Shown here piece after piece: positions 1 to 40,736 of a stretch of DNA of 40,736 nt. Positions within the stretch are counted from its first letter, which is position 1; every line of letters starts with the position of its first letter. The DNA is from a virus. Both the position numbers and the translations under genes were made by a program. The stretch covers positions 1 to 40,736 of the IMG/VR virus record IMGVR_UViG_3300042934_001321. The stretch is one strand, 5' to 3'. The notes under the pieces are model-generated. The model saw only the letters and a list, made by a program, of their open reading frames with translations. It had not been told where the DNA came from and ran no database searches.

Positions 1-339
<339 letters not shown>

Positions 340-356
340 TCTTCGGGTTTCCAATA

Positions 357-393
357 AAAAACCGCAGATGCTTGCGAAAGCACTGCGGTTTTT
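357..393 (+). terminator. Intrinsic terminator after yebY
   Basis: A hairpin with arms CCGCAG and CTGCGG (362-367, 383-388) and an inner TGCTT/AAAGCA pairing is followed by a T-run at 389-393. An A-run precedes it, so it could act in both directions. Confidence 0.8.
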
Positions 394-460
394 CACTTTT
401 AATGATGCTCATACGCTTTTTTTCCGGCCGCTTTAACTGAGGACTGGAAAACCTGGCGTC

Positions 461-478
461 GTCATCTATTCTTAAAAG
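461..478 (+). promoter_or_regulatory. Probable sigma-S promoter of sdsR
   Basis: CTATTCTTA at 466-474 gives a -10 element (TATTCT, 467-472) with the preceding C favoured by sigma-S, 7 bases before the expected SdsR 5' end at 479. SdsR is known to be a sigma-S-dependent RNA. Confidence 0.6.
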
Positions 479-582
479 GCAAGGCGACTTAGCCTGCATT
501 AATGCCAACTTTTAGCGCACGGCTCTCTCCCAAGAGCCATTTCCCTGGACCGAATACAGGAATCGTATTCGGTCTCTTTTTA
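479..582 (+). ncRNA. sdsR: SdsR (RyeB) Hfq-dependent small RNA (host)
   Basis: The sequence from GCAAGGCGACTTAGCC to the terminator hairpin CCGAATAC/GTATTCGG followed by CTCTTTTT matches my memory of enterobacterial SdsR (about 104 nt). SdsR is a highly conserved stationary-phase RNA that binds Hfq and represses several mRNAs. In E. coli it lies next to yebY and is overlapped on the other strand by the RNA RyeA. Here the full SdsR, with promoter and terminator, is retained at the left phage junction. Integrase arm sites start about 33 bases after its end, so the attachment core should lie at or just after its 3' end. Confidence 0.88.
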
Positions 583-614
583 TCTGTCTTTTATTTCAGT
601 CACTTACGGCACCT

Positions 615-643
615 CGTCCGAAAATGTCCTAAAATTGTCCGAA
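615..643 (+). repeat. Three integrase arm-type repeats (left end)
   Basis: CGTCCGAA (615-622), TGTCCTAA (625-632) and TGTCCGAA (636-643) are direct repeats spaced 10 and 11 bp, one helical turn apart. The same motif occurs three times with similar spacing and orientation at 40675-40703. Lambda-type integrases bind such arm sites near each attachment core. Function is inferred. Confidence 0.7.
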
Positions 644-712
644 CTTCAATATCCGGCATTTCTCGTTATACCACACCGTTTTTAACATTCACAATTCATT
701 TACACGCAATTT

Positions 713-1792
713 TTAAATCATCATGAATTCTTTTTTCCTGCTGTCCAGGTACTTCGTGGTCATTTTTTCTGACTTATGACCGAACAGCCGCTGAACAAAT
801 TCTTTACCAAACTCCTTCTCGTACATCCTCCCTGACAGACTTCGGATCTCATGAAATGAAGGTGGCCTGTCTGTAAACTCCAGTCCGGAAAAATTCCTCG
901 CTTTCACAAAACCTTTCGTCAGACTATCCAGATTTATACTGCCGTCTTCGCTGTTTTTTCTGAGCCCTGGGCTTATCAAGAAATCGCATCGGCTAACCAG
1001 GCGGCAACGGTCGATCACGGTCGACAGTCGCAGGCCTGATGCTTTCAGAGTCAGTGATAACGGTATGGCCAGGCAGGCCCCGGTCTTCTGCTGCTCAACG
1101 TACAGTCGATCTTCTTTGATATCGGAGAAGCGCATCCGGGCTACGTCTTCGCGTCGCTGGGCAGTGACCAGTGCCAGATCCATCGCAAGGCCAAACCATG
1201 CCGGCATGCGTTCCGCTCCCGCGCGCACCGCCACAAACATTTCGTACTCCAGACGTTCGCGCTGAACCTCAATCTTCGGCGCCCGGGTAGGGGTGACAGG
1301 ATTGGCCGTGACACGCCCCTCAACGACAGCCTCACGAAACACGTCAGACAGAACAGATCGCATAGTGCCAGCCATTGTAGTTTTCCCGCATGCAGTCCAA
1401 CGCTCAAGAAATTCAGCAATGTCCCGCGTGGTTATGCTGGCAAGCACCATCTGGCCGAAATGCTCGCCGATGGTTGCCAATTGACCGGCGCGAACCTTAT
1501 ACGTATTGACGGCCAGTTTGCGGCGCTGGAGGATGACTTCGTACCGATCGATCCAGTTCGCCATTGTGTACTCTTTGGTCCCTTTCAGCTGTTCGAGCAG
1601 GGCGATCGGAGTATAATTTTTCTCGATATAGTGGTTTGCTTCTATAGCCTGGGCTATCGCATCCCTGCGAGAAATTTTTCCCAGTGGAATTTCTTTACCG
1701 TCGATTGGATTACGCCAGGCGTAAGTTTTCCTGGCTTTGCGGTAGGTCAGATTTTTCGGCAGATTTGCGTCATACTTTTCCGGCCTCGCCAT
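713..1792 (-). CDS. int: Tyrosine-recombinase phage integrase
   Basis: This 359-residue protein has the size and architecture of lambda integrase. An N-terminal arm-binding domain (about 1-65) is followed by a SAM-like core-binding domain (about 75-165) and the catalytic domain. The active-site residues are visible: R213 in TAQR, H314 and R317 in SFHEIRSLSG, H339 in LFGHKS, and nucleophile Y348 in TTKYLDSR. It catalyses site-specific integration and, with Xis, excision. The gene is the last of the leftward operon and overlaps xis by 23 bases, as in lambda. Its 3' end faces the left attachment site beside sdsR, the normal arrangement for an att-adjacent integrase. Confidence 0.96.
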   Translation of the reverse strand: MARPEKYDANLPKNLTYRKARKTYAWRNPIDGKEIPLGKISRRDAIAQAIEANHYIEKNYTPIALLEQLKGTKEYTMANWIDRYEVILQRRKLAVNTYKVRAGQLATIGEHFGQMVLASITTRDIAEFLERWTACGKTTMAGTMRSVLSDVFREAVVEGRVTANPVTPTRAPKIEVQRERLEYEMFVAVRAGAERMPAWFGLAMDLALVTAQRREDVARMRFSDIKEDRLYVEQQKTGACLAIPLSLTLKASGLRLSTVIDRCRLVSRCDFLISPGLRKNSEDGSINLDSLTKGFVKARNFSGLEFTDRPPSFHEIRSLSGRMYEKEFGKEFVQRLFGHKSEKMTTKYLDSRKKEFMMI

Positions 1793-2030
1793 CGATAATC
1801 CTCTCTATCAATCGCCCTTTTAACGGGTATCTGCTCTGATTTGTGTTGACAGTCTTACAGTATTTGCCTGGCTTGATAAAAATGGCGTCAGGCCTGACTT
1901 TGTACTCTGTTCCCTCTTTTTCCGGAGGCGGGTAAATATTACCGTTACGCGCCCATTTTCTGAGGGTTCCTATCTGCGGAGGCTCTTCATAGCGTTCTTC
2001 CGCCCAGCGCTCGAGTGATAAAAGTTTCAT
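1770..2030 (-). CDS. xis: Excisionase (Xis-like)
   Basis: The 86-residue basic protein reads MKLLSLERWAEERYEEPP, then an IGTLRKWARNGNIYPPPEK segment. This is the winged-helix pattern of phage excisionases, which bend attachment-site DNA and direct integrase toward excision. The ATG at 2030 is preferred because GAGG lies 5 bases upstream; an in-frame GTG two codons earlier is possible. The gene overlaps the int start, as in lambda xis-int. The residue pattern and position support the call. No other excisionase candidate is present. Confidence 0.85.
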   Translation of the reverse strand: MKLLSLERWAEERYEEPPQIGTLRKWARNGNIYPPPEKEGTEYKVRPDAIFIKPGKYCKTVNTNQSRYPLKGRLIERIIDGEAGKV

Positions 2031-2122
2031 ATGCACCTCGATAGCCAGCTGCGATCATACGTGCGGCAGCTGGCGGATGTTGAATCTCACGAATCAGTTA
2101 ACCTTGACTGGCGTCGCCCGGG

Positions 2123-2416
2123 TCAATTGGGCGTGTTGATAAAATTCCTCACCAGCGCAGTTTCCATTCTCCTGATACAGTCACGTATCCTCGTCATTTG
2201 CACTTCGGGAAACTGACTCCTCCCCATTTCTTCCAGCACGCTGACGAGATGATGATCCTGAGCTTTTGTCGCCAGTACACGAGCGCAGGCACGCAGTGAT
2301 TCTCCGATACGCCGTTTTTCTATGGCTGCAAACGCGCGGCACAGCTCCAGAGTTGCCAGCGTGTCGGGAAATTCCGCATACCGGGTATTGGCGATGACTT
2401 CCTTTGCTTTGCTCAC
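2123..2416 (-). CDS. Hypothetical early protein, helical
   Basis: The 97-residue product has alternating basic and hydrophobic stretches (for example LCRAFAAIEKRRIGESLRACARVLATKAQ) that suggest helices. I do not recognise a family. The GTG start is chosen because GTGA overlaps the stop of the upstream RecE-like gene, implying translational coupling. It belongs to the leftward early operon between the RecE-like gene and xis. Confidence 0.7.
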   Translation of the reverse strand: MSKAKEVIANTRYAEFPDTLATLELCRAFAAIEKRRIGESLRACARVLATKAQDHHLVSVLEEMGRSQFPEVQMTRIRDCIRRMETALVRNFINTPN

Positions 2417-4323
2417 TCTCTGATCTCCTGCTGACTGATAACGCTGCGGGCCAGCCCGGCGGCCATAGCCGGTAATTCCTCATACTGATTGCAATATGCA
2501 GGGTTGGAACATAAGCCCTGCAGCGCTGCAATGGTCAGCTGTTGCAGGTATGAGGGTGACGTCAACAGATCAGGTTCCTCACGGTTAGGCTCAACTGCCT
2601 TTTGAGGTTTCGCTGTGACAGCTGGGGGATCGAGCAATACCGGTTTTGGTGGTTCGGGGCGGCGGTATTCCACTATCGCATCAAGAGCGATTTTCTGACG
2701 AACGCTAATATCGTCGGACCAGCTATCGAGCATGGTTGTTGCCACATCGTGGATCTCCTCGTCGGTAAAAGCAGGAGACAGGCAATATTCAGTGGTGGTG
2801 ATATCTTTCATCAGTAGCGGGATAACATCGGAAACGAGCTGACCTGTGCATGCCACCACGCCCTCAGCCTCTTCTTTCCCCATGATATTCGTGCGGCCAG
2901 AAATCAGGTCATTTAGTGCGTGCAAAATCGAAAAGTCTCGCTCGTCTGGTACTTCGCGATCGTCTTGAGCTGGTGGCACTTCCTGTTTTTCGACTTCATT
3001 TGAGGAGGGGGTATTTATCAGTGCATCGACTGAGAAAACTCCTCCACCCAGGTTCTCGACACGCGGCTGATCGCCGGCTTGCTTTTCAGGTGCTGGGCTC
3101 TCAGCGAATGCCTCGCTGAGTTCTTTGTCGAGTTGCGCAGCTTTGCCAGGGCAAACAGCTGGTAGCTCTGTTTCGCCCGGTTTAGTCGGTTGGGTTTCAT
3201 CATCTTCTTTTTTCTCAGAATTGGTGCGAGCTTTAGGGCGGCAGGCCATATCAATCGTTTTCTGGTCAGGATGTGCATGATCAGATTCAACCAGCTCGCG
3301 ATTGATGTACTCACGCAATGCGACAGGATCGGTCCAGAGGCCTTCCGGTGCGGATTTAATCAGGGCGATGATGGCCGCGCGGGAATAGTCCAGAATCCCA
3401 GGCGTAGAGCGCAGTTTTTTCCACCACGCAGTAAAGCGGGTGTCCTGTTCTGCTTCGGCCATAGCTTTAGCAGCAATCATGAATTTATTCGGGATCCAGT
3501 AAATGTCGATCTCGTCATACATGCTCAGAATGGCTACAGCCACTTCAATCCGGAGGGTGGAGAGGTTATGTACCAGGTCCGGGCTGCGGTCTGTTTTGTT
3601 GCCGCCTCCCAGGGTGGAACCCGAGTCTGTGCGGTTGTCTTCGTTGACCGGGGCAGCTTGCGGCCGCTTATCTACCGGTGTATCCAGCCATCTGGTGATC
3701 CGCCTTTTAATGTCTGGCCACTGGGTCGTTTCTTTAGTGTCCTCACGCACCCATGCGAGCAACTGCGCCTGCCGTTCAGGTGCCAGCGCCAGCGCGCGGC
3801 TTTCTTTCCCCAGAGCTTCTGCCAGTTCGCGGGCATAACTCGATTCATCATCATTCATCAGATCGACGATCTGGCCGTATTGGGCCGTAGTGATGCCAGG
3901 GACCGGACCGAACAGTGCCAGGCAAGCCGCTCGGGATGCCTGGTCGAGCCTCTCAACAGTTTTAATTTCTTCCTGTGCCTTGTTATCCTCCCAGTCTGCT
4001 TTTTCATCAGTTTCTGGCTGTGGCGCCGCAGCTGGTTCACCTGCATTCACATTCCATACTGCCACGCTGTCGAAAAATTCAGGTGAGAAGACATCAAGGT
4101 CAGGGCAGGGAAGATCTTCGCGGTGCTCCCAGATTTTGACCTTGAAGTAATCATCGATATGTTCAGGCTGTTCGGCCGCCAGCTTACCGAAAATAACGGC
4201 TTCTGCGATGGCTTTTGTAGAAGCATTAACAGCAGTGGCGAGGGGTTTTAAATTCGGGTGTTTTTTTAATGCTTTATCTTTCGGGAAATAAGCTCCGCCA
4301 AATACTTTTAATTCAACAGACAT
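2413..4323 (-). CDS. RecE N-terminal-like protein lacking the exonuclease domain
   Basis: Of 636 residues, the stretch from about 230 to 370 resembles the N-terminal, non-catalytic part of E. coli Rac RecE (exonuclease VIII). Shared landmarks include GGGNKTDR, VHNLSTLR, PGILDYSRAAIIALIKSAPEG, YINRELVESDHAHPD and IDMAC. Acidic, proline-rich linkers follow (about 370-450). The C-terminus (about 450-636) is a different helical region, without the GISKSQL start or the acidic catalytic residues of the RecE nuclease domain. No recT-like annealase is nearby. The protein is therefore probably not a 5'-3' exonuclease, and its role is unknown. Start ATG 4323 has an AGAGG site. It is the largest gene of the leftward operon. 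Confidence 0.75.
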   Translation of the reverse strand: MSVELKVFGGAYFPKDKALKKHPNLKPLATAVNASTKAIAEAVIFGKLAAEQPEHIDDYFKVKIWEHREDLPCPDLDVFSPEFFDSVAVWNVNAGEPAAAPQPETDEKADWEDNKAQEEIKTVERLDQASRAACLALFGPVPGITTAQYGQIVDLMNDDESSYARELAEALGKESRALALAPERQAQLLAWVREDTKETTQWPDIKRRITRWLDTPVDKRPQAAPVNEDNRTDSGSTLGGGNKTDRSPDLVHNLSTLRIEVAVAILSMYDEIDIYWIPNKFMIAAKAMAEAEQDTRFTAWWKKLRSTPGILDYSRAAIIALIKSAPEGLWTDPVALREYINRELVESDHAHPDQKTIDMACRPKARTNSEKKEDDETQPTKPGETELPAVCPGKAAQLDKELSEAFAESPAPEKQAGDQPRVENLGGGVFSVDALINTPSSNEVEKQEVPPAQDDREVPDERDFSILHALNDLISGRTNIMGKEEAEGVVACTGQLVSDVIPLLMKDITTTEYCLSPAFTDEEIHDVATTMLDSWSDDISVRQKIALDAIVEYRRPEPPKPVLLDPPAVTAKPQKAVEPNREEPDLLTSPSYLQQLTIAALQGLCSNPAYCNQYEELPAMAAGLARSVISQQEIRE

Positions 4324-4334
4324 AAGAACCTCTA

Positions 4335-4544
4335 TTAATATTTGAAAGATGATTTTGAATGAAACGGTTTGCTTTGGCCGCGCTTTATCATTTTTAAAGC
4401 GTCTCGCCTTTCTCTTTTTTCATTGCATTGCTCACACAAATAAATCGTGCGCTTATACGGATATACCTCCGTTTTCCTTTCATGCATTTCCGATTTTTTG
4501 TATTCATGACAGCAAACAGCGCAATGACAAATGATGCCATCCAT
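4335..4544 (-). CDS. Small zinc-ribbon protein
   Basis: The 69-residue product has clustered cysteines, CHCAVC near the N-terminus and LCEQCNEKRERR in the middle. The spacing is that of a four-cysteine treble-clef or zinc ribbon, followed by a basic tail. Such proteins are common in phage early operons and usually bind nucleic acid or protein, but nothing here fixes the target. It starts one base after the stop of the preceding gene and ends 11 bases before the RecE-like gene. Confidence 0.7.
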   Translation of the reverse strand: MDGIICHCAVCCHEYKKSEMHERKTEVYPYKRTIYLCEQCNEKRERRDALKMIKRGQSKPFHSKSSFKY

Positions 4545-4545
4545 A

Positions 4546-4818
4546 TCAGTTCAGATACTGGCGTTTGTGGTCGTAATAGGACATGCCGCAGGCGTTCTGC
4601 GCTGCAGTGAAATCCATAGACAGCAAGCTAATGTGCTTAACAGCGCAAACCGGGCAATGAAATTCGCCGAGCACATAGCCGCCATCAAGCACAACAGTTA
4701 CAGGGCCAGAAGCGGGCAAATGAACCACGCCTGAAATTGCACCATTAATATTAAATGTCGCGATTTCTTTATTTACAATTGCCAGACCCATTTCAACAGT
4801 AGTTACTTCTATTTTCAT
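4546..4818 (-). CDS. Hypothetical early protein with CxxC
   Basis: The 90-residue product begins MKIEVTTVEMGLAIVNK and seems beta-rich in the first half. FHCPVCAVKH in the second half could be half of a metal site. AAGGA lies 6 bases before ATG 4818. I do not recognise the family. It is co-directional and tightly spaced with its neighbours in the leftward operon. Confidence 0.7.
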   Translation of the reverse strand: MKIEVTTVEMGLAIVNKEIATFNINGAISGVVHLPASGPVTVVLDGGYVLGEFHCPVCAVKHISLLSMDFTAAQNACGMSYYDHKRQYLN

Positions 4819-4887
4819 TTCAAATTCCTTATTTTCAGGGTAAATGAATCCCTGCCATTTAAGGCATCGATTCTTGACGAGAAAGAA

Positions 4888-5073
4888 TTAAATAACTTTT
4901 AAACTATTTCGCCATTCCTGGTGAGGTTGACGATGAATAACAAAGCTTCTGTATTTTCGCAAAACTCGCCATGCAGCATGACATCCGGCAATATCTCGAA
5001 GAAATACTGAAGTAACGAGTTTTCCCTGCGCCCAGGCAATTTGTTGTTCCGGTGATAATTGTGTTTTATCCAT
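4888..5073 (-). CDS. Small hypothetical early protein
   Basis: The 61-residue product starts MDKTQLSPEQQIAWAQGKLV and is rich in W, R and H. ATG 5073 is preferred over upstream in-frame starts because GGAGT lies 8 bases before it. Family unknown. It sits in the leftward early operon with 91 bases to the next gene upstream. Confidence 0.6.
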   Translation of the reverse strand: MDKTQLSPEQQIAWAQGKLVTSVFLRDIAGCHAAWRVLRKYRSFVIHRQPHQEWRNSLKVI

Positions 5074-5164
5074 TTCTGAATACTCCACTTTGTGCTTAAC
5101 AATAAAAAGGGCGGTATAAGCATGGACCACGGGAACGCACATACCGCCAAGTGATCAAATCTTA

Positions 5165-5677
5165 TTAAGCCTGAAGTATTTGACGCTGAGCTAAACTGCT
5201 TTCCCATAATCGGAGGGCTGTTGCTTTTGCCCAGCGGTACCATTCACGGCCTGCTTCTTTGTAAGAATTACCGAGACGAACCAGATCCCAGGTTTCTTGT
5301 AAAAAATCGGGTTCTTTATTTGCGATTTGCTGCCGGGCTTGGATCATATTGTCGATTGCTGCGTTGATTTCCAGAGCTTCGGCATGGGCCTCTTCCATAT
5401 CAAGTTCATCTGCGAAGGTGCTGGTGATTTTCATCACACCATCCACGAACTCGATCATTTGCGCTGGGATAACCGAACAATCAATCGACTCTTCACCTAC
5501 CAGTTCGTAACCTTCCCCCCCATCATTGAGATCGATATTAAATGCAGCAAAGCACCAGTCTGCTGATTTGTTCGGGCGGGCCAGCATTTCCATTCCGGAA
5601 GCAAGACGGGTCCCAGTTGCTTCTTCTGCGATCTGAAAACCATCGCGGCGCTGATAAATCATAAATGTTCTTTCCAT
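5165..5677 (-). CDS. Hypothetical first gene of leftward operon
   Basis: The 170-residue product is acidic, with a predicted helix around DELDMEEAHAEALEINAAIDNMIQARQQI and a tryptophan-rich C-terminal part. I do not recognise it. ATG 5677 is favoured because GAGGAG lies 7 bases upstream; an adjacent in-frame GTG is possible. It is the promoter-proximal gene of the PL transcript, a place where phages often put rapidly made anti-host or anti-defence proteins, but there is no direct evidence for that here. Confidence 0.65.
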   Translation of the reverse strand: MERTFMIYQRRDGFQIAEEATGTRLASGMEMLARPNKSADWCFAAFNIDLNDGGEGYELVGEESIDCSVIPAQMIEFVDGVMKITSTFADELDMEEAHAEALEINAAIDNMIQARQQIANKEPDFLQETWDLVRLGNSYKEAGREWYRWAKATALRLWESSLAQRQILQA

Positions 5678-5754
5678 CACCTATCTCCTCTTCACCCTTA
5701 TCGCCGGGTAGGCGGAACGTTTACCTGTCGCACCTGTTGTGCTTGGTTGAGTAG

Positions 5755-5794
5755 AGAATACAACATAAAGTAGATGTGTCAACACTAAAAGTAG
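5755..5794 (-). promoter_or_regulatory. Leftward early promoter PL with embedded operators
   Basis: On the minus strand TTGACA (5782-5777) and TATTCT (5760-5755) are 16 bp apart. Inside the spacer, 5761-5773 reads CAAC-ATAAA-GTAG, one base from the palindrome CTAC-N5-GTAG. A weaker copy, ACAC-TAAAA-GTAG, lies at 5782-5794, centred 21 bp away. A repressor bound there would block the leftward operon. Confidence 0.75.
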
Positions 5795-5836
5795 AAATTA
5801 AAAGTATGATTGCTATCTTTGGTAGTGTTTAAGGGC

Positions 5837-5862
5837 GTAAAAAAACCCGGTTTTACCGGGCT
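5837..5862 (-). terminator. Intrinsic terminator of the repressor transcript
   Basis: Reading leftward, CCCGG-TAAAA-CCGGG (5860-5846) is followed by seven T. It lies 17 bases past the repressor stop and upstream of PL, so it separates repressor transcription from the early operon. Confidence 0.85.
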
Positions 5863-5876
5863 ATTTAGAGGGTTTT

Positions 5877-6338
5877 TTACTTCTGCGGGTGGTTGGCGTA
5901 CTTCAGAAAGAAATCATACAGCTGCTTATAGCGCATTTCGAAAGCAAGTAGCATGTTCTTGGCTTCGACACTTGGGAACTGTCGATACACCCGAACCAGT
6001 CTCTTTTCGTCTTCGCTTAGTTTACTGAATTCAGTATCACTTTCTGTATCTGGTTCTGTGGTCGGTAACGCTAAGCCCGGAAACTCTGTGTCGGGAAGCT
6101 TAACTGGTGCACTCTCACCCTCGCCATAGTCTAGCCATGCCGCCTGGACATTCAGCCAGTCAGCTATCTTCTGCAATTTCTCATCGCGTGGCTTTGCCGT
6201 GCCCAGCGTATAACGACGAGCCATTTCATATGTGACATCGCAAGCCTGGCTTAGATCCTTGACGGAACGGCGCTGTCTGCGCATTTCTTCGGTCAGCCGG
6301 TTCGCGAAATCCTGATGTTTATTCGCTTTTTCTACCAT
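5877..6338 (-). CDS. CI-like repressor without peptidase domain
   Basis: The N-terminal half is an XRE/Cro-CI helix-turn-helix (HQDFANRLTEEM, VKDLSQACDVTYEMARRY, AKPRDEKLQKIADWL), the usual lysogeny repressor fold. The remainder is an acidic linker and a short helical tail (EDEKRLVRVYRQFPSVEAKNMLLAFEMRY) that probably multimerises. There is no S24/LexA-like domain, no Ala-Gly cleavage site and no Ser-Lys dyad, so RecA-stimulated self-cleavage is not expected. I chose ATG 6338 (153 residues) because family members have only a few residues before the HTH; ATG 6374 would give 165. A perfect operator palindrome overlaps ATG 6338, pointing to autoregulation. It is the only CI-like gene in the window. 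Confidence 0.82.
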   Translation of the reverse strand: MVEKANKHQDFANRLTEEMRRQRRSVKDLSQACDVTYEMARRYTLGTAKPRDEKLQKIADWLNVQAAWLDYGEGESAPVKLPDTEFPGLALPTTEPDTESDTEFSKLSEDEKRLVRVYRQFPSVEAKNMLLAFEMRYKQLYDFFLKYANHPQK

Positions 6339-6346
6339 AGGTAGAA
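6330..6346. promoter_or_regulatory. Perfect operator palindrome at repressor start
   Basis: TTCTACCATAGGTAGAA is a 6-5-6 perfect inverted repeat (CTAC at 6332-6335, GTAG at 6341-6344). It overlaps the likely repressor start codon and shares the CTAC-N5-GTAG pattern found at PR and PL. Confidence 0.75.
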
Positions 6347-6376
6347 GAGTAAGGCACGGCGCGTTTATAGTCATTT

Positions 6377-6417
6377 CTATTTTTCGTAGTTGTATTTTCT
6401 ACTTTATGTAGTATATT
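6377..6417 (+). promoter_or_regulatory. Rightward early promoter PR with two operators
   Basis: TTGTAT (6390-6395) and TATATT (6412-6417) are 16 bp apart. The spacer contains CTAC-TTTAT-GTAG (6399-6411). A second copy, CTAT-TTTTC-GTAG (6377-6389), overlaps the upstream edge, centred 22 bp away. The arrangement mirrors PL. The likely repressor promoter reads the other way through this region, but its elements are not clear. Confidence 0.78.
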
Positions 6418-6446
6418 GCAGTCATTGACTCATTCAGGAGAACACG

Positions 6447-6716
6447 ATGACTACTTCATACAAGAACATAACTGAAAAGGCAGTAAGGTCGATTGGTTCT
6501 GTTTCGGCCGTCGCCCGTAAATTCAACTTCAAATCCTCACAATCGGTAGCTAACTGGATTATCCGAAACAGGGTTCCCAGTGAGCGAGTGATAAAGCTCT
6601 GTGAATTTGGCGGCTGGTCAGTAACCCCTCACGAGTTACGTCCGGATTTGCATCCAACTCCTACCAGCGGAATTCCTGTTCAGGATATCCCACGCGCGAA
6701 GAAGGAGTCTGACTGA
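6447..6716 (+). CDS. Cro/YdaS-like DNA-binding protein
   Basis: This 89-residue protein is the first gene after PR. It has a helix-turn-helix of YdaS type: ITEKAVRSIGSVSAVARKF, then SSQSVANWIIRNRVP, then LCEFGGWSVTPHELRPDLHP. The HELRPD ending of the DNA-binding domain is typical of that family. YdaS was named from the Rac prophage, where it sits opposite the repressor racR and pairs with ydaT. By position it should act as Cro, repressing the early promoters. AGGAG lies 8 bases before ATG. Its stop overlaps the next ATG (TGATG). Confidence 0.85.
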   Translation: MTTSYKNITEKAVRSIGSVSAVARKFNFKSSQSVANWIIRNRVPSERVIKLCEFGGWSVTPHELRPDLHPTPTSGIPVQDIPRAKKESD

Positions 6717-7165
6717 TGGAAATCAAAAAGCTGGCATGCGAGCTGGAGTCCTGGGCTCAGGAAAAGGGCTGGAAGACGGTCACGCAGCTGATAACGCCGC
6801 ATCACTTTGGTGATCTGCTTCTGCCATTGGATAACGTGACGGACCCTGACGAGTACGCTCGTAGGCTGCACAACAACAAGCAGATTATTCAGCGCGCCTT
6901 CCGCAACGATACGCCGAATTATCTCAAGCAGGCGCAAGCGCTGAGCTATGCCATCCGCACCGCCATCGATAACGAACTGCAGCAGAAAGACTGCATGCTT
7001 TACCGGGCTGCCAGGGTTAACAAAGAGTGTATCGAAGCCACCAACGCGGTATTCACCGGCAAACCGCAACCGGTAATCAGGCGAGAGACTCTGGAAGCGA
7101 TCGACGCACTGGCGCAGCTGGCTGGCGTGAAAGTCCAGATTATGAACTGTCATCGCGCGGCATAA
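6716..7165 (+). CDS. YdaT-like protein in cII position
   Basis: The 149-residue product (MEIKKLACELESWAQEKGWK, then NNKQIIQRAFRNDTPNYLKQAQALSYAIRTAI) resembles proteins annotated as the YdaT family, also called toxin YdaT after the Rac pair. It is coupled to the YdaS-like gene by a TGATG overlap and occupies the cII position of lambdoid phages. A regulatory role in the lysis-lysogeny decision is at least as likely as toxicity. Family assignment is from memory and moderate. The C-terminal part (ETLEAIDALAQLAGVKVQI) is helical. Confidence 0.65.
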   Translation: MEIKKLACELESWAQEKGWKTVTQLITPHHFGDLLLPLDNVTDPDEYARRLHNNKQIIQRAFRNDTPNYLKQAQALSYAIRTAIDNELQQKDCMLYRAARVNKECIEATNAVFTGKPQPVIRRETLEAIDALAQLAGVKVQIMNCHRAA

Positions 7166-7179
7166 GGGTCAGTGAAGCC

Positions 7180-8151
7180 ATGAATCCATCTGACATCATT
7201 CGCGGGTTCGGTCGTCCGGTTGCGTATTACCCGGCTCTGGCCGAACACCTCGGCGGCGTTAGTGCCACCGTTCTGTTTTGCCAGATGACCTACTGGATGG
7301 ACAAGCTCACCTCCGATCTGGGTGTGCATAAAACATCAGAGGAAATCCAGGCGGAAACCGGTCTGAGTTACGAAGAGCAACTGACGGCACGGAAAAAACT
7401 TAAACGTCTTGGGGTTCTGGTAGAAACCCACAAGCGGCTTGAGCACCGGATTTACTTCAAAGTCAACTTTGAGCGCGTGGATCAGGTATTAACGCAAGTT
7501 GTTGATAATAAACCAAATGGACAAAGCCCATTTCGGGAGCAAGGGAAAGCCCAATCCGGGAACAAGGAAATGCCTTGTTCGGGAACTGGGGAAAGCCCAG
7601 CCCGCGGAGACGGCAAAGCCCATTTCGATCCTACAGAGATTACTACAGAGACTACTACAGAGAATAAAAACACTTCTTGTCCGGACGCTTCGCTGTCGGA
7701 CGCACAGCTGACCAAAGAGGCGTTTTTAAATCGTCATCCAGAGGCCGTTGTTGCCCATGCAGGAAAACGGCAGTGGGGAAGCAAGGAAGATCTGACCTGC
7801 GCTCAGTGGATGTGGAGCCGCATCGTCAAGCTTTATGAAAAAGCCGCTGAGACAGACGGGGAACTGGTGCGCCCTAAAGAGCCTAACTGGGCAGCATGGT
7901 CCAACGAAATCCGGTTGATGTGTGCCGTTGACGGCAGGACGCATAAGCAAATTTGCGAAATGTTTTCGCGTGTACAGCGTGATCCGTTCTGGTGCCGGAA
8001 CGTGATGTCGCCATCAAAACTGCGCGAAAAATGGGATGACCTGGTTCTTCGCCTACCGTCGCCGGGAGCGGCGCAACACCAGGCTGGTGGTCGGGATATT
8101 AATCACATTTCCCGCCCGGATAACACAGTTCCGCCAGGATTCAGGGGGTAA
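7180..8151 (+). CDS. Phage replication initiation protein (O-like)
   Basis: The 323-residue protein has an N-terminal winged-helix region (about 10-110: LSATVLFCQ-like segment, TSEEIQAETGLSYEEQLTARKKLKRLGVLVE, HRIYFKVNF). A low-complexity linker spans about 115-165. A helical C-terminal domain follows (about 180-310) with LTCAQWMWSRIVKLYEKA and WAAWSNEIRLMCAVDGRTHKQI. This layout matches phage initiators that bind the origin through the N-terminus and contact the helicase loader through the C-terminus. The linker is encoded by a set of DNA-level repeats that look like the replication origin. The DnaC-like gene follows by 2 bases. ATG 7180 is chosen because the winged helix starts soon after; longer forms overlap the previous gene. 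Confidence 0.75.
   Translation: MNPSDIIRGFGRPVAYYPALAEHLGGVSATVLFCQMTYWMDKLTSDLGVHKTSEEIQAETGLSYEEQLTARKKLKRLGVLVETHKRLEHRIYFKVNFERVDQVLTQVVDNKPNGQSPFREQGKAQSGNKEMPCSGTGESPARGDGKAHFDPTEITTETTTENKNTSCPDASLSDAQLTKEAFLNRHPEAVVAHAGKRQWGSKEDLTCAQWMWSRIVKLYEKAAETDGELVRPKEPNWAAWSNEIRLMCAVDGRTHKQICEMFSRVQRDPFWCRNVMSPSKLREKWDDLVLRLPSPGAAQHQAGGRDINHISRPDNTVPPGFRG
7521..7669 (+). other. Probable phage replication origin (iterons)
   Basis: Five 23-bp units occur at 7521, 7544, 7567, 7590 and 7613. Their core AAAGCCCA lies at exactly 23-bp steps (7523, 7546, 7592, 7615), with a degenerate copy at about 7569. The period is not a multiple of three, so selection acts on the DNA and not on the encoded linker. 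Immediately after are three 12-bp repeats beginning CTACAGAGA (7631, 7643, 7655) and an A-rich stretch, a plausible unwinding element. Lambda's origin has the same design inside gene O. Confidence 0.75.
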
Positions 8152-8153
8152 GC

Positions 8154-8894
8154 ATGCAAAACGCAGGTTCGATTCTCGATCGCCTTCGCCGTGTTATTCC
8201 GGCAGGCATTGAACCCAAATTCAAAAGCGCAGCTGAGCTGATGGCCTGGCAGCGTGAAGAAGGGCAAAAGCGCGCAGCGGAGATCGACAAGATCAACCAG
8301 CAGGCGCGGGCAGAGAAAATTTTCGGGCGATCCGGGATCCAGAACCTGCACCGCAGCTGCAGCTTCGCGAACTACACGGTGGAGGGCGACGGCCAGCGGC
8401 ATGCTCTGAGTATGGCAAAGAGCTATGCGCAAAATTTTGGTACCGGGTTCGCCAGTTTCGTTTTCACCGGAAAGCCTGGTACCGGGAAAAACCACCTTTC
8501 AGCGGCCATCGGCAACTACCTGCTGAAGCAGGGGAAAACGGTTCTGATTGTGACTGTGCCAGATCTGACCCTGCGCGCCCGAGCCTGCTATGACGAAGGG
8601 CAGTCTGAAGCCGCGCTGCTGGATGACCTCTGCAAAGTGGATCTGCTGGTGCTCGACGAAGTCGGCATTCAGCGCGACAGCCGCGGCGAGAAAGTTTTAT
8701 TGAACCAGATTATCGATCGCCGGCTGGCCGCTATGCGCCCCGTTGGCGTACTGACCAACCTGAATTACGACGCGCTGGTAGAGACCCTGGGGGCAAGGGT
8801 TATCGATCGCCTGCGCATGGATAACGGCATTTGGGTGAATTTTGACTGGGAGAGCTATCGCGGAAACGTTAGCCACCTGAGACCTGTTAAGTGA
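8154..8894 (+). CDS. DnaC-like helicase loader (AAA+ ATPase)
   Basis: The 246-residue protein carries the DnaC signature SCSFANY and SMAKSYAQNF. Walker A is GKPGTGKN (106-113), Walker B is LLVLDEVG (about 164-171), and a sensor-like VGVLTNLNYDAL and arginine-rich VIDRLRM follow. It should load the host DnaB helicase at the phage origin together with the upstream initiator. The Walker A ends GKN, where GKT or GKS is usual; the catalytic lysine is retained. Length is close to E. coli DnaC (245). Confidence 0.93.
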   Translation: MQNAGSILDRLRRVIPAGIEPKFKSAAELMAWQREEGQKRAAEIDKINQQARAEKIFGRSGIQNLHRSCSFANYTVEGDGQRHALSMAKSYAQNFGTGFASFVFTGKPGTGKNHLSAAIGNYLLKQGKTVLIVTVPDLTLRARACYDEGQSEAALLDDLCKVDLLVLDEVGIQRDSRGEKVLLNQIIDRRLAAMRPVGVLTNLNYDALVETLGARVIDRLRMDNGIWVNFDWESYRGNVSHLRPVK

Positions 8895-8911
8895 ATTTTG
8901 AGGAGAAAATT

Positions 8912-9574
8912 ATGGAATCAGTAATCGACGCATTGAAAGCAATGGATAAAGCGACCTATCACGATGTAGCAGCCCGCCTCGATATCGAACCCGTAGAGGC
9001 CCTGAAAATGCTCCGCGAGCTGAAAGAAGAGGGTTTGTGCGATTTCTTCGATGGGTCATGGTCAGTCGGTACCGCGAAAGAGCAGAAGCCGAAGCGCATC
9101 AGACCAAAGCAAGTATCACCGCTGGTGGATAAGGTGCTGTCAGCAATGCAAGGGCAGGGGGCTATGAGCGCCAACCAGATCGCAGAAAAGCTGGGTAAAA
9201 GCCCGCGAGCCCTGAATGCATCGCTGGGCGCAATGTGCAAGGACGGTCTGGTCCTGCGGCATGTGAACGGTAAAAACATCACCTGGAGCCTGGCGGGTGA
9301 AATGACAACTAAACACGATCAGCAGGATCCAGCGCCAGAGGGCAGCGAAAAAGCCACGGTGCAGTCCAGCACATCCACCGCTGAGATTATTCAGAACATA
9401 CCGGTGTTTGTCAGCCGTCCGGATGACCTACTTATTCCGTCATCACATTATATCGCGACCGAAATACGCCGCACCAAAGCGAAGCTATCGAAACTGCAGC
9501 GACTTCAGGGGGCCGTTCGCGAGCTGCGTCGCCACAAAGACATGCTTCAGGCTCTGAACGGAGGCGATATCTGA
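8912..9574 (+). CDS. DUF1627-like protein with two winged helices
   Basis: The 220-residue protein begins MESVIDALKAMDKATYHDVAARLDI-type sequence, recalling phage DUF1627 proteins. A first winged-helix segment (about 5-55) is followed by a second (about 75-135: VDKVLSAMQGQGAMSANQIAEKL, ALNASLGAMCKDGLVLR) and a helical C-terminus (LSKLQRLQGAVRELRRHKDML). It probably binds DNA as a regulator or replication accessory. ATG 8912 has GAGGAG at 8900-8905; an upstream in-frame GTG overlapping the loader gene is less likely. The stop overlaps the next ATG. Confidence 0.75.
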   Translation: MESVIDALKAMDKATYHDVAARLDIEPVEALKMLRELKEEGLCDFFDGSWSVGTAKEQKPKRIRPKQVSPLVDKVLSAMQGQGAMSANQIAEKLGKSPRALNASLGAMCKDGLVLRHVNGKNITWSLAGEMTTKHDQQDPAPEGSEKATVQSSTSTAEIIQNIPVFVSRPDDLLIPSSHYIATEIRRTKAKLSKLQRLQGAVRELRRHKDMLQALNGGDI

Positions 9575-9900
9575 TGTCCATGAAAAAAGCATCGGCCGCC
9601 GTGGTGGCCTTACACCAGCTCTTTGCGATTCAGTCTGGTGAACCGGTATCGCTGGAAAGGCTGAAAGAATCGACCGACCTGTCTACGTCATACCTTGAAC
9701 TGCTCTTTGCCACTCTGCGCAGGGCCGGTCTGGTGGTTTCTACTCGCGGCCCTGGCGGCGGTTATATTGCGCAGGAAGAAATCACTGTTGGGGATGTGGT
9801 GAGCGTGTTTGTGACCAAAGGTTTTATGCTGACCATGCCAGTGCTGACGGCGCTTAATGGTGTCCGCATCGCCGATCTGCCAGAGGGGTTTTCGTGGTGA
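9574..9900 (+). CDS. Rrf2-like winged-helix regulator
   Basis: The 108-residue product has Rrf2/IscR-like features: AVVALHQLFAI, VSLERLKESTDLSTSYLELLFATLRRAGLV, then RGPGGGYI and an ITVGDVV segment, which are hallmark motifs of the family. The three cysteines that hold the Fe-S cluster of IscR are absent, so it is not a cluster sensor. Probably a DNA-binding regulator of phage or host genes. It is coupled by overlap to both neighbours. Confidence 0.8.
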   Translation: MSMKKASAAVVALHQLFAIQSGEPVSLERLKESTDLSTSYLELLFATLRRAGLVVSTRGPGGGYIAQEEITVGDVVSVFVTKGFMLTMPVLTALNGVRIADLPEGFSW

Positions 9901-10103
9901 ACGATTTACCAAAATGCCCTGAATGCGGCATGCCGCCATCTGTGAGGATCCGCAGCCGGGGAATGAACTGGGGTTCAGCTGAAATTCGTTGTTCTAACGG
10001 ATGCCCCGGACGTCGCGCGGGATTTTCTTTCCCGCCTGATGGAGAGTCCGCAGCCCGTAAGGACCTTGAGAAAAAATGGAAAGAATTGGTGGAGGCAAAA
10101 TGA
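9894..10103 (+). CDS. Small zinc-ribbon protein (Lar-like)
   Basis: The 69-residue product has KCPECGMPP, then IRCSNGCPG about 20 residues on, and a short C-terminal helix with WKELV. The CxxC-x~20-CxxxC pattern resembles Lar-type restriction alleviation proteins of prophages, which protect phage DNA from type I restriction. The assignment is by pattern only, and other zinc ribbons would look similar. Two adjacent GTG codons can serve as start (9894 or 9897); GAGGGG lies just upstream. Confidence 0.6.
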   Translation: MVNDLPKCPECGMPPSVRIRSRGMNWGSAEIRCSNGCPGRRAGFSFPPDGESAARKDLEKKWKELVEAK

Positions 10104-10561
10104 GCATAACTACTGAAGGATTAACCCTGAACCAGTTGGCGGAGCGCAACGCAGAATATATAACCACGATCGAACAACTTGAGCAGAAGCTCATCGAGTC
10201 AGAGCGCTACGGCCGCCAGACTGATATCACAATCGATAATCTGGAGATGCAACTTAATGCAGAGCGCGAAGCAAAGATGGCGCTTGCTGCGGAGAATGCG
10301 GCGCTGAAGCAGTTCCCTGACAAAATCGTTGGCTTCATCGGAAAACTGGGCTCAAGCGAAATTGGTAGCGACACGAAAGAAAAAATTAAGGCCGCAGCGA
10401 AGAAAATTAAAACCCCAGCCACAGACTCCTTCCTGGCTGAAGTGCGGGCGCAGGGAGTGGAGAAGTTTGCCTCAGTGCTTGAATCACGTGGTAGACATCA
10501 GGACTACGTTGAGATTGCCAACGCATATGCCGCCCAGCTTCGCAAAGGAGTGCAGTCATGA
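10100..10561 (+). CDS. Coiled-coil hypothetical protein
   Basis: The 153-residue product has a long predicted coiled coil at about 8-75 (LAERNAEYITTIEQLEQKL, MQLNAEREAKMALAAENAAL), then a basic lysine-rich segment and a helical C-terminus (FLAEVRAQGVEKFASVL, DYVEIANAYAAQL). The pattern is common in phage accessory proteins of unknown function. The ATG overlaps the previous stop, with GGAGG upstream, and its stop overlaps the next start. Confidence 0.7.
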   Translation: MSITTEGLTLNQLAERNAEYITTIEQLEQKLIESERYGRQTDITIDNLEMQLNAEREAKMALAAENAALKQFPDKIVGFIGKLGSSEIGSDTKEKIKAAAKKIKTPATDSFLAEVRAQGVEKFASVLESRGRHQDYVEIANAYAAQLRKGVQS

Positions 10562-10902
10562 GCAAATCACTTAATTCACGTTGCATTCGTCGCTGGGAAG
10601 TTGAGTTTAAGGATGTCTGCGATTCGAAGTTAAATCCATGGTGGCGTAAGCGTGACCTGCGCGGTTACATCCGCGAAGCGGCGCTGACAACCGCTGATTG
10701 CATGGTGCAGAGCATGGCAGAGCGGAACGCCCGGGTTGATTTTTGCGGTACCGATATTGGCTGGTCGCCGGAGTTCTCCGCCTGGTACAACGAACGTCGT
10801 GAGCAGTACCTCAAGGAGGCGCGCGACTACCTGAACGAAGACGCCACCAACGACGAGATTGACGAAGAAATTCGGAACGAGCTGGAGGCCTGGTATGACT
10901 GA
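10558..10902 (+). CDS. Hypothetical early protein
   Basis: The 114-residue product is rich in W, R, D and E, with a very acidic tail (LNEDATNDEIDEEIRNELEAWYD). I do not recognise the family. ATGA overlap with the previous gene and an 8-base overlap with the methyltransferase gene show it is part of the same translational unit. Confidence 0.65.
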   Translation: MSKSLNSRCIRRWEVEFKDVCDSKLNPWWRKRDLRGYIREAALTTADCMVQSMAERNARVDFCGTDIGWSPEFSAWYNERREQYLKEARDYLNEDATNDEIDEEIRNELEAWYD

Positions 10903-11404
10903 GCATGTTGTTTTGGACATGTGCTGCGGTTCCCGCATGTTTTGGTTTAACAAGCGCGATACACGCGCGCTTTTCACTGATATCCGTAGCGAAGAGCATG
11001 AGCTGTGCGATGGCCGCCGCCTGATTATTAGACCTGATCTCATTGCTGATTTCCGCGACCTGCCATTTGCTGATGCCTCGTTCCCGGTGGTGGTATTCGA
11101 TCCGCCGCACCTTGAGCGTGTCGGTCAAACGGCGTGGATGGGTAAAAAATACGGGCGATTGAACAAAAAAACTTGGCGTTCTGACCTGCGCGCCGGTTTC
11201 AAAGAGGCGTTCCGTGTATTGCGGCCACACGGTGTACTCATTTTCAAATGGAACGAAACACAGATACCAGTTAGCCAGATTCTGGCGCTGACAGACGAGA
11301 AGCCAGCTATTGGTCAGCGTACCGGAAAGAACGATAAAACCCACTGGATCATCTTTGTGAAGAATTCAATTGCACCGCTGCAGGAGGTAAAAACGTGTAC
11401 CTGA
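10895..11404 (+). CDS. Orphan SAM-dependent DNA methyltransferase-like protein
   Basis: The 169-residue protein has a class I methyltransferase pattern: motif I VLDMCCGSRMFWF (6-18), an acidic motif (ADFRDLPFADASF) and a catalytic VVVFDPPHL (66-73). DPP followed by an aromatic or H is typical of amino-methylating DNA enzymes. It is short, with little room for a target-recognition domain, and no restriction endonuclease is adjacent. It may protect phage DNA or modify another substrate. The start overlaps the previous gene. The sequence after DPPH is unlike the canonical DPPY or DPPW of Dam. Confidence 0.75.
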   Translation: MTEHVVLDMCCGSRMFWFNKRDTRALFTDIRSEEHELCDGRRLIIRPDLIADFRDLPFADASFPVVVFDPPHLERVGQTAWMGKKYGRLNKKTWRSDLRAGFKEAFRVLRPHGVLIFKWNETQIPVSQILALTDEKPAIGQRTGKNDKTHWIIFVKNSIAPLQEVKTCT

Positions 11405-11484
11405 TGGAGCTGTTATCAGGCGCAGTCTGGCTGGTGGTTTTAATAGCGCTGATACTGCTGGCTTTAAGAAGAATTGATTATTGA
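11395..11484 (+). CDS. 29-residue single-pass membrane peptide
   Basis: A short frame starts at GTG 11395 with a strong AGGAGG 7 bases upstream. It encodes MYLMELLSGAVWLVVLIALI followed by LLALRRIDY, one hydrophobic helix ending in a positive cluster. It overlaps the end of the methyltransferase gene and is the last gene before an intrinsic terminator. The ribosome site and hydrophobic composition support it being real. Function unknown. Confidence 0.6.
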   Translation: MYLMELLSGAVWLVVLIALILLALRRIDY

Positions 11485-11495
11485 TTAAGCACTTA

Positions 11496-11515
11496 CCCGC
11501 TTCGGCGGGTTTTTT
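11496..11515 (+). terminator. Intrinsic terminator ending early operon
   Basis: CCCGC-TTCG-GCGGG (11496-11509), with a stable UUCG loop, is followed by six T. It closes the main rightward early operon before the SOS-boxed gene. Confidence 0.88.
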
Positions 11516-11549
11516 GCGCCCAAATTCTTGACCCTCGTTTTTTTGATGT

Positions 11550-11569
11550 TACTGTATAAATATACAGTG
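11550..11569 (+). promoter_or_regulatory. LexA (SOS) box
   Basis: TACTGTATAAATATACAGTG contains CTGT-N8-ACAG (11552-11567) with an AT-only spacer, very close to the LexA consensus. It lies 22 bases before the UmuD'-like start, so LexA should repress this gene. The core promoter elements are not clear; a TTGACC at 11528 is a possible -35. Confidence 0.88.
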
Positions 11570-11590
11570 CATTATACAGGAGGAGCTATC

Positions 11591-11914
11591 ATGGGCTTTC
11601 CATCACCAGCAGCAGACTACGCAGAGCAGACGCTCACCATTACCAGCCTTTGCGGCTATGACGGTAACTGCCGCACTATCGAAACATCAGCCGGGTACGC
11701 GATTATTAACGTTGCCAGAAAACCCGAAATTGGTGACACCGTTCTGATTTCGTTCTGCGGGGTATTGGACTTTGCAAAAGTCCAGGGCAAAGCATTGATC
11801 ACTCAGGATGGGGAGGCGATAGAGGGGGATGCTTTGGACGATACGACGGTGATGGGGGTAGTAACGCATTTACTGAACCGCGTAACTGATACTGACAACA
11901 GGCCAGTGATATAA
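11591..11914 (+). CDS. UmuD'-like protein under LexA control
   Basis: The 107-residue product starts MGFPSPAADYAEQ, nearly identical to UmuD from Gly25, the first residue after its Cys24-Gly25 cleavage site. The protein is thus born in the form of processed UmuD', like HumD of P1. Further similarity is at GDTVLISFCGVLDFAKV (UmuD GDIVIAAVDGEFTVKKL) and near the end, GVVTHLLN (UmuD GVVIHVVK). The Ser60 segment (GDSM in UmuD) is not recognisable, so protease activity is doubtful. It could modify polymerase V or RecA-linked processes. GGAGGAGC precedes the ATG. The gene stands alone between the early operon terminator and a structured leader. Confidence 0.78.
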   Translation: MGFPSPAADYAEQTLTITSLCGYDGNCRTIETSAGYAIINVARKPEIGDTVLISFCGVLDFAKVQGKALITQDGEAIEGDALDDTTVMGVVTHLLNRVTDTDNRPVI

Positions 11915-11938
11915 GCGTCATGATTCCTGTGCATTAAG

Positions 11939-11978
11939 AACCGATCGGTTACACAGATCAATTACAGTTAATTGATCT
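11939..11978. repeat. Two adjacent perfect palindromes
   Basis: AACCGATCGGTT (11939-11950) is followed 4 bases later by AGATCAATTA and TAATTGATCT (11955-11964, 11969-11978), a perfect 10-bp inverted repeat with a 4-base loop. They lie in the gap after the SOS gene and may be operators or an RNA element. No T-run follows. Confidence 0.6.
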
Positions 11979-12049
11979 ATCTAACCTATTAGACGTTCTA
12001 CAGAGGGACTGCTTTAGTTACGTTCAGCGCGCAGGGAGAAAAGGGACGG

Positions 12050-12065
12050 CCCCGATGCGTCGGGG
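12050..12065 (+). promoter_or_regulatory. Hairpin in leader of the 55-residue gene
   Basis: CCCCGA-TGCG-TCGGGG forms a perfect 6-bp stem 28 bases before the next start codon. No T-run follows, so it is more likely a leader or processing structure than a terminator. Confidence 0.5.
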
Positions 12066-12093
12066 GTAACTGAATTGAATAGGATTTTCCGTT

Positions 12094-12261
12094 ATGAATG
12101 AGCAAGAATTAATCGCTGCCGTTCGCCCTGCTGGACGTTATGAAGTGGTGAGCCTGGAAGATGGGTCTTTCGTCGTAATCCCGATACCACTTGAAGCAAT
12201 GCTGATTACCCGTGAATCTCTCCAGCAATATGCTGAGCGCTTCCGCAACCATGACAACTGA
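12094..12261 (+). CDS. Small hypothetical protein (55 residues)
   Basis: The frame from ATG 12094 encodes MNEQELIAAVRPAGRYEVVS, then a hydrophobic VVIPIPLEAMLITRESLQQ and a charged end. AGGAT lies about 9 bases upstream. A compact beta-then-helix fold is plausible. I recognise no family. It stands between two structured noncoding stretches and may be separately transcribed. Confidence 0.6.
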   Translation: MNEQELIAAVRPAGRYEVVSLEDGSFVVIPIPLEAMLITRESLQQYAERFRNHDN

Positions 12262-12323
12262 TTTATAATAATCAAGCTGCCCTGAACAACCAGCACCTGT
12301 CGCACCATCACCGGAGAAAAGTG

Positions 12324-12404
12324 ATGGCGCAAAGAACTACGCCGATTTATCCACACCGCCCGTCAGTGCGCGGTGTTTCTGCTTATGCTGGTGGTCCAGC
12401 ATGA
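12324..12404 (+). CDS. 26-residue peptide coupled to the HNH gene
   Basis: A short frame starts at ATG 12324 with GGAG 7 bases upstream and reads MAQRTTPIYPHRPSVRGVSA then YAGGPA. Its stop overlaps the start of the next gene (ATGA at 12401-12404). The HNH gene itself has no clear ribosome site, so this peptide may serve mainly to deliver ribosomes. Function of the peptide unknown. Confidence 0.45.
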   Translation: MAQRTTPIYPHRPSVRGVSAYAGGPA

Positions 12405-12697
12405 AGAAAGCAGACAGCATCCATCTTTCACGTGTGGCCGCACTGGGCTGCATCGTGTGCAGAAATCAGAACCTGGGCGAAACGCCTGCGGAAATCCACC
12501 ACATCCGAACCGGGCAGGGCACAAGCCAGCGCGCTGAACATCGGAAATCAATTCCCCTTTGCCATATGCACCATCGCAACGGCGGTTATGGGGTGGCTAT
12601 TCATGCTGGCCGTCGTGCCTGGGAAATGAAGCACGGCACCGAAGCAGAGCTGCTGGTGCAGGTTCTCTATTTGCTGGGAGAGCCTGCAGATGAATAA
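12401..12697 (+). CDS. Ref-like/DUF968-type HNH protein
   Basis: The 98-residue protein has LGCIVCRN (first cysteine pair), then AEIHHIRTG and IPLCHMHHRNG. This is the zinc-bound HNH-type pattern of the P1 Ref family, RecA-dependent nucleases that stimulate recombination, and of DUF968 phage proteins. The long basic N-terminal tail of P1 Ref is absent, leaving only the core. It lies directly before the methyltransferase and RusA genes, fitting a DNA-recombination role. The start is coupled to the preceding 26-codon frame. Confidence 0.72.
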   Translation: MKKADSIHLSRVAALGCIVCRNQNLGETPAEIHHIRTGQGTSQRAEHRKSIPLCHMHHRNGGYGVAIHAGRRAWEMKHGTEAELLVQVLYLLGEPADE

Positions 12698-14408
12698 GCA
12701 AGTCAGTTACGGCTCAGTGTGCAGCGGCATCGAGGCCGCCAGCGTGGCATGGCATTGTCTGGGCTGGCGCCCGGCATGGTTCGCTGAGATAGAAAAATTC
12801 CCCTCCGCTGTTCTGGCGTACCGGTGGCCTGATGTAACCAATCTGGGCGACATGACCCAAATCGCCGCGGCAATCCGTGCCGGAAAAATTGACGCGCCCG
12901 ATGTGCTGGTGGGGGGAACCCCTTGCCAGGCGTTCAGCGTTGCGGGGTTACGTAATGGACTGGCTGACGAACGCGGCCAGTTAACTTTGGCTTTTGTGGA
13001 TCTGGTAAATGCTATCGATGAAAAACGAAGTGAACAGGGAAAATCACCTGTCATCGTCGTCTGGGAAAACGTACCCGGAGTATTCAGCAGCAAAGATAAC
13101 GCTTTCGGATGTTTTCTTGCAGGGCTTGCCGGCGAAAGCTGCGCGCTGGAATCACCAGGGAAGCGATGGGCAAACGCTGGTTATGTGCTTGGACCAGAAA
13201 GAGCTATTGCCTGGCGAGTGCTCGACGCTCAATTTTTCGGAGTGGCCCAACGACGCAGACGTGTGTTTGTTGTCGCAACAGCTAGAGGGGATATCGATCC
13301 CGCAAAAATTCTTTTTGAGTCCGAAGGCCTGCGCCGGAATTCTCCGCCGGGCAGAGAAAAGGCGAAGGCAGTTGCCGCGCTTACTTCAAACGGCATTGGA
13401 GTATGTGGTGCAGACGACAACCAGGCACAAGCCGGACATCTGATCCCGGAGTGCGTGACCGGGGATATCAGCCACACCCTGAAAGCAGAGGGCTTCGATG
13501 GTAGCGAGGACGGTACCGGGAGAGGTACGCCGATTATCGCGATGGCGCACGGGCAGGGTGGTGCTGAAATTAAAACCGATGATACAGCGCCCACGCTGAC
13601 CTGTAACCACGAAGCGCCGATTGTTTTTAGCAGCAACGGGCACGCATCTTTCACTACCGGAGTGGGAGCACTTCGGGCTAAACCTGGTGCTGACCATGAG
13701 ACGCTTGCGGTGCACGGGACACAGGACCCCGATACCCTCCGAAACATGGCCCATACATTGGGGCGCAACCACGGACAGGAAAACGCAGTTATAGCATTTA
13801 GCTCAAAGGACAGCGGTCATGATGCTAAAGATGAGATTTCGCCGACCTTAAGGGCTGGAAATAGTAGCGACAGCAACCAAAACGCTGGAGCACCTCCAGC
13901 CATTGTCTATTCCTTTGCAGAGAACACAAGAGGTGAAGTCAGGTTTCAGGACGGGGACGGGCAAATAACAGGTCCATTAGCAGCTGGTGGCGGTAAACCG
14001 GGCCAGGGATATCCTGCGATAGCCTATGCATTCAAGGGAGGGCAGGGAGCAAAAGCCGGAGGAATTGGGTATGCGGAAGAACAGGCACCAACACTGACCA
14101 GCGCCAGCAGCGGATCCAATCTTGCCCCGACAGTGATGAAAGGTATGGCTGTCCGACGTCTGACCCCTGTGGAGTGTGAGCGGCTGCAGGGATTTCCTGA
14201 TAATCACACCCTGATCCCGACAACGAAACGCAAGCAACTCACCGCGGAAGAATACGCCTACCTGCGCCACCACCGCCCCGAACTGACTGCAGAACAGGCT
14301 TACCGCCTGGCCGCTGATGGCCCGCGCTATAAAGCTATCGGCAATTCGATGGCGGTACCGGTGATGCGCTGGATTGGTTCGCGCATTCAGGAGGCGCTGC
14401 ATGCCTAA
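12690..14408 (+). CDS. DNA (cytosine-5) methyltransferase with modular TRD
   Basis: The 572-residue enzyme has all core C5-methylase motifs: SVCSGIEAASVA (I), GGTPCQAFSVAG with catalytic Cys79 (IV), WENVPG (VI), AQRRRRVF (VIII), RRLTPVECERLQGFP (IX, about 489-503) and AIGNSMAVPV (X). Between VIII and IX, the target-recognition region (about 250-485) is unusually long and made of about six degenerate modules. Each has a pattern like S-P-T-L-x-A-G, a variable loop, then P-A-I-x-Y-A-F. No cognate endonuclease is present, so it is an orphan enzyme, probably protecting phage DNA from restriction. It overlaps the HNH gene and rusA. Confidence 0.93.
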   Translation: MNKQVSYGSVCSGIEAASVAWHCLGWRPAWFAEIEKFPSAVLAYRWPDVTNLGDMTQIAAAIRAGKIDAPDVLVGGTPCQAFSVAGLRNGLADERGQLTLAFVDLVNAIDEKRSEQGKSPVIVVWENVPGVFSSKDNAFGCFLAGLAGESCALESPGKRWANAGYVLGPERAIAWRVLDAQFFGVAQRRRRVFVVATARGDIDPAKILFESEGLRRNSPPGREKAKAVAALTSNGIGVCGADDNQAQAGHLIPECVTGDISHTLKAEGFDGSEDGTGRGTPIIAMAHGQGGAEIKTDDTAPTLTCNHEAPIVFSSNGHASFTTGVGALRAKPGADHETLAVHGTQDPDTLRNMAHTLGRNHGQENAVIAFSSKDSGHDAKDEISPTLRAGNSSDSNQNAGAPPAIVYSFAENTRGEVRFQDGDGQITGPLAAGGGKPGQGYPAIAYAFKGGQGAKAGGIGYAEEQAPTLTSASSGSNLAPTVMKGMAVRRLTPVECERLQGFPDNHTLIPTTKRKQLTAEEYAYLRHHRPELTAEQAYRLAADGPRYKAIGNSMAVPVMRWIGSRIQEALHA

Positions 14409-14757
14409 ATACATCATCACCCCTGTCGGAAAACCCCGCATGACCCGCGCTGATAAGTGGAAGCAGCGCCCGCCAGTGATGCGCTATCGCATGTTTTGCG
14501 ATGAAGCTCGACTGCATGGCATTCAGGTGCCGGAGAACGGTGCCCATATTACGTTCGTTTTGCCGATGCCGCAGAGCTGGAGCAATAAAAAGCGCTCAGC
14601 TATGGATGGTCAACCCCACCAGCAAAAACCCGATTTGGACAATTTAACAAAATCGCTACTGGACGCCTTGTTTGAGGATGATTCCCACATTTGGGACGCC
14701 CGGACATCAAAAGTATGGGGCGAAACCGGCATGATAATTATCGAGGACATAAAATGA
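14401..14757 (+). CDS. rusA: RusA-family Holliday junction resolvase
   Basis: The 118-residue protein matches RusA in length (120) and motifs: GKPRMTRADKW near the N-terminus, KPDLDNLTKSLLDAL, and a downstream aspartate. Catalytic aspartates D78, D80 and D99 correspond to D70, D72 and D91 of E. coli RusA, with the same spacing. It cleaves four-way junctions formed during recombination and replication. The gene overlaps the methyltransferase and the next gene by ATGA-type contacts. Confidence 0.92.
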   Translation: MPKYIITPVGKPRMTRADKWKQRPPVMRYRMFCDEARLHGIQVPENGAHITFVLPMPQSWSNKKRSAMDGQPHQQKPDLDNLTKSLLDALFEDDSHIWDARTSKVWGETGMIIIEDIK

Positions 14758-15359
14758 CACCACGCCAGAAACGCCAGTATTTAGAGGGGCTGGGAAAAAC
14801 CGCAATGGCTCCACGCAAGAGCTGGCTGGGAAAAAGCATTCTCCTTACAGATGTGCAGTCTGGGTGGATTAAATCGCTTCTTACCGTGTGGGGGGAATGT
14901 GTACGCGGTGGCACTGCCCCGGCGAAACCCTGTGGTCATTCGTGCTGGAATGTCCTCAGGGGTAGGAACTGGTCCGATAAAGCGCTTGAGCGTTTTACCG
15001 TGGCGTTGAACAAGGCGAGGGAAGAAGGTTTCCGTGGTGAGGCGGCACTTCGGCGCGCGCGAACGATACTCTGGCCCGAGCCACCGGTCAGGGTAATTGA
15101 CGAGGCTATTAGTAGCGATGACGCTGAATTTATGGAGGACGTCGTGCTGCAGGCGTTCGATTTGAAGGACCCGGTTTATATCGTCGGGCGCCAGTATTAC
15201 ACCACGCGCAAAAAAATCGCGGACATCACCAGAGATCTGCAGAGCCTGGCACCATGGCTGACTGATAACGAGGCCAGAAAGCGGGTGCGCTGGTGCCTGG
15301 AGATATTCAGGGCGAAGGTTTTTCTGTCAGCGCGGAATAGTCTGAGAGAAGACTCGTGA
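14754..15359 (+). CDS. DUF1133-like protein, probable Q-type antiterminator
   Basis: The 201-residue basic protein resembles DUF1133 phage proteins, with VQSGWIKSLLTVWGECVRGG, GFRGEAALRRARTILWPEPP, DPVYIVGRQYYTTRKKIADI and APWLTDNEARKRVRWCLEIF. The last, arginine-rich segment looks nucleic-acid binding. It is the last gene before a late promoter, a short leader and a terminator, exactly where lambdoid phages encode antiterminator Q. The function is inferred from that place; the family itself has no proven activity that I know. ATG overlaps the rusA stop. Confidence 0.65.
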   Translation: MTPRQKRQYLEGLGKTAMAPRKSWLGKSILLTDVQSGWIKSLLTVWGECVRGGTAPAKPCGHSCWNVLRGRNWSDKALERFTVALNKAREEGFRGEAALRRARTILWPEPPVRVIDEAISSDDAEFMEDVVLQAFDLKDPVYIVGRQYYTTRKKIADITRDLQSLAPWLTDNEARKRVRWCLEIFRAKVFLSARNSLREDS

Positions 15360-15402
15360 TCAATCAGAATTTAGCAAAAAGTGCTTTTATAAAGATTACA
15401 TG

Positions 15403-15430
15403 TTGAAAACGGGCCAGAAAATCAGATAAT
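15403..15430 (+). promoter_or_regulatory. Probable late promoter pR'
   Basis: TTGAAA (15403-15408) and GATAAT (15425-15430) with a 16-bp spacer lie 44 bases after the Q-like gene. The first terminator follows about 65 bases after -10, the pR'-tR' arrangement used by Q proteins. Confidence 0.65.
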
Positions 15431-15496
15431 CCATTCATGCTTGGCAGAGCTGCGCCACGATGGCAGCGATGTAAAGCGACAATTTGAATAAACTCT

Positions 15497-15520
15497 AAAC
15501 CCCGCCAGTCGGGGTTTTTT
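15497..15520 (+). terminator. Late-leader terminator (tR'-like)
   Basis: CCCCG-CCAGT-CGGGG (15500-15514), with flanking AAA/TTT pairing, is followed by TTTTTT. It would stop late transcription unless an antiterminator acts. Confidence 0.88.
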
Positions 15521-15529
15521 GTTATCCGG

Positions 15530-15584
15530 CGATACGACAGGGGTATTCGCGAAGGTGCATTGCACCAGTACCCCTGTCATATCG
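15530..15584 (+). repeat. Long nested inverted repeat in late leader
   Basis: A 16-base arm at 15530-15545 pairs with 15569-15584 at 15 of 16 positions (the odd one can form G-U in RNA). Inside are the palindrome TTCGCGAA (15546-15553) and a GGTGC/GCACC hairpin (15554-15566). No T-run follows, so it is not a simple terminator. I see no tRNA cloverleaf in it. A structured leader RNA or protein-binding site are both possible. Confidence 0.7.
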
Positions 15585-15626
15585 TCGATCCCACCTGATT
15601 TATTCGATCCAAAACATCATCTTTGA

Positions 15627-15651
15627 AGGCTGCCACCCGGCGGCCTTTTTT
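15627..15651 (+). terminator. Second late-leader terminator
   Basis: GGCTGCC and GGCGGCC arms around ACCC, with one mismatch, are followed by six T (15646-15651), 49 bases before the holin gene. Confidence 0.7.
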
Positions 15652-15700
15652 CATTCCCCTCAAGTTTTCTGAGAGGATTCACAGCAATAGAGGGGGCTAA

Positions 15701-16105
15701 ATGTCCGCAGATCCAATAACTGCAACGGTAACGGCGGGCGTGGCTGCTGGCACAACCGGAGTTACATTCGCCACGCTTTTTCCAGAGGCTACGCCTGCTG
15801 TTATGGTCTGCTCCCTCGCAGGGGCGGCGCTTTATATCCTCAGCTCTGAGGATCACAAAATCTGGAAGCAGATTCTTTTTGCGCTCATTTCATTTATCGG
15901 TGGCATTTACTGTGCCGGTACTGCTTCAGAAATTATCGCCGCCCTTATCAACGCCGGACTGAATCAGCTTAGCCCGCCAGTCACTATCAAGGTTTCGCCA
16001 GCGATTGGCGCACTGGCGGCTTCAACGGTTTCCGTGACAATTCTGCTGCGCATTCTTGCCCGCTCAAAGACAGGCAATCTGCCCGGCGTGAAGGGGGAAG
16101 AATGA
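15701..16105 (+). CDS. Putative holin
   Basis: The 134-residue protein is hydrophobic, with segments at about 28-48 (PAVMVCSLAGAALYILS), 55-80 (ILFALISFIGGIYCAGTASEII) and 100-122 (IGALAASTVSVTILLRIL). A short charged tail (RSKTGNLPGVKGEE) follows. Three-segment topology, a charged C-terminus and first place in the lysis cassette fit a holin that opens the inner membrane to time lysis. The stop overlaps the next start. Confidence 0.75.
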   Translation: MSADPITATVTAGVAAGTTGVTFATLFPEATPAVMVCSLAGAALYILSSEDHKIWKQILFALISFIGGIYCAGTASEIIAALINAGLNQLSPPVTIKVSPAIGALAASTVSVTILLRILARSKTGNLPGVKGEE

Positions 16106-16398
16106 CGTGGCTGCTGCAGAACTATCCGTGGCTATTGCTTCACCTTAATGCACTGGCCTGCATCATGATTTCGTTCCGCCTGATGTTTTTCCGTAAGCGC
16201 AGTATGCGTCGCCGCCGAATTATGGAGCTGCTGGCGTATGGGCTAATTCTGGCCCCTGCATACACCGCCTTTCGTATCTGGCACGGTGATTATGTCCAGG
16301 TCGATTACGGAGAAATACTCATCAACGTTGTTGTCTGTGTCGCTATCTGGCGTGCGGGCGGCAATATCGCTCGTATTACTGGAGAGAGCACAACGTGA
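16102..16398 (+). CDS. Second holin-like membrane protein
   Basis: The 98-residue product has three hydrophobic segments (about 8-28, 42-60, 72-86) separated by a very basic FRKRSMRRRR loop. The size and the 3TM pattern match small phage holin families. It may be the holin, with the upstream gene an accessory or antiholin, or the reverse. Overlaps on both sides tie it to the endolysin gene. Confidence 0.72.
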   Translation: MTWLLQNYPWLLLHLNALACIMISFRLMFFRKRSMRRRRIMELLAYGLILAPAYTAFRIWHGDYVQVDYGEILINVVVCVAIWRAGGNIARITGESTT

Positions 16399-17024
16399 AT
16401 CAACAAAAATTTCAAAGGGCGGCAGGTATAAGTGCCGGAGTGGCCGCGCGCTGGTTTCCACAAATTGACAAGGTGATGAAGGAATACGGCATTACAGCAC
16501 CGCTCGATCAAGCCATGTTCATCGCGCAGATGGGCCACGAATCCGGAGGATTTACCCGGCTGGTGGAAAGTCTGGATTATGCGGCTGAAAACTTAGTGCC
16601 AACGTTCGGCAGGCACCGTATCACTCACCAACAGGCCGCTGCACTTGGCAGAACGGCAACGCAACCTGCCAACCAGAAAGCGATCGCCAATCTTGTATAC
16701 GGCGGTGAGTGGGGCAAAAAGAAACTGGGTAATCAGGTCGCTGGTGATGGCTGGAAATATCGCGGCCGGGGACTGAAGCAAATCACCGGTCTGAGCAACT
16801 ATCGCAGCTGCGGCCAGTCGCTAAAACTTGACCTGGTGGCGTACCCCGAATTGCTGGAGGTTGATGAGCACGCCGCCCGTTCCGCTGCGTGGTTTTATGC
16901 CTCCCGTGGTTGCCTGCTTCACTCTGGCGATGTTGAGCGCGTAACGCTGCTTATCAACGGCGGTAGCAATGGGCTGGAAAAGCGCCGCGCGCTGTTTAAC
17001 CTGGCTAAATCCGTGCTGGTCTGA
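16395..17024 (+). CDS. GH19 chitinase-like endolysin
   Basis: The 209-residue protein is a glycoside hydrolase family 19 endolysin: AMFIAQMGHESGGF carries the catalytic Glu49, and WKYRGRGLKQITGLSNY is the family signature. VTLLINGGSNGLEKRRALF lies near the C-terminus. It cleaves the peptidoglycan glycan backbone after the holin opens the membrane. There is no signal peptide or SAR anchor, so it depends on the holin. Length fits phage members with no extra binding domain. Confidence 0.93.
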   Translation: MNQQKFQRAAGISAGVAARWFPQIDKVMKEYGITAPLDQAMFIAQMGHESGGFTRLVESLDYAAENLVPTFGRHRITHQQAAALGRTATQPANQKAIANLVYGGEWGKKKLGNQVAGDGWKYRGRGLKQITGLSNYRSCGQSLKLDLVAYPELLEVDEHAARSAAWFYASRGCLLHSGDVERVTLLINGGSNGLEKRRALFNLAKSVLV

Positions 17025-17031
17025 GGTGGCT

Positions 17032-17304
17032 ATGAGCATCATCGAAATGATTCTGGGTGGTATTGCTGCGCTGGTGGCCGTCGCGCTCAGTGGTTTTTTT
17101 GCTGGCAATATTCGCGGCAGCGGAAAGGCAGAGGCAAAAGCCAAACAGCAGCGCACTGAAGAAAATGCAGCGGCGGCCATTGCCGCAGCGGAACGCAAAA
17201 CGGAAGTAACGAAAGAGGCCAGCAATGTACAGCAGACTGTTAACCATATGCCCGGCGACGATGTTGATCGCGAGCTGCGGGACAAATGGACCCGAAAGGG
17301 TTGA
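17032..17304 (+). CDS. Inner-membrane spanin (Rz-like, DUF2681 type)
   Basis: The 90-residue protein has an N-terminal membrane segment (MSIIEMILGGIAALVAVALS), then an alanine, lysine and glutamate-rich coiled coil (KAEAKAKQQRTEENAAAAIA) and a charged periplasmic end. This is the layout of the inner spanin subunit, which works with the outer lipoprotein to fuse membranes in the last step of lysis. The next gene starts inside it in another frame, the classic Rz/Rz1 nesting. Confidence 0.82.
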   Translation: MSIIEMILGGIAALVAVALSGFFAGNIRGSGKAEAKAKQQRTEENAAAAIAAAERKTEVTKEASNVQQTVNHMPGDDVDRELRDKWTRKG

Positions 17305-17458
17305 GGTAGTAGACACTGCTTGCGATTGGGTTAGACCCATTTACGGCACCGCTCATGATTGGGATGTTCTGGACCTCCAGACGAAGAAAGACATCCTGGC
17401 GCATAACAAAGCGTGGCAGGCGAACTGCGGAAAGGTGCATGGAAATGAACATAAATAA
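17225..17458 (+). CDS. Outer-membrane spanin lipoprotein (Rz1-like)
   Basis: The 77-residue product begins MYSRLLTICPATMLIASCG, a lipoprotein signal with lipobox I-A-S-C and acylated Cys18. The mature part has additional cysteines (about 33 and 68) and no transmembrane helix. It overlaps the last 80 bases of the Rz-like gene in a different frame. The longer, cysteine-bearing mature domain is larger than lambda Rz1 but fits Rz1-like LysC proteins. Confidence 0.8.
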   Translation: MYSRLLTICPATMLIASCGTNGPERVEVVDTACDWVRPIYGTAHDWDVLDLQTKKDILAHNKAWQANCGKVHGNEHK

Positions 17459-17687
17459 TGTTAACGCGGCTTCAGCCTTATGCGAACATCTTAAGGAACT
17501 TGAAGGGCAGTACTCACTCGTCGTCCGCGGGGAAGGGCTTGGCATAACGATTCAGAGTCGTTATCAGGATGATGCTTTTGTTAATGCGGTACGTAGCAGC
17601 GTTACTGGGGAACTTAGCCGACGCATTGGAGCCGTTAAACATCAGCTTAAAGAACTAGGAATAACGTCATTTACCAAAGAGAAGTAA
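17439..17687 (+). CDS. Hypothetical protein after spanins
   Basis: The 82-residue product begins MEMNINNVNAASALCEHLKE and has a helical C-terminus (ELSRRIGAVKHQLKELGITS). I do not recognise it. Start ATG 17439 overlaps the Rz1-like stop; ATG 17445 is an alternative. It is the last gene of the lysis cassette before a strong structure. Confidence 0.62.
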   Translation: MEMNINNVNAASALCEHLKELEGQYSLVVRGEGLGITIQSRYQDDAFVNAVRSSVTGELSRRIGAVKHQLKELGITSFTKEK

Positions 17688-17768
17688 CCATTACAAAGCT
17701 CACCTGCTGGTGGGCTTGATAATGGTTATCCCCTCCAGCAGGTAAGACGGTCTTTTTTATCGTAATGG
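17688..17768 (+). terminator. Structured terminator region after lysis cassette
   Basis: CCATTAC (17688-17694) pairs with GTAATGG (17762-17768). Inside, ACCTGCTGG (17702-17710) pairs perfectly with CCAGCAGGT (17735-17743), and a small AGAC/GTCT hairpin is followed by six T (17752-17757). It lies between convergent genes and would stop lysis-operon transcription unless antiterminated. Confidence 0.7.
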
Positions 17769-17788
17769 AAGAAGAATACGGCCTGTCG

Positions 17789-18403
17789 TTATTTCAAATT
17801 TGTATTCATGGTTACATTGTATTCAAATTGGCTAAATTGGTTATCCCAGTTACCTTTATGATTAGCCGCAACCAGTTTAAATAAGCACTTCATTATTTTA
17901 ATAAAAATCAAACAGAGCTTAAGTCTGTTCGGTGTTTCTGTGCTGTTGAATGAGTCCTCTTTGATTGTTTTTCCGTCAGCATCGAGAAAACCAATGCGAG
18001 TTTTCTCTAATGGTTCTTCATCCTCTAATTTGGCTAAATATCCACTCAACGAATCCTTCATACTCTGGATTCTTGAATTTGGTATTTCTTGAATAGATGG
18101 GTTATGCGCAAGATCATTTCTTAATGAGTTGAAGGTTTTGAGTGTTTTTACCAACTCAGGAGGTATCCCGAGATTTCCAGCCATGGCTATCTTTGCATCG
18201 CACTCGATCCTGACCTTATTTCTATCACTCCCGAAAAGTTCAGTGCTATCACAACACGAGCATATCCAGGCCTCAACCATCCTTTCACAGAGGAGGTGAA
18301 GGCGCAATGCAGTCCCTGTGTCGTCATCACTCATTGTTGCTCTTGACAGTAGTGATGGAACGTCAATTGCGTGGCAGTAGTCCATAAATATCCTTGCGTT
18401 CAT
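17789..18403 (-). CDS. HEPN-like accessory protein (moron)
   Basis: The 204-residue product lies against the direction of the late genes, between the lysis cassette and cos. It is helical and AT-richer than its neighbours. A central segment reads FNSLRNDLAH, giving R95-x4-H100, the catalytic pattern of HEPN ribonucleases, preceded by helices LRLHLLCERMVEAWICSC and PPELVKTLKT. HEPN proteins are often toxins or abortive-infection nucleases. A DUF4145-like non-catalytic HEPN is the alternative. ATG 18403 is chosen because GGAGG lies just upstream; an ATG 10 codons earlier lacks one. Orientation and composition suggest an independently expressed lysogeny gene. Confidence 0.6.
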   Translation of the reverse strand: MNARIFMDYCHAIDVPSLLSRATMSDDDTGTALRLHLLCERMVEAWICSCCDSTELFGSDRNKVRIECDAKIAMAGNLGIPPELVKTLKTFNSLRNDLAHNPSIQEIPNSRIQSMKDSLSGYLAKLEDEEPLEKTRIGFLDADGKTIKEDSFNSTETPNRLKLCLIFIKIMKCLFKLVAANHKGNWDNQFSQFEYNVTMNTNLK

Positions 18404-18444
18404 AAAACCTCCAGGTGCTATGTGCAATATCAAACCAAAGATAT

Positions 18445-18477
18445 GGAGCTATTCCTGGGAGATGAAGGAATAGCTCC
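18445..18477. promoter_or_regulatory. Perfect 11-bp inverted repeat upstream of HEPN-like gene
   Basis: GGAGCTATTCC (18445-18455) and GGAATAGCTCC (18467-18477) are exact inverted repeats with an 11-base spacer, 42 bases upstream of the gene's start. With no T-run it is more likely an operator or leader hairpin than a terminator. Promoter elements are not clear. From here to 18895 I see no convincing gene. Confidence 0.6.
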
Positions 18478-18738
18478 TATACGCCGATGACCAGTACCGG
18501 CTACAGAAATGATGGGGATTTGCAAATTTTCGTGAGTGGAAAACGTTATCTGTTCCAGAAAAAAAACTGTGCAAGATCGCCGCAAGAGGGACATTAACTG
18601 CAAACAGTCAGACAATAAATCCTGATAAAAAAACAGGTCGCCCCCTTCATCTATTTTGGGTCGCTGGCGGCAGTGATCAGCAAGGGGCAGCTCTGCTGGG
18701 GGCACAATAGAGATGCAAATTACTATCATTTGCAAAAG

Positions 18739-18782
18739 GTACTCCTGGCGGATATGAACACCGAGGGGGCGCGGACACGCGG
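18739..18782 (+). other. Probable cos (packaging) site
   Basis: GGTACTCCTGGCGG (18739-18752) resembles lambda cosQ (GGGTCCTTTCCGG). About 12 bases later GGGGGCGCGGACACGCGG (18765-18782) resembles lambda cosN (GGGGCGGCGACCTCGCGGG). An AT-rich stretch follows, and the terminase small subunit starts 114 bases later, the same order as lambda. The window has a GpA-family terminase, which uses cos sites. TTCATCATCAT is repeated at 18813 and 18887 and might be a terminase-binding motif. The exact nick points are unknown. Confidence 0.58.
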
Positions 18783-18895
18783 AAAACGGCTAGTTTTTTG
18801 CATTTTATGGGTTTCATCATCATCCGTTTAACCTCTTGATATTTCAGTCCTGATCTTTTGCAGGATGTCGAAATGCCTATTTTTTGTTCATCATC

Positions 18896-19399
18896 ATGGA
18901 TAACGAACTGAAAAATTTCCGGCTGAATATCACTCAGCTGGCCGCCATCACCGATCTGCACCGTCAGACGGTCGCAAGTAAGCTGGCAAATGTGCAACCC
19001 GCCCCCGGCAGCAATCCGAAACTGAAGCTTTATGCCATCACCGATATTTTGCGGGAGCTGCTGACAAGCACCACACCGTCTGAGCTGGTGGACGTTGACA
19101 AAATGCTTCCCCCGGATCGTAAAGCCTGGTTTCAGTCGGAGCGTGAGCGGCTCAAGTTTCAGCGGGAAACAGGGGAGCTGATCCCGGCATCTGAAGTCAC
19201 CAGAGAGTTTTCCTCCATGGCGAAAGCGATGGTACAGGTTCTGGAAACGTTACCGGATATTCTTGAGCGCGATTGTGCCATGACCCCTGCAGCGGTTGTC
19301 AGGGTGCAGCAGGTTATTGACGATCTACGCGATCAGATCGCCCTCAAAGTTGAGCAGGCCGACTCACCGGAACAGGAGGATATGCCAGAAGAGGAGTAA
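18896..19399 (+). CDS. Terminase small subunit (DUF1441/Nu1-like)
   Basis: The 167-residue protein starts with a DNA-binding region (MDNELKNFRLNITQLAAITDLHRQTVASKLANV: NITQLA and RQTVASKL form the helix-turn-helix). A YAITDILREL segment and a helical region (WFQSERERLKFQRETGELIP, then VTREFSSMAKAMVQVLETLPDILERDC) follow. This is the DUF1441/Nu1 pattern of small terminases that recognise cos. The acidic C-terminus should contact the large subunit. ATG 18896 is preferred over TTG 18884. No strong ribosome site is visible. Confidence 0.85.
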   Translation: MDNELKNFRLNITQLAAITDLHRQTVASKLANVQPAPGSNPKLKLYAITDILRELLTSTTPSELVDVDKMLPPDRKAWFQSERERLKFQRETGELIPASEVTREFSSMAKAMVQVLETLPDILERDCAMTPAAVVRVQQVIDDLRDQIALKVEQADSPEQEDMPEEE

Positions 19400-19402
19400 G
19401 TC

Positions 19403-21520
19403 ATGCAACAGGCCACGGCAGCGGAAGTCAGGCGTAACGCTTCCGCCATTCTCAAAGCCCCGCGCCGTATGCCTGTGGCTGAGGCGGTTCAGAAATTTAT
19501 GCGCGTACCCATGGGGGCCGGTAACTCGGTTCCGTGGGATCCTGCCGTTGCCCCTTATGTGATTGAGCCGATGAACTGCCTGGCGATGCGTGAATACGAC
19601 GCAGTGGTATTTGTTGGTCCGGCACGAACGGGGAAAACCATTGGTCTAGTGGATGGCTGGGTGGTGTACAACATCGTCTGCGATCCGTCGGATATGCTGG
19701 TCGTTCAGATGACCGAAGAGAAAGCGCGAGAGCACTCAAAGAAGCGACTGGCACGAACCTTCCGTGTCAGTCCGGAGGTGGCAAAACGCCTGAGTCCGTT
19801 GCGGAACGACAACAACGTGCATGACCGCACGTTTCTGGCGGGGAACTATCTTAAGATTGGCTGGCCCTCCATCAACATCATGTCCTCGTCAGATTTTAAG
19901 TGTGTGGCGCTCACGGATTATGATCGCTTCCCTGAGGACATTGACGGCGAGGGTGATGGCTTTACCCTGGCTTCCAAACGTACTACCACCTTTATGTCTG
20001 CCGGTATGACGCTGGTGGAGTGCTCCCCGGGGCGGGATATTCGCGACAGTAAATGGCGTCGCAAATCTCCCCATGAAGCACCACCAACAACAGGCGCACT
20101 TTCACTGTATAACCGTGGCGACCGTCGTCGCTGGTACTGGCCGTGCCCGCACTGTGGTGAATATTTTCAGCCGGAAATGTCAGCCATGACCGGCTACCGC
20201 GATGAGTCAGACCCGGTAAAAGCCAGTGAGGCAGCCCATCTGCTTTGCCCGCATTGCAACGGCATTATCACGGCGGACAAAAAGCGCGAGCTGAATGGGG
20301 TGGGAGTCTGGTTACGTGAAGGTCAGTGTATTGACCGTGACGGCAATATTTCCGGTGAGCCACGCCGTTCTCGCATTGCATCTTTCTGGATGGAAGGCCC
20401 GGCAGCCGCGTACCAGACATGGGCACAGCTGGTGTACAAACTGCTGACCGCTGAGCAGGAGTATGAAGCTACCGGCAGCGAAGAAACACTCAAGGCGGTG
20501 ATCAACACCGACTGGGGGCTGCCATACCTGCCGCGCTCTGCCAGCGAACAGCGACGTGCCGATGCATTGATGCTTCGGGCTGAGGATTATGGTAAACGCC
20601 TAGTCCCGCCCAAAGTACGTTTCCTGCTGGCGGCTGTGGACGTCCAGGGCGGCAAAAAACGTCGTTTCGTCGTGCAGATTATCGGCTATGGCGAAAACGG
20701 TGAACGCTGGCTGGTGGATCGCTACAACATCCACCAGTCGCTGCGTTGTAATGAGCATGGCGAGGCGGAGCCGATCCACCCCGGCGCGTATCCGGAGGAC
20801 TGGCAGCTGCTGGTCTCCGATGTGCTGGAAAAGACGTATGCGCTTCAGTCTGATCCGACGCGCCGTATGCCGGTGCTGGCAATGGCCGTAGACAGCGGCG
20901 GTGAAGAGGGCGTAACTGATAACGCCTATAAATTCTGGCGACAGTGCCGCCGTGACGGCCTGGGAAAACGTGTTTACCTGGTCAAGGGCGACAGCACAAA
21001 GCGCCAGAAAATCATCACTAAAACCCACCCGAATAATACCGAACGCAGCGATCGTCGCGCTGATGCGCGTGGCGAGGTGCCGGTGTATCTGCTGCAGACC
21101 GACCTGCTTAAGGATCAGCTCAGCAACAATCTGGACCGCGAGACTCCCGGCGCGGGGTATATCCATTTTCCCGATTGGCTGGGGGAGTGGTTTTACGAGG
21201 AGCTCACCTACGAAGAGCGTGGCGTGGACGGCAAATGGCGCAAACCCGGCAAGGGTGCCAACGAAGCCTTTGACCTGTTCTGCTATGCCCACGCGGTGGC
21301 GGTTCTGCGTGGCTACGAAAAAATTCGCGACTGGGAAAAACCTCCTGCATGGGCCGAGCTGCAGGATCTCAACCCAAATATTCATGAAGGGGAGCGCCCC
21401 CGGGAGATAACCGTGCAAAAAACAAAAACCGTTCAGCCGCCAGCCAGGGTTGAGACTGAAAAGGAAAATGTACTGTCAGGTAACTGGCTGGGAAGTTCCG
21501 GTAAGGGAGGCTGGCTGTGA
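19403..21520 (+). CDS. Terminase large subunit (lambda GpA family)
   Basis: The 705-residue protein has the packaging ATPase Walker A-like VGPARTGKT (72-80). An acidic LTDYDRFPEDIDGEG follows at about 170, and two zinc-type pairs CPHCGEYF and LCPHCNG lie around 250-290. The C-terminal nuclease half contains AVDVQGGKKRRFVV and AVDSGGEEG, which supply catalytic aspartates. It cuts cos and translocates DNA into proheads with the small subunit and portal. The length is slightly above lambda gpA (641). It starts 3 bases after the small subunit and overlaps the next gene. Confidence 0.95.
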   Translation: MQQATAAEVRRNASAILKAPRRMPVAEAVQKFMRVPMGAGNSVPWDPAVAPYVIEPMNCLAMREYDAVVFVGPARTGKTIGLVDGWVVYNIVCDPSDMLVVQMTEEKAREHSKKRLARTFRVSPEVAKRLSPLRNDNNVHDRTFLAGNYLKIGWPSINIMSSSDFKCVALTDYDRFPEDIDGEGDGFTLASKRTTTFMSAGMTLVECSPGRDIRDSKWRRKSPHEAPPTTGALSLYNRGDRRRWYWPCPHCGEYFQPEMSAMTGYRDESDPVKASEAAHLLCPHCNGIITADKKRELNGVGVWLREGQCIDRDGNISGEPRRSRIASFWMEGPAAAYQTWAQLVYKLLTAEQEYEATGSEETLKAVINTDWGLPYLPRSASEQRRADALMLRAEDYGKRLVPPKVRFLLAAVDVQGGKKRRFVVQIIGYGENGERWLVDRYNIHQSLRCNEHGEAEPIHPGAYPEDWQLLVSDVLEKTYALQSDPTRRMPVLAMAVDSGGEEGVTDNAYKFWRQCRRDGLGKRVYLVKGDSTKRQKIITKTHPNNTERSDRRADARGEVPVYLLQTDLLKDQLSNNLDRETPGAGYIHFPDWLGEWFYEELTYEERGVDGKWRKPGKGANEAFDLFCYAHAVAVLRGYEKIRDWEKPPAWAELQDLNPNIHEGERPREITVQKTKTVQPPARVETEKENVLSGNWLGSSGKGGWL

Positions 21521-21732
21521 CGAAAGACGACATCTGGAGAACGTTATTGATGGTGCGTCAGGCATACCAGGATTCGCTGGATGGAAAGAGTATTTCCTTT
21601 ACCGGCGTAAACGGTCGCGCCATAACCAACCACGATCCGAAAGCGCTACGCGACGAGCTCGAATACTGGGAGCGTCGCTGGCGCACGGTTAACAGCCGTG
21701 GTGGTTCGTACAAACTCGCTAACTTTTTGTAA
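21517..21732 (+). CDS. Head-tail joining protein (lambda gpW-like)
   Basis: The 71-residue protein (GTG start overlapping the terminase stop) reads VRQAYQDSLDGKSISFTGVN, then ALRDELEYWERRWRTV. This matches the compact gpW-type joining proteins encoded between terminase and portal in lambda and relatives. It should bind the portal after packaging to prepare tail attachment. Confidence 0.82.
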   Translation: MTKDDIWRTLLMVRQAYQDSLDGKSISFTGVNGRAITNHDPKALRDELEYWERRWRTVNSRGGSYKLANFL

Positions 21733-21740
21733 GGCGTTCT

Positions 21741-23261
21741 ATGGGCATTCTTGAAAGAACACTGGGGGCACTTTCCCCCGGGTGGGCTGCGGCGCGCGCG
21801 CGGGACAGACTCCGGCTTAATGCGTATGAAGCGGCCAACACGTCTCGGCTGCACAAGGCCAAAAAGCAAAGCCAGTCTGCGGACACCTCGGTATTTGCAG
21901 CAGGCCAGTCCCTGCGGGAACAGGCCCGCTGGCTCGATGAAAACCATGACCTGGTGATCGGCCTGTTCGACAAAATGGAAGACCGGGTAATTGGTGCCCA
22001 CGGCATCCATGTTGAGCCTCAGCCACTTGATCTTGAGGGCAATCTCCATTCCGATTTTGCCGGGCAGCTTTCGGCACTCTGGGCGGAATGGTCCGTGCGT
22101 CCGGAAGTAACCGGCATGTTTACCCGGCCGGAAGCCGAGCGCCTGCTGTTGCGTTCTGCGCTGCGTGACGGGGAAGTGTTCACGCAGCTGGTCAGGGGGA
22201 ATGTGCCGGGCCTGCAGCATGCCACCTCCGTACCGTTCTCGCTGGAAATGCTGGAGGCGGATTTTGTACCGTTCAACCTGAACAGCACCGCCGGCCAGCA
22301 GGTTCGCCAGGGCATCATCGTGAACGACTGGGGCCGTCCTGTCGGGTACCGGGTTTACAAATACCACCCGGCGAACATGACGCGGTTCAGCGCTGAACTC
22401 AAAACCGTCACAGCTGACAACATGCTTCACCTGGCACAACGCAAGCGCCTGCATCAGCTGCGTGGTATTAGCCTGATCCACGGGGTCATTACCCGTCTGT
22501 CAGACATCAAAGATTATGAAGAGAGCGAGCGCGTGGCCGCGCGTATTGCCGCTGCGCTGGGGTTCTATATCAAGCGTGGCGATGCCCAGTCCCTTGGCGA
22601 TGAAAGTGAGTTTTCAACGCCCGGTGGTCAGCGTCACTACGATATCGCGCCGGGCATGATTTACGACGAACTCCGGCCTGGCGAAGACCTGGGCATGGTG
22701 GAGTCTAACCGCCCGAACGTTCATCTCTACGAATTCCGTAACGGGCAGATGCGGGCTGTGGCTGCAGGCACTCGCGGGAGCTATTCCAGCATTGCCCGGG
22801 ACTATAACGGCACCTACAGCTCCCAGCGTCAGGAGCTGGTGGAGAGTTTCGAAGGGTACAACGTCCTGCAGCAGTGGTTTGTCGGCCAGCACAGTCGTCC
22901 CGTTTACCGCGCATGGCTGGCGATGGCACTGCTGAGCGGGGTTGAAGTCCCGCCGGATGTGGATCCGAATTCTCTCTATAACGCGCTTTATCTCGGTCCG
23001 GTGATGCCGTGGATTGATCCGGGTAAAGAGGCCAACGCGTGGAAAGCCATTGTGCGTGGAGGCGCGGGTACTGAAGCGGAATGGGCGCGGGCCAGGGGGA
23101 AAAATCCTCAGGAGGTTAAGCGCCAGCGACTGCGTGAAACTGAATTTAACCGTAAACACGGGCTGGTGTTTGATTCCGACGCCGCCAATGACAAAGGAGC
23201 GATGCCAGATGCAACGGCAAAACCAGACGATAAACGGCGTGAGCCGGACGATGATGATTAA
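21741..23261 (+). CDS. Portal protein (lambda gpB family)
   Basis: The 506-residue protein has lambda-portal features: ANTSRLHKAKKQSQSADTSV, DLVIGLFDKMEDRVIG, LRDGEVFTQLV, VPFSLEMLEADFVPFN, and GMIYDELRPGEDLGMV. It forms the dodecameric DNA entry ring at one capsid vertex. The C-terminus is charged and flexible (NDKGAMPDATAKPDDKRREP), as in the family. It overlaps the start of the protease-capsid gene by 53 bases. Confidence 0.95.
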   Translation: MGILERTLGALSPGWAAARARDRLRLNAYEAANTSRLHKAKKQSQSADTSVFAAGQSLREQARWLDENHDLVIGLFDKMEDRVIGAHGIHVEPQPLDLEGNLHSDFAGQLSALWAEWSVRPEVTGMFTRPEAERLLLRSALRDGEVFTQLVRGNVPGLQHATSVPFSLEMLEADFVPFNLNSTAGQQVRQGIIVNDWGRPVGYRVYKYHPANMTRFSAELKTVTADNMLHLAQRKRLHQLRGISLIHGVITRLSDIKDYEESERVAARIAAALGFYIKRGDAQSLGDESEFSTPGGQRHYDIAPGMIYDELRPGEDLGMVESNRPNVHLYEFRNGQMRAVAAGTRGSYSSIARDYNGTYSSQRQELVESFEGYNVLQQWFVGQHSRPVYRAWLAMALLSGVEVPPDVDPNSLYNALYLGPVMPWIDPGKEANAWKAIVRGGAGTEAEWARARGKNPQEVKRQRLRETEFNRKHGLVFDSDAANDKGAMPDATAKPDDKRREPDDDD

Positions 23262-25311
23262 CCCCCGTGCCAGCCTGGCGGGTGTCGATGCGGCAAACGG
23301 CCAGTGCTGGTACGAAATCCGCGCACTGGCTGCCGGACGGGTCGAAATCTTCCTCTATGACGTGATCGGCGGCTGGGGCATCACAGCCCAGCAGTTCGTC
23401 GCGGACTGTAAAGAGGCGGGGGTGTTTGACGCCAGCGCAGTGGATTTGCATATCCACAGCCCCGGCGGCGATGTGATGCAGGGTTTTGCCATCTACAACA
23501 CCCTGTCGCGGCTGAAAGCGAAAGTGGATATATGGGTGGACGGCGTGGCGGCCAGCATGGCCTCGATGATTGTCTGCCTGCCCGGTGCCACGGTGCACAT
23601 GCCGGAAAACGCCTGGATTATGGTCCACAAACCGTGGGGTGGTATCGCCGGGGATTCGGATGACATGCGCGATTACGCCGCCTGGCTTGATCGTAACGAA
23701 GCCCTGATGCTCAGCGCCTACATGAACAAAACCGGTCTGGGCCAGGAGGAGCTGGAAGCGATGCTGAAAGCGGAGACCTGGCTTAACGGGGCCGAGGCGG
23801 TGGAAAAAGGTTTCGCCGACACGCTTGAACCTGAACTGCAGGCCGCGGCCTGTGTGAATGAAAATAAACTGAAGGATTACCAGAACATGCCAGAACAGAT
23901 TAAATCTCTTTTTGCGCCGCGCGCCGAAGCTCCGGTGAATCAGCCACAGCAACCAGCACCGGTACAGGCCAACCTTACCCCGCCAGCACCACAACAGCCC
24001 GCGCCGCAGATGACAAACATCGATATCACCGCGCTGGCCCAGCAGCTGCAGCAGCAGATGCAGACGGCGAACGCGGAGCGCGTGAATTCCGTTTCCGCCG
24101 TATTTGAGGCGTTTCCGACCTTTGCGACGCTGAAGGCGGAGTGCCTGGCTGACTTCTCCTGTAACGCTGAAAAAGCCCGCGACAAACTGCTGCAGGCACT
24201 GGCGGCGGGCACCACTCCGAGCGCCGGTCCGGGTGCCATTCACCTGCACGCAGGCAACGGTAATCTGGTGGGTGACTCCATCCGCGCGGCCATCATGACC
24301 CGTGCGGGTTATGCGCAGGCCGAGAAGGATAACGCGTACAACGGTTACACCCTGCGTGAGCTGGCGCGCGCTTCGCTGGTCGATCGCGGGATCGGGATTT
24401 CCGGCCACGCGGCACCGCTGGCGATGGTCGGGCTGGCCTTCACCCACAGCAGCAGTGACTTCGGCAATATCCTGATGGATGTTGCGCACAAAGCCGCGCT
24501 GATGGGCTGGGATGAAGCCAACGAAACATTTGACCAGTGGACCCGTAAGGGCACGCTGACCGATTTCAAAACCGCGCACCGCGTCGGCCTGGAAGCCTTC
24601 CCGACCCTGCGCAAGGTGCGAGCCGGGGCGGAATATAAGTATGTCACCCTGAAAGATCGCGGTGAGCCTATTGCCCTGGCGACCTACGGCGAACTGTTCA
24701 GCCTTGACCGCCAGACCATCATCAACGATGACATGGACATGCTGACGCGTATCCCGATGGCGATGGGCGGCGCGGCGCGCGCCACCATCGGCGATCTGGT
24801 GTGGGCAGTGCTGACAAGCAACCCGAAAATGGCCGACGGCAAGCCGCTGTTCCACGCCGACCACGGAAACCTTATTGCCGCAGACCTTAGCATCGATGGT
24901 CTCGACAATGCCCGCAAGGCCATGAAGTTACAGAAGTCAGGAGAGCGACACCTTAATATCCGCCCTGAATTTGTGCTGACGCCTGTGGCGATTGAGTCAC
25001 GTGCGAATCAGTTGATCAAATCGGCCAGCGTGCCGGGTGCTGATGTCAATAGCGGTATTGATAACCCAATCCGGAACTTCGCCACGGTACTTTCAGAGGC
25101 GCGACTGGATGACAGCAGCCCGACGGATTACTACCTGGCGGCAGCGAAGGGGCGCGACACCATTGAGGTTGCCTATCTTGACGGCATCGATACGCCATAT
25201 CTGGAGCAGCAGCAGGGCTTCACCGTTGACGGTGCCGCCTTCAAGGTGCGCATTGATGCCGGGGTGGCTGCGCTTGACCACCGTGGCATGGTGAAAGTGA
25301 CCAAAAAATAA
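23209..25311 (+). CDS. Fused ClpP-like prohead protease and major capsid protein
   Basis: The 700-residue protein joins two functions. Residues about 1-235 are a ClpP-like S14 protease with HIHSPGGDVMQGFAIYN, the catalytic serine in DGVAASMAS (Ser116) and histidine in WIMVHKPWG (His140). A glutamine and proline-rich linker (about 250-300) is scaffold-like, followed by LAQQLQQQMQTANAERV. Residues about 340-700 are the major capsid protein (VGLAFTHSSSDFGNILMDV, FPTLRKVRAGAEYKYVTL, FHADHGNL). The protease presumably frees the capsid domain during maturation. ATG 23209 is chosen with GGAG 10 bases upstream; ATG 23188 or 23251 are possible. Confidence 0.93.
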   Translation: MQRQNQTINGVSRTMMINPRASLAGVDAANGQCWYEIRALAAGRVEIFLYDVIGGWGITAQQFVADCKEAGVFDASAVDLHIHSPGGDVMQGFAIYNTLSRLKAKVDIWVDGVAASMASMIVCLPGATVHMPENAWIMVHKPWGGIAGDSDDMRDYAAWLDRNEALMLSAYMNKTGLGQEELEAMLKAETWLNGAEAVEKGFADTLEPELQAAACVNENKLKDYQNMPEQIKSLFAPRAEAPVNQPQQPAPVQANLTPPAPQQPAPQMTNIDITALAQQLQQQMQTANAERVNSVSAVFEAFPTFATLKAECLADFSCNAEKARDKLLQALAAGTTPSAGPGAIHLHAGNGNLVGDSIRAAIMTRAGYAQAEKDNAYNGYTLRELARASLVDRGIGISGHAAPLAMVGLAFTHSSSDFGNILMDVAHKAALMGWDEANETFDQWTRKGTLTDFKTAHRVGLEAFPTLRKVRAGAEYKYVTLKDRGEPIALATYGELFSLDRQTIINDDMDMLTRIPMAMGGAARATIGDLVWAVLTSNPKMADGKPLFHADHGNLIAADLSIDGLDNARKAMKLQKSGERHLNIRPEFVLTPVAIESRANQLIKSASVPGADVNSGIDNPIRNFATVLSEARLDDSSPTDYYLAAAKGRDTIEVAYLDGIDTPYLEQQQGFTVDGAAFKVRIDAGVAALDHRGMVKVTKK

Positions 25312-25313
25312 CG

Positions 25314-25335
25314 ACCGTCATCTGGCGGTTTTTTT
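25314..25335 (+). terminator. Intra-operon terminator after capsid gene
   Basis: ACCGTC-ATCT-GGCGGT, including a G-U pair, is followed by seven T (25329-25335) just after the capsid stop. Confidence 0.72.
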
Positions 25336-25382
25336 ATATCCGGGGGCGGCGTGTGCTGCTCCTTTTTTGTCTGGAGAGAAAA

Positions 25383-25718
25383 ATGGCGAAAAATTATCAG
25401 CAGGACGGCAACACCCTTGATTTTCAGAATACCGGTACAACCGATATTCATTCGGGTGACGCCGTGCTTTCAGGTGCGCTGGTTGGCGTCGCTCACGATG
25501 ACATCCCTGCAGGGCTGTGGGGTGTGCTGCACACCACGGGCGTGTTCGTTCTGCCAAAGGCAGCGGAGGCGGTCACACTCGGCCAGAAGCTCTATCTGGC
25601 TGACGGTAAGCTGACAGCAGAAGCGGGGGAGGCGGCAGCACCGCACCCTCTGGCGGGTACGGCCTGGGCGGCGGCGGCGGCGGATGCCGAATCTGTTCCG
25701 GTGCGGCTGGGTTACTGA
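25383..25718 (+). CDS. DUF2190 capsid decoration/head fibre-like protein
   Basis: The 111-residue protein (MAKNYQQDGNTLDFQNTGTT, then SGALVGVAHDDIPAG, GVFVLPKAAEAVTLGQKLYL) has the small beta-rich repeat pattern of DUF2190 proteins encoded next to capsid genes. They probably decorate or stabilise the capsid, taking the place of lambda gpD. GGAGAG precedes ATG 25383. It lies just after an intra-operon terminator, and its stop touches the next start. Confidence 0.83.
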   Translation: MAKNYQQDGNTLDFQNTGTTDIHSGDAVLSGALVGVAHDDIPAGLWGVLHTTGVFVLPKAAEAVTLGQKLYLADGKLTAEAGEAAAPHPLAGTAWAAAAADAESVPVRLGY

Positions 25719-26074
25719 TGAACCGCTTTCGTGCCCGACTGGCCCGTGCAGATGCCCGGATCTCCCGGGCATTTGCGGAAGCACTGCCGGCGGTCCTGTT
25801 TATCGGTACTGAGGTGCGTCCTGTCACCGTGATTTTCGAGACGCCCGATGCGCCGGTTGACGTTCCCGCCGGAGGACAAATTCAGGACCGCTCTCCGGCA
25901 TTCAGTGCGCTGACAACAGATATCGCCGGACTTGAGAAGCTTCACGGCGTGGAAATCAACGGCACGGCTTATCGTGTGACGCACGTCGGCGCTGATGAGG
26001 AAGGGCGGACCCGCGTCACGCTGGCGTATGGCGCACCGGGTAAGGTGCAGCCGGACATCAATAAGTGGAGCTGA
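25718..26074 (+). CDS. Head-tail attachment protein (gpFII-like)
   Basis: The 118-residue protein (SRAFAEALPAVLFIGTEVRPV, FETPDAPVDVPAGGQIQ, GVEINGTAYRVTHVGADEEG) has the size, position and beta-rich pattern of lambda FII-type head-tail attachment proteins. It should form the ring between capsid connector and tail. It is coupled to the decoration gene by ATGA overlap and followed one base later by the next gene. Confidence 0.75.
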   Translation: MNRFRARLARADARISRAFAEALPAVLFIGTEVRPVTVIFETPDAPVDVPAGGQIQDRSPAFSALTTDIAGLEKLHGVEINGTAYRVTHVGADEEGRTRVTLAYGAPGKVQPDINKWS

Positions 26075-26075
26075 T

Positions 26076-26738
26076 ATGGCGCGTGAGTCCAGACTGCGAC
26101 GGGATTTGCCCGTCGATATCGATGTGGATGCCATCTGGCGGATAGCGGAGCACATCGGTGCCACCCATAAACAGTTTCGGGCGGCGTACTCCCGCGCCCT
26201 GAAACGTACCGCCGCCACTTTACGTAAAAAAGCGATGGCAGACCTGAAAGACGGGCTGGCTCCCCGTAGCCTGGATCTGGTGCGCCGACGCCTGCTTTCC
26301 TTCCGTCTCGATCGTGCTTCTCAGTCACAACTTGATAATTTTCGTCTCTGGTTCGGCCTGAATGCCATCAAGGTAAAGGATCTGAAAGGGCGAATTAACG
26401 GGCGGGTTAGACCTCATCATTCCCGGCGGGATAAATCCACCGGGCGATTTATTAAGGCTCGACGTCAGGCGGAAAACGCCGGATTTACACCAAAAGGCAG
26501 CCTGCTTTCACCGCGTACGTTTGAAAACGGTGAGGTGGCACGCTCCCGTCGGGAAAACAGGCGTACGGTGGTCATACGCGATCCTGACACCCGGCGGACC
26601 CGGGAGGCAGAGGTGGATATTTATGAGCCGATGCTCAACTACATCGAGGATAACGCCTTTGCGGAGGCGATGGAGATTTTTATGCATCACTTTGAAACCG
26701 ATCTGCGCGGGCGTGTGAAAGCCCGTATTTCTGTCTGA
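26076..26738 (+). CDS. Minor tail/tail completion protein (gpZ-like)
   Basis: The 220-residue, strongly basic protein has ALKRTAATLRKKAMADLKDGL, LRLWFGLNAIKVKDLKGRI-type sequence and RPHHSRRDKSTGRFIKARRQ. This gpZ-like pattern places it among tail completion proteins acting at the head-proximal end of the tail. Identity is low and the alternative is another head-tail adaptor. ATG 26076 follows the previous stop directly. Confidence 0.65.
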   Translation: MARESRLRRDLPVDIDVDAIWRIAEHIGATHKQFRAAYSRALKRTAATLRKKAMADLKDGLAPRSLDLVRRRLLSFRLDRASQSQLDNFRLWFGLNAIKVKDLKGRINGRVRPHHSRRDKSTGRFIKARRQAENAGFTPKGSLLSPRTFENGEVARSRRENRRTVVIRDPDTRRTREAEVDIYEPMLNYIEDNAFAEAMEIFMHHFETDLRGRVKARISV

Positions 26739-26746
26739 GGTGGACC

Positions 26747-27301
26747 ATGGCTGAGCCATTGCTGCTTGGGCAGTATCACGATGCCGTTACCGGCGCGCTG
26801 AAAAACATTGCGTGGGTGCGGGACGCCGATGCGTACCCGGAAAAAAATATCCCCCGCTTTACCGGACTGACCACCCCGGCGGTCTATTTCTCCATTAACG
26901 GCTGGGAGCAGGGAGGGGGCAACGAGGGGCAGCTCAACGTTAATCTTTCCTGCGATTTGTTCGTGGTGGTGGATGCGGCCGGGGCAGGTGTAAGTCGCCC
27001 GGAAATTTTCCTGCGCACGGCGGCGGCAGATATCACCCAGTGGATTGACGGCCAGCAGTTCGGCCTGACCCATCTGGAGCCAGCCATCTTTGTCGATGCA
27101 GCACGTGATGAGTTTGATCCGCGCATGGATGATTACCTGGTCTGGCGAATCTCCTTCACACAGTCAGCCGCCTTTGGTGCGGATCCGTTTGCACAGCTGA
27201 ATGCCCCGCTGAAAGCGGCCTGGCTGGGCAAGGCACCGGATATCGGCCAGGCACATGTGGACGATTATCAGCTGATTTACGAGGCGAAACCCGATGAGTG
27301 A
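26747..27301 (+). CDS. Tail terminator/completion-like protein
   Basis: The 184-residue protein (YHDAVTGALKNIAWVRDADA, TTPAVYFSINGWEQGGG, NLSCDLFVVVDAAG, MDDYLVWRISFTQSAAFG) shows the alpha/beta alternation typical of tail terminator proteins that cap the tail tube. Its place just before the spike and sheath genes supports this. Exact family not recognised. It overlaps the next gene by 8 bases. Confidence 0.62.
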   Translation: MAEPLLLGQYHDAVTGALKNIAWVRDADAYPEKNIPRFTGLTTPAVYFSINGWEQGGGNEGQLNVNLSCDLFVVVDAAGAGVSRPEIFLRTAAADITQWIDGQQFGLTHLEPAIFVDAARDEFDPRMDDYLVWRISFTQSAAFGADPFAQLNAPLKAAWLGKAPDIGQAHVDDYQLIYEAKPDE

Positions 27302-27917
27302 TATCGAGGGCGATTTACAGCGCCGCCTGGCGAATATTGTGCGGCGCGGGGTTATTCATTCCGTTAAGCATGATGGTATACCGAAGTGCCGGGTGGATCT
27401 GGGCGAAATCATCACTACCTGGCTGCCGCTCTGCCAGGGCTTTTCCGGGGCAAACCGGGCTGACTCCAATCCGTATGCGGTCGGGGATGCGGTCACGGTG
27501 CTGTCGGAGGCGGGTGAGCTGAATAATGGCCGGGTGTTTCCCGGCTGGAATACCGGCGGTCTGCCGGTACCGGAGGGCAGCGACAGCGAACATATCACCC
27601 GCTACGGTGACGGTACCGAGATCCGGTATGACCGCGCCGCGCATGCCCTGACCATCACGCTGGCGGAGGGCGGGACCTACAAAATTATCGGAAAGGGAAC
27701 GCTCGATGGTCCGGTGGAAATCACCGACACCCTGACCGTTCAGGGGAAAACGCAGATAAATGCCGACACGAACGTGGCCGGAAATATCGGTGCAACACAG
27801 GAAATTTCGGACGGTACCGGGAAAATGAGCGGGATCCGCGAAACCTACAACGGCCATGACCATAAAGAAAATGGTGATGGCGGCGGAACCACGAATCCCC
27901 CCAATCAAAAAATGTGA
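27294..27917 (+). CDS. Baseplate spike protein (P2 gpV-like)
   Basis: The 207-residue protein resembles P2 gpV: an OB-fold N-terminus (VIHSVKHDGIPKCRVDLGE, CQGFSGANRADSNPYAVGD), RYGDGTEIRYDRAAHALTIT, a beta-helix region with DGPVEITDTLTVQGKTQINA, and tip motif GHDH (187-190). The HxH tip binds iron in P2 spikes. It forms the membrane-piercing needle at the end of the contractile tail. A terminator-like hairpin overlaps its stop codon. Confidence 0.9.
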   Translation: MSDIEGDLQRRLANIVRRGVIHSVKHDGIPKCRVDLGEIITTWLPLCQGFSGANRADSNPYAVGDAVTVLSEAGELNNGRVFPGWNTGGLPVPEGSDSEHITRYGDGTEIRYDRAAHALTITLAEGGTYKIIGKGTLDGPVEITDTLTVQGKTQINADTNVAGNIGATQEISDGTGKMSGIRETYNGHDHKENGDGGGTTNPPNQKM

Positions 27918-27938
27918 CCTGCCGCGGCAGGTTTTTTT
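27917..27938 (+). terminator. Intra-operon terminator after spike gene
   Basis: ACCTGCC-GC-GGCAGGT (27917-27932), a near-complete palindrome, is followed by further T (to 27938), 18 bases before the sheath start. Confidence 0.78.
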
Positions 27939-27955
27939 ATGCCTGGAGAAAATAA

Positions 27956-29425
27956 ATGGCGAATTTACATGGTGTGGAAACGATCGAACTGACATCCGGT
28001 ACGGTCGCGGTCACGACGATCCAGACGGCCATTATCGGCCTGGTGGGTACTGCGCCTGATGCCTCTGCCGGAACGCCGGCCAGTGCCAGCACAGGAACCC
28101 CGATTCTGGATAATGTTGTGGATTTTACAGCGACCATCACCGGCAGGGCGGGCAACGTGATTCTGGTGGAAGCCGTAGCCGGTATCCCCGATGCGGAAAA
28201 TCCTTCGGAGGTGGAGACTTCCGCCGTCTGGGATGCTACGGGACCGAAATTGTCCATCACGCTTGGCTGCGATGAAACCGGAAAGCTGACGGCAACGCCT
28301 GCTGAGGTGACGGCTGCCGTGGCGGTGGTAGCTGACGCGAAAGTGACCGCAACGGGAAGCGGAAGCGGTATTGTCTCACCGTTCAGTCAGCAACTGGCGG
28401 GGGGCGAGGATGAGCCGTTTCCGCTCAATACGCCGGTGGCGATTGTCGGTACCACGATGCTTTCGCGTCTTGGTGAAAAAGGCACGCTGAAACAATCTCT
28501 GATGGAAATCAACGACCAGCGAAATGCCCTGACGGTGGTGGTGCGTGTGGCGGAAGGGGCCAGTGAAGAGGAGAAACGTGCAGCGGTGCTGGCCGGAATT
28601 GGGGCGCTGTCGTCAGCGAAATCCGTGACGACGTACCAGCCCCGAATCGTGATTGCGCCGGGATTCAGTGAGGATGATGCGGTGGGCAAGGCGCTGGAAA
28701 CCGTCGCTGGCAAGCTGCGGGCGGTGGCGTATGTTGACTGTGAATCCGGTGCCACGCTGCAGGAGGTTGTGCAGCGTCGTCAGTCTTACGGTACCCGCAC
28801 CGAGCTGCTGCGCCCGCGTGTTCAGGTCAGCAACGCCGACGGCCAGCTGATCTATCGTCCGTATTCTGCCTTTGCGGCAGGGCTGCGCGCCCGTATCGAC
28901 TTTGAGAAGGGCTGGTGGTGGAGCAAATCCAACCAGGACATCAACAACATCCTCGGGGTTGAGCAAATCGACGAGTTCATTCTCGGCGATGAAAACTGCG
29001 ACGCGAACCTGCTGAACATGCAGAACGTGTCCACCATTATTCGCCGTGCCGGGTTTAAGCACTGGGGGAACCGCCTGTGCGGTACCAACCCGCAGTGGCG
29101 CTTTGAATCGGTTCGCCGTACCGCCGACGTCATCGAGGACAGTATTCAGGAAACGATGCTGGAGTACGTTGACCGCCCGCTGGACAGGGAGAATGCCGAC
29201 GACATTATCGGCACCATCAATGCCTATATGCGCCAGCTGGTCGGGCTCGGTGCCATTTTTGGCGGCCGCGCCTGGCTGGATGAGGAGCTTAACACCGCAG
29301 AGAGCATGGCGGCGGGCGTGCTGTACATCAACTATGACTTTGGTCCGAAATCGCCGACTGAGCTTATCAGCCTGCGCGTCCGGGTGAATAACAACTATGC
29401 GCTTGAGGAGATGCTGGCAGCATGA
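27956..29425 (+). CDS. Contractile tail sheath protein
   Basis: The 489-residue protein has the Mu/P2-type sheath pattern. A variable N-terminal part (about 1-160) is followed by the conserved VAIVGTTMLSRLGEKGTLKQ, SKSNQDINNILGVEQIDEFI, FKHWGNRLCGTNPQWRFESV and RRTADVIEDSIQETMLEYVD. The sheath contracts to drive the tube through the envelope, so the virion should be a myovirus. Its stop overlaps the tube gene start. Confidence 0.95.
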   Translation: MANLHGVETIELTSGTVAVTTIQTAIIGLVGTAPDASAGTPASASTGTPILDNVVDFTATITGRAGNVILVEAVAGIPDAENPSEVETSAVWDATGPKLSITLGCDETGKLTATPAEVTAAVAVVADAKVTATGSGSGIVSPFSQQLAGGEDEPFPLNTPVAIVGTTMLSRLGEKGTLKQSLMEINDQRNALTVVVRVAEGASEEEKRAAVLAGIGALSSAKSVTTYQPRIVIAPGFSEDDAVGKALETVAGKLRAVAYVDCESGATLQEVVQRRQSYGTRTELLRPRVQVSNADGQLIYRPYSAFAAGLRARIDFEKGWWWSKSNQDINNILGVEQIDEFILGDENCDANLLNMQNVSTIIRRAGFKHWGNRLCGTNPQWRFESVRRTADVIEDSIQETMLEYVDRPLDRENADDIIGTINAYMRQLVGLGAIFGGRAWLDEELNTAESMAAGVLYINYDFGPKSPTELISLRVRVNNNYALEEMLAA

Positions 29426-29928
29426 GCGAAAAAAACACATTACGCGTCTGGACCTTCTTCCGGCAGGGGGTCCGCATTCAGGGGGCGCATGAATTCACAC
29501 CGCCGACACTGTCCATTGTCAAAACTGACCTGCGCACCGGCGCGCAGGATGCCCCAACACCCGTGGATGACGGCATGGAGGCGTTGACCTGTCAGCTGAA
29601 ATTCTACGGCGTGGACACGGACATGCTGACCGCTTTCGGTTTTGTCAGCGGCAGCCGCCCGCGCTTTACGGCCTATCAGGGCTATCTGGCGAACGGTACC
29701 GCTCTGGGCACCATCGAGGAGATCGAAGGCTTTGTGCAGACCGTTACGCCGGATGCACGGGGCAAGGACAGTCTGTCTGAAAACGCCATCACGGTGGAAA
29801 TCGCGGTGAGTTATTACCGCCAGACCAAAGATGGCCGGGAGCTTTTTGCTATTGATACCGAGCGTTTTGCGCGACGGGTGAATGGTGTGGATGTCCTGTC
29901 CGGCCTGGCGGCGAAAGTACGCCTTTAA
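29422..29928 (+). CDS. Major tail tube protein
   Basis: The 168-residue protein follows the sheath directly, as in P2 (FI-FII) and Mu. It has IQGAHEFTPPTLSIVKTDLR, MEALTCQLKFYGVDTDML and ITVEIAVSYYRQTKDGRELF, a beta-rich tube pattern. It polymerises around the tape measure to form the rigid tube inside the sheath. A strong hairpin with T-run follows. Confidence 0.9.
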   Translation: MSEKNTLRVWTFFRQGVRIQGAHEFTPPTLSIVKTDLRTGAQDAPTPVDDGMEALTCQLKFYGVDTDMLTAFGFVSGSRPRFTAYQGYLANGTALGTIEEIEGFVQTVTPDARGKDSLSENAITVEIAVSYYRQTKDGRELFAIDTERFARRVNGVDVLSGLAAKVRL

Positions 29929-29944
29929 TTCAAAAGAACTTACA

Positions 29945-29966
29945 ACGGCCTGCGGGCCGTTTTTTT
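29945..29966 (+). terminator. Intra-operon terminator after tube gene
   Basis: ACGGCC-TGCG-GGCCGT (29945-29960) is followed by six T, just before the tail chaperone gene. Confidence 0.85.
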
Positions 29967-29978
29967 ATGGAGATAAAC

Positions 29979-30266
29979 ATGTCTTTTCCTGGTGAAACCC
30001 GTGTGATCAAACTGTATTCCCCCGTCACGCTTGAAAATGGTAGTGCGCTCAACCAGGTGACGCTGCGTGAGCCCCTGGTGCGTGACCGAATCGCCTTTTC
30101 CAAAGATCGCGGCAGTGAAGAAGAAAAAGAAGCACGCATGATTGCGCTGCTGTGCAACCTCAGCGAGCAGGATATCTGGCAGCTGACGGCGGCGGATTAT
30201 GCGCAGCTGCTGGACGCATTTAACGTTTTTATGCTCCCGCCCGGGGAGCGTCCGAAAGAGGGCTGA
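29979..30266 (+). CDS. Tail assembly chaperone (gpE/gp41-like)
   Basis: The 95-residue protein (VIKLYSPVTLENGSALNQVT, LREPLVRDRIAFSKDRGSEE, LSEQDIWQLTAADYAQLLDA) has the pattern of the Mu gp41/P2 gpE tail chaperone family, encoded between tube and tape measure. It should coat the tape measure during tube assembly. ATG 29979 is favoured by GGAG 6 bases upstream; ATG 29967 lies in frame just before. Confidence 0.85.
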   Translation: MSFPGETRVIKLYSPVTLENGSALNQVTLREPLVRDRIAFSKDRGSEEEKEARMIALLCNLSEQDIWQLTAADYAQLLDAFNVFMLPPGERPKEG

Positions 30267-30274
30267 TCCGGGCG

Positions 30275-30406
30275 ATGCGTTTTCTGGGGCGACGTCTGCA
30301 TTTTCCTATGACGGAATACCTGGATATGCCGTTCAGCGTATTTACTGATTTTCTCACCGACGAACTGGAGGCGGTAAACCGTGGCCGGATTAAGCCAGAA
30401 TCTTAA
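30275..30406 (+). CDS. Second tail chaperone segment (gpE'-like, -1 frame)
   Basis: A 43-codon frame from ATG 30275 encodes MRFLGRRLHFPMTEYLDMPF and a short acidic helix. It lies in the -1 frame relative to the first chaperone gene, and this frame is open back to 30224. A P2-style -1 shift could therefore fuse the two. It overlaps the tape-measure start by 26 bases. Whether it is made alone or as a fusion cannot be decided from sequence. Confidence 0.7.
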   Translation: MRFLGRRLHFPMTEYLDMPFSVFTDFLTDELEAVNRGRIKPES

Positions 30407-32423
30407 GGCCGTTATTACCTTTGGCGGCAATATCGACAGCTCCTGGAGCCGTTCAGCGAACGGCCTGCAAAAGAGCCTGAAGGACGTCGGGAAGCAGTCA
30501 GAAAAGCTGACGAAAGACCAGACTAAGCTGGCGGCGGAGATTAAGCGAGCGAAGCTGGCCGGGCAAAGCCTGGGAGACCTTAAACGGCGTTACAGCGATG
30601 TATCCCGTGAAATCCGTAAAACGGAGACCGAGCAGCAGAAGCTGAATCAGCAGATGCAGAAGGCGCAGCGGCTGGCAGCATTTAAGGGGGCAGGGAAGGG
30701 GCTGTTTCGCCGTGGGCTCGGTATTGCTGGACAGCTGGGCGGGATGGTTGCACCAGGGCTGGCGATTGGCGGTGGTGGCGTGGTGGCTTCCGCCCTGGGG
30801 ACCCTGATTGCTCCGGCGGCCACCAACGAAGAAACGGCCCGACGCGCTGGCGTGGCAAAAAGCTATGGCGTCGATATCCCGACGTTTGATGCCTGGGACA
30901 CCCTCGCGAAACAGTACGACATGAACGGGGAGAATATCGGCGATCTATTTGAGGAGTATCTGCATAAGTCGGGTGAGTACAAGCAGAACGGCAAGCAGGG
31001 TTCTTTGCAGGATGCGTTTGAAACGCTGGGTTTTAAAGCGGGTGATTTTGCCGGGCTCAGCGATATGGCGCAGTTCGAAAAAATTGTTGAGCGTGCGCTC
31101 AGCCTGCAGGATGAATCGAAGGCCTCGTTTGCGCTGGATTCGCTGTTTGGCGGTGAGGCCAGCAAACTGTTGATGCTGCTCAAGCAGTCCGGCAAGAGCT
31201 ACCGTGACCTAATGGACGAACAGCGGCGCTATAACCTCGTCACGAAAGAGGGCGCCGAAGGGGCGATGGCAGGAAATCGCGCCGTCACTAACCTGCGCAC
31301 CGTTTTCTCCTCCGCTGTGGCGGAAATCTCCGGCCAGTTGGGTAACGAGCTGGCACCGGATATCCGCCGTCTGACGGACGATATGGCGGAGTGGTTTAAG
31401 GGGGGAGGGATCAAGCGTATCGTCAGCTTCCTGCGCAATGACCTTTACCCCGGCGTGCTGACATTCGGACAGGGCATTGTTTTCGTCGGGAAAGTGGCCT
31501 ACGCGCTGGCAAAAAAACTGTCCTGGCTTTTACCGGATGAGCGAAGCGATCAGCGGGACGTGCTTAAGTCGCTGGCGATGACCGGCTCGGTTGATATCGC
31601 GCGCATGACGGCGCAGCGAAACGGTCAGGGAGAGTGGTTCGAACAGCAGTTGAAGGAAAAACCAGATCTGCCGGACGATGTGAAAAAATCGTACCGGGAT
31701 ACGCGGGGCTTTTTCCGCGATGACGAGGACGCTTTCAACAATACGCTGGATAAATATGTGATGCCGGAAAACAGCGGTGCGCAGTTCTCCTGGGATTCTG
31801 CAATCAACCAGAACAAGGGGGCACCGGCGCAGCCCGGGCGTGAAACATCCGATCAGTCTGCGGGTGCCTGGGATAATTACAGACTCCCTTCCTTACCTGC
31901 GTTTGAAAAAAGCCTCAACTGGCCCGTAGCCGAGAAATTGACAGGATCCTCAGACAAGCCTTTAACGGTTAATCCGATGGTGAATGTTGATGTTTATCCT
32001 CCATCTGAATCTGGCGGTATGCGGGAGGCGTTCACTGATAATCAACGCCACCGGGATAACCGCGCGGATGTCATGCTTTACCCTCAAGACATTGCCTTAC
32101 CTCGGTATCCGGCCCCGGCGCCTCTCCCGCCTGACATTGCCTGGCCCCGGTATCCGGTCCCGGAGCCTCTCCCACCAGCAGGCAAGTCAGGCCAGGAGGG
32201 TGGCAGTGGCTGGGACATGTTACTGCAGAGGCTGGATTCCGCGGACAAAGCGCCACCACCCCGGCAACTGACTGATAACCGTAGGTATGAATACCGGTTT
32301 GAAATTCACGGTGCACCGGGGCAGGACGAGCGGGGGATTGCTGATGAAGTGGAGGCAGTGACGAAAAGCAGCCCGGCTTTTACGGGTGACAGCAGCATGC
32401 TGGACGGAGGGCAAATCTGGTGA
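30381..32423 (+). CDS. Tail tape-measure protein
   Basis: The 680-residue protein starts at GTG 30381, with GGAGG 9 bases upstream. It has an N-terminal coiled coil (about 25-105), a hydrophobic glycine and alanine-rich segment (GLGIAGQLGGMVAPGLAIGG) and the conserved phage tape-measure core (YGVDIPTFDAWDTLAKQYDM, LRTVFSSAVAEISGQLGNEL). The C-terminal region is proline-rich and disordered, with a tandem 15-residue duplication at 32088-32177. It sets tail length and is ejected ahead of DNA. Length suggests a tail of roughly 100 nm (inference). Confidence 0.93.
   Translation: MAGLSQNLKAVITFGGNIDSSWSRSANGLQKSLKDVGKQSEKLTKDQTKLAAEIKRAKLAGQSLGDLKRRYSDVSREIRKTETEQQKLNQQMQKAQRLAAFKGAGKGLFRRGLGIAGQLGGMVAPGLAIGGGGVVASALGTLIAPAATNEETARRAGVAKSYGVDIPTFDAWDTLAKQYDMNGENIGDLFEEYLHKSGEYKQNGKQGSLQDAFETLGFKAGDFAGLSDMAQFEKIVERALSLQDESKASFALDSLFGGEASKLLMLLKQSGKSYRDLMDEQRRYNLVTKEGAEGAMAGNRAVTNLRTVFSSAVAEISGQLGNELAPDIRRLTDDMAEWFKGGGIKRIVSFLRNDLYPGVLTFGQGIVFVGKVAYALAKKLSWLLPDERSDQRDVLKSLAMTGSVDIARMTAQRNGQGEWFEQQLKEKPDLPDDVKKSYRDTRGFFRDDEDAFNNTLDKYVMPENSGAQFSWDSAINQNKGAPAQPGRETSDQSAGAWDNYRLPSLPAFEKSLNWPVAEKLTGSSDKPLTVNPMVNVDVYPPSESGGMREAFTDNQRHRDNRADVMLYPQDIALPRYPAPAPLPPDIAWPRYPVPEPLPPAGKSGQEGGSGWDMLLQRLDSADKAPPPRQLTDNRRYEYRFEIHGAPGQDERGIADEVEAVTKSSPAFTGDSSMLDGGQIW
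32088..32177 (+). repeat. Tandem 45-bp duplication in tape-measure gene
   Basis: Two 45-base copies encode DIALPRYPAPAPLPP and DIAWPRYPVPEPLPP. The copies differ at a few bases. They lie in the proline-rich C-terminal tail and may reflect slippage-driven length change. Confidence 0.8.
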
Positions 32424-32890
32424 GTGAAATAATTCCCGTCTTTGAAGACTTCGGGCAGTCCCGGTCCAGCGCGGTTCGTGGCGCACAGGCTTCCCGGGTG
32501 ATGATGATGCTGGGCGACTTTGCCTTTTCCATCGACACCACGGCTTACAACCAGCTGACCCGCGAGGCCAGCTGGCGATGGAGCGAGCAGGAGCGGATCG
32601 GCAAACAGGACCTGTTGCAGTATACCGGCAAGCCCGGGCGCACCGTCCGGCTTGAGGGAGAGTCGCATGCGTTTTTTCGTAAGGGGGTGGATGCCGTTAA
32701 CGATCTCTACGACCTCGCAGATCAGAATAAGCCACAGCAGCTGGTCAGCGGCGAAGGGGATGTGCTGGGCTGGTGGGTGGTGATCGACTTCTCCGACACG
32801 ACCAGTCGATTCCTGCCTGGCGGCGGCCACCGTAATAAAAACTGGACGATGACGCTGAAACATTATGCAGACGATATATCAAACCCGTGA
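32420..32890 (+). CDS. Tail protein (P2 gpU-like)
   Basis: The 156-residue protein matches the gpU pattern: QASRVMMMLGDFAFSIDTTA, LTREASWRWSEQERIGKQD and GWWVVIDFSDTTSRFLPGGG. It acts in baseplate or tail-tip assembly of P2-like tails. GTG 32420 overlaps the tape-measure stop. Its end overlaps the gpX gene by 26 bases. Confidence 0.88.
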   Translation: MSEIIPVFEDFGQSRSSAVRGAQASRVMMMLGDFAFSIDTTAYNQLTREASWRWSEQERIGKQDLLQYTGKPGRTVRLEGESHAFFRKGVDAVNDLYDLADQNKPQQLVSGEGDVLGWWVVIDFSDTTSRFLPGGGHRNKNWTMTLKHYADDISNP

Positions 32891-33080
32891 CGGTGACGTG
32901 CTGGATGCTGTCTGTGCGGCGCATTACGGCACGGAAAACCTTTCTTATGTTGTGACGCAGGTACTCGAAGCTAATCCGGGGCTGGCCGATGTCGGTGCTG
33001 TTTATCCGTCTGGCCTGTTTATCACTCTGCCGGATTTGGCTCCGCCGGTTGAGGATTCTGCGTTCAGCCTGTGGGATTAA
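32865..33080 (+). CDS. Tail protein X (LysM-type)
   Basis: The 71-residue protein has YQTRDGDVLDAVCAAHYG and VLEANPGLADVGAVYPSG, a LysM-like fold of the P2 gpX family, which joins the tube to the baseplate hub. It lies between gpU and gpD, as in P2. Confidence 0.88.
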   Translation: MQTIYQTRDGDVLDAVCAAHYGTENLSYVVTQVLEANPGLADVGAVYPSGLFITLPDLAPPVEDSAFSLWD

Positions 33081-33081
33081 A

Positions 33082-34200
33082 ATGACCGAACAGAGTGTTA
33101 AACCCGAATATGCTCCTGCTTTCAGCGTCAGCGCGGAGGGAAAAGATATTACCCGCGCGCTGCAGCAAAGCCTGGCAGAGCTGACGCTGACCGATTACGG
33201 CGGCGCTACGGCTAAAGCGGATGAGCTGAAAATCACGCTGCTGTCGGAAACGCTCCCTTTACCGACAAAAGGTGCGCGACTACGCGTGGCACTGGGCTTC
33301 AACGACCAACTGGTGGATAAGGGCTGGTTCGTGGTATCCGGCGTCGGCAGCAGTGGTCCGCCACGTCGTATCGAGATTTATGCCACCGCCGCGCCCATGA
33401 ACGCACAGAAACAGCCCGGTGATGTGCTCAGCCAGAAGACCCGAAGCTGGGATAATCTACGACTGGCGGATCTGGTTAAAACTGTGGCCACTGAAAACGG
33501 TCTGGTACCGAAAGTGGCCGCAGAGCTCGCCGATATCCATATCGATCACGTTGATCAGGTGGCAGAATCCGACGCCAATTTGCTGACCCGCCTTGCCCGC
33601 ACATGGAACGCCGTCAGCAAGCCGTCTGGCGGTTACTGGCTGTTTCTGCGTCAGGGAGCCACAGCGAAAGCCTCCGGTGAGCAGACAGGCGCACTGGTCA
33701 TCACACCTGAAGAGGTCTCCAACTGGTCATACAATGAAGGCGAGCGGGGGAGTTCGACGGGGAAAGCGACCGGCAACAGCGGTAAGTCATCGGGCAAAAT
33801 CGGTGTGCGGTATTACGATGAGGCTGACGGCAAGACCAAAACAACCTCAGTTGACCATGACGGTCCCTCTATGGCGAATCCCTACACCCAGCCCGCAAAG
33901 GCCACTGCTGACCAGCAGGCAAAAGCGAAAAAAACGCAGGCCCGGCGCAATGAGCAGAAAATGACGGTGACGGGACCGTGCCGCCCGAAACATGTCCCGC
34001 TTACGGCAGAATCCGGCATTTCCACGTCCGGTTTTGGCGAGCGGGAAGATCGTGCCTGGGTAGTGGAGTCACTGGTGTTTTCCCTGACGCCCGCCGGGTT
34101 CAGCTACACGTACAACCTAGTGGTTGATATTCGTAAACCTGCGAAATCTTCAAAAAAATCCGGCAGCAAGGATAAGACCGGCCCGGATTACTTCGGCTAA
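33082..34200 (+). CDS. Baseplate hub/late control protein D (P2 gpD-like)
   Basis: The 372-residue protein has the gpD/T4 gp27-type pattern: YAPAFSVSAEGKDITRALQQ, LTLTDYGGATAKADELKITL, VDQVAESDANLLTRLARTWN and EREDRAWVVESLVFSLTPAG. It forms the hub that links tube, spike and baseplate. ATG 33082 begins 1 base after the gpX stop; the longer in-frame extension overlaps gpX and is rejected. A lysine-rich tail (KPAKSSKKSGSKDKTG) ends it. Confidence 0.9.
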   Translation: MTEQSVKPEYAPAFSVSAEGKDITRALQQSLAELTLTDYGGATAKADELKITLLSETLPLPTKGARLRVALGFNDQLVDKGWFVVSGVGSSGPPRRIEIYATAAPMNAQKQPGDVLSQKTRSWDNLRLADLVKTVATENGLVPKVAAELADIHIDHVDQVAESDANLLTRLARTWNAVSKPSGGYWLFLRQGATAKASGEQTGALVITPEEVSNWSYNEGERGSSTGKATGNSGKSSGKIGVRYYDEADGKTKTTSVDHDGPSMANPYTQPAKATADQQAKAKKTQARRNEQKMTVTGPCRPKHVPLTAESGISTSGFGEREDRAWVVESLVFSLTPAGFSYTYNLVVDIRKPAKSSKKSGSKDKTGPDYFG

Positions 34201-34237
34201 CCCTCCGCCATCCGGCAAACAGATACGGAAAAACAAT

Positions 34238-34591
34238 ATGAACGGTGTAAACAGCCGGACCGGGAAACGCCTGTCCGGTAGCGATCATCTGCGCCAGTCT
34301 GTCAGCGATATCCTCTCCACGCCCGTCGGCAGCCGTGTGCTGGTTCGTGATTATGGCAGTGACCTGTTTTCGCTGGTGGATAACCCCCGCGACGACCTGA
34401 CCAGGCTTCGCATTATCGCCGCGACCGCCTCGGCGTTGGCACGCTGGGAACCCCGGCTGAGGGTCACGCGCGTGGTGGTTTCTTTCCCTGCTGATGAAAC
34501 GGGATGTGTGGTGGATATCGAAGGGATTAACAAAGAGAACAATCTTCCTGTCAGCACCGGAGGCTTACCGATTTATGGCAAACAGCTATGA
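34238..34591 (+). CDS. Baseplate wedge protein W (gp25-like)
   Basis: The 117-residue protein carries the gpW/gp25 pattern with DHLRQSVSDILSTPVGSRVL, VRDYGSDLFSLVDNP and LARWEPRLRVTRV. It starts sheath polymerisation at the baseplate. ATG 34238 fits the family's short N-terminus. It overlaps gene J by 17 bases. Confidence 0.93.
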   Translation: MNGVNSRTGKRLSGSDHLRQSVSDILSTPVGSRVLVRDYGSDLFSLVDNPRDDLTRLRIIAATASALARWEPRLRVTRVVVSFPADETGCVVDIEGINKENNLPVSTGGLPIYGKQL

Positions 34592-35489
34592 CGTAATTAA
34601 CCTGTCCGCTCTGGCGGTACCGGATGCCCTCGTGGTACCGGATGCCGCAGACATTTTTACCCGCTGGCTGGCGCGCCTGCGCGAACTGGATCCGGAATTT
34701 GATGCGCTGGTGGAATCTGACCCGGCGTATAAGCAGGGCGAAATCAACGCCTACCAGCTCACCCTGGCGTTCCAGCGGGTTAACGACGCGGTACGCGCAG
34801 TTTTTCTTGCCAGTGCCAGAGGCCCCGATCTCGATCAGTTAGGCGCGGGTTTTAACGTTTCCCGCCTGGTGATTAATCCAGGCGATCCGGATGCGGTTCC
34901 CCCTGTCGATCCTGTCTATGAGGACGATAACGCTTTTCGGGAGCGGATCCAGCTTTCGTGGGCACAGCTGAACACGGCCGGTGCCCGCAACGCGTATCGT
35001 TTCCACGCTAAATCCGCCGATAACGATGTGCTGGACGCGGATGCCTACGGGCCGGAGACCCATAACCGACCCGGTGAAGTGGATGTGTATGTGCTGTCGC
35101 GAACGGGCAACGGTGAAGCCGGGATAATCCTGATTGAAACCGTGATGAACACCCTGAGTGCCGATGAAGTCAGGCCACTGACCGATTTTGTAAGTGTGAA
35201 AAGTGCCACCATCGCCAGTTATGCCGTCACGGCTGAGCTTGATATCCCTGACGGGCCGGATGCACAGACGGTGCTGGAAAACGCGATCAGCACGCTGACG
35301 AGCTACACCCAGTTGTCCCACCGCATTAACGCCATCGTACCGCTTTCCGCGATTTACTCGTCGCTTCAGCAGCCAGGCGTGGCCCGGGTCAGGCTAATCA
35401 GCCCGACGGCAGATCTGGAAGCCGTGGCGGGCCAGGCACCCTGGTGCAGTGCGATAAAGGTCACACGTAAAGGGGGGGCCAGTGGATAA
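34575..35489 (+). CDS. Baseplate wedge protein J
   Basis: The 304-residue protein matches the P2 gpJ/Mu gp47 family: IFTRWLARLRELDPEFDAL, ARGPDLDQLGAGFNVSRLV, NTAGARNAYRFHAKSADNDV, and PGEVDVYVLSRTGNGEA. It builds the wedge around the hub. ATG 34575 is favoured over an upstream in-frame GTG that overlaps W more deeply. Confidence 0.93.
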   Translation: MANSYDVINLSALAVPDALVVPDAADIFTRWLARLRELDPEFDALVESDPAYKQGEINAYQLTLAFQRVNDAVRAVFLASARGPDLDQLGAGFNVSRLVINPGDPDAVPPVDPVYEDDNAFRERIQLSWAQLNTAGARNAYRFHAKSADNDVLDADAYGPETHNRPGEVDVYVLSRTGNGEAGIILIETVMNTLSADEVRPLTDFVSVKSATIASYAVTAELDIPDGPDAQTVLENAISTLTSYTQLSHRINAIVPLSAIYSSLQQPGVARVRLISPTADLEAVAGQAPWCSAIKVTRKGGASG

Positions 35490-36033
35490 ATTTCGCTCTC
35501 TTCTTCCTCCCTCAGCCATTCACCCTGAACGGGCTCTGGAACAGGCCAGCACAGAGCAGATTGTTGCGCTGGATACTGACATGGTACGTAAGGCGAAAAA
35601 TCCTGACACCTGTCCGGCTCATCTTCTGCCCTGGCTTGCCTGGGAATTTGCTGTGGACTCGTGGGAGGACGCCTGGACGGAGGAAGAAAAACGGCAGGTG
35701 ATTAAGGATGCCGCCTACGTGCATCAGCATCGCGGTACGGCCGGTGCGGTTCGTCGGTCGCTGAGTGCCGTCAGTCTGCCGACCACCGTTGTGGAGTGGT
35801 GGGAAGATGAACCGCGCAAAGAGCCCTATACCTTTCGCGTGGAGGTTTACAGCCTGCAGGCCGTTGATGAGGCGCTTTATCAGCGCATACGCCGTCAGGT
35901 GGATAAAGCCAAAAACCTTCGCAGCCTGCTGACCACCATTGATGTGATCGCCGATCTGGGCGCGAGGGGAACCTATTATACCGGCGGTGCTGTTACCGCC
36001 TGGATTGATGTTGATATTGAGGCAGGAGCGTAG
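35482..36033 (+). CDS. Baseplate protein I (P2 gpI-like)
   Basis: The 183-residue protein (GTG start overlapping J) has LPPSAIHPERALEQASTEQI, HLLPWLAWEFAVDSWEDAWT and HQHRGTAGAVRRSLSA, all typical of P2 gpI. It links baseplate wedges to the tail fibres. The fibre gene follows by 2 bases. Confidence 0.93.
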   Translation: MDKFRSLLPPSAIHPERALEQASTEQIVALDTDMVRKAKNPDTCPAHLLPWLAWEFAVDSWEDAWTEEEKRQVIKDAAYVHQHRGTAGAVRRSLSAVSLPTTVVEWWEDEPRKEPYTFRVEVYSLQAVDEALYQRIRRQVDKAKNLRSLLTTIDVIADLGARGTYYTGGAVTAWIDVDIEAGA

Positions 36034-36035
36034 CC

Positions 36036-38123
36036 ATGGCTGAGAAGTATTACAGCATTCTGACCAACAGGGGCAAAGAGCTGGAGGCGCAATCCTCTGC
36101 GACCGGGAAGCCCGTCATTATAAAAGATTTTGTGGTTGGGGATGGTAACGGCCAGGCCGTTAAGCCGGACCCGGCACAGACGAAACTGGTACGTGAAGTG
36201 TATCGCAACGCGATTTCTGCGCTGCAGGTTTCGCCGGACCAGGCAAACCAGTTTTTAGCGCAGCTGGTTCTGCCGGTTGGCGTGGGGGGATTCGTTGTCA
36301 GGGAGGTCGGCCTGCTGACTGATGCGGGGGAGCTGTATTCCGTTGCGAACAGCGCCGCCATAGAAAAGCCGGAGAACGGTGTCAGTGTGAGCCTGCAATA
36401 CCGTCTTGCGGTATCGGAGTCGGCGAACATTGAGCTTAAAGTGGCAACCGGCGATGGTCTGTTCCTGCGGATCGATAAAAATCTTGCTGAGATAGCGGCG
36501 AAAGGCGAGGCGGCCCAAAAAAGCTCGCGTGAAGCCATAGGCGTTCTGGATGCCACAACTGCGCGTAAAGGTCTGGTCCAGCTCAGTAGTGTAACCAACA
36601 GTTCGTCGGAGGCGCTGGCGGCCACACCGAAAGCAGTTAAGGCGGCCTACGACCTAGCGAACGGTAAATATACGGCTCAGGATGCTACCACAGCGCAAAA
36701 AGGTATCGTCCAGCTCAGTAGCGCAACCGACAGTACGTCCGAGGTGCTTGCAGCGACGCCGAAGGCAGTGAGCACTGCTGCTAAAGAAATTAGAGACGAT
36801 CTCAGAACAGCGGCCTTTAAAGACGTTGTCACATCGCAGACAGATACCACAGCGGGAAGGGTGCTGAATGTGGGGTATGGTGGCCTTGGCGGAACCGCCC
36901 CTCGTACACCTGTGGCGGGTGCTGCTAACTATGACAATATACCAACTGGATTACCTTCGGGCTACTGGACGCATGCTGTTGATGGCGGTCCATATGCCCA
37001 CACACTGACTCTGCTGCAGGACGGAGGGGGAAGCAGGGACGACAGACATTTGATTATTCCGTCCAGCAACGCAGGTAAAATTGCACTTCGGTGGGATAGT
37101 GGAAATTCAAAGAATTACCAGTATTTTTACACCGATAAAAACAAGCCAACGGCGGCTGATGTCGAAGCACTACCAGCCTCACAAAATAGTCTCTCAGTTG
37201 ATCTTAATACGCTGGGCACCATGAGCAGTAATGGGGTTTATTACCAAACGAGCAACGCGGGTGCTACAGCAGCAAATCATTACCCGGCACAGCAAGCAGG
37301 GACACTGTATGTGACGCGTTCTGCCTATGGCTGTCAGCAGATGTATATCACATACTCAAACAGGATATTCATCAGAGCATTAACGGGGAGTTGGAGTGGT
37401 TCTGGCCCATGGTCTGACTGGGCTGAAATGTATGGGCCGAATAATAAACCAAGTTCAGATGATGTAAGCTGTATACAGCGTGATGGAGCACATATAGGTG
37501 GGTTTGCATCAGGAGATGTTGCACGACCCTATATGAGACATACTGCATCCGGTACTGCTGTAATACTGGCTAAGGTTGGAGATTCGTATACCAAAGCTGA
37601 ATCTGACAATGGATATATGCCTAAAACCGGAGCATATACCAAGACTGAAAGTGATGGACGCTTCCAGCCAAAAGGCAACTACACACCAGCAGGACAGGCT
37701 TACACCAAAGCAGAGAGCGACGGTCGTTTTCAGCCGAAAGGGAATTATACCCCGGCGGGGCAGGCTTATACGAAGGCTGAAAGTGATGCTCGTTACCAAC
37801 TAAAAAATACAGCCTCACGTGCAGGGAATGGGTGGTTCAAAGATACATCGACAGGAATGATTACCCAGTGGGGAACCGTAAGTTTACCAGCAAGCAATGG
37901 TCGTGTTACTTCAGCAAACTTTAATTTTCCAACAGCATTTCCAAATACTGCGTTAAGTATTGTTACAAGTCCTGCTAACTCCAGGGTTAATAATGGCGGG
38001 TTCTATCCTGTTACAGCTGTAACCGCCCTCACAAGTTCCGGTGGAACGATTTCAGCTGATTCAAACGCTGGGGAGAATTTCTCATTAACACAAACCATTC
38101 GTTATATAGCGATAGGGTATTAA
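36036..38123 (+). CDS. Tail fibre protein (P2 gpH-like)
   Basis: The 695-residue receptor-binding protein has a conserved N-terminal baseplate-anchor domain (about 1-150: AEKYYSILTNRGKELEAQSS, FVVGDGNGQAVKPDP, GFVVREVGLLTDAGELYS). Two shaft repeats follow with ARKGLVQLSS and AQKGIVQLSS followed by EALAATPKAV. A variable middle carries several YTKAESD repeats. The distal domain (about 590-695: GNGWFKDTSTGMITQWGTVS, FPTAFPNTALSIVTS) has a gp53-like C-terminal fold. It determines host range. The distal third is AT-richer than the N-terminal part, consistent with modular exchange. Confidence 0.92.
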   Translation: MAEKYYSILTNRGKELEAQSSATGKPVIIKDFVVGDGNGQAVKPDPAQTKLVREVYRNAISALQVSPDQANQFLAQLVLPVGVGGFVVREVGLLTDAGELYSVANSAAIEKPENGVSVSLQYRLAVSESANIELKVATGDGLFLRIDKNLAEIAAKGEAAQKSSREAIGVLDATTARKGLVQLSSVTNSSSEALAATPKAVKAAYDLANGKYTAQDATTAQKGIVQLSSATDSTSEVLAATPKAVSTAAKEIRDDLRTAAFKDVVTSQTDTTAGRVLNVGYGGLGGTAPRTPVAGAANYDNIPTGLPSGYWTHAVDGGPYAHTLTLLQDGGGSRDDRHLIIPSSNAGKIALRWDSGNSKNYQYFYTDKNKPTAADVEALPASQNSLSVDLNTLGTMSSNGVYYQTSNAGATAANHYPAQQAGTLYVTRSAYGCQQMYITYSNRIFIRALTGSWSGSGPWSDWAEMYGPNNKPSSDDVSCIQRDGAHIGGFASGDVARPYMRHTASGTAVILAKVGDSYTKAESDNGYMPKTGAYTKTESDGRFQPKGNYTPAGQAYTKAESDGRFQPKGNYTPAGQAYTKAESDARYQLKNTASRAGNGWFKDTSTGMITQWGTVSLPASNGRVTSANFNFPTAFPNTALSIVTSPANSRVNNGGFYPVTAVTALTSSGGTISADSNAGENFSLTQTIRYIAIGY
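37587..37800 (+). repeat. Fibre repeats identical in protein, divergent in DNA
   Basis: The unit YTK(T/A)ESDGRFQPKGN followed by YTPAGQA is present at 37635-37700 and 37701-37766, with partial copies on both sides. The two full units differ at 18 of 66 bases but at only one residue; 16 codons are changed synonymously. Confidence 0.85.
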
Positions 38124-38125
38124 CT

Positions 38126-38548
38126 ATGTCTGTTTTTTATAGTGCAACTACTAATGGATTTTATTCGTCAGGGTTGAAAGATGATTATGTAACTGCCGGT
38201 ACATGGCCCGGAGATACCATAGAGATTTCAGACCGCTGGTATAACCACCTGTTTGAGGGACAATCAAATGGTAAAATTATTACTGCAAATGAATACGGCC
38301 AACCTGTGCTGAAAGACCTGCCAGAGCCGACAAGAGAAGAATTAATATCAACAGCGGAGACACAAAAACACTATTTAATATCCGAAGCGACAATTGTGAT
38401 TGCACCTCTTCAGGATGCATTGGATTTGGGTATCGAAACAGAGCATGAAATTTCAAAGCTTCAGGCATGGAAAGTATACCGTGTTGCGCTGAACCGGATT
38501 GATACCAGTTCAGCACCTAATATCAACTGGCCTGTTCGCCCTGAGTAG
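38126..38548 (+). CDS. Tail fibre assembly protein (Tfa)
   Basis: The 140-residue protein starts MSVFYSATTNGFYSSGLKDD and has ISDRWYNHLFEGQSNGKII, LKDLPEPTREELISTAETQK and LSKLQAWKVYRVALNRID-type C-terminal sequence. These are Tfa-family marks. It is a chaperone for folding of the fibre's distal end, and cognate pairs are exchanged together. Its last 26 bases overlap the 3' end of the convergent acyltransferase gene. Confidence 0.92.
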   Translation: MSVFYSATTNGFYSSGLKDDYVTAGTWPGDTIEISDRWYNHLFEGQSNGKIITANEYGQPVLKDLPEPTREELISTAETQKHYLISEATIVIAPLQDALDLGIETEHEISKLQAWKVYRVALNRIDTSSAPNINWPVRPE

Positions 38549-39644
38549 TATTCTTTTCAGTGCGATTTATATCTGTAATAAACTTAGCGCGAAGTTTATT
38601 AGTTAAAGTTAGCTCTATGTATCGGTAAGAAAGGTATGCAGCTAATATTGATATTAAAATAAGAAAAATAAACCCTGTTACATTATGAATAATGTCAGGG
38701 TTTGTCTTTTCTATCTTTCTTGCAATGAAATCCTTCAATGGGTTGTGTATAAGATATAAGGAAAATGATATGTTTCCGAGGTTGATTAGGAATTTAGGGA
38801 GTGTATATGTAATGATCTGATTGTGAAGCGCGAAGATCAAAACTAAGATCGAGAATGCGGCTCCCGACACTAAATTGTATGAGGTTAGTTGCTTGTAATA
38901 TATTCCAATTCCAATTAATAAAGTTGAAATTAGCGGAGGCAATAAAGATGCCCCTTTATACATGCGTCTAATTTTTTTATAAATGATTCCAGATGCAATC
39001 CCCATACCGAACTCAAGAATGATAGGGTTTGTGATAAATTTAATGATGACTAAATGGTAGTTGTAACCTTGAGTCGAAAGAGCGATATTTGAAAATAAAA
39101 AAGATGATATGATTACGGGCGCAGCAAACCATGATGCAAGCGTGATCAAACGATGTTTAAACAGCAAGCAAATGGCAAAGGCAAAATAAAAATAAAGTTC
39201 ATAATTAAGAGTCCATCTTACATTGTACATGCCCGAAGCAAGAATGTACAAAGGGGCGTGCTCATGTAAATAAGGAATAAAAGTTATTGCACTTATCAAA
39301 TTATCTATTTTTTCTTGATAATGAAATGTGCTCATCGCCCCCCCAGTAAGGAAAGCAAAAATAAGTACAATATAATACAAAGGGATAATACGAATAACCC
39401 TGTTAAGAATAAAGTGGGCAGATGTTCTTATGCCCGGAGATTTATCAGATGTGACGTAATGCATGATAAAACCACTTATCACAAAAAATAAATCGACACC
39501 GATTGCGCCCCAACCGAAAACCGCATCGGGGAATGACCTGTCAGCCCCCTCAGGAACAAGATAGGAACGGAAATGAAACATCACCACCGAAAGGGCTGCA
39601 AAGCCTCTTAGAATTTGTATGGAGTCAATTCTTTGACTGCTCAC
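38523..39644 (-). CDS. Acyltransferase 3 family O-acetyltransferase
   Basis: The 373-residue, strongly hydrophobic protein carries the family's N-terminal motif IQILRGFAALSVVMFHF with catalytic-type histidine. IGVDLFFVISGFIMHYV, RVIRIIPLYYIVL and ISFSLYLIHNPLKDF follow, with about ten membrane segments. Phage members acetylate O-antigen or other surface sugars (lysogenic conversion), which can block superinfection by phages using the same receptor. The GTG start has AAGGAT about 7 bases upstream. The gene is much AT-richer than the tail genes and points the other way, signs of a separately acquired cargo gene expressed in the lysogen. Confidence 0.9.
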   Translation of the reverse strand: MSSQRIDSIQILRGFAALSVVMFHFRSYLVPEGADRSFPDAVFGWGAIGVDLFFVISGFIMHYVTSDKSPGIRTSAHFILNRVIRIIPLYYIVLIFAFLTGGAMSTFHYQEKIDNLISAITFIPYLHEHAPLYILASGMYNVRWTLNYELYFYFAFAICLLFKHRLITLASWFAAPVIISSFLFSNIALSTQGYNYHLVIIKFITNPIILEFGMGIASGIIYKKIRRMYKGASLLPPLISTLLIGIGIYYKQLTSYNLVSGAAFSILVLIFALHNQIITYTLPKFLINLGNISFSLYLIHNPLKDFIARKIEKTNPDIIHNVTGFIFLILISILAAYLSYRYIELTLTNKLRAKFITDINRTEKNTTQGEQAS

Positions 39645-39728
39645 ATTAACTATCCTTATTAGAAAACAGGCATGAATGAGATTGCGTTACTAAGCCCATA
39701 GAAAGACTTGCATTGTAGCAAGATCCTT

Positions 39729-39755
39729 GCAGCTCTTCTAACTAAGAGGAGCTGC
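39729..39755. promoter_or_regulatory. Hairpin between acyltransferase and antirepressor genes
   Basis: GCAGCTCTTCT-AACT-AAGA-G-GAGCTGC forms a long stem with one bulged base. No T-run follows in either direction. It may help end antirepressor transcription or act as a processing site. Confidence 0.45.
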
Positions 39756-39769
39756 ATTTGCACCATTTA

Positions 39770-39783
39770 GGGTCATATGACCC
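39770..39783. promoter_or_regulatory. 14-bp perfect palindrome
   Basis: GGGTCATATGACCC is perfectly self-complementary and lies between the antirepressor stop and the acyltransferase promoter region. It is a candidate operator for the acyltransferase gene. An additional inverted repeat GTTAGAAA/TTTCTAAC (39802-39809, 39826-39833) spans the antirepressor stop. Confidence 0.4.
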
Positions 39784-39818
39784 AGCGCATTCTTCGAATC
39801 AGTTAGAAACCATGATCA

Positions 39819-40388
39819 TTAATGTTTTCTAACTTGTTCAACCCTTGAGATCATTTCGTTAAGCTCATTAATGGTCAATTTACCCGCCTCATTAGCTGGA
39901 ATAACCACGAAACCACATCGCATTACATGCTCCAAGCATGAGTCGGGGCTCATAACTACTTCGCCAGGCATAAGGGGGTGGCACGCTACCGGCAGACCGT
40001 TTTCGAAGTAGGTGATCACAGCATAATTTTGACGAGCCGCAGCCTGACTCACTTGATGGACAGGCTCCACAACTTCTTTATCGAGGATGTCTAATACCCA
40101 TTTACGGAATTCTTTTGCGACCGGTGTTCTGGCAAACATGGCGATCAGATGGGCACCGCGCAGGGAGAAGATACGGACTTTTTTTCGATAATTTCCTGAG
40201 GTCACTGATTCAGTGACCTGAGTCATTTCTGATGTGAACTCGTCTTCATTTTGGTTGTATAGGTTGGTGATGGATTTGGTGCTTGAGTATTCGAGAGCTT
40301 CTGCAATCTGGGATGACGTTAACCAGAATTTGTTGTCGCGGATAGCTGGTGTGAAAGTATGACTACGGAAAGTTAACTCAGTATTCAT
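39819..40388 (-). CDS. BRO-N family phage antirepressor
   Basis: The 189-residue protein has an N-terminal BRO-N domain: DNKFWLTSSQIAEALEYSS, KSITNLYNQNEDEF, KVRIFSLRGAHLIAMFARTP and AKEFRKWVLDIL (about 15-115). A C-terminal domain of unknown function follows (FENGLPVACHPLMPGEVV to the end). BRO-N proteins in P1, P22 and many prophages are antirepressors that bind and disable lysogeny repressors. The leader upstream contains a c4-like antisense RNA and an Icd-like leader ORF, the P1 arrangement. AAGGA lies 7 bases before ATG 40388. Its natural target is probably the short repressor at 5877-6338, which lacks self-cleavage. Confidence 0.85.
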   Translation of the reverse strand: MNTELTFRSHTFTPAIRDNKFWLTSSQIAEALEYSSTKSITNLYNQNEDEFTSEMTQVTESVTSGNYRKKVRIFSLRGAHLIAMFARTPVAKEFRKWVLDILDKEVVEPVHQVSQAAARQNYAVITYFENGLPVACHPLMPGEVVMSPDSCLEHVMRCGFVVIPANEAGKLTINELNEMISRVEQVRKH

Positions 40389-40414
40389 GGGATAATCCTT
40401 CGCTGCTTAGGTTA

Positions 40415-40448
40415 TCACCACTACTGACGCCAATCAGTAAGGTGGTGA
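40415..40448 (-). promoter_or_regulatory. Antirepressor leader hairpin
   Basis: TCACCAC/GTGGTGA and inner ACTGA/TCAGT arms (40415-40448) form a hairpin about 27 bases before the antirepressor start. Its loop contains TTGGCGT (in RNA sense), identical to the loop of the c4-like RNA and complementary to the target upstream. Confidence 0.65.
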
Positions 40449-40519
40449 GACGTACAGGGTTGGCGTAACCGGCAGCAAAGACCCGGCGCGGATTTCTCCG
40501 CCCCCGCACGCCCCACCAT
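40421..40519 (-). CDS. Icd-like leader ORF (32 residues)
   Basis: The short frame starts at ATG 40519 and encodes MVGRAGAEKSAPGLCCRLRQ followed by PCTSHHLTDWRQ, ending in TAG at 40421, 33 bases before the antirepressor ATG. The sequence recalls the N-terminus of proteins annotated as Icd-like host cell division inhibitors, but it ends early. Both regions complementary to the c4-like RNA lie inside it. In P1, translation of icd is needed for ant expression, so this frame may be the switch through which the RNA silences the antirepressor. No strong ribosome site is seen. Confidence 0.58.
   Translation of the reverse strand: MVGRAGAEKSAPGLCCRLRQPCTSHHLTDWRQ
40458..40480 (-). promoter_or_regulatory. 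Target sites for the c4-like RNA
   Basis: In the antirepressor transcript, ACGCCAA (40466-40460) is fully complementary to TTGGCGT of the c4-like RNA. CTTTGCTG (40480-40473) is complementary to CAGCAGAG at 7 of 8 bases. The two blocks lie in the same order as in the RNA, matching the a'/b' scheme known for P1 and P7. Confidence 0.7.
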
Positions 40520-40547
40520 AATGCGAAAGTGGCCGTGCTCAACGCAT

Positions 40548-40622
40548 AAAAAAACCGCTTAGCGCGGTTATGCGCTCTGCTGATTCCGGGACGCCAATCC
40601 CGGCACCAGATTTTGCTGGTGC
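40548..40622 (-). ncRNA. c4-like antisense RNA controlling the antirepressor
   Basis: Downstream of the promoter, the transcript has hairpin CACCAG-CAAAAT-CTGGTG (40621-40604), then CCGGGA-TTGGCG-TCCCGG (40603-40586). A single-stranded CAGCAGAG (40582-40575) follows, then terminator AACCGC-GCTAA-GCGGTT with T-run (40569-40548). The length, about 75 nt, fits P1/P7 c4 RNA (about 77). Loop and tail are complementary to two blocks in the antirepressor leader. The identification rests on this complementarity and order; I cannot run a covariance search. Confidence 0.72.
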
Positions 40623-40628
40623 AAGGTG

Positions 40629-40657
40629 AGTATGGGAAAAAATCATTTTTATGTCAA
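40629..40657 (-). promoter_or_regulatory. Promoter of the c4-like RNA/antirepressor transcript
   Basis: On the minus strand, TTGACA (40657-40652) and CATACT (40634-40629) are separated by 17 bp. Transcription would start near 40622, at the first hairpin of the c4-like RNA. Confidence 0.75.
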
Positions 40658-40674
40658 CGCAAGCCAGAAAAAAC

Positions 40675-40703
40675 TGTCCGAATCTGGTCCGAACATGTCC
40701 GAA
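40675..40703 (+). repeat. Three integrase arm-type repeats (right end)
   Basis: TGTCCGAA (40675-40682), GGTCCGAA (40686-40693) and TGTCCGAA (40696-40703), spaced 11 and 10 bp, match the left-end set in sequence, number, orientation and spacing. The window ends 33 bases later. No copy of the sdsR 3' end appears, so the right core lies outside. Confidence 0.7.
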
Positions 40704-40736
40704 ATTTTAGGTAACTATATGATTTTTAGTGCCTGA

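Follow-up and report, generated by a model that had tools for sequence, protein, structure and literature searches.

A probable iteron-type replication origin within the linker-coding part of a phage's own initiator gene

In bacteriophage lambda, each iteron of the origin is bound by a dimer of initiator N-terminal domains, the resulting O-some destabilises the adjoining AT-rich region, and the C-terminal domain brings the helicase loader (PMC6022878, PMC7466680). In the RepA_N plasmids, the origin boxes lie centrally in rep and are bound by the N-terminal winged helix of an initiator whose linker is dispensable and whose domains are exchangeable (PMC5703833), and the iterons are described as inverted repeats that meet at a poly-A tract (PMC7145576). 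Plasmids RK2 and F carry short AT-rich 13-mers near their iterons, and Rep binds one of the two single strands of these repeats (PMC4081077).

The locus described here was found in the window, that is, the whole stretch of viral DNA that was analysed (40,736 nucleotides). With a probability of roughly 90%, it appears to be an iteron-type replication origin of the phage, set within the phage's initiator gene where that gene encodes the interdomain linker. This reading is strongly supported by both anatomy and evolution. An earlier reading, made from the letters alone (the sequence-only reading), had placed the repeats inside the linker coding region of the replication protein, and they do occupy positions 7521-7676, between an N-terminal domain that extends to 7500 and a C-terminal domain that starts at 7690 (Table 1).

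Table 1. Features of the initiator gene, its proposed origin and the neighbouring loader gene (positions in the window)
Feature	Position	Strand	Description
Replication initiator gene	7180..8151	+	323 aa, ATG 7180, stop 8151; PHROGs phrog_9773 / phrog_391 'replication initiation O-like'
Initiator N-terminal domain	7180..7500	+	Predicted winged helix with Q..YW motif; proposed iteron-binding domain
Iteron 1	7521..7543	+	AAAGCCCA exact
Iteron 2	7544..7566	+	AAAGCCCA exact
Iteron 3, degenerate	7567..7589	+	AATGCCTT at 7569
Iteron 4	7590..7612	+	AAAGCCCA exact
Iteron 5, conserved half	7613..7630	+	CAAAGCCCATTTCG, runs into 12-bp array
Three 12-bp repeats, proposed DNA-unwinding element	7631..7666	+	CTACAGAGATTA / CTACAGAGACTA / CTACAGAGAATA
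A-rich stretch AATAAAAACACTT	~7663..7676	+	
Initiator C-terminal domain	7690..8148	+	Homologue of lambda O C-terminal domain
DnaC-like helicase loader, proposed partner	8154..8894	+	phrog_50; NCBIfam NF009043 above its cut-off

The assignment of the gene rests on profile matches to phrog_9773 (E 8e-73 over residues 1-292) and phrog_391 (E 2e-68 over residues 51-323). Its C-terminal domain is 39% identical to that of lambda O over 104 aa (E 2e-25). The N-terminal domain was modelled by AlphaFold2 with a pLDDT of 83 and is predicted to be a winged helix; its structural neighbours are winged helices, including, at or near the top of the ranking, the N-terminal domains of RepA_N initiators (4pql, Z 9.0; 4pt7, 8.7; 5kbj, 8.1), and unrelated winged helices score up to 8.8. 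A Pfam search of the initiator found no family, a sequence-level search of solved structures with the N-domain profile returned nothing relevant, and no Rfam family was found near the gene. When the whole gene was compared with E. coli genomes, five of them matched no more than part of it, with identities of about 73-75%. The neighbouring loader gave no meaningful alignment to lambda P, and it was not classed as a P-type loader.

Other features of the window concern regulation and late genes. Two 22-bp direct repeats, TTTCTACTTTACGTAGTTATAT, lie at 6374-6417 between a divergent repressor gene (5877-6374, minus strand) and a YdaS/Cro-like gene (6447-6716), and are probably repressor operators. 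The genes in the Cro and CII positions (6447-7165) match the Pfam families YdaS (above cut-off) and YdaT (weakly), which are named as toxins; in PHROGs they correspond to a repressor and a CII-like activator, and here they resemble regulators of the phage. In the late region (32088-32173 and 37635-37805), tandem repeats have unit lengths of 45 and 66 bp, both multiples of three, and are likely protein repeats in structural genes.

The sequence-only reading had described five 23-bp units sharing the core AAAGCCCA. The exact 23-bp steps stand, with AAA at unit positions 3-5 throughout, whereas the core is exact in four of the five units (at 7523, 7546, 7592 and 7615) and reads AATGCCTT in the third. 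At lags 15-40, no segment of the 40.7-kb window repeats itself more strongly than this one, which scores 31 at lag 23; the next segment reaches 15, and shuffled windows reach at most 14 at any lag from 15 to 40. Against synonymous-codon shuffles, the repeat gives p=0.005, the floor of the procedure. As positive controls, lambda gave best lags of 20, 44 and 23, its annotated iterons being spaced by 20, 24 and 23, and phi80 gave a best lag of 21, with four gp15 sites annotated in the gene.

The weighted consensus of the units is gGAAAnCgcAaTTCGgGaAaana, in which the A-tract is among the most conserved features. The units are also semi-palindromic, since in the window's group the complementarity at the best centre is 0.42, compared with a shuffled maximum of 0.31. 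Over 31 wider arrays, the mean dyad score is 0.63 versus 0.50 in shuffles, and 14 arrays are individually at p<=0.05. A period of 23 bp combined with a dyad implies a second dyad centre half a unit away, and the A-tract sits on one of the two. For these 31 arrays, the more AT-rich of the two equivalent centres was chosen, so the AT contrast arises partly by construction; the excess of A over T alone is free of this effect. Folded as a single strand, 7521-7690 shows nothing remarkable (z -1.5) and gives no lead towards an origin of the hairpin type.

Directly after the units come the three 12-bp CTACAGAGA repeats, found as the earlier reading had them (at 7631, 7643 and 7655, period 12), and the A-rich stretch that it had placed behind them is likewise there. 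The G+C content falls to 0.39 in 7630-7685; the units have 0.57, and the domains on either side 0.52-0.56. The 12-bp array is AT-rich in every relative, including those with G+C-rich genes (in L063, whose gene is 36% AT, the array reaches 60%). Its period is 12 in most relatives and 13, out of frame, in three (L061, L161, L163).

The position of the array beside the units bears on an alternative, namely that the units act as an operator, or as a copy-control (incompatibility) site, through which the initiator limits or represses its own gene, and that replication starts elsewhere. Iterons of plasmids often double as control sites, and sites of an initiator within its own gene could act as a roadblock. 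Nevertheless, a scan of the rest of the window turned up no second repeat array and nothing else resembling an origin, the AT-rich array directly adjoins the units in nearly all relatives, as in lambda, and the site lies in mid-gene with no sigma-70-like promoter found nearby. A purely regulatory site is accordingly considered very improbable.

The evolutionary side of the origin reading comes from relatives of the N-terminal domain, which were gathered from viral contigs, genomes and phage records. There are 79 such genes, and in a set of 26 of them linker identity stays below 90%. The hosts of the phages and prophages concerned are Enterobacterales, Burkholderia, Paraburkholderia, Acinetobacter and Pasteurellaceae. 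Lags from 14 to 40 were scored against 200 synonymous-codon shuffles per gene. The earlier reading would have been contradicted by relatives that keep the initiator and lose the 23-bp period; in fact, lag 23 exceeds the shuffles in 24 of the 26 divergent relatives, with a summed z of about 30 (score 531 versus 161 +/- 12), although shared ancestry means that these relatives are not independent of one another. It is the best lag in 19 of the 26, and lag 24 ranks second owing to two 12-bp repeats. The remaining two, L159 and L165, show no significant lag-23 signal, L159 having only about 1.5 units.

Substitution patterns point in the same direction. In the units (codons 115-150), 13 close sequences differ by 0.147 at the amino-acid level and by 0.089 at synonymous sites, while 36-codon windows outside the linker show synonymous differences of 0.142-0.368. 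The ratio of amino-acid to synonymous difference is 1.65 in the units versus at most 0.89 outside the linker. In other words, synonymous variation is minimal where amino-acid variation ranks among the highest. The longest run identical in all 13 sequences spans 53 nt (7619-7671) and comprises the core of the last unit and the 12-bp array.

A second alternative would make the repeats a by-product of a low-complexity linker, arising by tandem duplication or from a flexible polar peptide, with no role as DNA. The 12-bp array lends it some substance, as it is read in one frame in 38 of 38 initiators among the matches listed in an array scan and encodes TE[IN]TTE; because of this constant frame, selection on the peptide (a TEITTE linker) or plain descent may contribute too. 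The 23-bp period of the units, however, is not divisible by three, and the units therefore encode different peptides. Within the array itself, codon choice is extreme: all 54 glutamate codons are GAG, compared with 203 of 566 in the rest of these genes, and 124 of 129 threonine codons are ACA or ACT, compared with 180 of 361. The 13-bp variants that leave the frame, the failure of synonymous shuffles and a protein that varies where synonymous sites do not also speak against this explanation, which is regarded as extremely unlikely. The same shuffles and substitution patterns bear out the earlier argument that a frame-shifting 23-bp period must be conserved for the sake of the DNA. Given the synonymous-shuffle excess, the low synonymous change and the 53-nt invariant run, both arrays are constrained as DNA; judged by these comparisons, selection on the units and the 12-bp array acts on DNA. 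The interdomain linker peptide would then be mostly a by-product of the DNA code, the TEITTE stretch perhaps being kept flexible and polar as well.

Natural domain swaps link the units to one part of the initiator. In L014, L017 and L018, the C-terminal domain is 93-94% identical to that of the window, the N-terminal domain is unrelated (MSMELMVQAM...), and the linkers carry quite different repeats of the ATTCACCAG type, with a best lag of 45. L022 combines an N-terminal domain 86% identical to that of the window with a different C-terminal domain, and its linker contains five units, AAAGTCCATTCCGGGAA, at exactly 23 bp, together with the 12-bp array. On the evidence of these sequences, the iterons travel with the N-terminal domain and not with the C-terminal domain, and the co-variation that the earlier reading had offered as a check is observed. 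The distances between N-terminal domains and between iterons are also correlated (Mantel r 0.41, partial 0.36); as this correlation is real but weak without close pairs (r 0.17), the case for co-variation was rested on the domain swaps.

Further linker repeats were noted in related initiators. The MSMELMVQAM... N-terminal domain occurs with a window-type C-terminal domain in L014-L018, L021 and L023-L058; the ATTCACCAG repeats of these linkers (best lag 45) also exceed synonymous shuffles and are probably a second iteron type. Shigella phage SfIV (L066, 2908-3849) has another N-terminal domain and 15-bp linker repeats around GTCAAAATCTGA, which likewise exceed synonymous shuffles and are possibly another iteron class. 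Additionally, the translations of L170, L183 and L225, which are initiators of the wider class described below, contain apparent HNH-type endonuclease segments between the N-terminal domain and the repeats.

A wider view was obtained by scanning viral contigs with the 12-bp array alone (pattern ACAGAGAWTACWACAGAGA), which returned at least 80 loci; among the matches listed, 75 of 80 have initiator-like N-termini, which form two groups. The 150 bp upstream of the array played no role in this search; of 39 distinct segments of this kind among the matches listed, 30 have their best lag at 23, five at 22 and three at 24, with a summed z of 44. Among 369 gammaproteobacterial genomes drawn, the motif occurred in two and a reversed control pattern in none. 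Five genome matches were inspected, and all lie within initiator-like genes, two being copies of one gene. Unit sequences are unrelated between N-domain subfamilies. Profile comparison joins the N-terminal domains of five subfamilies with probabilities of 87-99.9% and does not join them to lambda O (0.3-6%). By this measure, they are one profile-detectable superfamily, separate from lambda O.

The 12-bp array is common to different N-domain subfamilies, and domain swaps occur around the segment, as would be expected if array and units were kept mainly as a recombination joint for exchanging initiator domains. Such a joint leaves unexplained the exact 23-bp spacing with subfamily-specific sequence, the dyad symmetry and the A-tract, and the units go with the N-terminal domain; this possibility is judged very unlikely. 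Under the origin reading, it is an evenly balanced proposition that the window is one member of a large, unnamed class of proteobacterial phage origins. In such a class, the genes of winged-helix initiators (motif Q/E..YW) would carry iterons of free sequence on a fixed 22-24-bp ruler and, after them, a 12-bp unwinding array (TACAGAGATTAC) that hardly varies. This array would be read not by the iteron-specific reading head but by some common factor, either a host protein or a surface that the initiators share. Within the RepA_N/DnaD fold, the class might be the branch found in phages of Gram-negative bacteria, and it would be independent of lambda O.

For binding, melting, direction and loader contact at the proposed origin, a conditional account can be offered. 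Dimers of the N-terminal winged helix would bind the units, whose spacing is about 2.2 helical turns, and assemble an O-some; the resulting strain would open the 12-bp AT-rich array. The lambda-O-like C-terminal domain would then deliver the DnaC-like loader, together with host DnaB, to the opened strand. The 12-bp array and the 23-bp ruler could serve as a DNA signature to pinpoint origins in many temperate phages annotated only as 'O-like'. Moreover, dozens of natural pairs with the same spacing and unwinding array, and with different iterons and DNA-binding domains, make origin-initiator co-evolution testable and, for iteron origins, separate what a specific reading head recognises from the needs of the opening step.

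Among known systems, the RepA_N plasmids pSK41 and pSK1 and the PLE RepA resemble the window in having, inside the initiator gene, inverted-repeat units centred on an A-tract. The initiator of the window, unlike theirs, has a C-terminal domain of the lambda-O type. The RepA_N Pfam model PF06970 had no match in 38 N-terminal domains at E<=10; a control search with it had no match anywhere and is itself uninformative. The RepA_N resemblance of N-terminal domain and units is consequently taken as a lead and not as membership. Compared with the 13-mers of RK2 and F, the 12-bp array differs in sequence and unit length, and its role in unwinding is a putative one.

The comparison with lambda gene O, drawn by the sequence-only reading with the reservation that repeat sequence and length differ, is apt, the C-terminal domain even being homologous to that of lambda O. 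As in the lambda origin, phi80 gene 15 and the O genes of Stx phages, iterons and an AT-rich stretch lie in the linker-coding part of the initiator; as in lambda and its relatives, the units are semi-palindromic and a helicase-loader gene lies next door, although this loader is P in lambda and DnaC-like in the window. Unlike lambda O, the N-terminal domain of the window gives no BLASTP alignment to it at E<=100 and an hhalign probability of 5%. The unit sequence is unrelated to those of lambda and phi80, and the spacing is a constant 23 bp rather than 20, 24 and 23 (lambda) or 21 (phi80). The 12-bp ACAGAGA array of the window class is not seen in either phage. No description of this array or class was found in the part of the literature covered (few subscription journals, and not the early papers on lambdoid origins), and as far as that coverage shows, the combination of a 23-bp ruler and a common 12-bp array across an initiator superfamily of its own is undescribed. 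The principle of such an origin is already known from lambda and the RepA_N plasmids.

Follow-up and report, generated by a model that had tools for sequence, protein, structure and literature searches.

A C4/IsrK-type antisense RNA module ahead of a BRO-N antirepressor gene at the right end of an enterobacterial prophage

Organization of the right-end module

The right end of the window (the whole stretch of viral DNA analysed here, 40,736 nucleotides) raises the question of how the antirepressor gene located there is controlled, and which of the elements ahead of the gene is the regulator. The window is a prophage inserted at the SdsR/RyeB-SraC/RyeA small-RNA locus adjoining yebY (441-585). 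The host, an enterobacterium, has a yebY region about 80% identical to its counterpart in Escherichia coli, and the prophage has a lambda-type terminase and portal and a contractile tail. On the minus strand at its right end, a promoter, a terminator-ended RNA, a second structured RNA, a ribosome-binding site (RBS) and a BRO-N gene follow one another. Rfam covariance models, scanned over the whole window as a control as well, match all three RNA parts in the expected order and above the curated gathering cut-offs (50 bits for RF01394, isrK; 46.7 bits for RF03163, c4-a1b1; 45 bits for RF01695, C4), with E values of 1e-13 to 1e-16. The module is judged to be C4-type because of these matches, the P1-like order of its parts and the covariation of both pairings. 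By these sequence features it is a genuine and complete C4/IsrK antirepressor module, in which a C4 antisense RNA very probably keeps the antirepressor silent in the lysogen and IsrK would serve as the decoy that frees ant. A complete C4-type control module had been proposed in a first-pass annotation made from the letters alone, and the Rfam models bear this out. The elements of the module are as follows.

40629..40657, minus strand: sigma-70 type promoter, TTGACA-17-CATACT (-35 box 40657-40652, -10 box 40634-40629)
40548..40622, minus strand: IsrK-type leader RNA of about 75 nt, the c4-a1b1 target element (RF01394, 78.3 bits)
40583-40635, minus strand: c4-a1b1 element (RF03163, 49.2 bits)
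40591..40597, minus strand: target a1, TTGGCGT, a hairpin loop complementary to a' (40460-40466)
40575..40582, minus strand: target b1, CAGCAGAG, pairing with b'
40561..40576, minus strand: candidate antiterminator hairpin AGCGC/GCGCT, which shares bases with the end of b1 and with the 5' arm of the terminator
40553..40569, minus strand: IsrK intrinsic terminator, AACCGC-GCTAA-GCGGTT-TTTTT (sequence check and isrK model)
40438..40523, minus strand: C4 antisense RNA (RF01695, 71.7 bits)
40441-40517, minus strand: predicted mature C4, 77 nt, starting with GGTGGGGCG as in P1
40472..40481, minus strand: C4 loop b', TCTTTGCTGC, pairing with b1 and b2
40460..40466, minus strand: C4 element a', ACGCCAA, the exact complement of a1 and a2
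40421..40519, minus strand: 32-codon frame across C4, the counterpart of Gifsy-1 orf45 (reading frame only)
40427..40433, minus strand: target a2, TTGGCGT, a copy of a1 in the loop of a perfect ACTGA/TCAGT hairpin
40397..40406, minus strand: target b2, GCAGCGAAGG, spanning the ant Shine-Dalgarno sequence AAGGA
39819..40388, minus strand: BRO-N antirepressor gene ant, 189 aa, directly under b2 (PF02498, 47.9 bits against 25.6)

Regarding the promoter, which is present as first annotated (TTGACA, 17 bp, CATACT), 10 of 12 positions agree; it is the best match in its region, which as a whole shows no enrichment of promoter-like matches, and its position is conserved in Gifsy-1. The putative transcription start was placed at 40622. 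The RNA that follows had been described as a structured, C4-like RNA with a terminator. Its existence stands, whereas its identity does not, as it is the isrK model that matches; the score above the cut-off, the intrinsic terminator and the position upstream of an antirepressor all agree with IsrK. Where a match to the C4 model had been expected (40540-40630), none is found; instead, the isrK and c4-a1b1 models, that is, the targets of C4, match there. In this RNA, a1 with its flanks forms a duplex with a' of -15.2 kcal/mol and co-varies with a' in relatives, and the b1/b' duplex has eight pairs, including one G.U (-11.4 kcal/mol). Both complementarities had been noticed at first reading, in the correct collinear order: TTGGCGT with ACGCCAA (40597-40591 versus 40466-40460), and CAGCAGAG with CTTTGCTG, which pair at 8/8 positions counting the G.U pair. 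TTGGCGT occurs nine times in the window versus seven expected, so that the 7-mer match by itself proves nothing; the pairing is accepted on the covariance-model matches and on co-variation across loci. The first IsrK hairpin (40603-40622) has the loop GCAAAATC, which is nearly the same in P1 (GCAAATTC) and is not complementary to any known C4 segment. The loop stretch CAGCAAAA of this hairpin was considered as a b1-type target and dropped, as it is invariant in relatives while the C4 loop varies; judged from the relatives, CAGCAGAG is the correct b1 site.

The C4 RNA of the window scores higher with RF01695 than that of phage P1 itself (68.8 bits). Its predicted mature form begins at GGT, an RNase P-type GGW site, and has the same predicted length as in P1. 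The three-stem structure is kept by compensatory changes: 95.1% of cells are paired across 59 sequences, and 14 pairs have both sides changed, with 166 double-changed cells versus 40 in shuffles, although the counts for stem 3 are depressed by a one-column alignment shift. As is characteristic of C4, a' and b' are complementary to a1 and b1 upstream and to a2 and b2 downstream, with b2 at the RBS. Co-folding did not show C4-target pairing because loop-loop contacts are not represented in the folding.

The TTGGCGT copy near ant had been interpreted as a self-mimic of the loop. The hairpin copy is real; the role of mimic does not hold, since this is the known second target a2, lying beside b2, which the annotation had missed. 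The b2/b' duplex consists of ten contiguous pairs (-15.4 kcal/mol), and in relatives b2 usually starts 15-22 nt ahead of the ATG. The BRO-N antirepressor gene proposed earlier is confirmed by the PF02498 match, and ant also matches PHROG 5060, anti-repressor Ant (E 1.4e-39), as well as other PHROGs. The earlier name "c4-icd-ant-like" is right about C4 and ant and wrong about icd: between C4 and ant, no icd is found, ant being the first frame after b2, with no Icd-like match. Of 45 relatives, 9 have an Icd-like frame after C4; BRO-N, ORF6N, Rha or P22-type antirepressors are found in others. The gene that comes directly after ant, on the same strand, encodes an O-antigen-type acyltransferase (38523-39644). 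An acyltransferase gene (49% identical) likewise lies behind the closest relative of ant (L083, 81% identical), and ant and the acyltransferase gene may share one transcript.

Co-variation of antisense and target elements

When viral contigs were scanned for the leader motif, 86 distinct modules proved usable, and their C4 loops comprised 47 different sequences (b' alleles). Another locus, L186, has the same b' loop as the window. At least seven contiguous pairs are formed between b' and its own b1 in 46 of the 47 alleles, versus 12% of swapped loci, and between b' and its own b2 likewise in 46/47, versus 38% of swapped loci. A single 8-nt stretch of b' pairs with both its own b1 and its own b2 in 37 of the 47 alleles (1.3% when swapped). 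The scan pattern left the b elements, a' and a2 free and fixed part of a1, and the conservation of a1 in this set is therefore uninformative. For this reason, the test of a' was redone in a second set of loci, picked by antirepressor protein similarity instead of an RNA motif, with P1 added as a reference. An exact complement of a' is present upstream in 24 of 31 protein-chosen loci (2.5% swapped) and downstream in 26 of 31 (1.4% swapped), with 14 a' alleles represented. As own-locus matches lie far above swapped ones, this co-variation indicates that both the a and the b elements evolve as triplets of one antisense copy and two target copies. The elements, their RNA-family membership and the co-variation of the a and b pairings were obtained directly in this analysis. 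With 47 b' alleles and their matching targets, RNA-based immunity types would be legible from sequence, and prophage cross-immunity would thus be predictable and testable.

Proposed control of ant and alternative readings

In the proposed mechanism, a single promoter would drive the entire transcript, and most transcripts would stop at the IsrK terminator to yield the 75-nt RNA with a1 and b1. Read-through would give C4 and the ant message, from which cleavage by RNase P at GGT is predicted to generate the 77-nt C4. C4 would then bind the ant message at a2 and b2, covering the ant Shine-Dalgarno sequence. Abundant IsrK, with its copies of both targets, would bind C4 and free ant, and the target of Ant would be a repressor, either that of the prophage itself (5877-6374) or a different one. 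For the phage in the window, this full mechanism is extrapolated from studies on P1/P7 and Gifsy-1 and from the co-variation.

Phage RNA switches of the C4/IsrK type are already known, and the window adds one further example; the C4 link to a lambda-head, P2-tail phage, which the first-pass annotation considered noteworthy, is not exceptional, as similar modules occur in Gifsy-1, phiV10, TL-2011b, Stx phage P27 and others. Repression by C4 has been demonstrated in P1/P7 (PMC5320573, PMC8546580, PMC8198154, P1 record). The window shares with the annotated P1 genome (immI) the order a1, b1, C4, a2, b2 and antirepressor operon, and its C4 shares with that of P1 the three stems, the predicted 77-nt mature RNA from GGT, b2 on the Shine-Dalgarno sequence and a-type TTGNNNN. 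The differences are the lack of icd, a BRO-N protein instead of Ant1/Ant2, a and b elements of different sequence, a single promoter found where P1 has two, and a strong IsrK terminator, whereas the isrK match of P1 (35.1 bits) is below the cut-off. No C1-type operator such as that of P1 was recognised in the window module. phiV10, TL-2011b and other E. coli phages carry the same RNA module (79-80% DNA identity), in phiV10 with a BRO-N antirepressor near tail-fibre genes; they have other b alleles (phiV10, CCTTTTAG) and belong to another phage type.

The isrK-orf45-anrP locus of the Salmonella prophage Gifsy-1 has 75% DNA identity to the window over 218 nt. Both have the promoter at the same position, IsrK, its terminator, the C4-region RNA (STnc1160 in Gifsy-1), an antirepressor and identical a elements. 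They differ in the b allele (TCGGTGAT versus TCTTTGCTGC), in orf45, which is not kept in the window, in anrP, which is a different protein from the window ant, and in their surroundings, as the Gifsy-1 locus adjoins the Q antiterminator and the window module adjoins attR. Numbering of Gifsy-1 from the A of ACGCCAGC reproduces all checked positions of the IsrK paper (PMC4825925), and the published mutants can thereby be mapped, G28A and G31A to a1 and C159U and C162U to a'. As the IsrK mutations fall exactly in a1 and a', IsrK and C4 would constitute one system. With a' mutated, basal anrP translation climbs from about 4 to 484-926 units, a gain of about a hundredfold or more; matched double mutants show only a partial return of expression, and IsrK with a broken a1 loses trans activation (PMC4825925). 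The partial return would follow from a2 being still mismatched. Judged by this mapping, the mutants behave as a C4 repressor with an IsrK decoy would predict. Trans activation of the antirepressor by IsrK has been shown for Gifsy-1 only (PMC4825925). Mutations of a1 in cis raise expression (PMC4825925), which departs from a pure IsrK decoy and fits attenuation or cis-pairing, and co-expressed STnc1160 gave no relief of IsrK toxicity (PMC4825925), which fits a simple decoy less well.

The term C4 RNA is absent from the IsrK paper, which likens STnc1160 to the CI immunity RNA of satellite phage P4, with possible action at the IsrK terminator (PMC4825925). According to that paper, the P4 CI RNA is likewise processed from a leader and pairs with target copies upstream and downstream of itself; it acts on the termination of replication genes and not on an antirepressor, and the likeness is drawn from the paper, not from sequence. 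A shared C4-isrK transcript was remarked for Burkholderia cenocepacia (PMC4603805), and a 2025 review handles C4 and IsrK separately (PMC12197685). The module joins these two mostly separate lines, the P1/P7 C4 repressor and the Gifsy-1 IsrK activator. If this is true, the published IsrK mutations affect the targets and the loop of C4, and C4 has its natural decoy in IsrK.

Control may extend to the IsrK terminator. In most relatives, pairing is possible between the 3'-end bases of b1 and the terminator's 5' arm and loop, at a site that is constant in most of them while its letters differ (GAGC/GCTC, TGGCG/CGCCA, GTGAC/GTCAC). The observed pairing of 429.5 narrowly exceeds the maximum of 427 in 5,000 permutations, and because of this narrow margin and the kinship among the leaders, support for the antiterminator is graded as moderate. 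A second helix across the T run (GCGCAT/ATGCG, 40549-40576) co-varies more clearly (572.5 versus 527.5); with this flanking complementarity, read-through RNA is able to form a longer hairpin. If the antiterminator is real, C4 bound to b1 would favour termination. A joint reading would then have C4 act at two levels, masking the ant Shine-Dalgarno sequence and blocking the antiterminator through b1; IsrK would be both the termination product and the decoy that ends termination, in a self-feeding loop, and the b elements an interchangeable address that evolves separately from the protein repressor, in the manner of an immunity type. This combination is put forward tentatively and, taken as a whole, is rather doubtful.

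The Gifsy-1 authors attribute activation to translation of orf45, not to C4 (PMC4825925): the leader RNA would alternate between two folds, IsrK acting in trans would free the start of a short frame upstream, translation of this frame would carry ribosomes into the antirepressor, and a separate C4 would be unneeded. Published Gifsy-1 mutants, including start and stop codon changes, argue for this model (PMC4825925), as does the Gifsy-1 frame ending on the anrP start. The same mutants also fit C4, however, and the model leaves the b'-b2 co-variation on the antirepressor Shine-Dalgarno sequence unexplained. In the window, the corresponding frame starts in a C4 stem and ends 32 nt before ant begins, and a Shine-Dalgarno sequence of its own precedes ant. 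The 32-codon leader ORF of the first-pass annotation is thus present as a frame, but it sits inside the C4 RNA and was rejected as a conserved gene, since it extends to the antirepressor in only 39 of 80 relatives. Translation-coupled activation of ant is accordingly improbable for the window.

Decay of the module into a remnant, with ant or the RNA switch no longer working, is a still weaker candidate. The cassette is optional among phages with near-identical repressors, and G.U pairs occur in both b1 and b2; against decay, the promoter, terminator, C4 stems, six pairing elements, Shine-Dalgarno sequence and full-length antirepressor are all intact. The least credible is the original role assignment, which makes the terminator-ended RNA upstream a C4-like repressor, the leader ORF its target and TTGGCGT near ant a switching self-mimic: its collinear complementarities exist, and the upstream RNA of Gifsy-1 does act in trans on the same stretch, but as an activator (PMC4825925), while the roles are swapped by the C4 model, which matches the "leader ORF" (RF01695, 40438-40523, minus strand) and not the upstream RNA, by the P1 record, which has C4 downstream of a1/b1, by the lack of conservation of the leader ORF, and by the "mimic" being accompanied by a b2 partner that lies on the ant Shine-Dalgarno sequence and co-varies with the C4 loop.

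Prophage relatives and overlapping annotations

A further point counted against the C4/IsrK reading is that most phages with a near-identical repressor are without the module. Repressors at least 87% identical occur in 22 records, several of them fragments, and two of these records carry C4. One of the two, L317, shares the end, promoter and arm sites with the window and has a different b' (TTGGTTTC). This other b' beside a near-identical repressor suggests that the RNA can acquire a new specificity without a change of the protein repressor. As read from records L317 and L316, neither the antirepressor nor the RNA specificity goes with a given repressor, and the cassette is optional. By eye, no operator shared between the likely operator region of the repressor and the C4 promoter was seen. 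Megablast matches to 38500-40736 are present in 610 of 5,426 complete E. coli genomes, and two of these were checked by Rfam.

The module also bears on a protein family found in many genome annotations. The "ash family protein" (PF10554, 53-55 bits), a common E. coli annotation, is a translation across the entire IsrK-C4 module, as in two records:

L338:1465-1740: Ash-type frame across the IsrK-C4 module (PF10554)
L339:1462-1737: Ash-type frame across the IsrK-C4 module (PF10554)

In L338, the TTG of the -35 box TTGACA doubles as the start codon of this frame and precedes the predicted RNA start by about 36 nt. In the window, a third frame (40381-40542) gives a weak PF10554 match (20.2 bits). 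The Ash family may be misread RNA rather than protein.

The C4 promoter adjoins the arm sites of attR. TTCGGAC repeats with 10/11-bp spacing lie at both prophage ends, at 40676-40703 and 616-643. They were rejected as operators upstream of the promoter, as the same repeats with the same spacing stand beside the integrase at the other end, and they are probably integrase arm-type sites. A left-end stretch of 30 nt (556-585) recurs in L325, beyond the part that matches the right end of the window.
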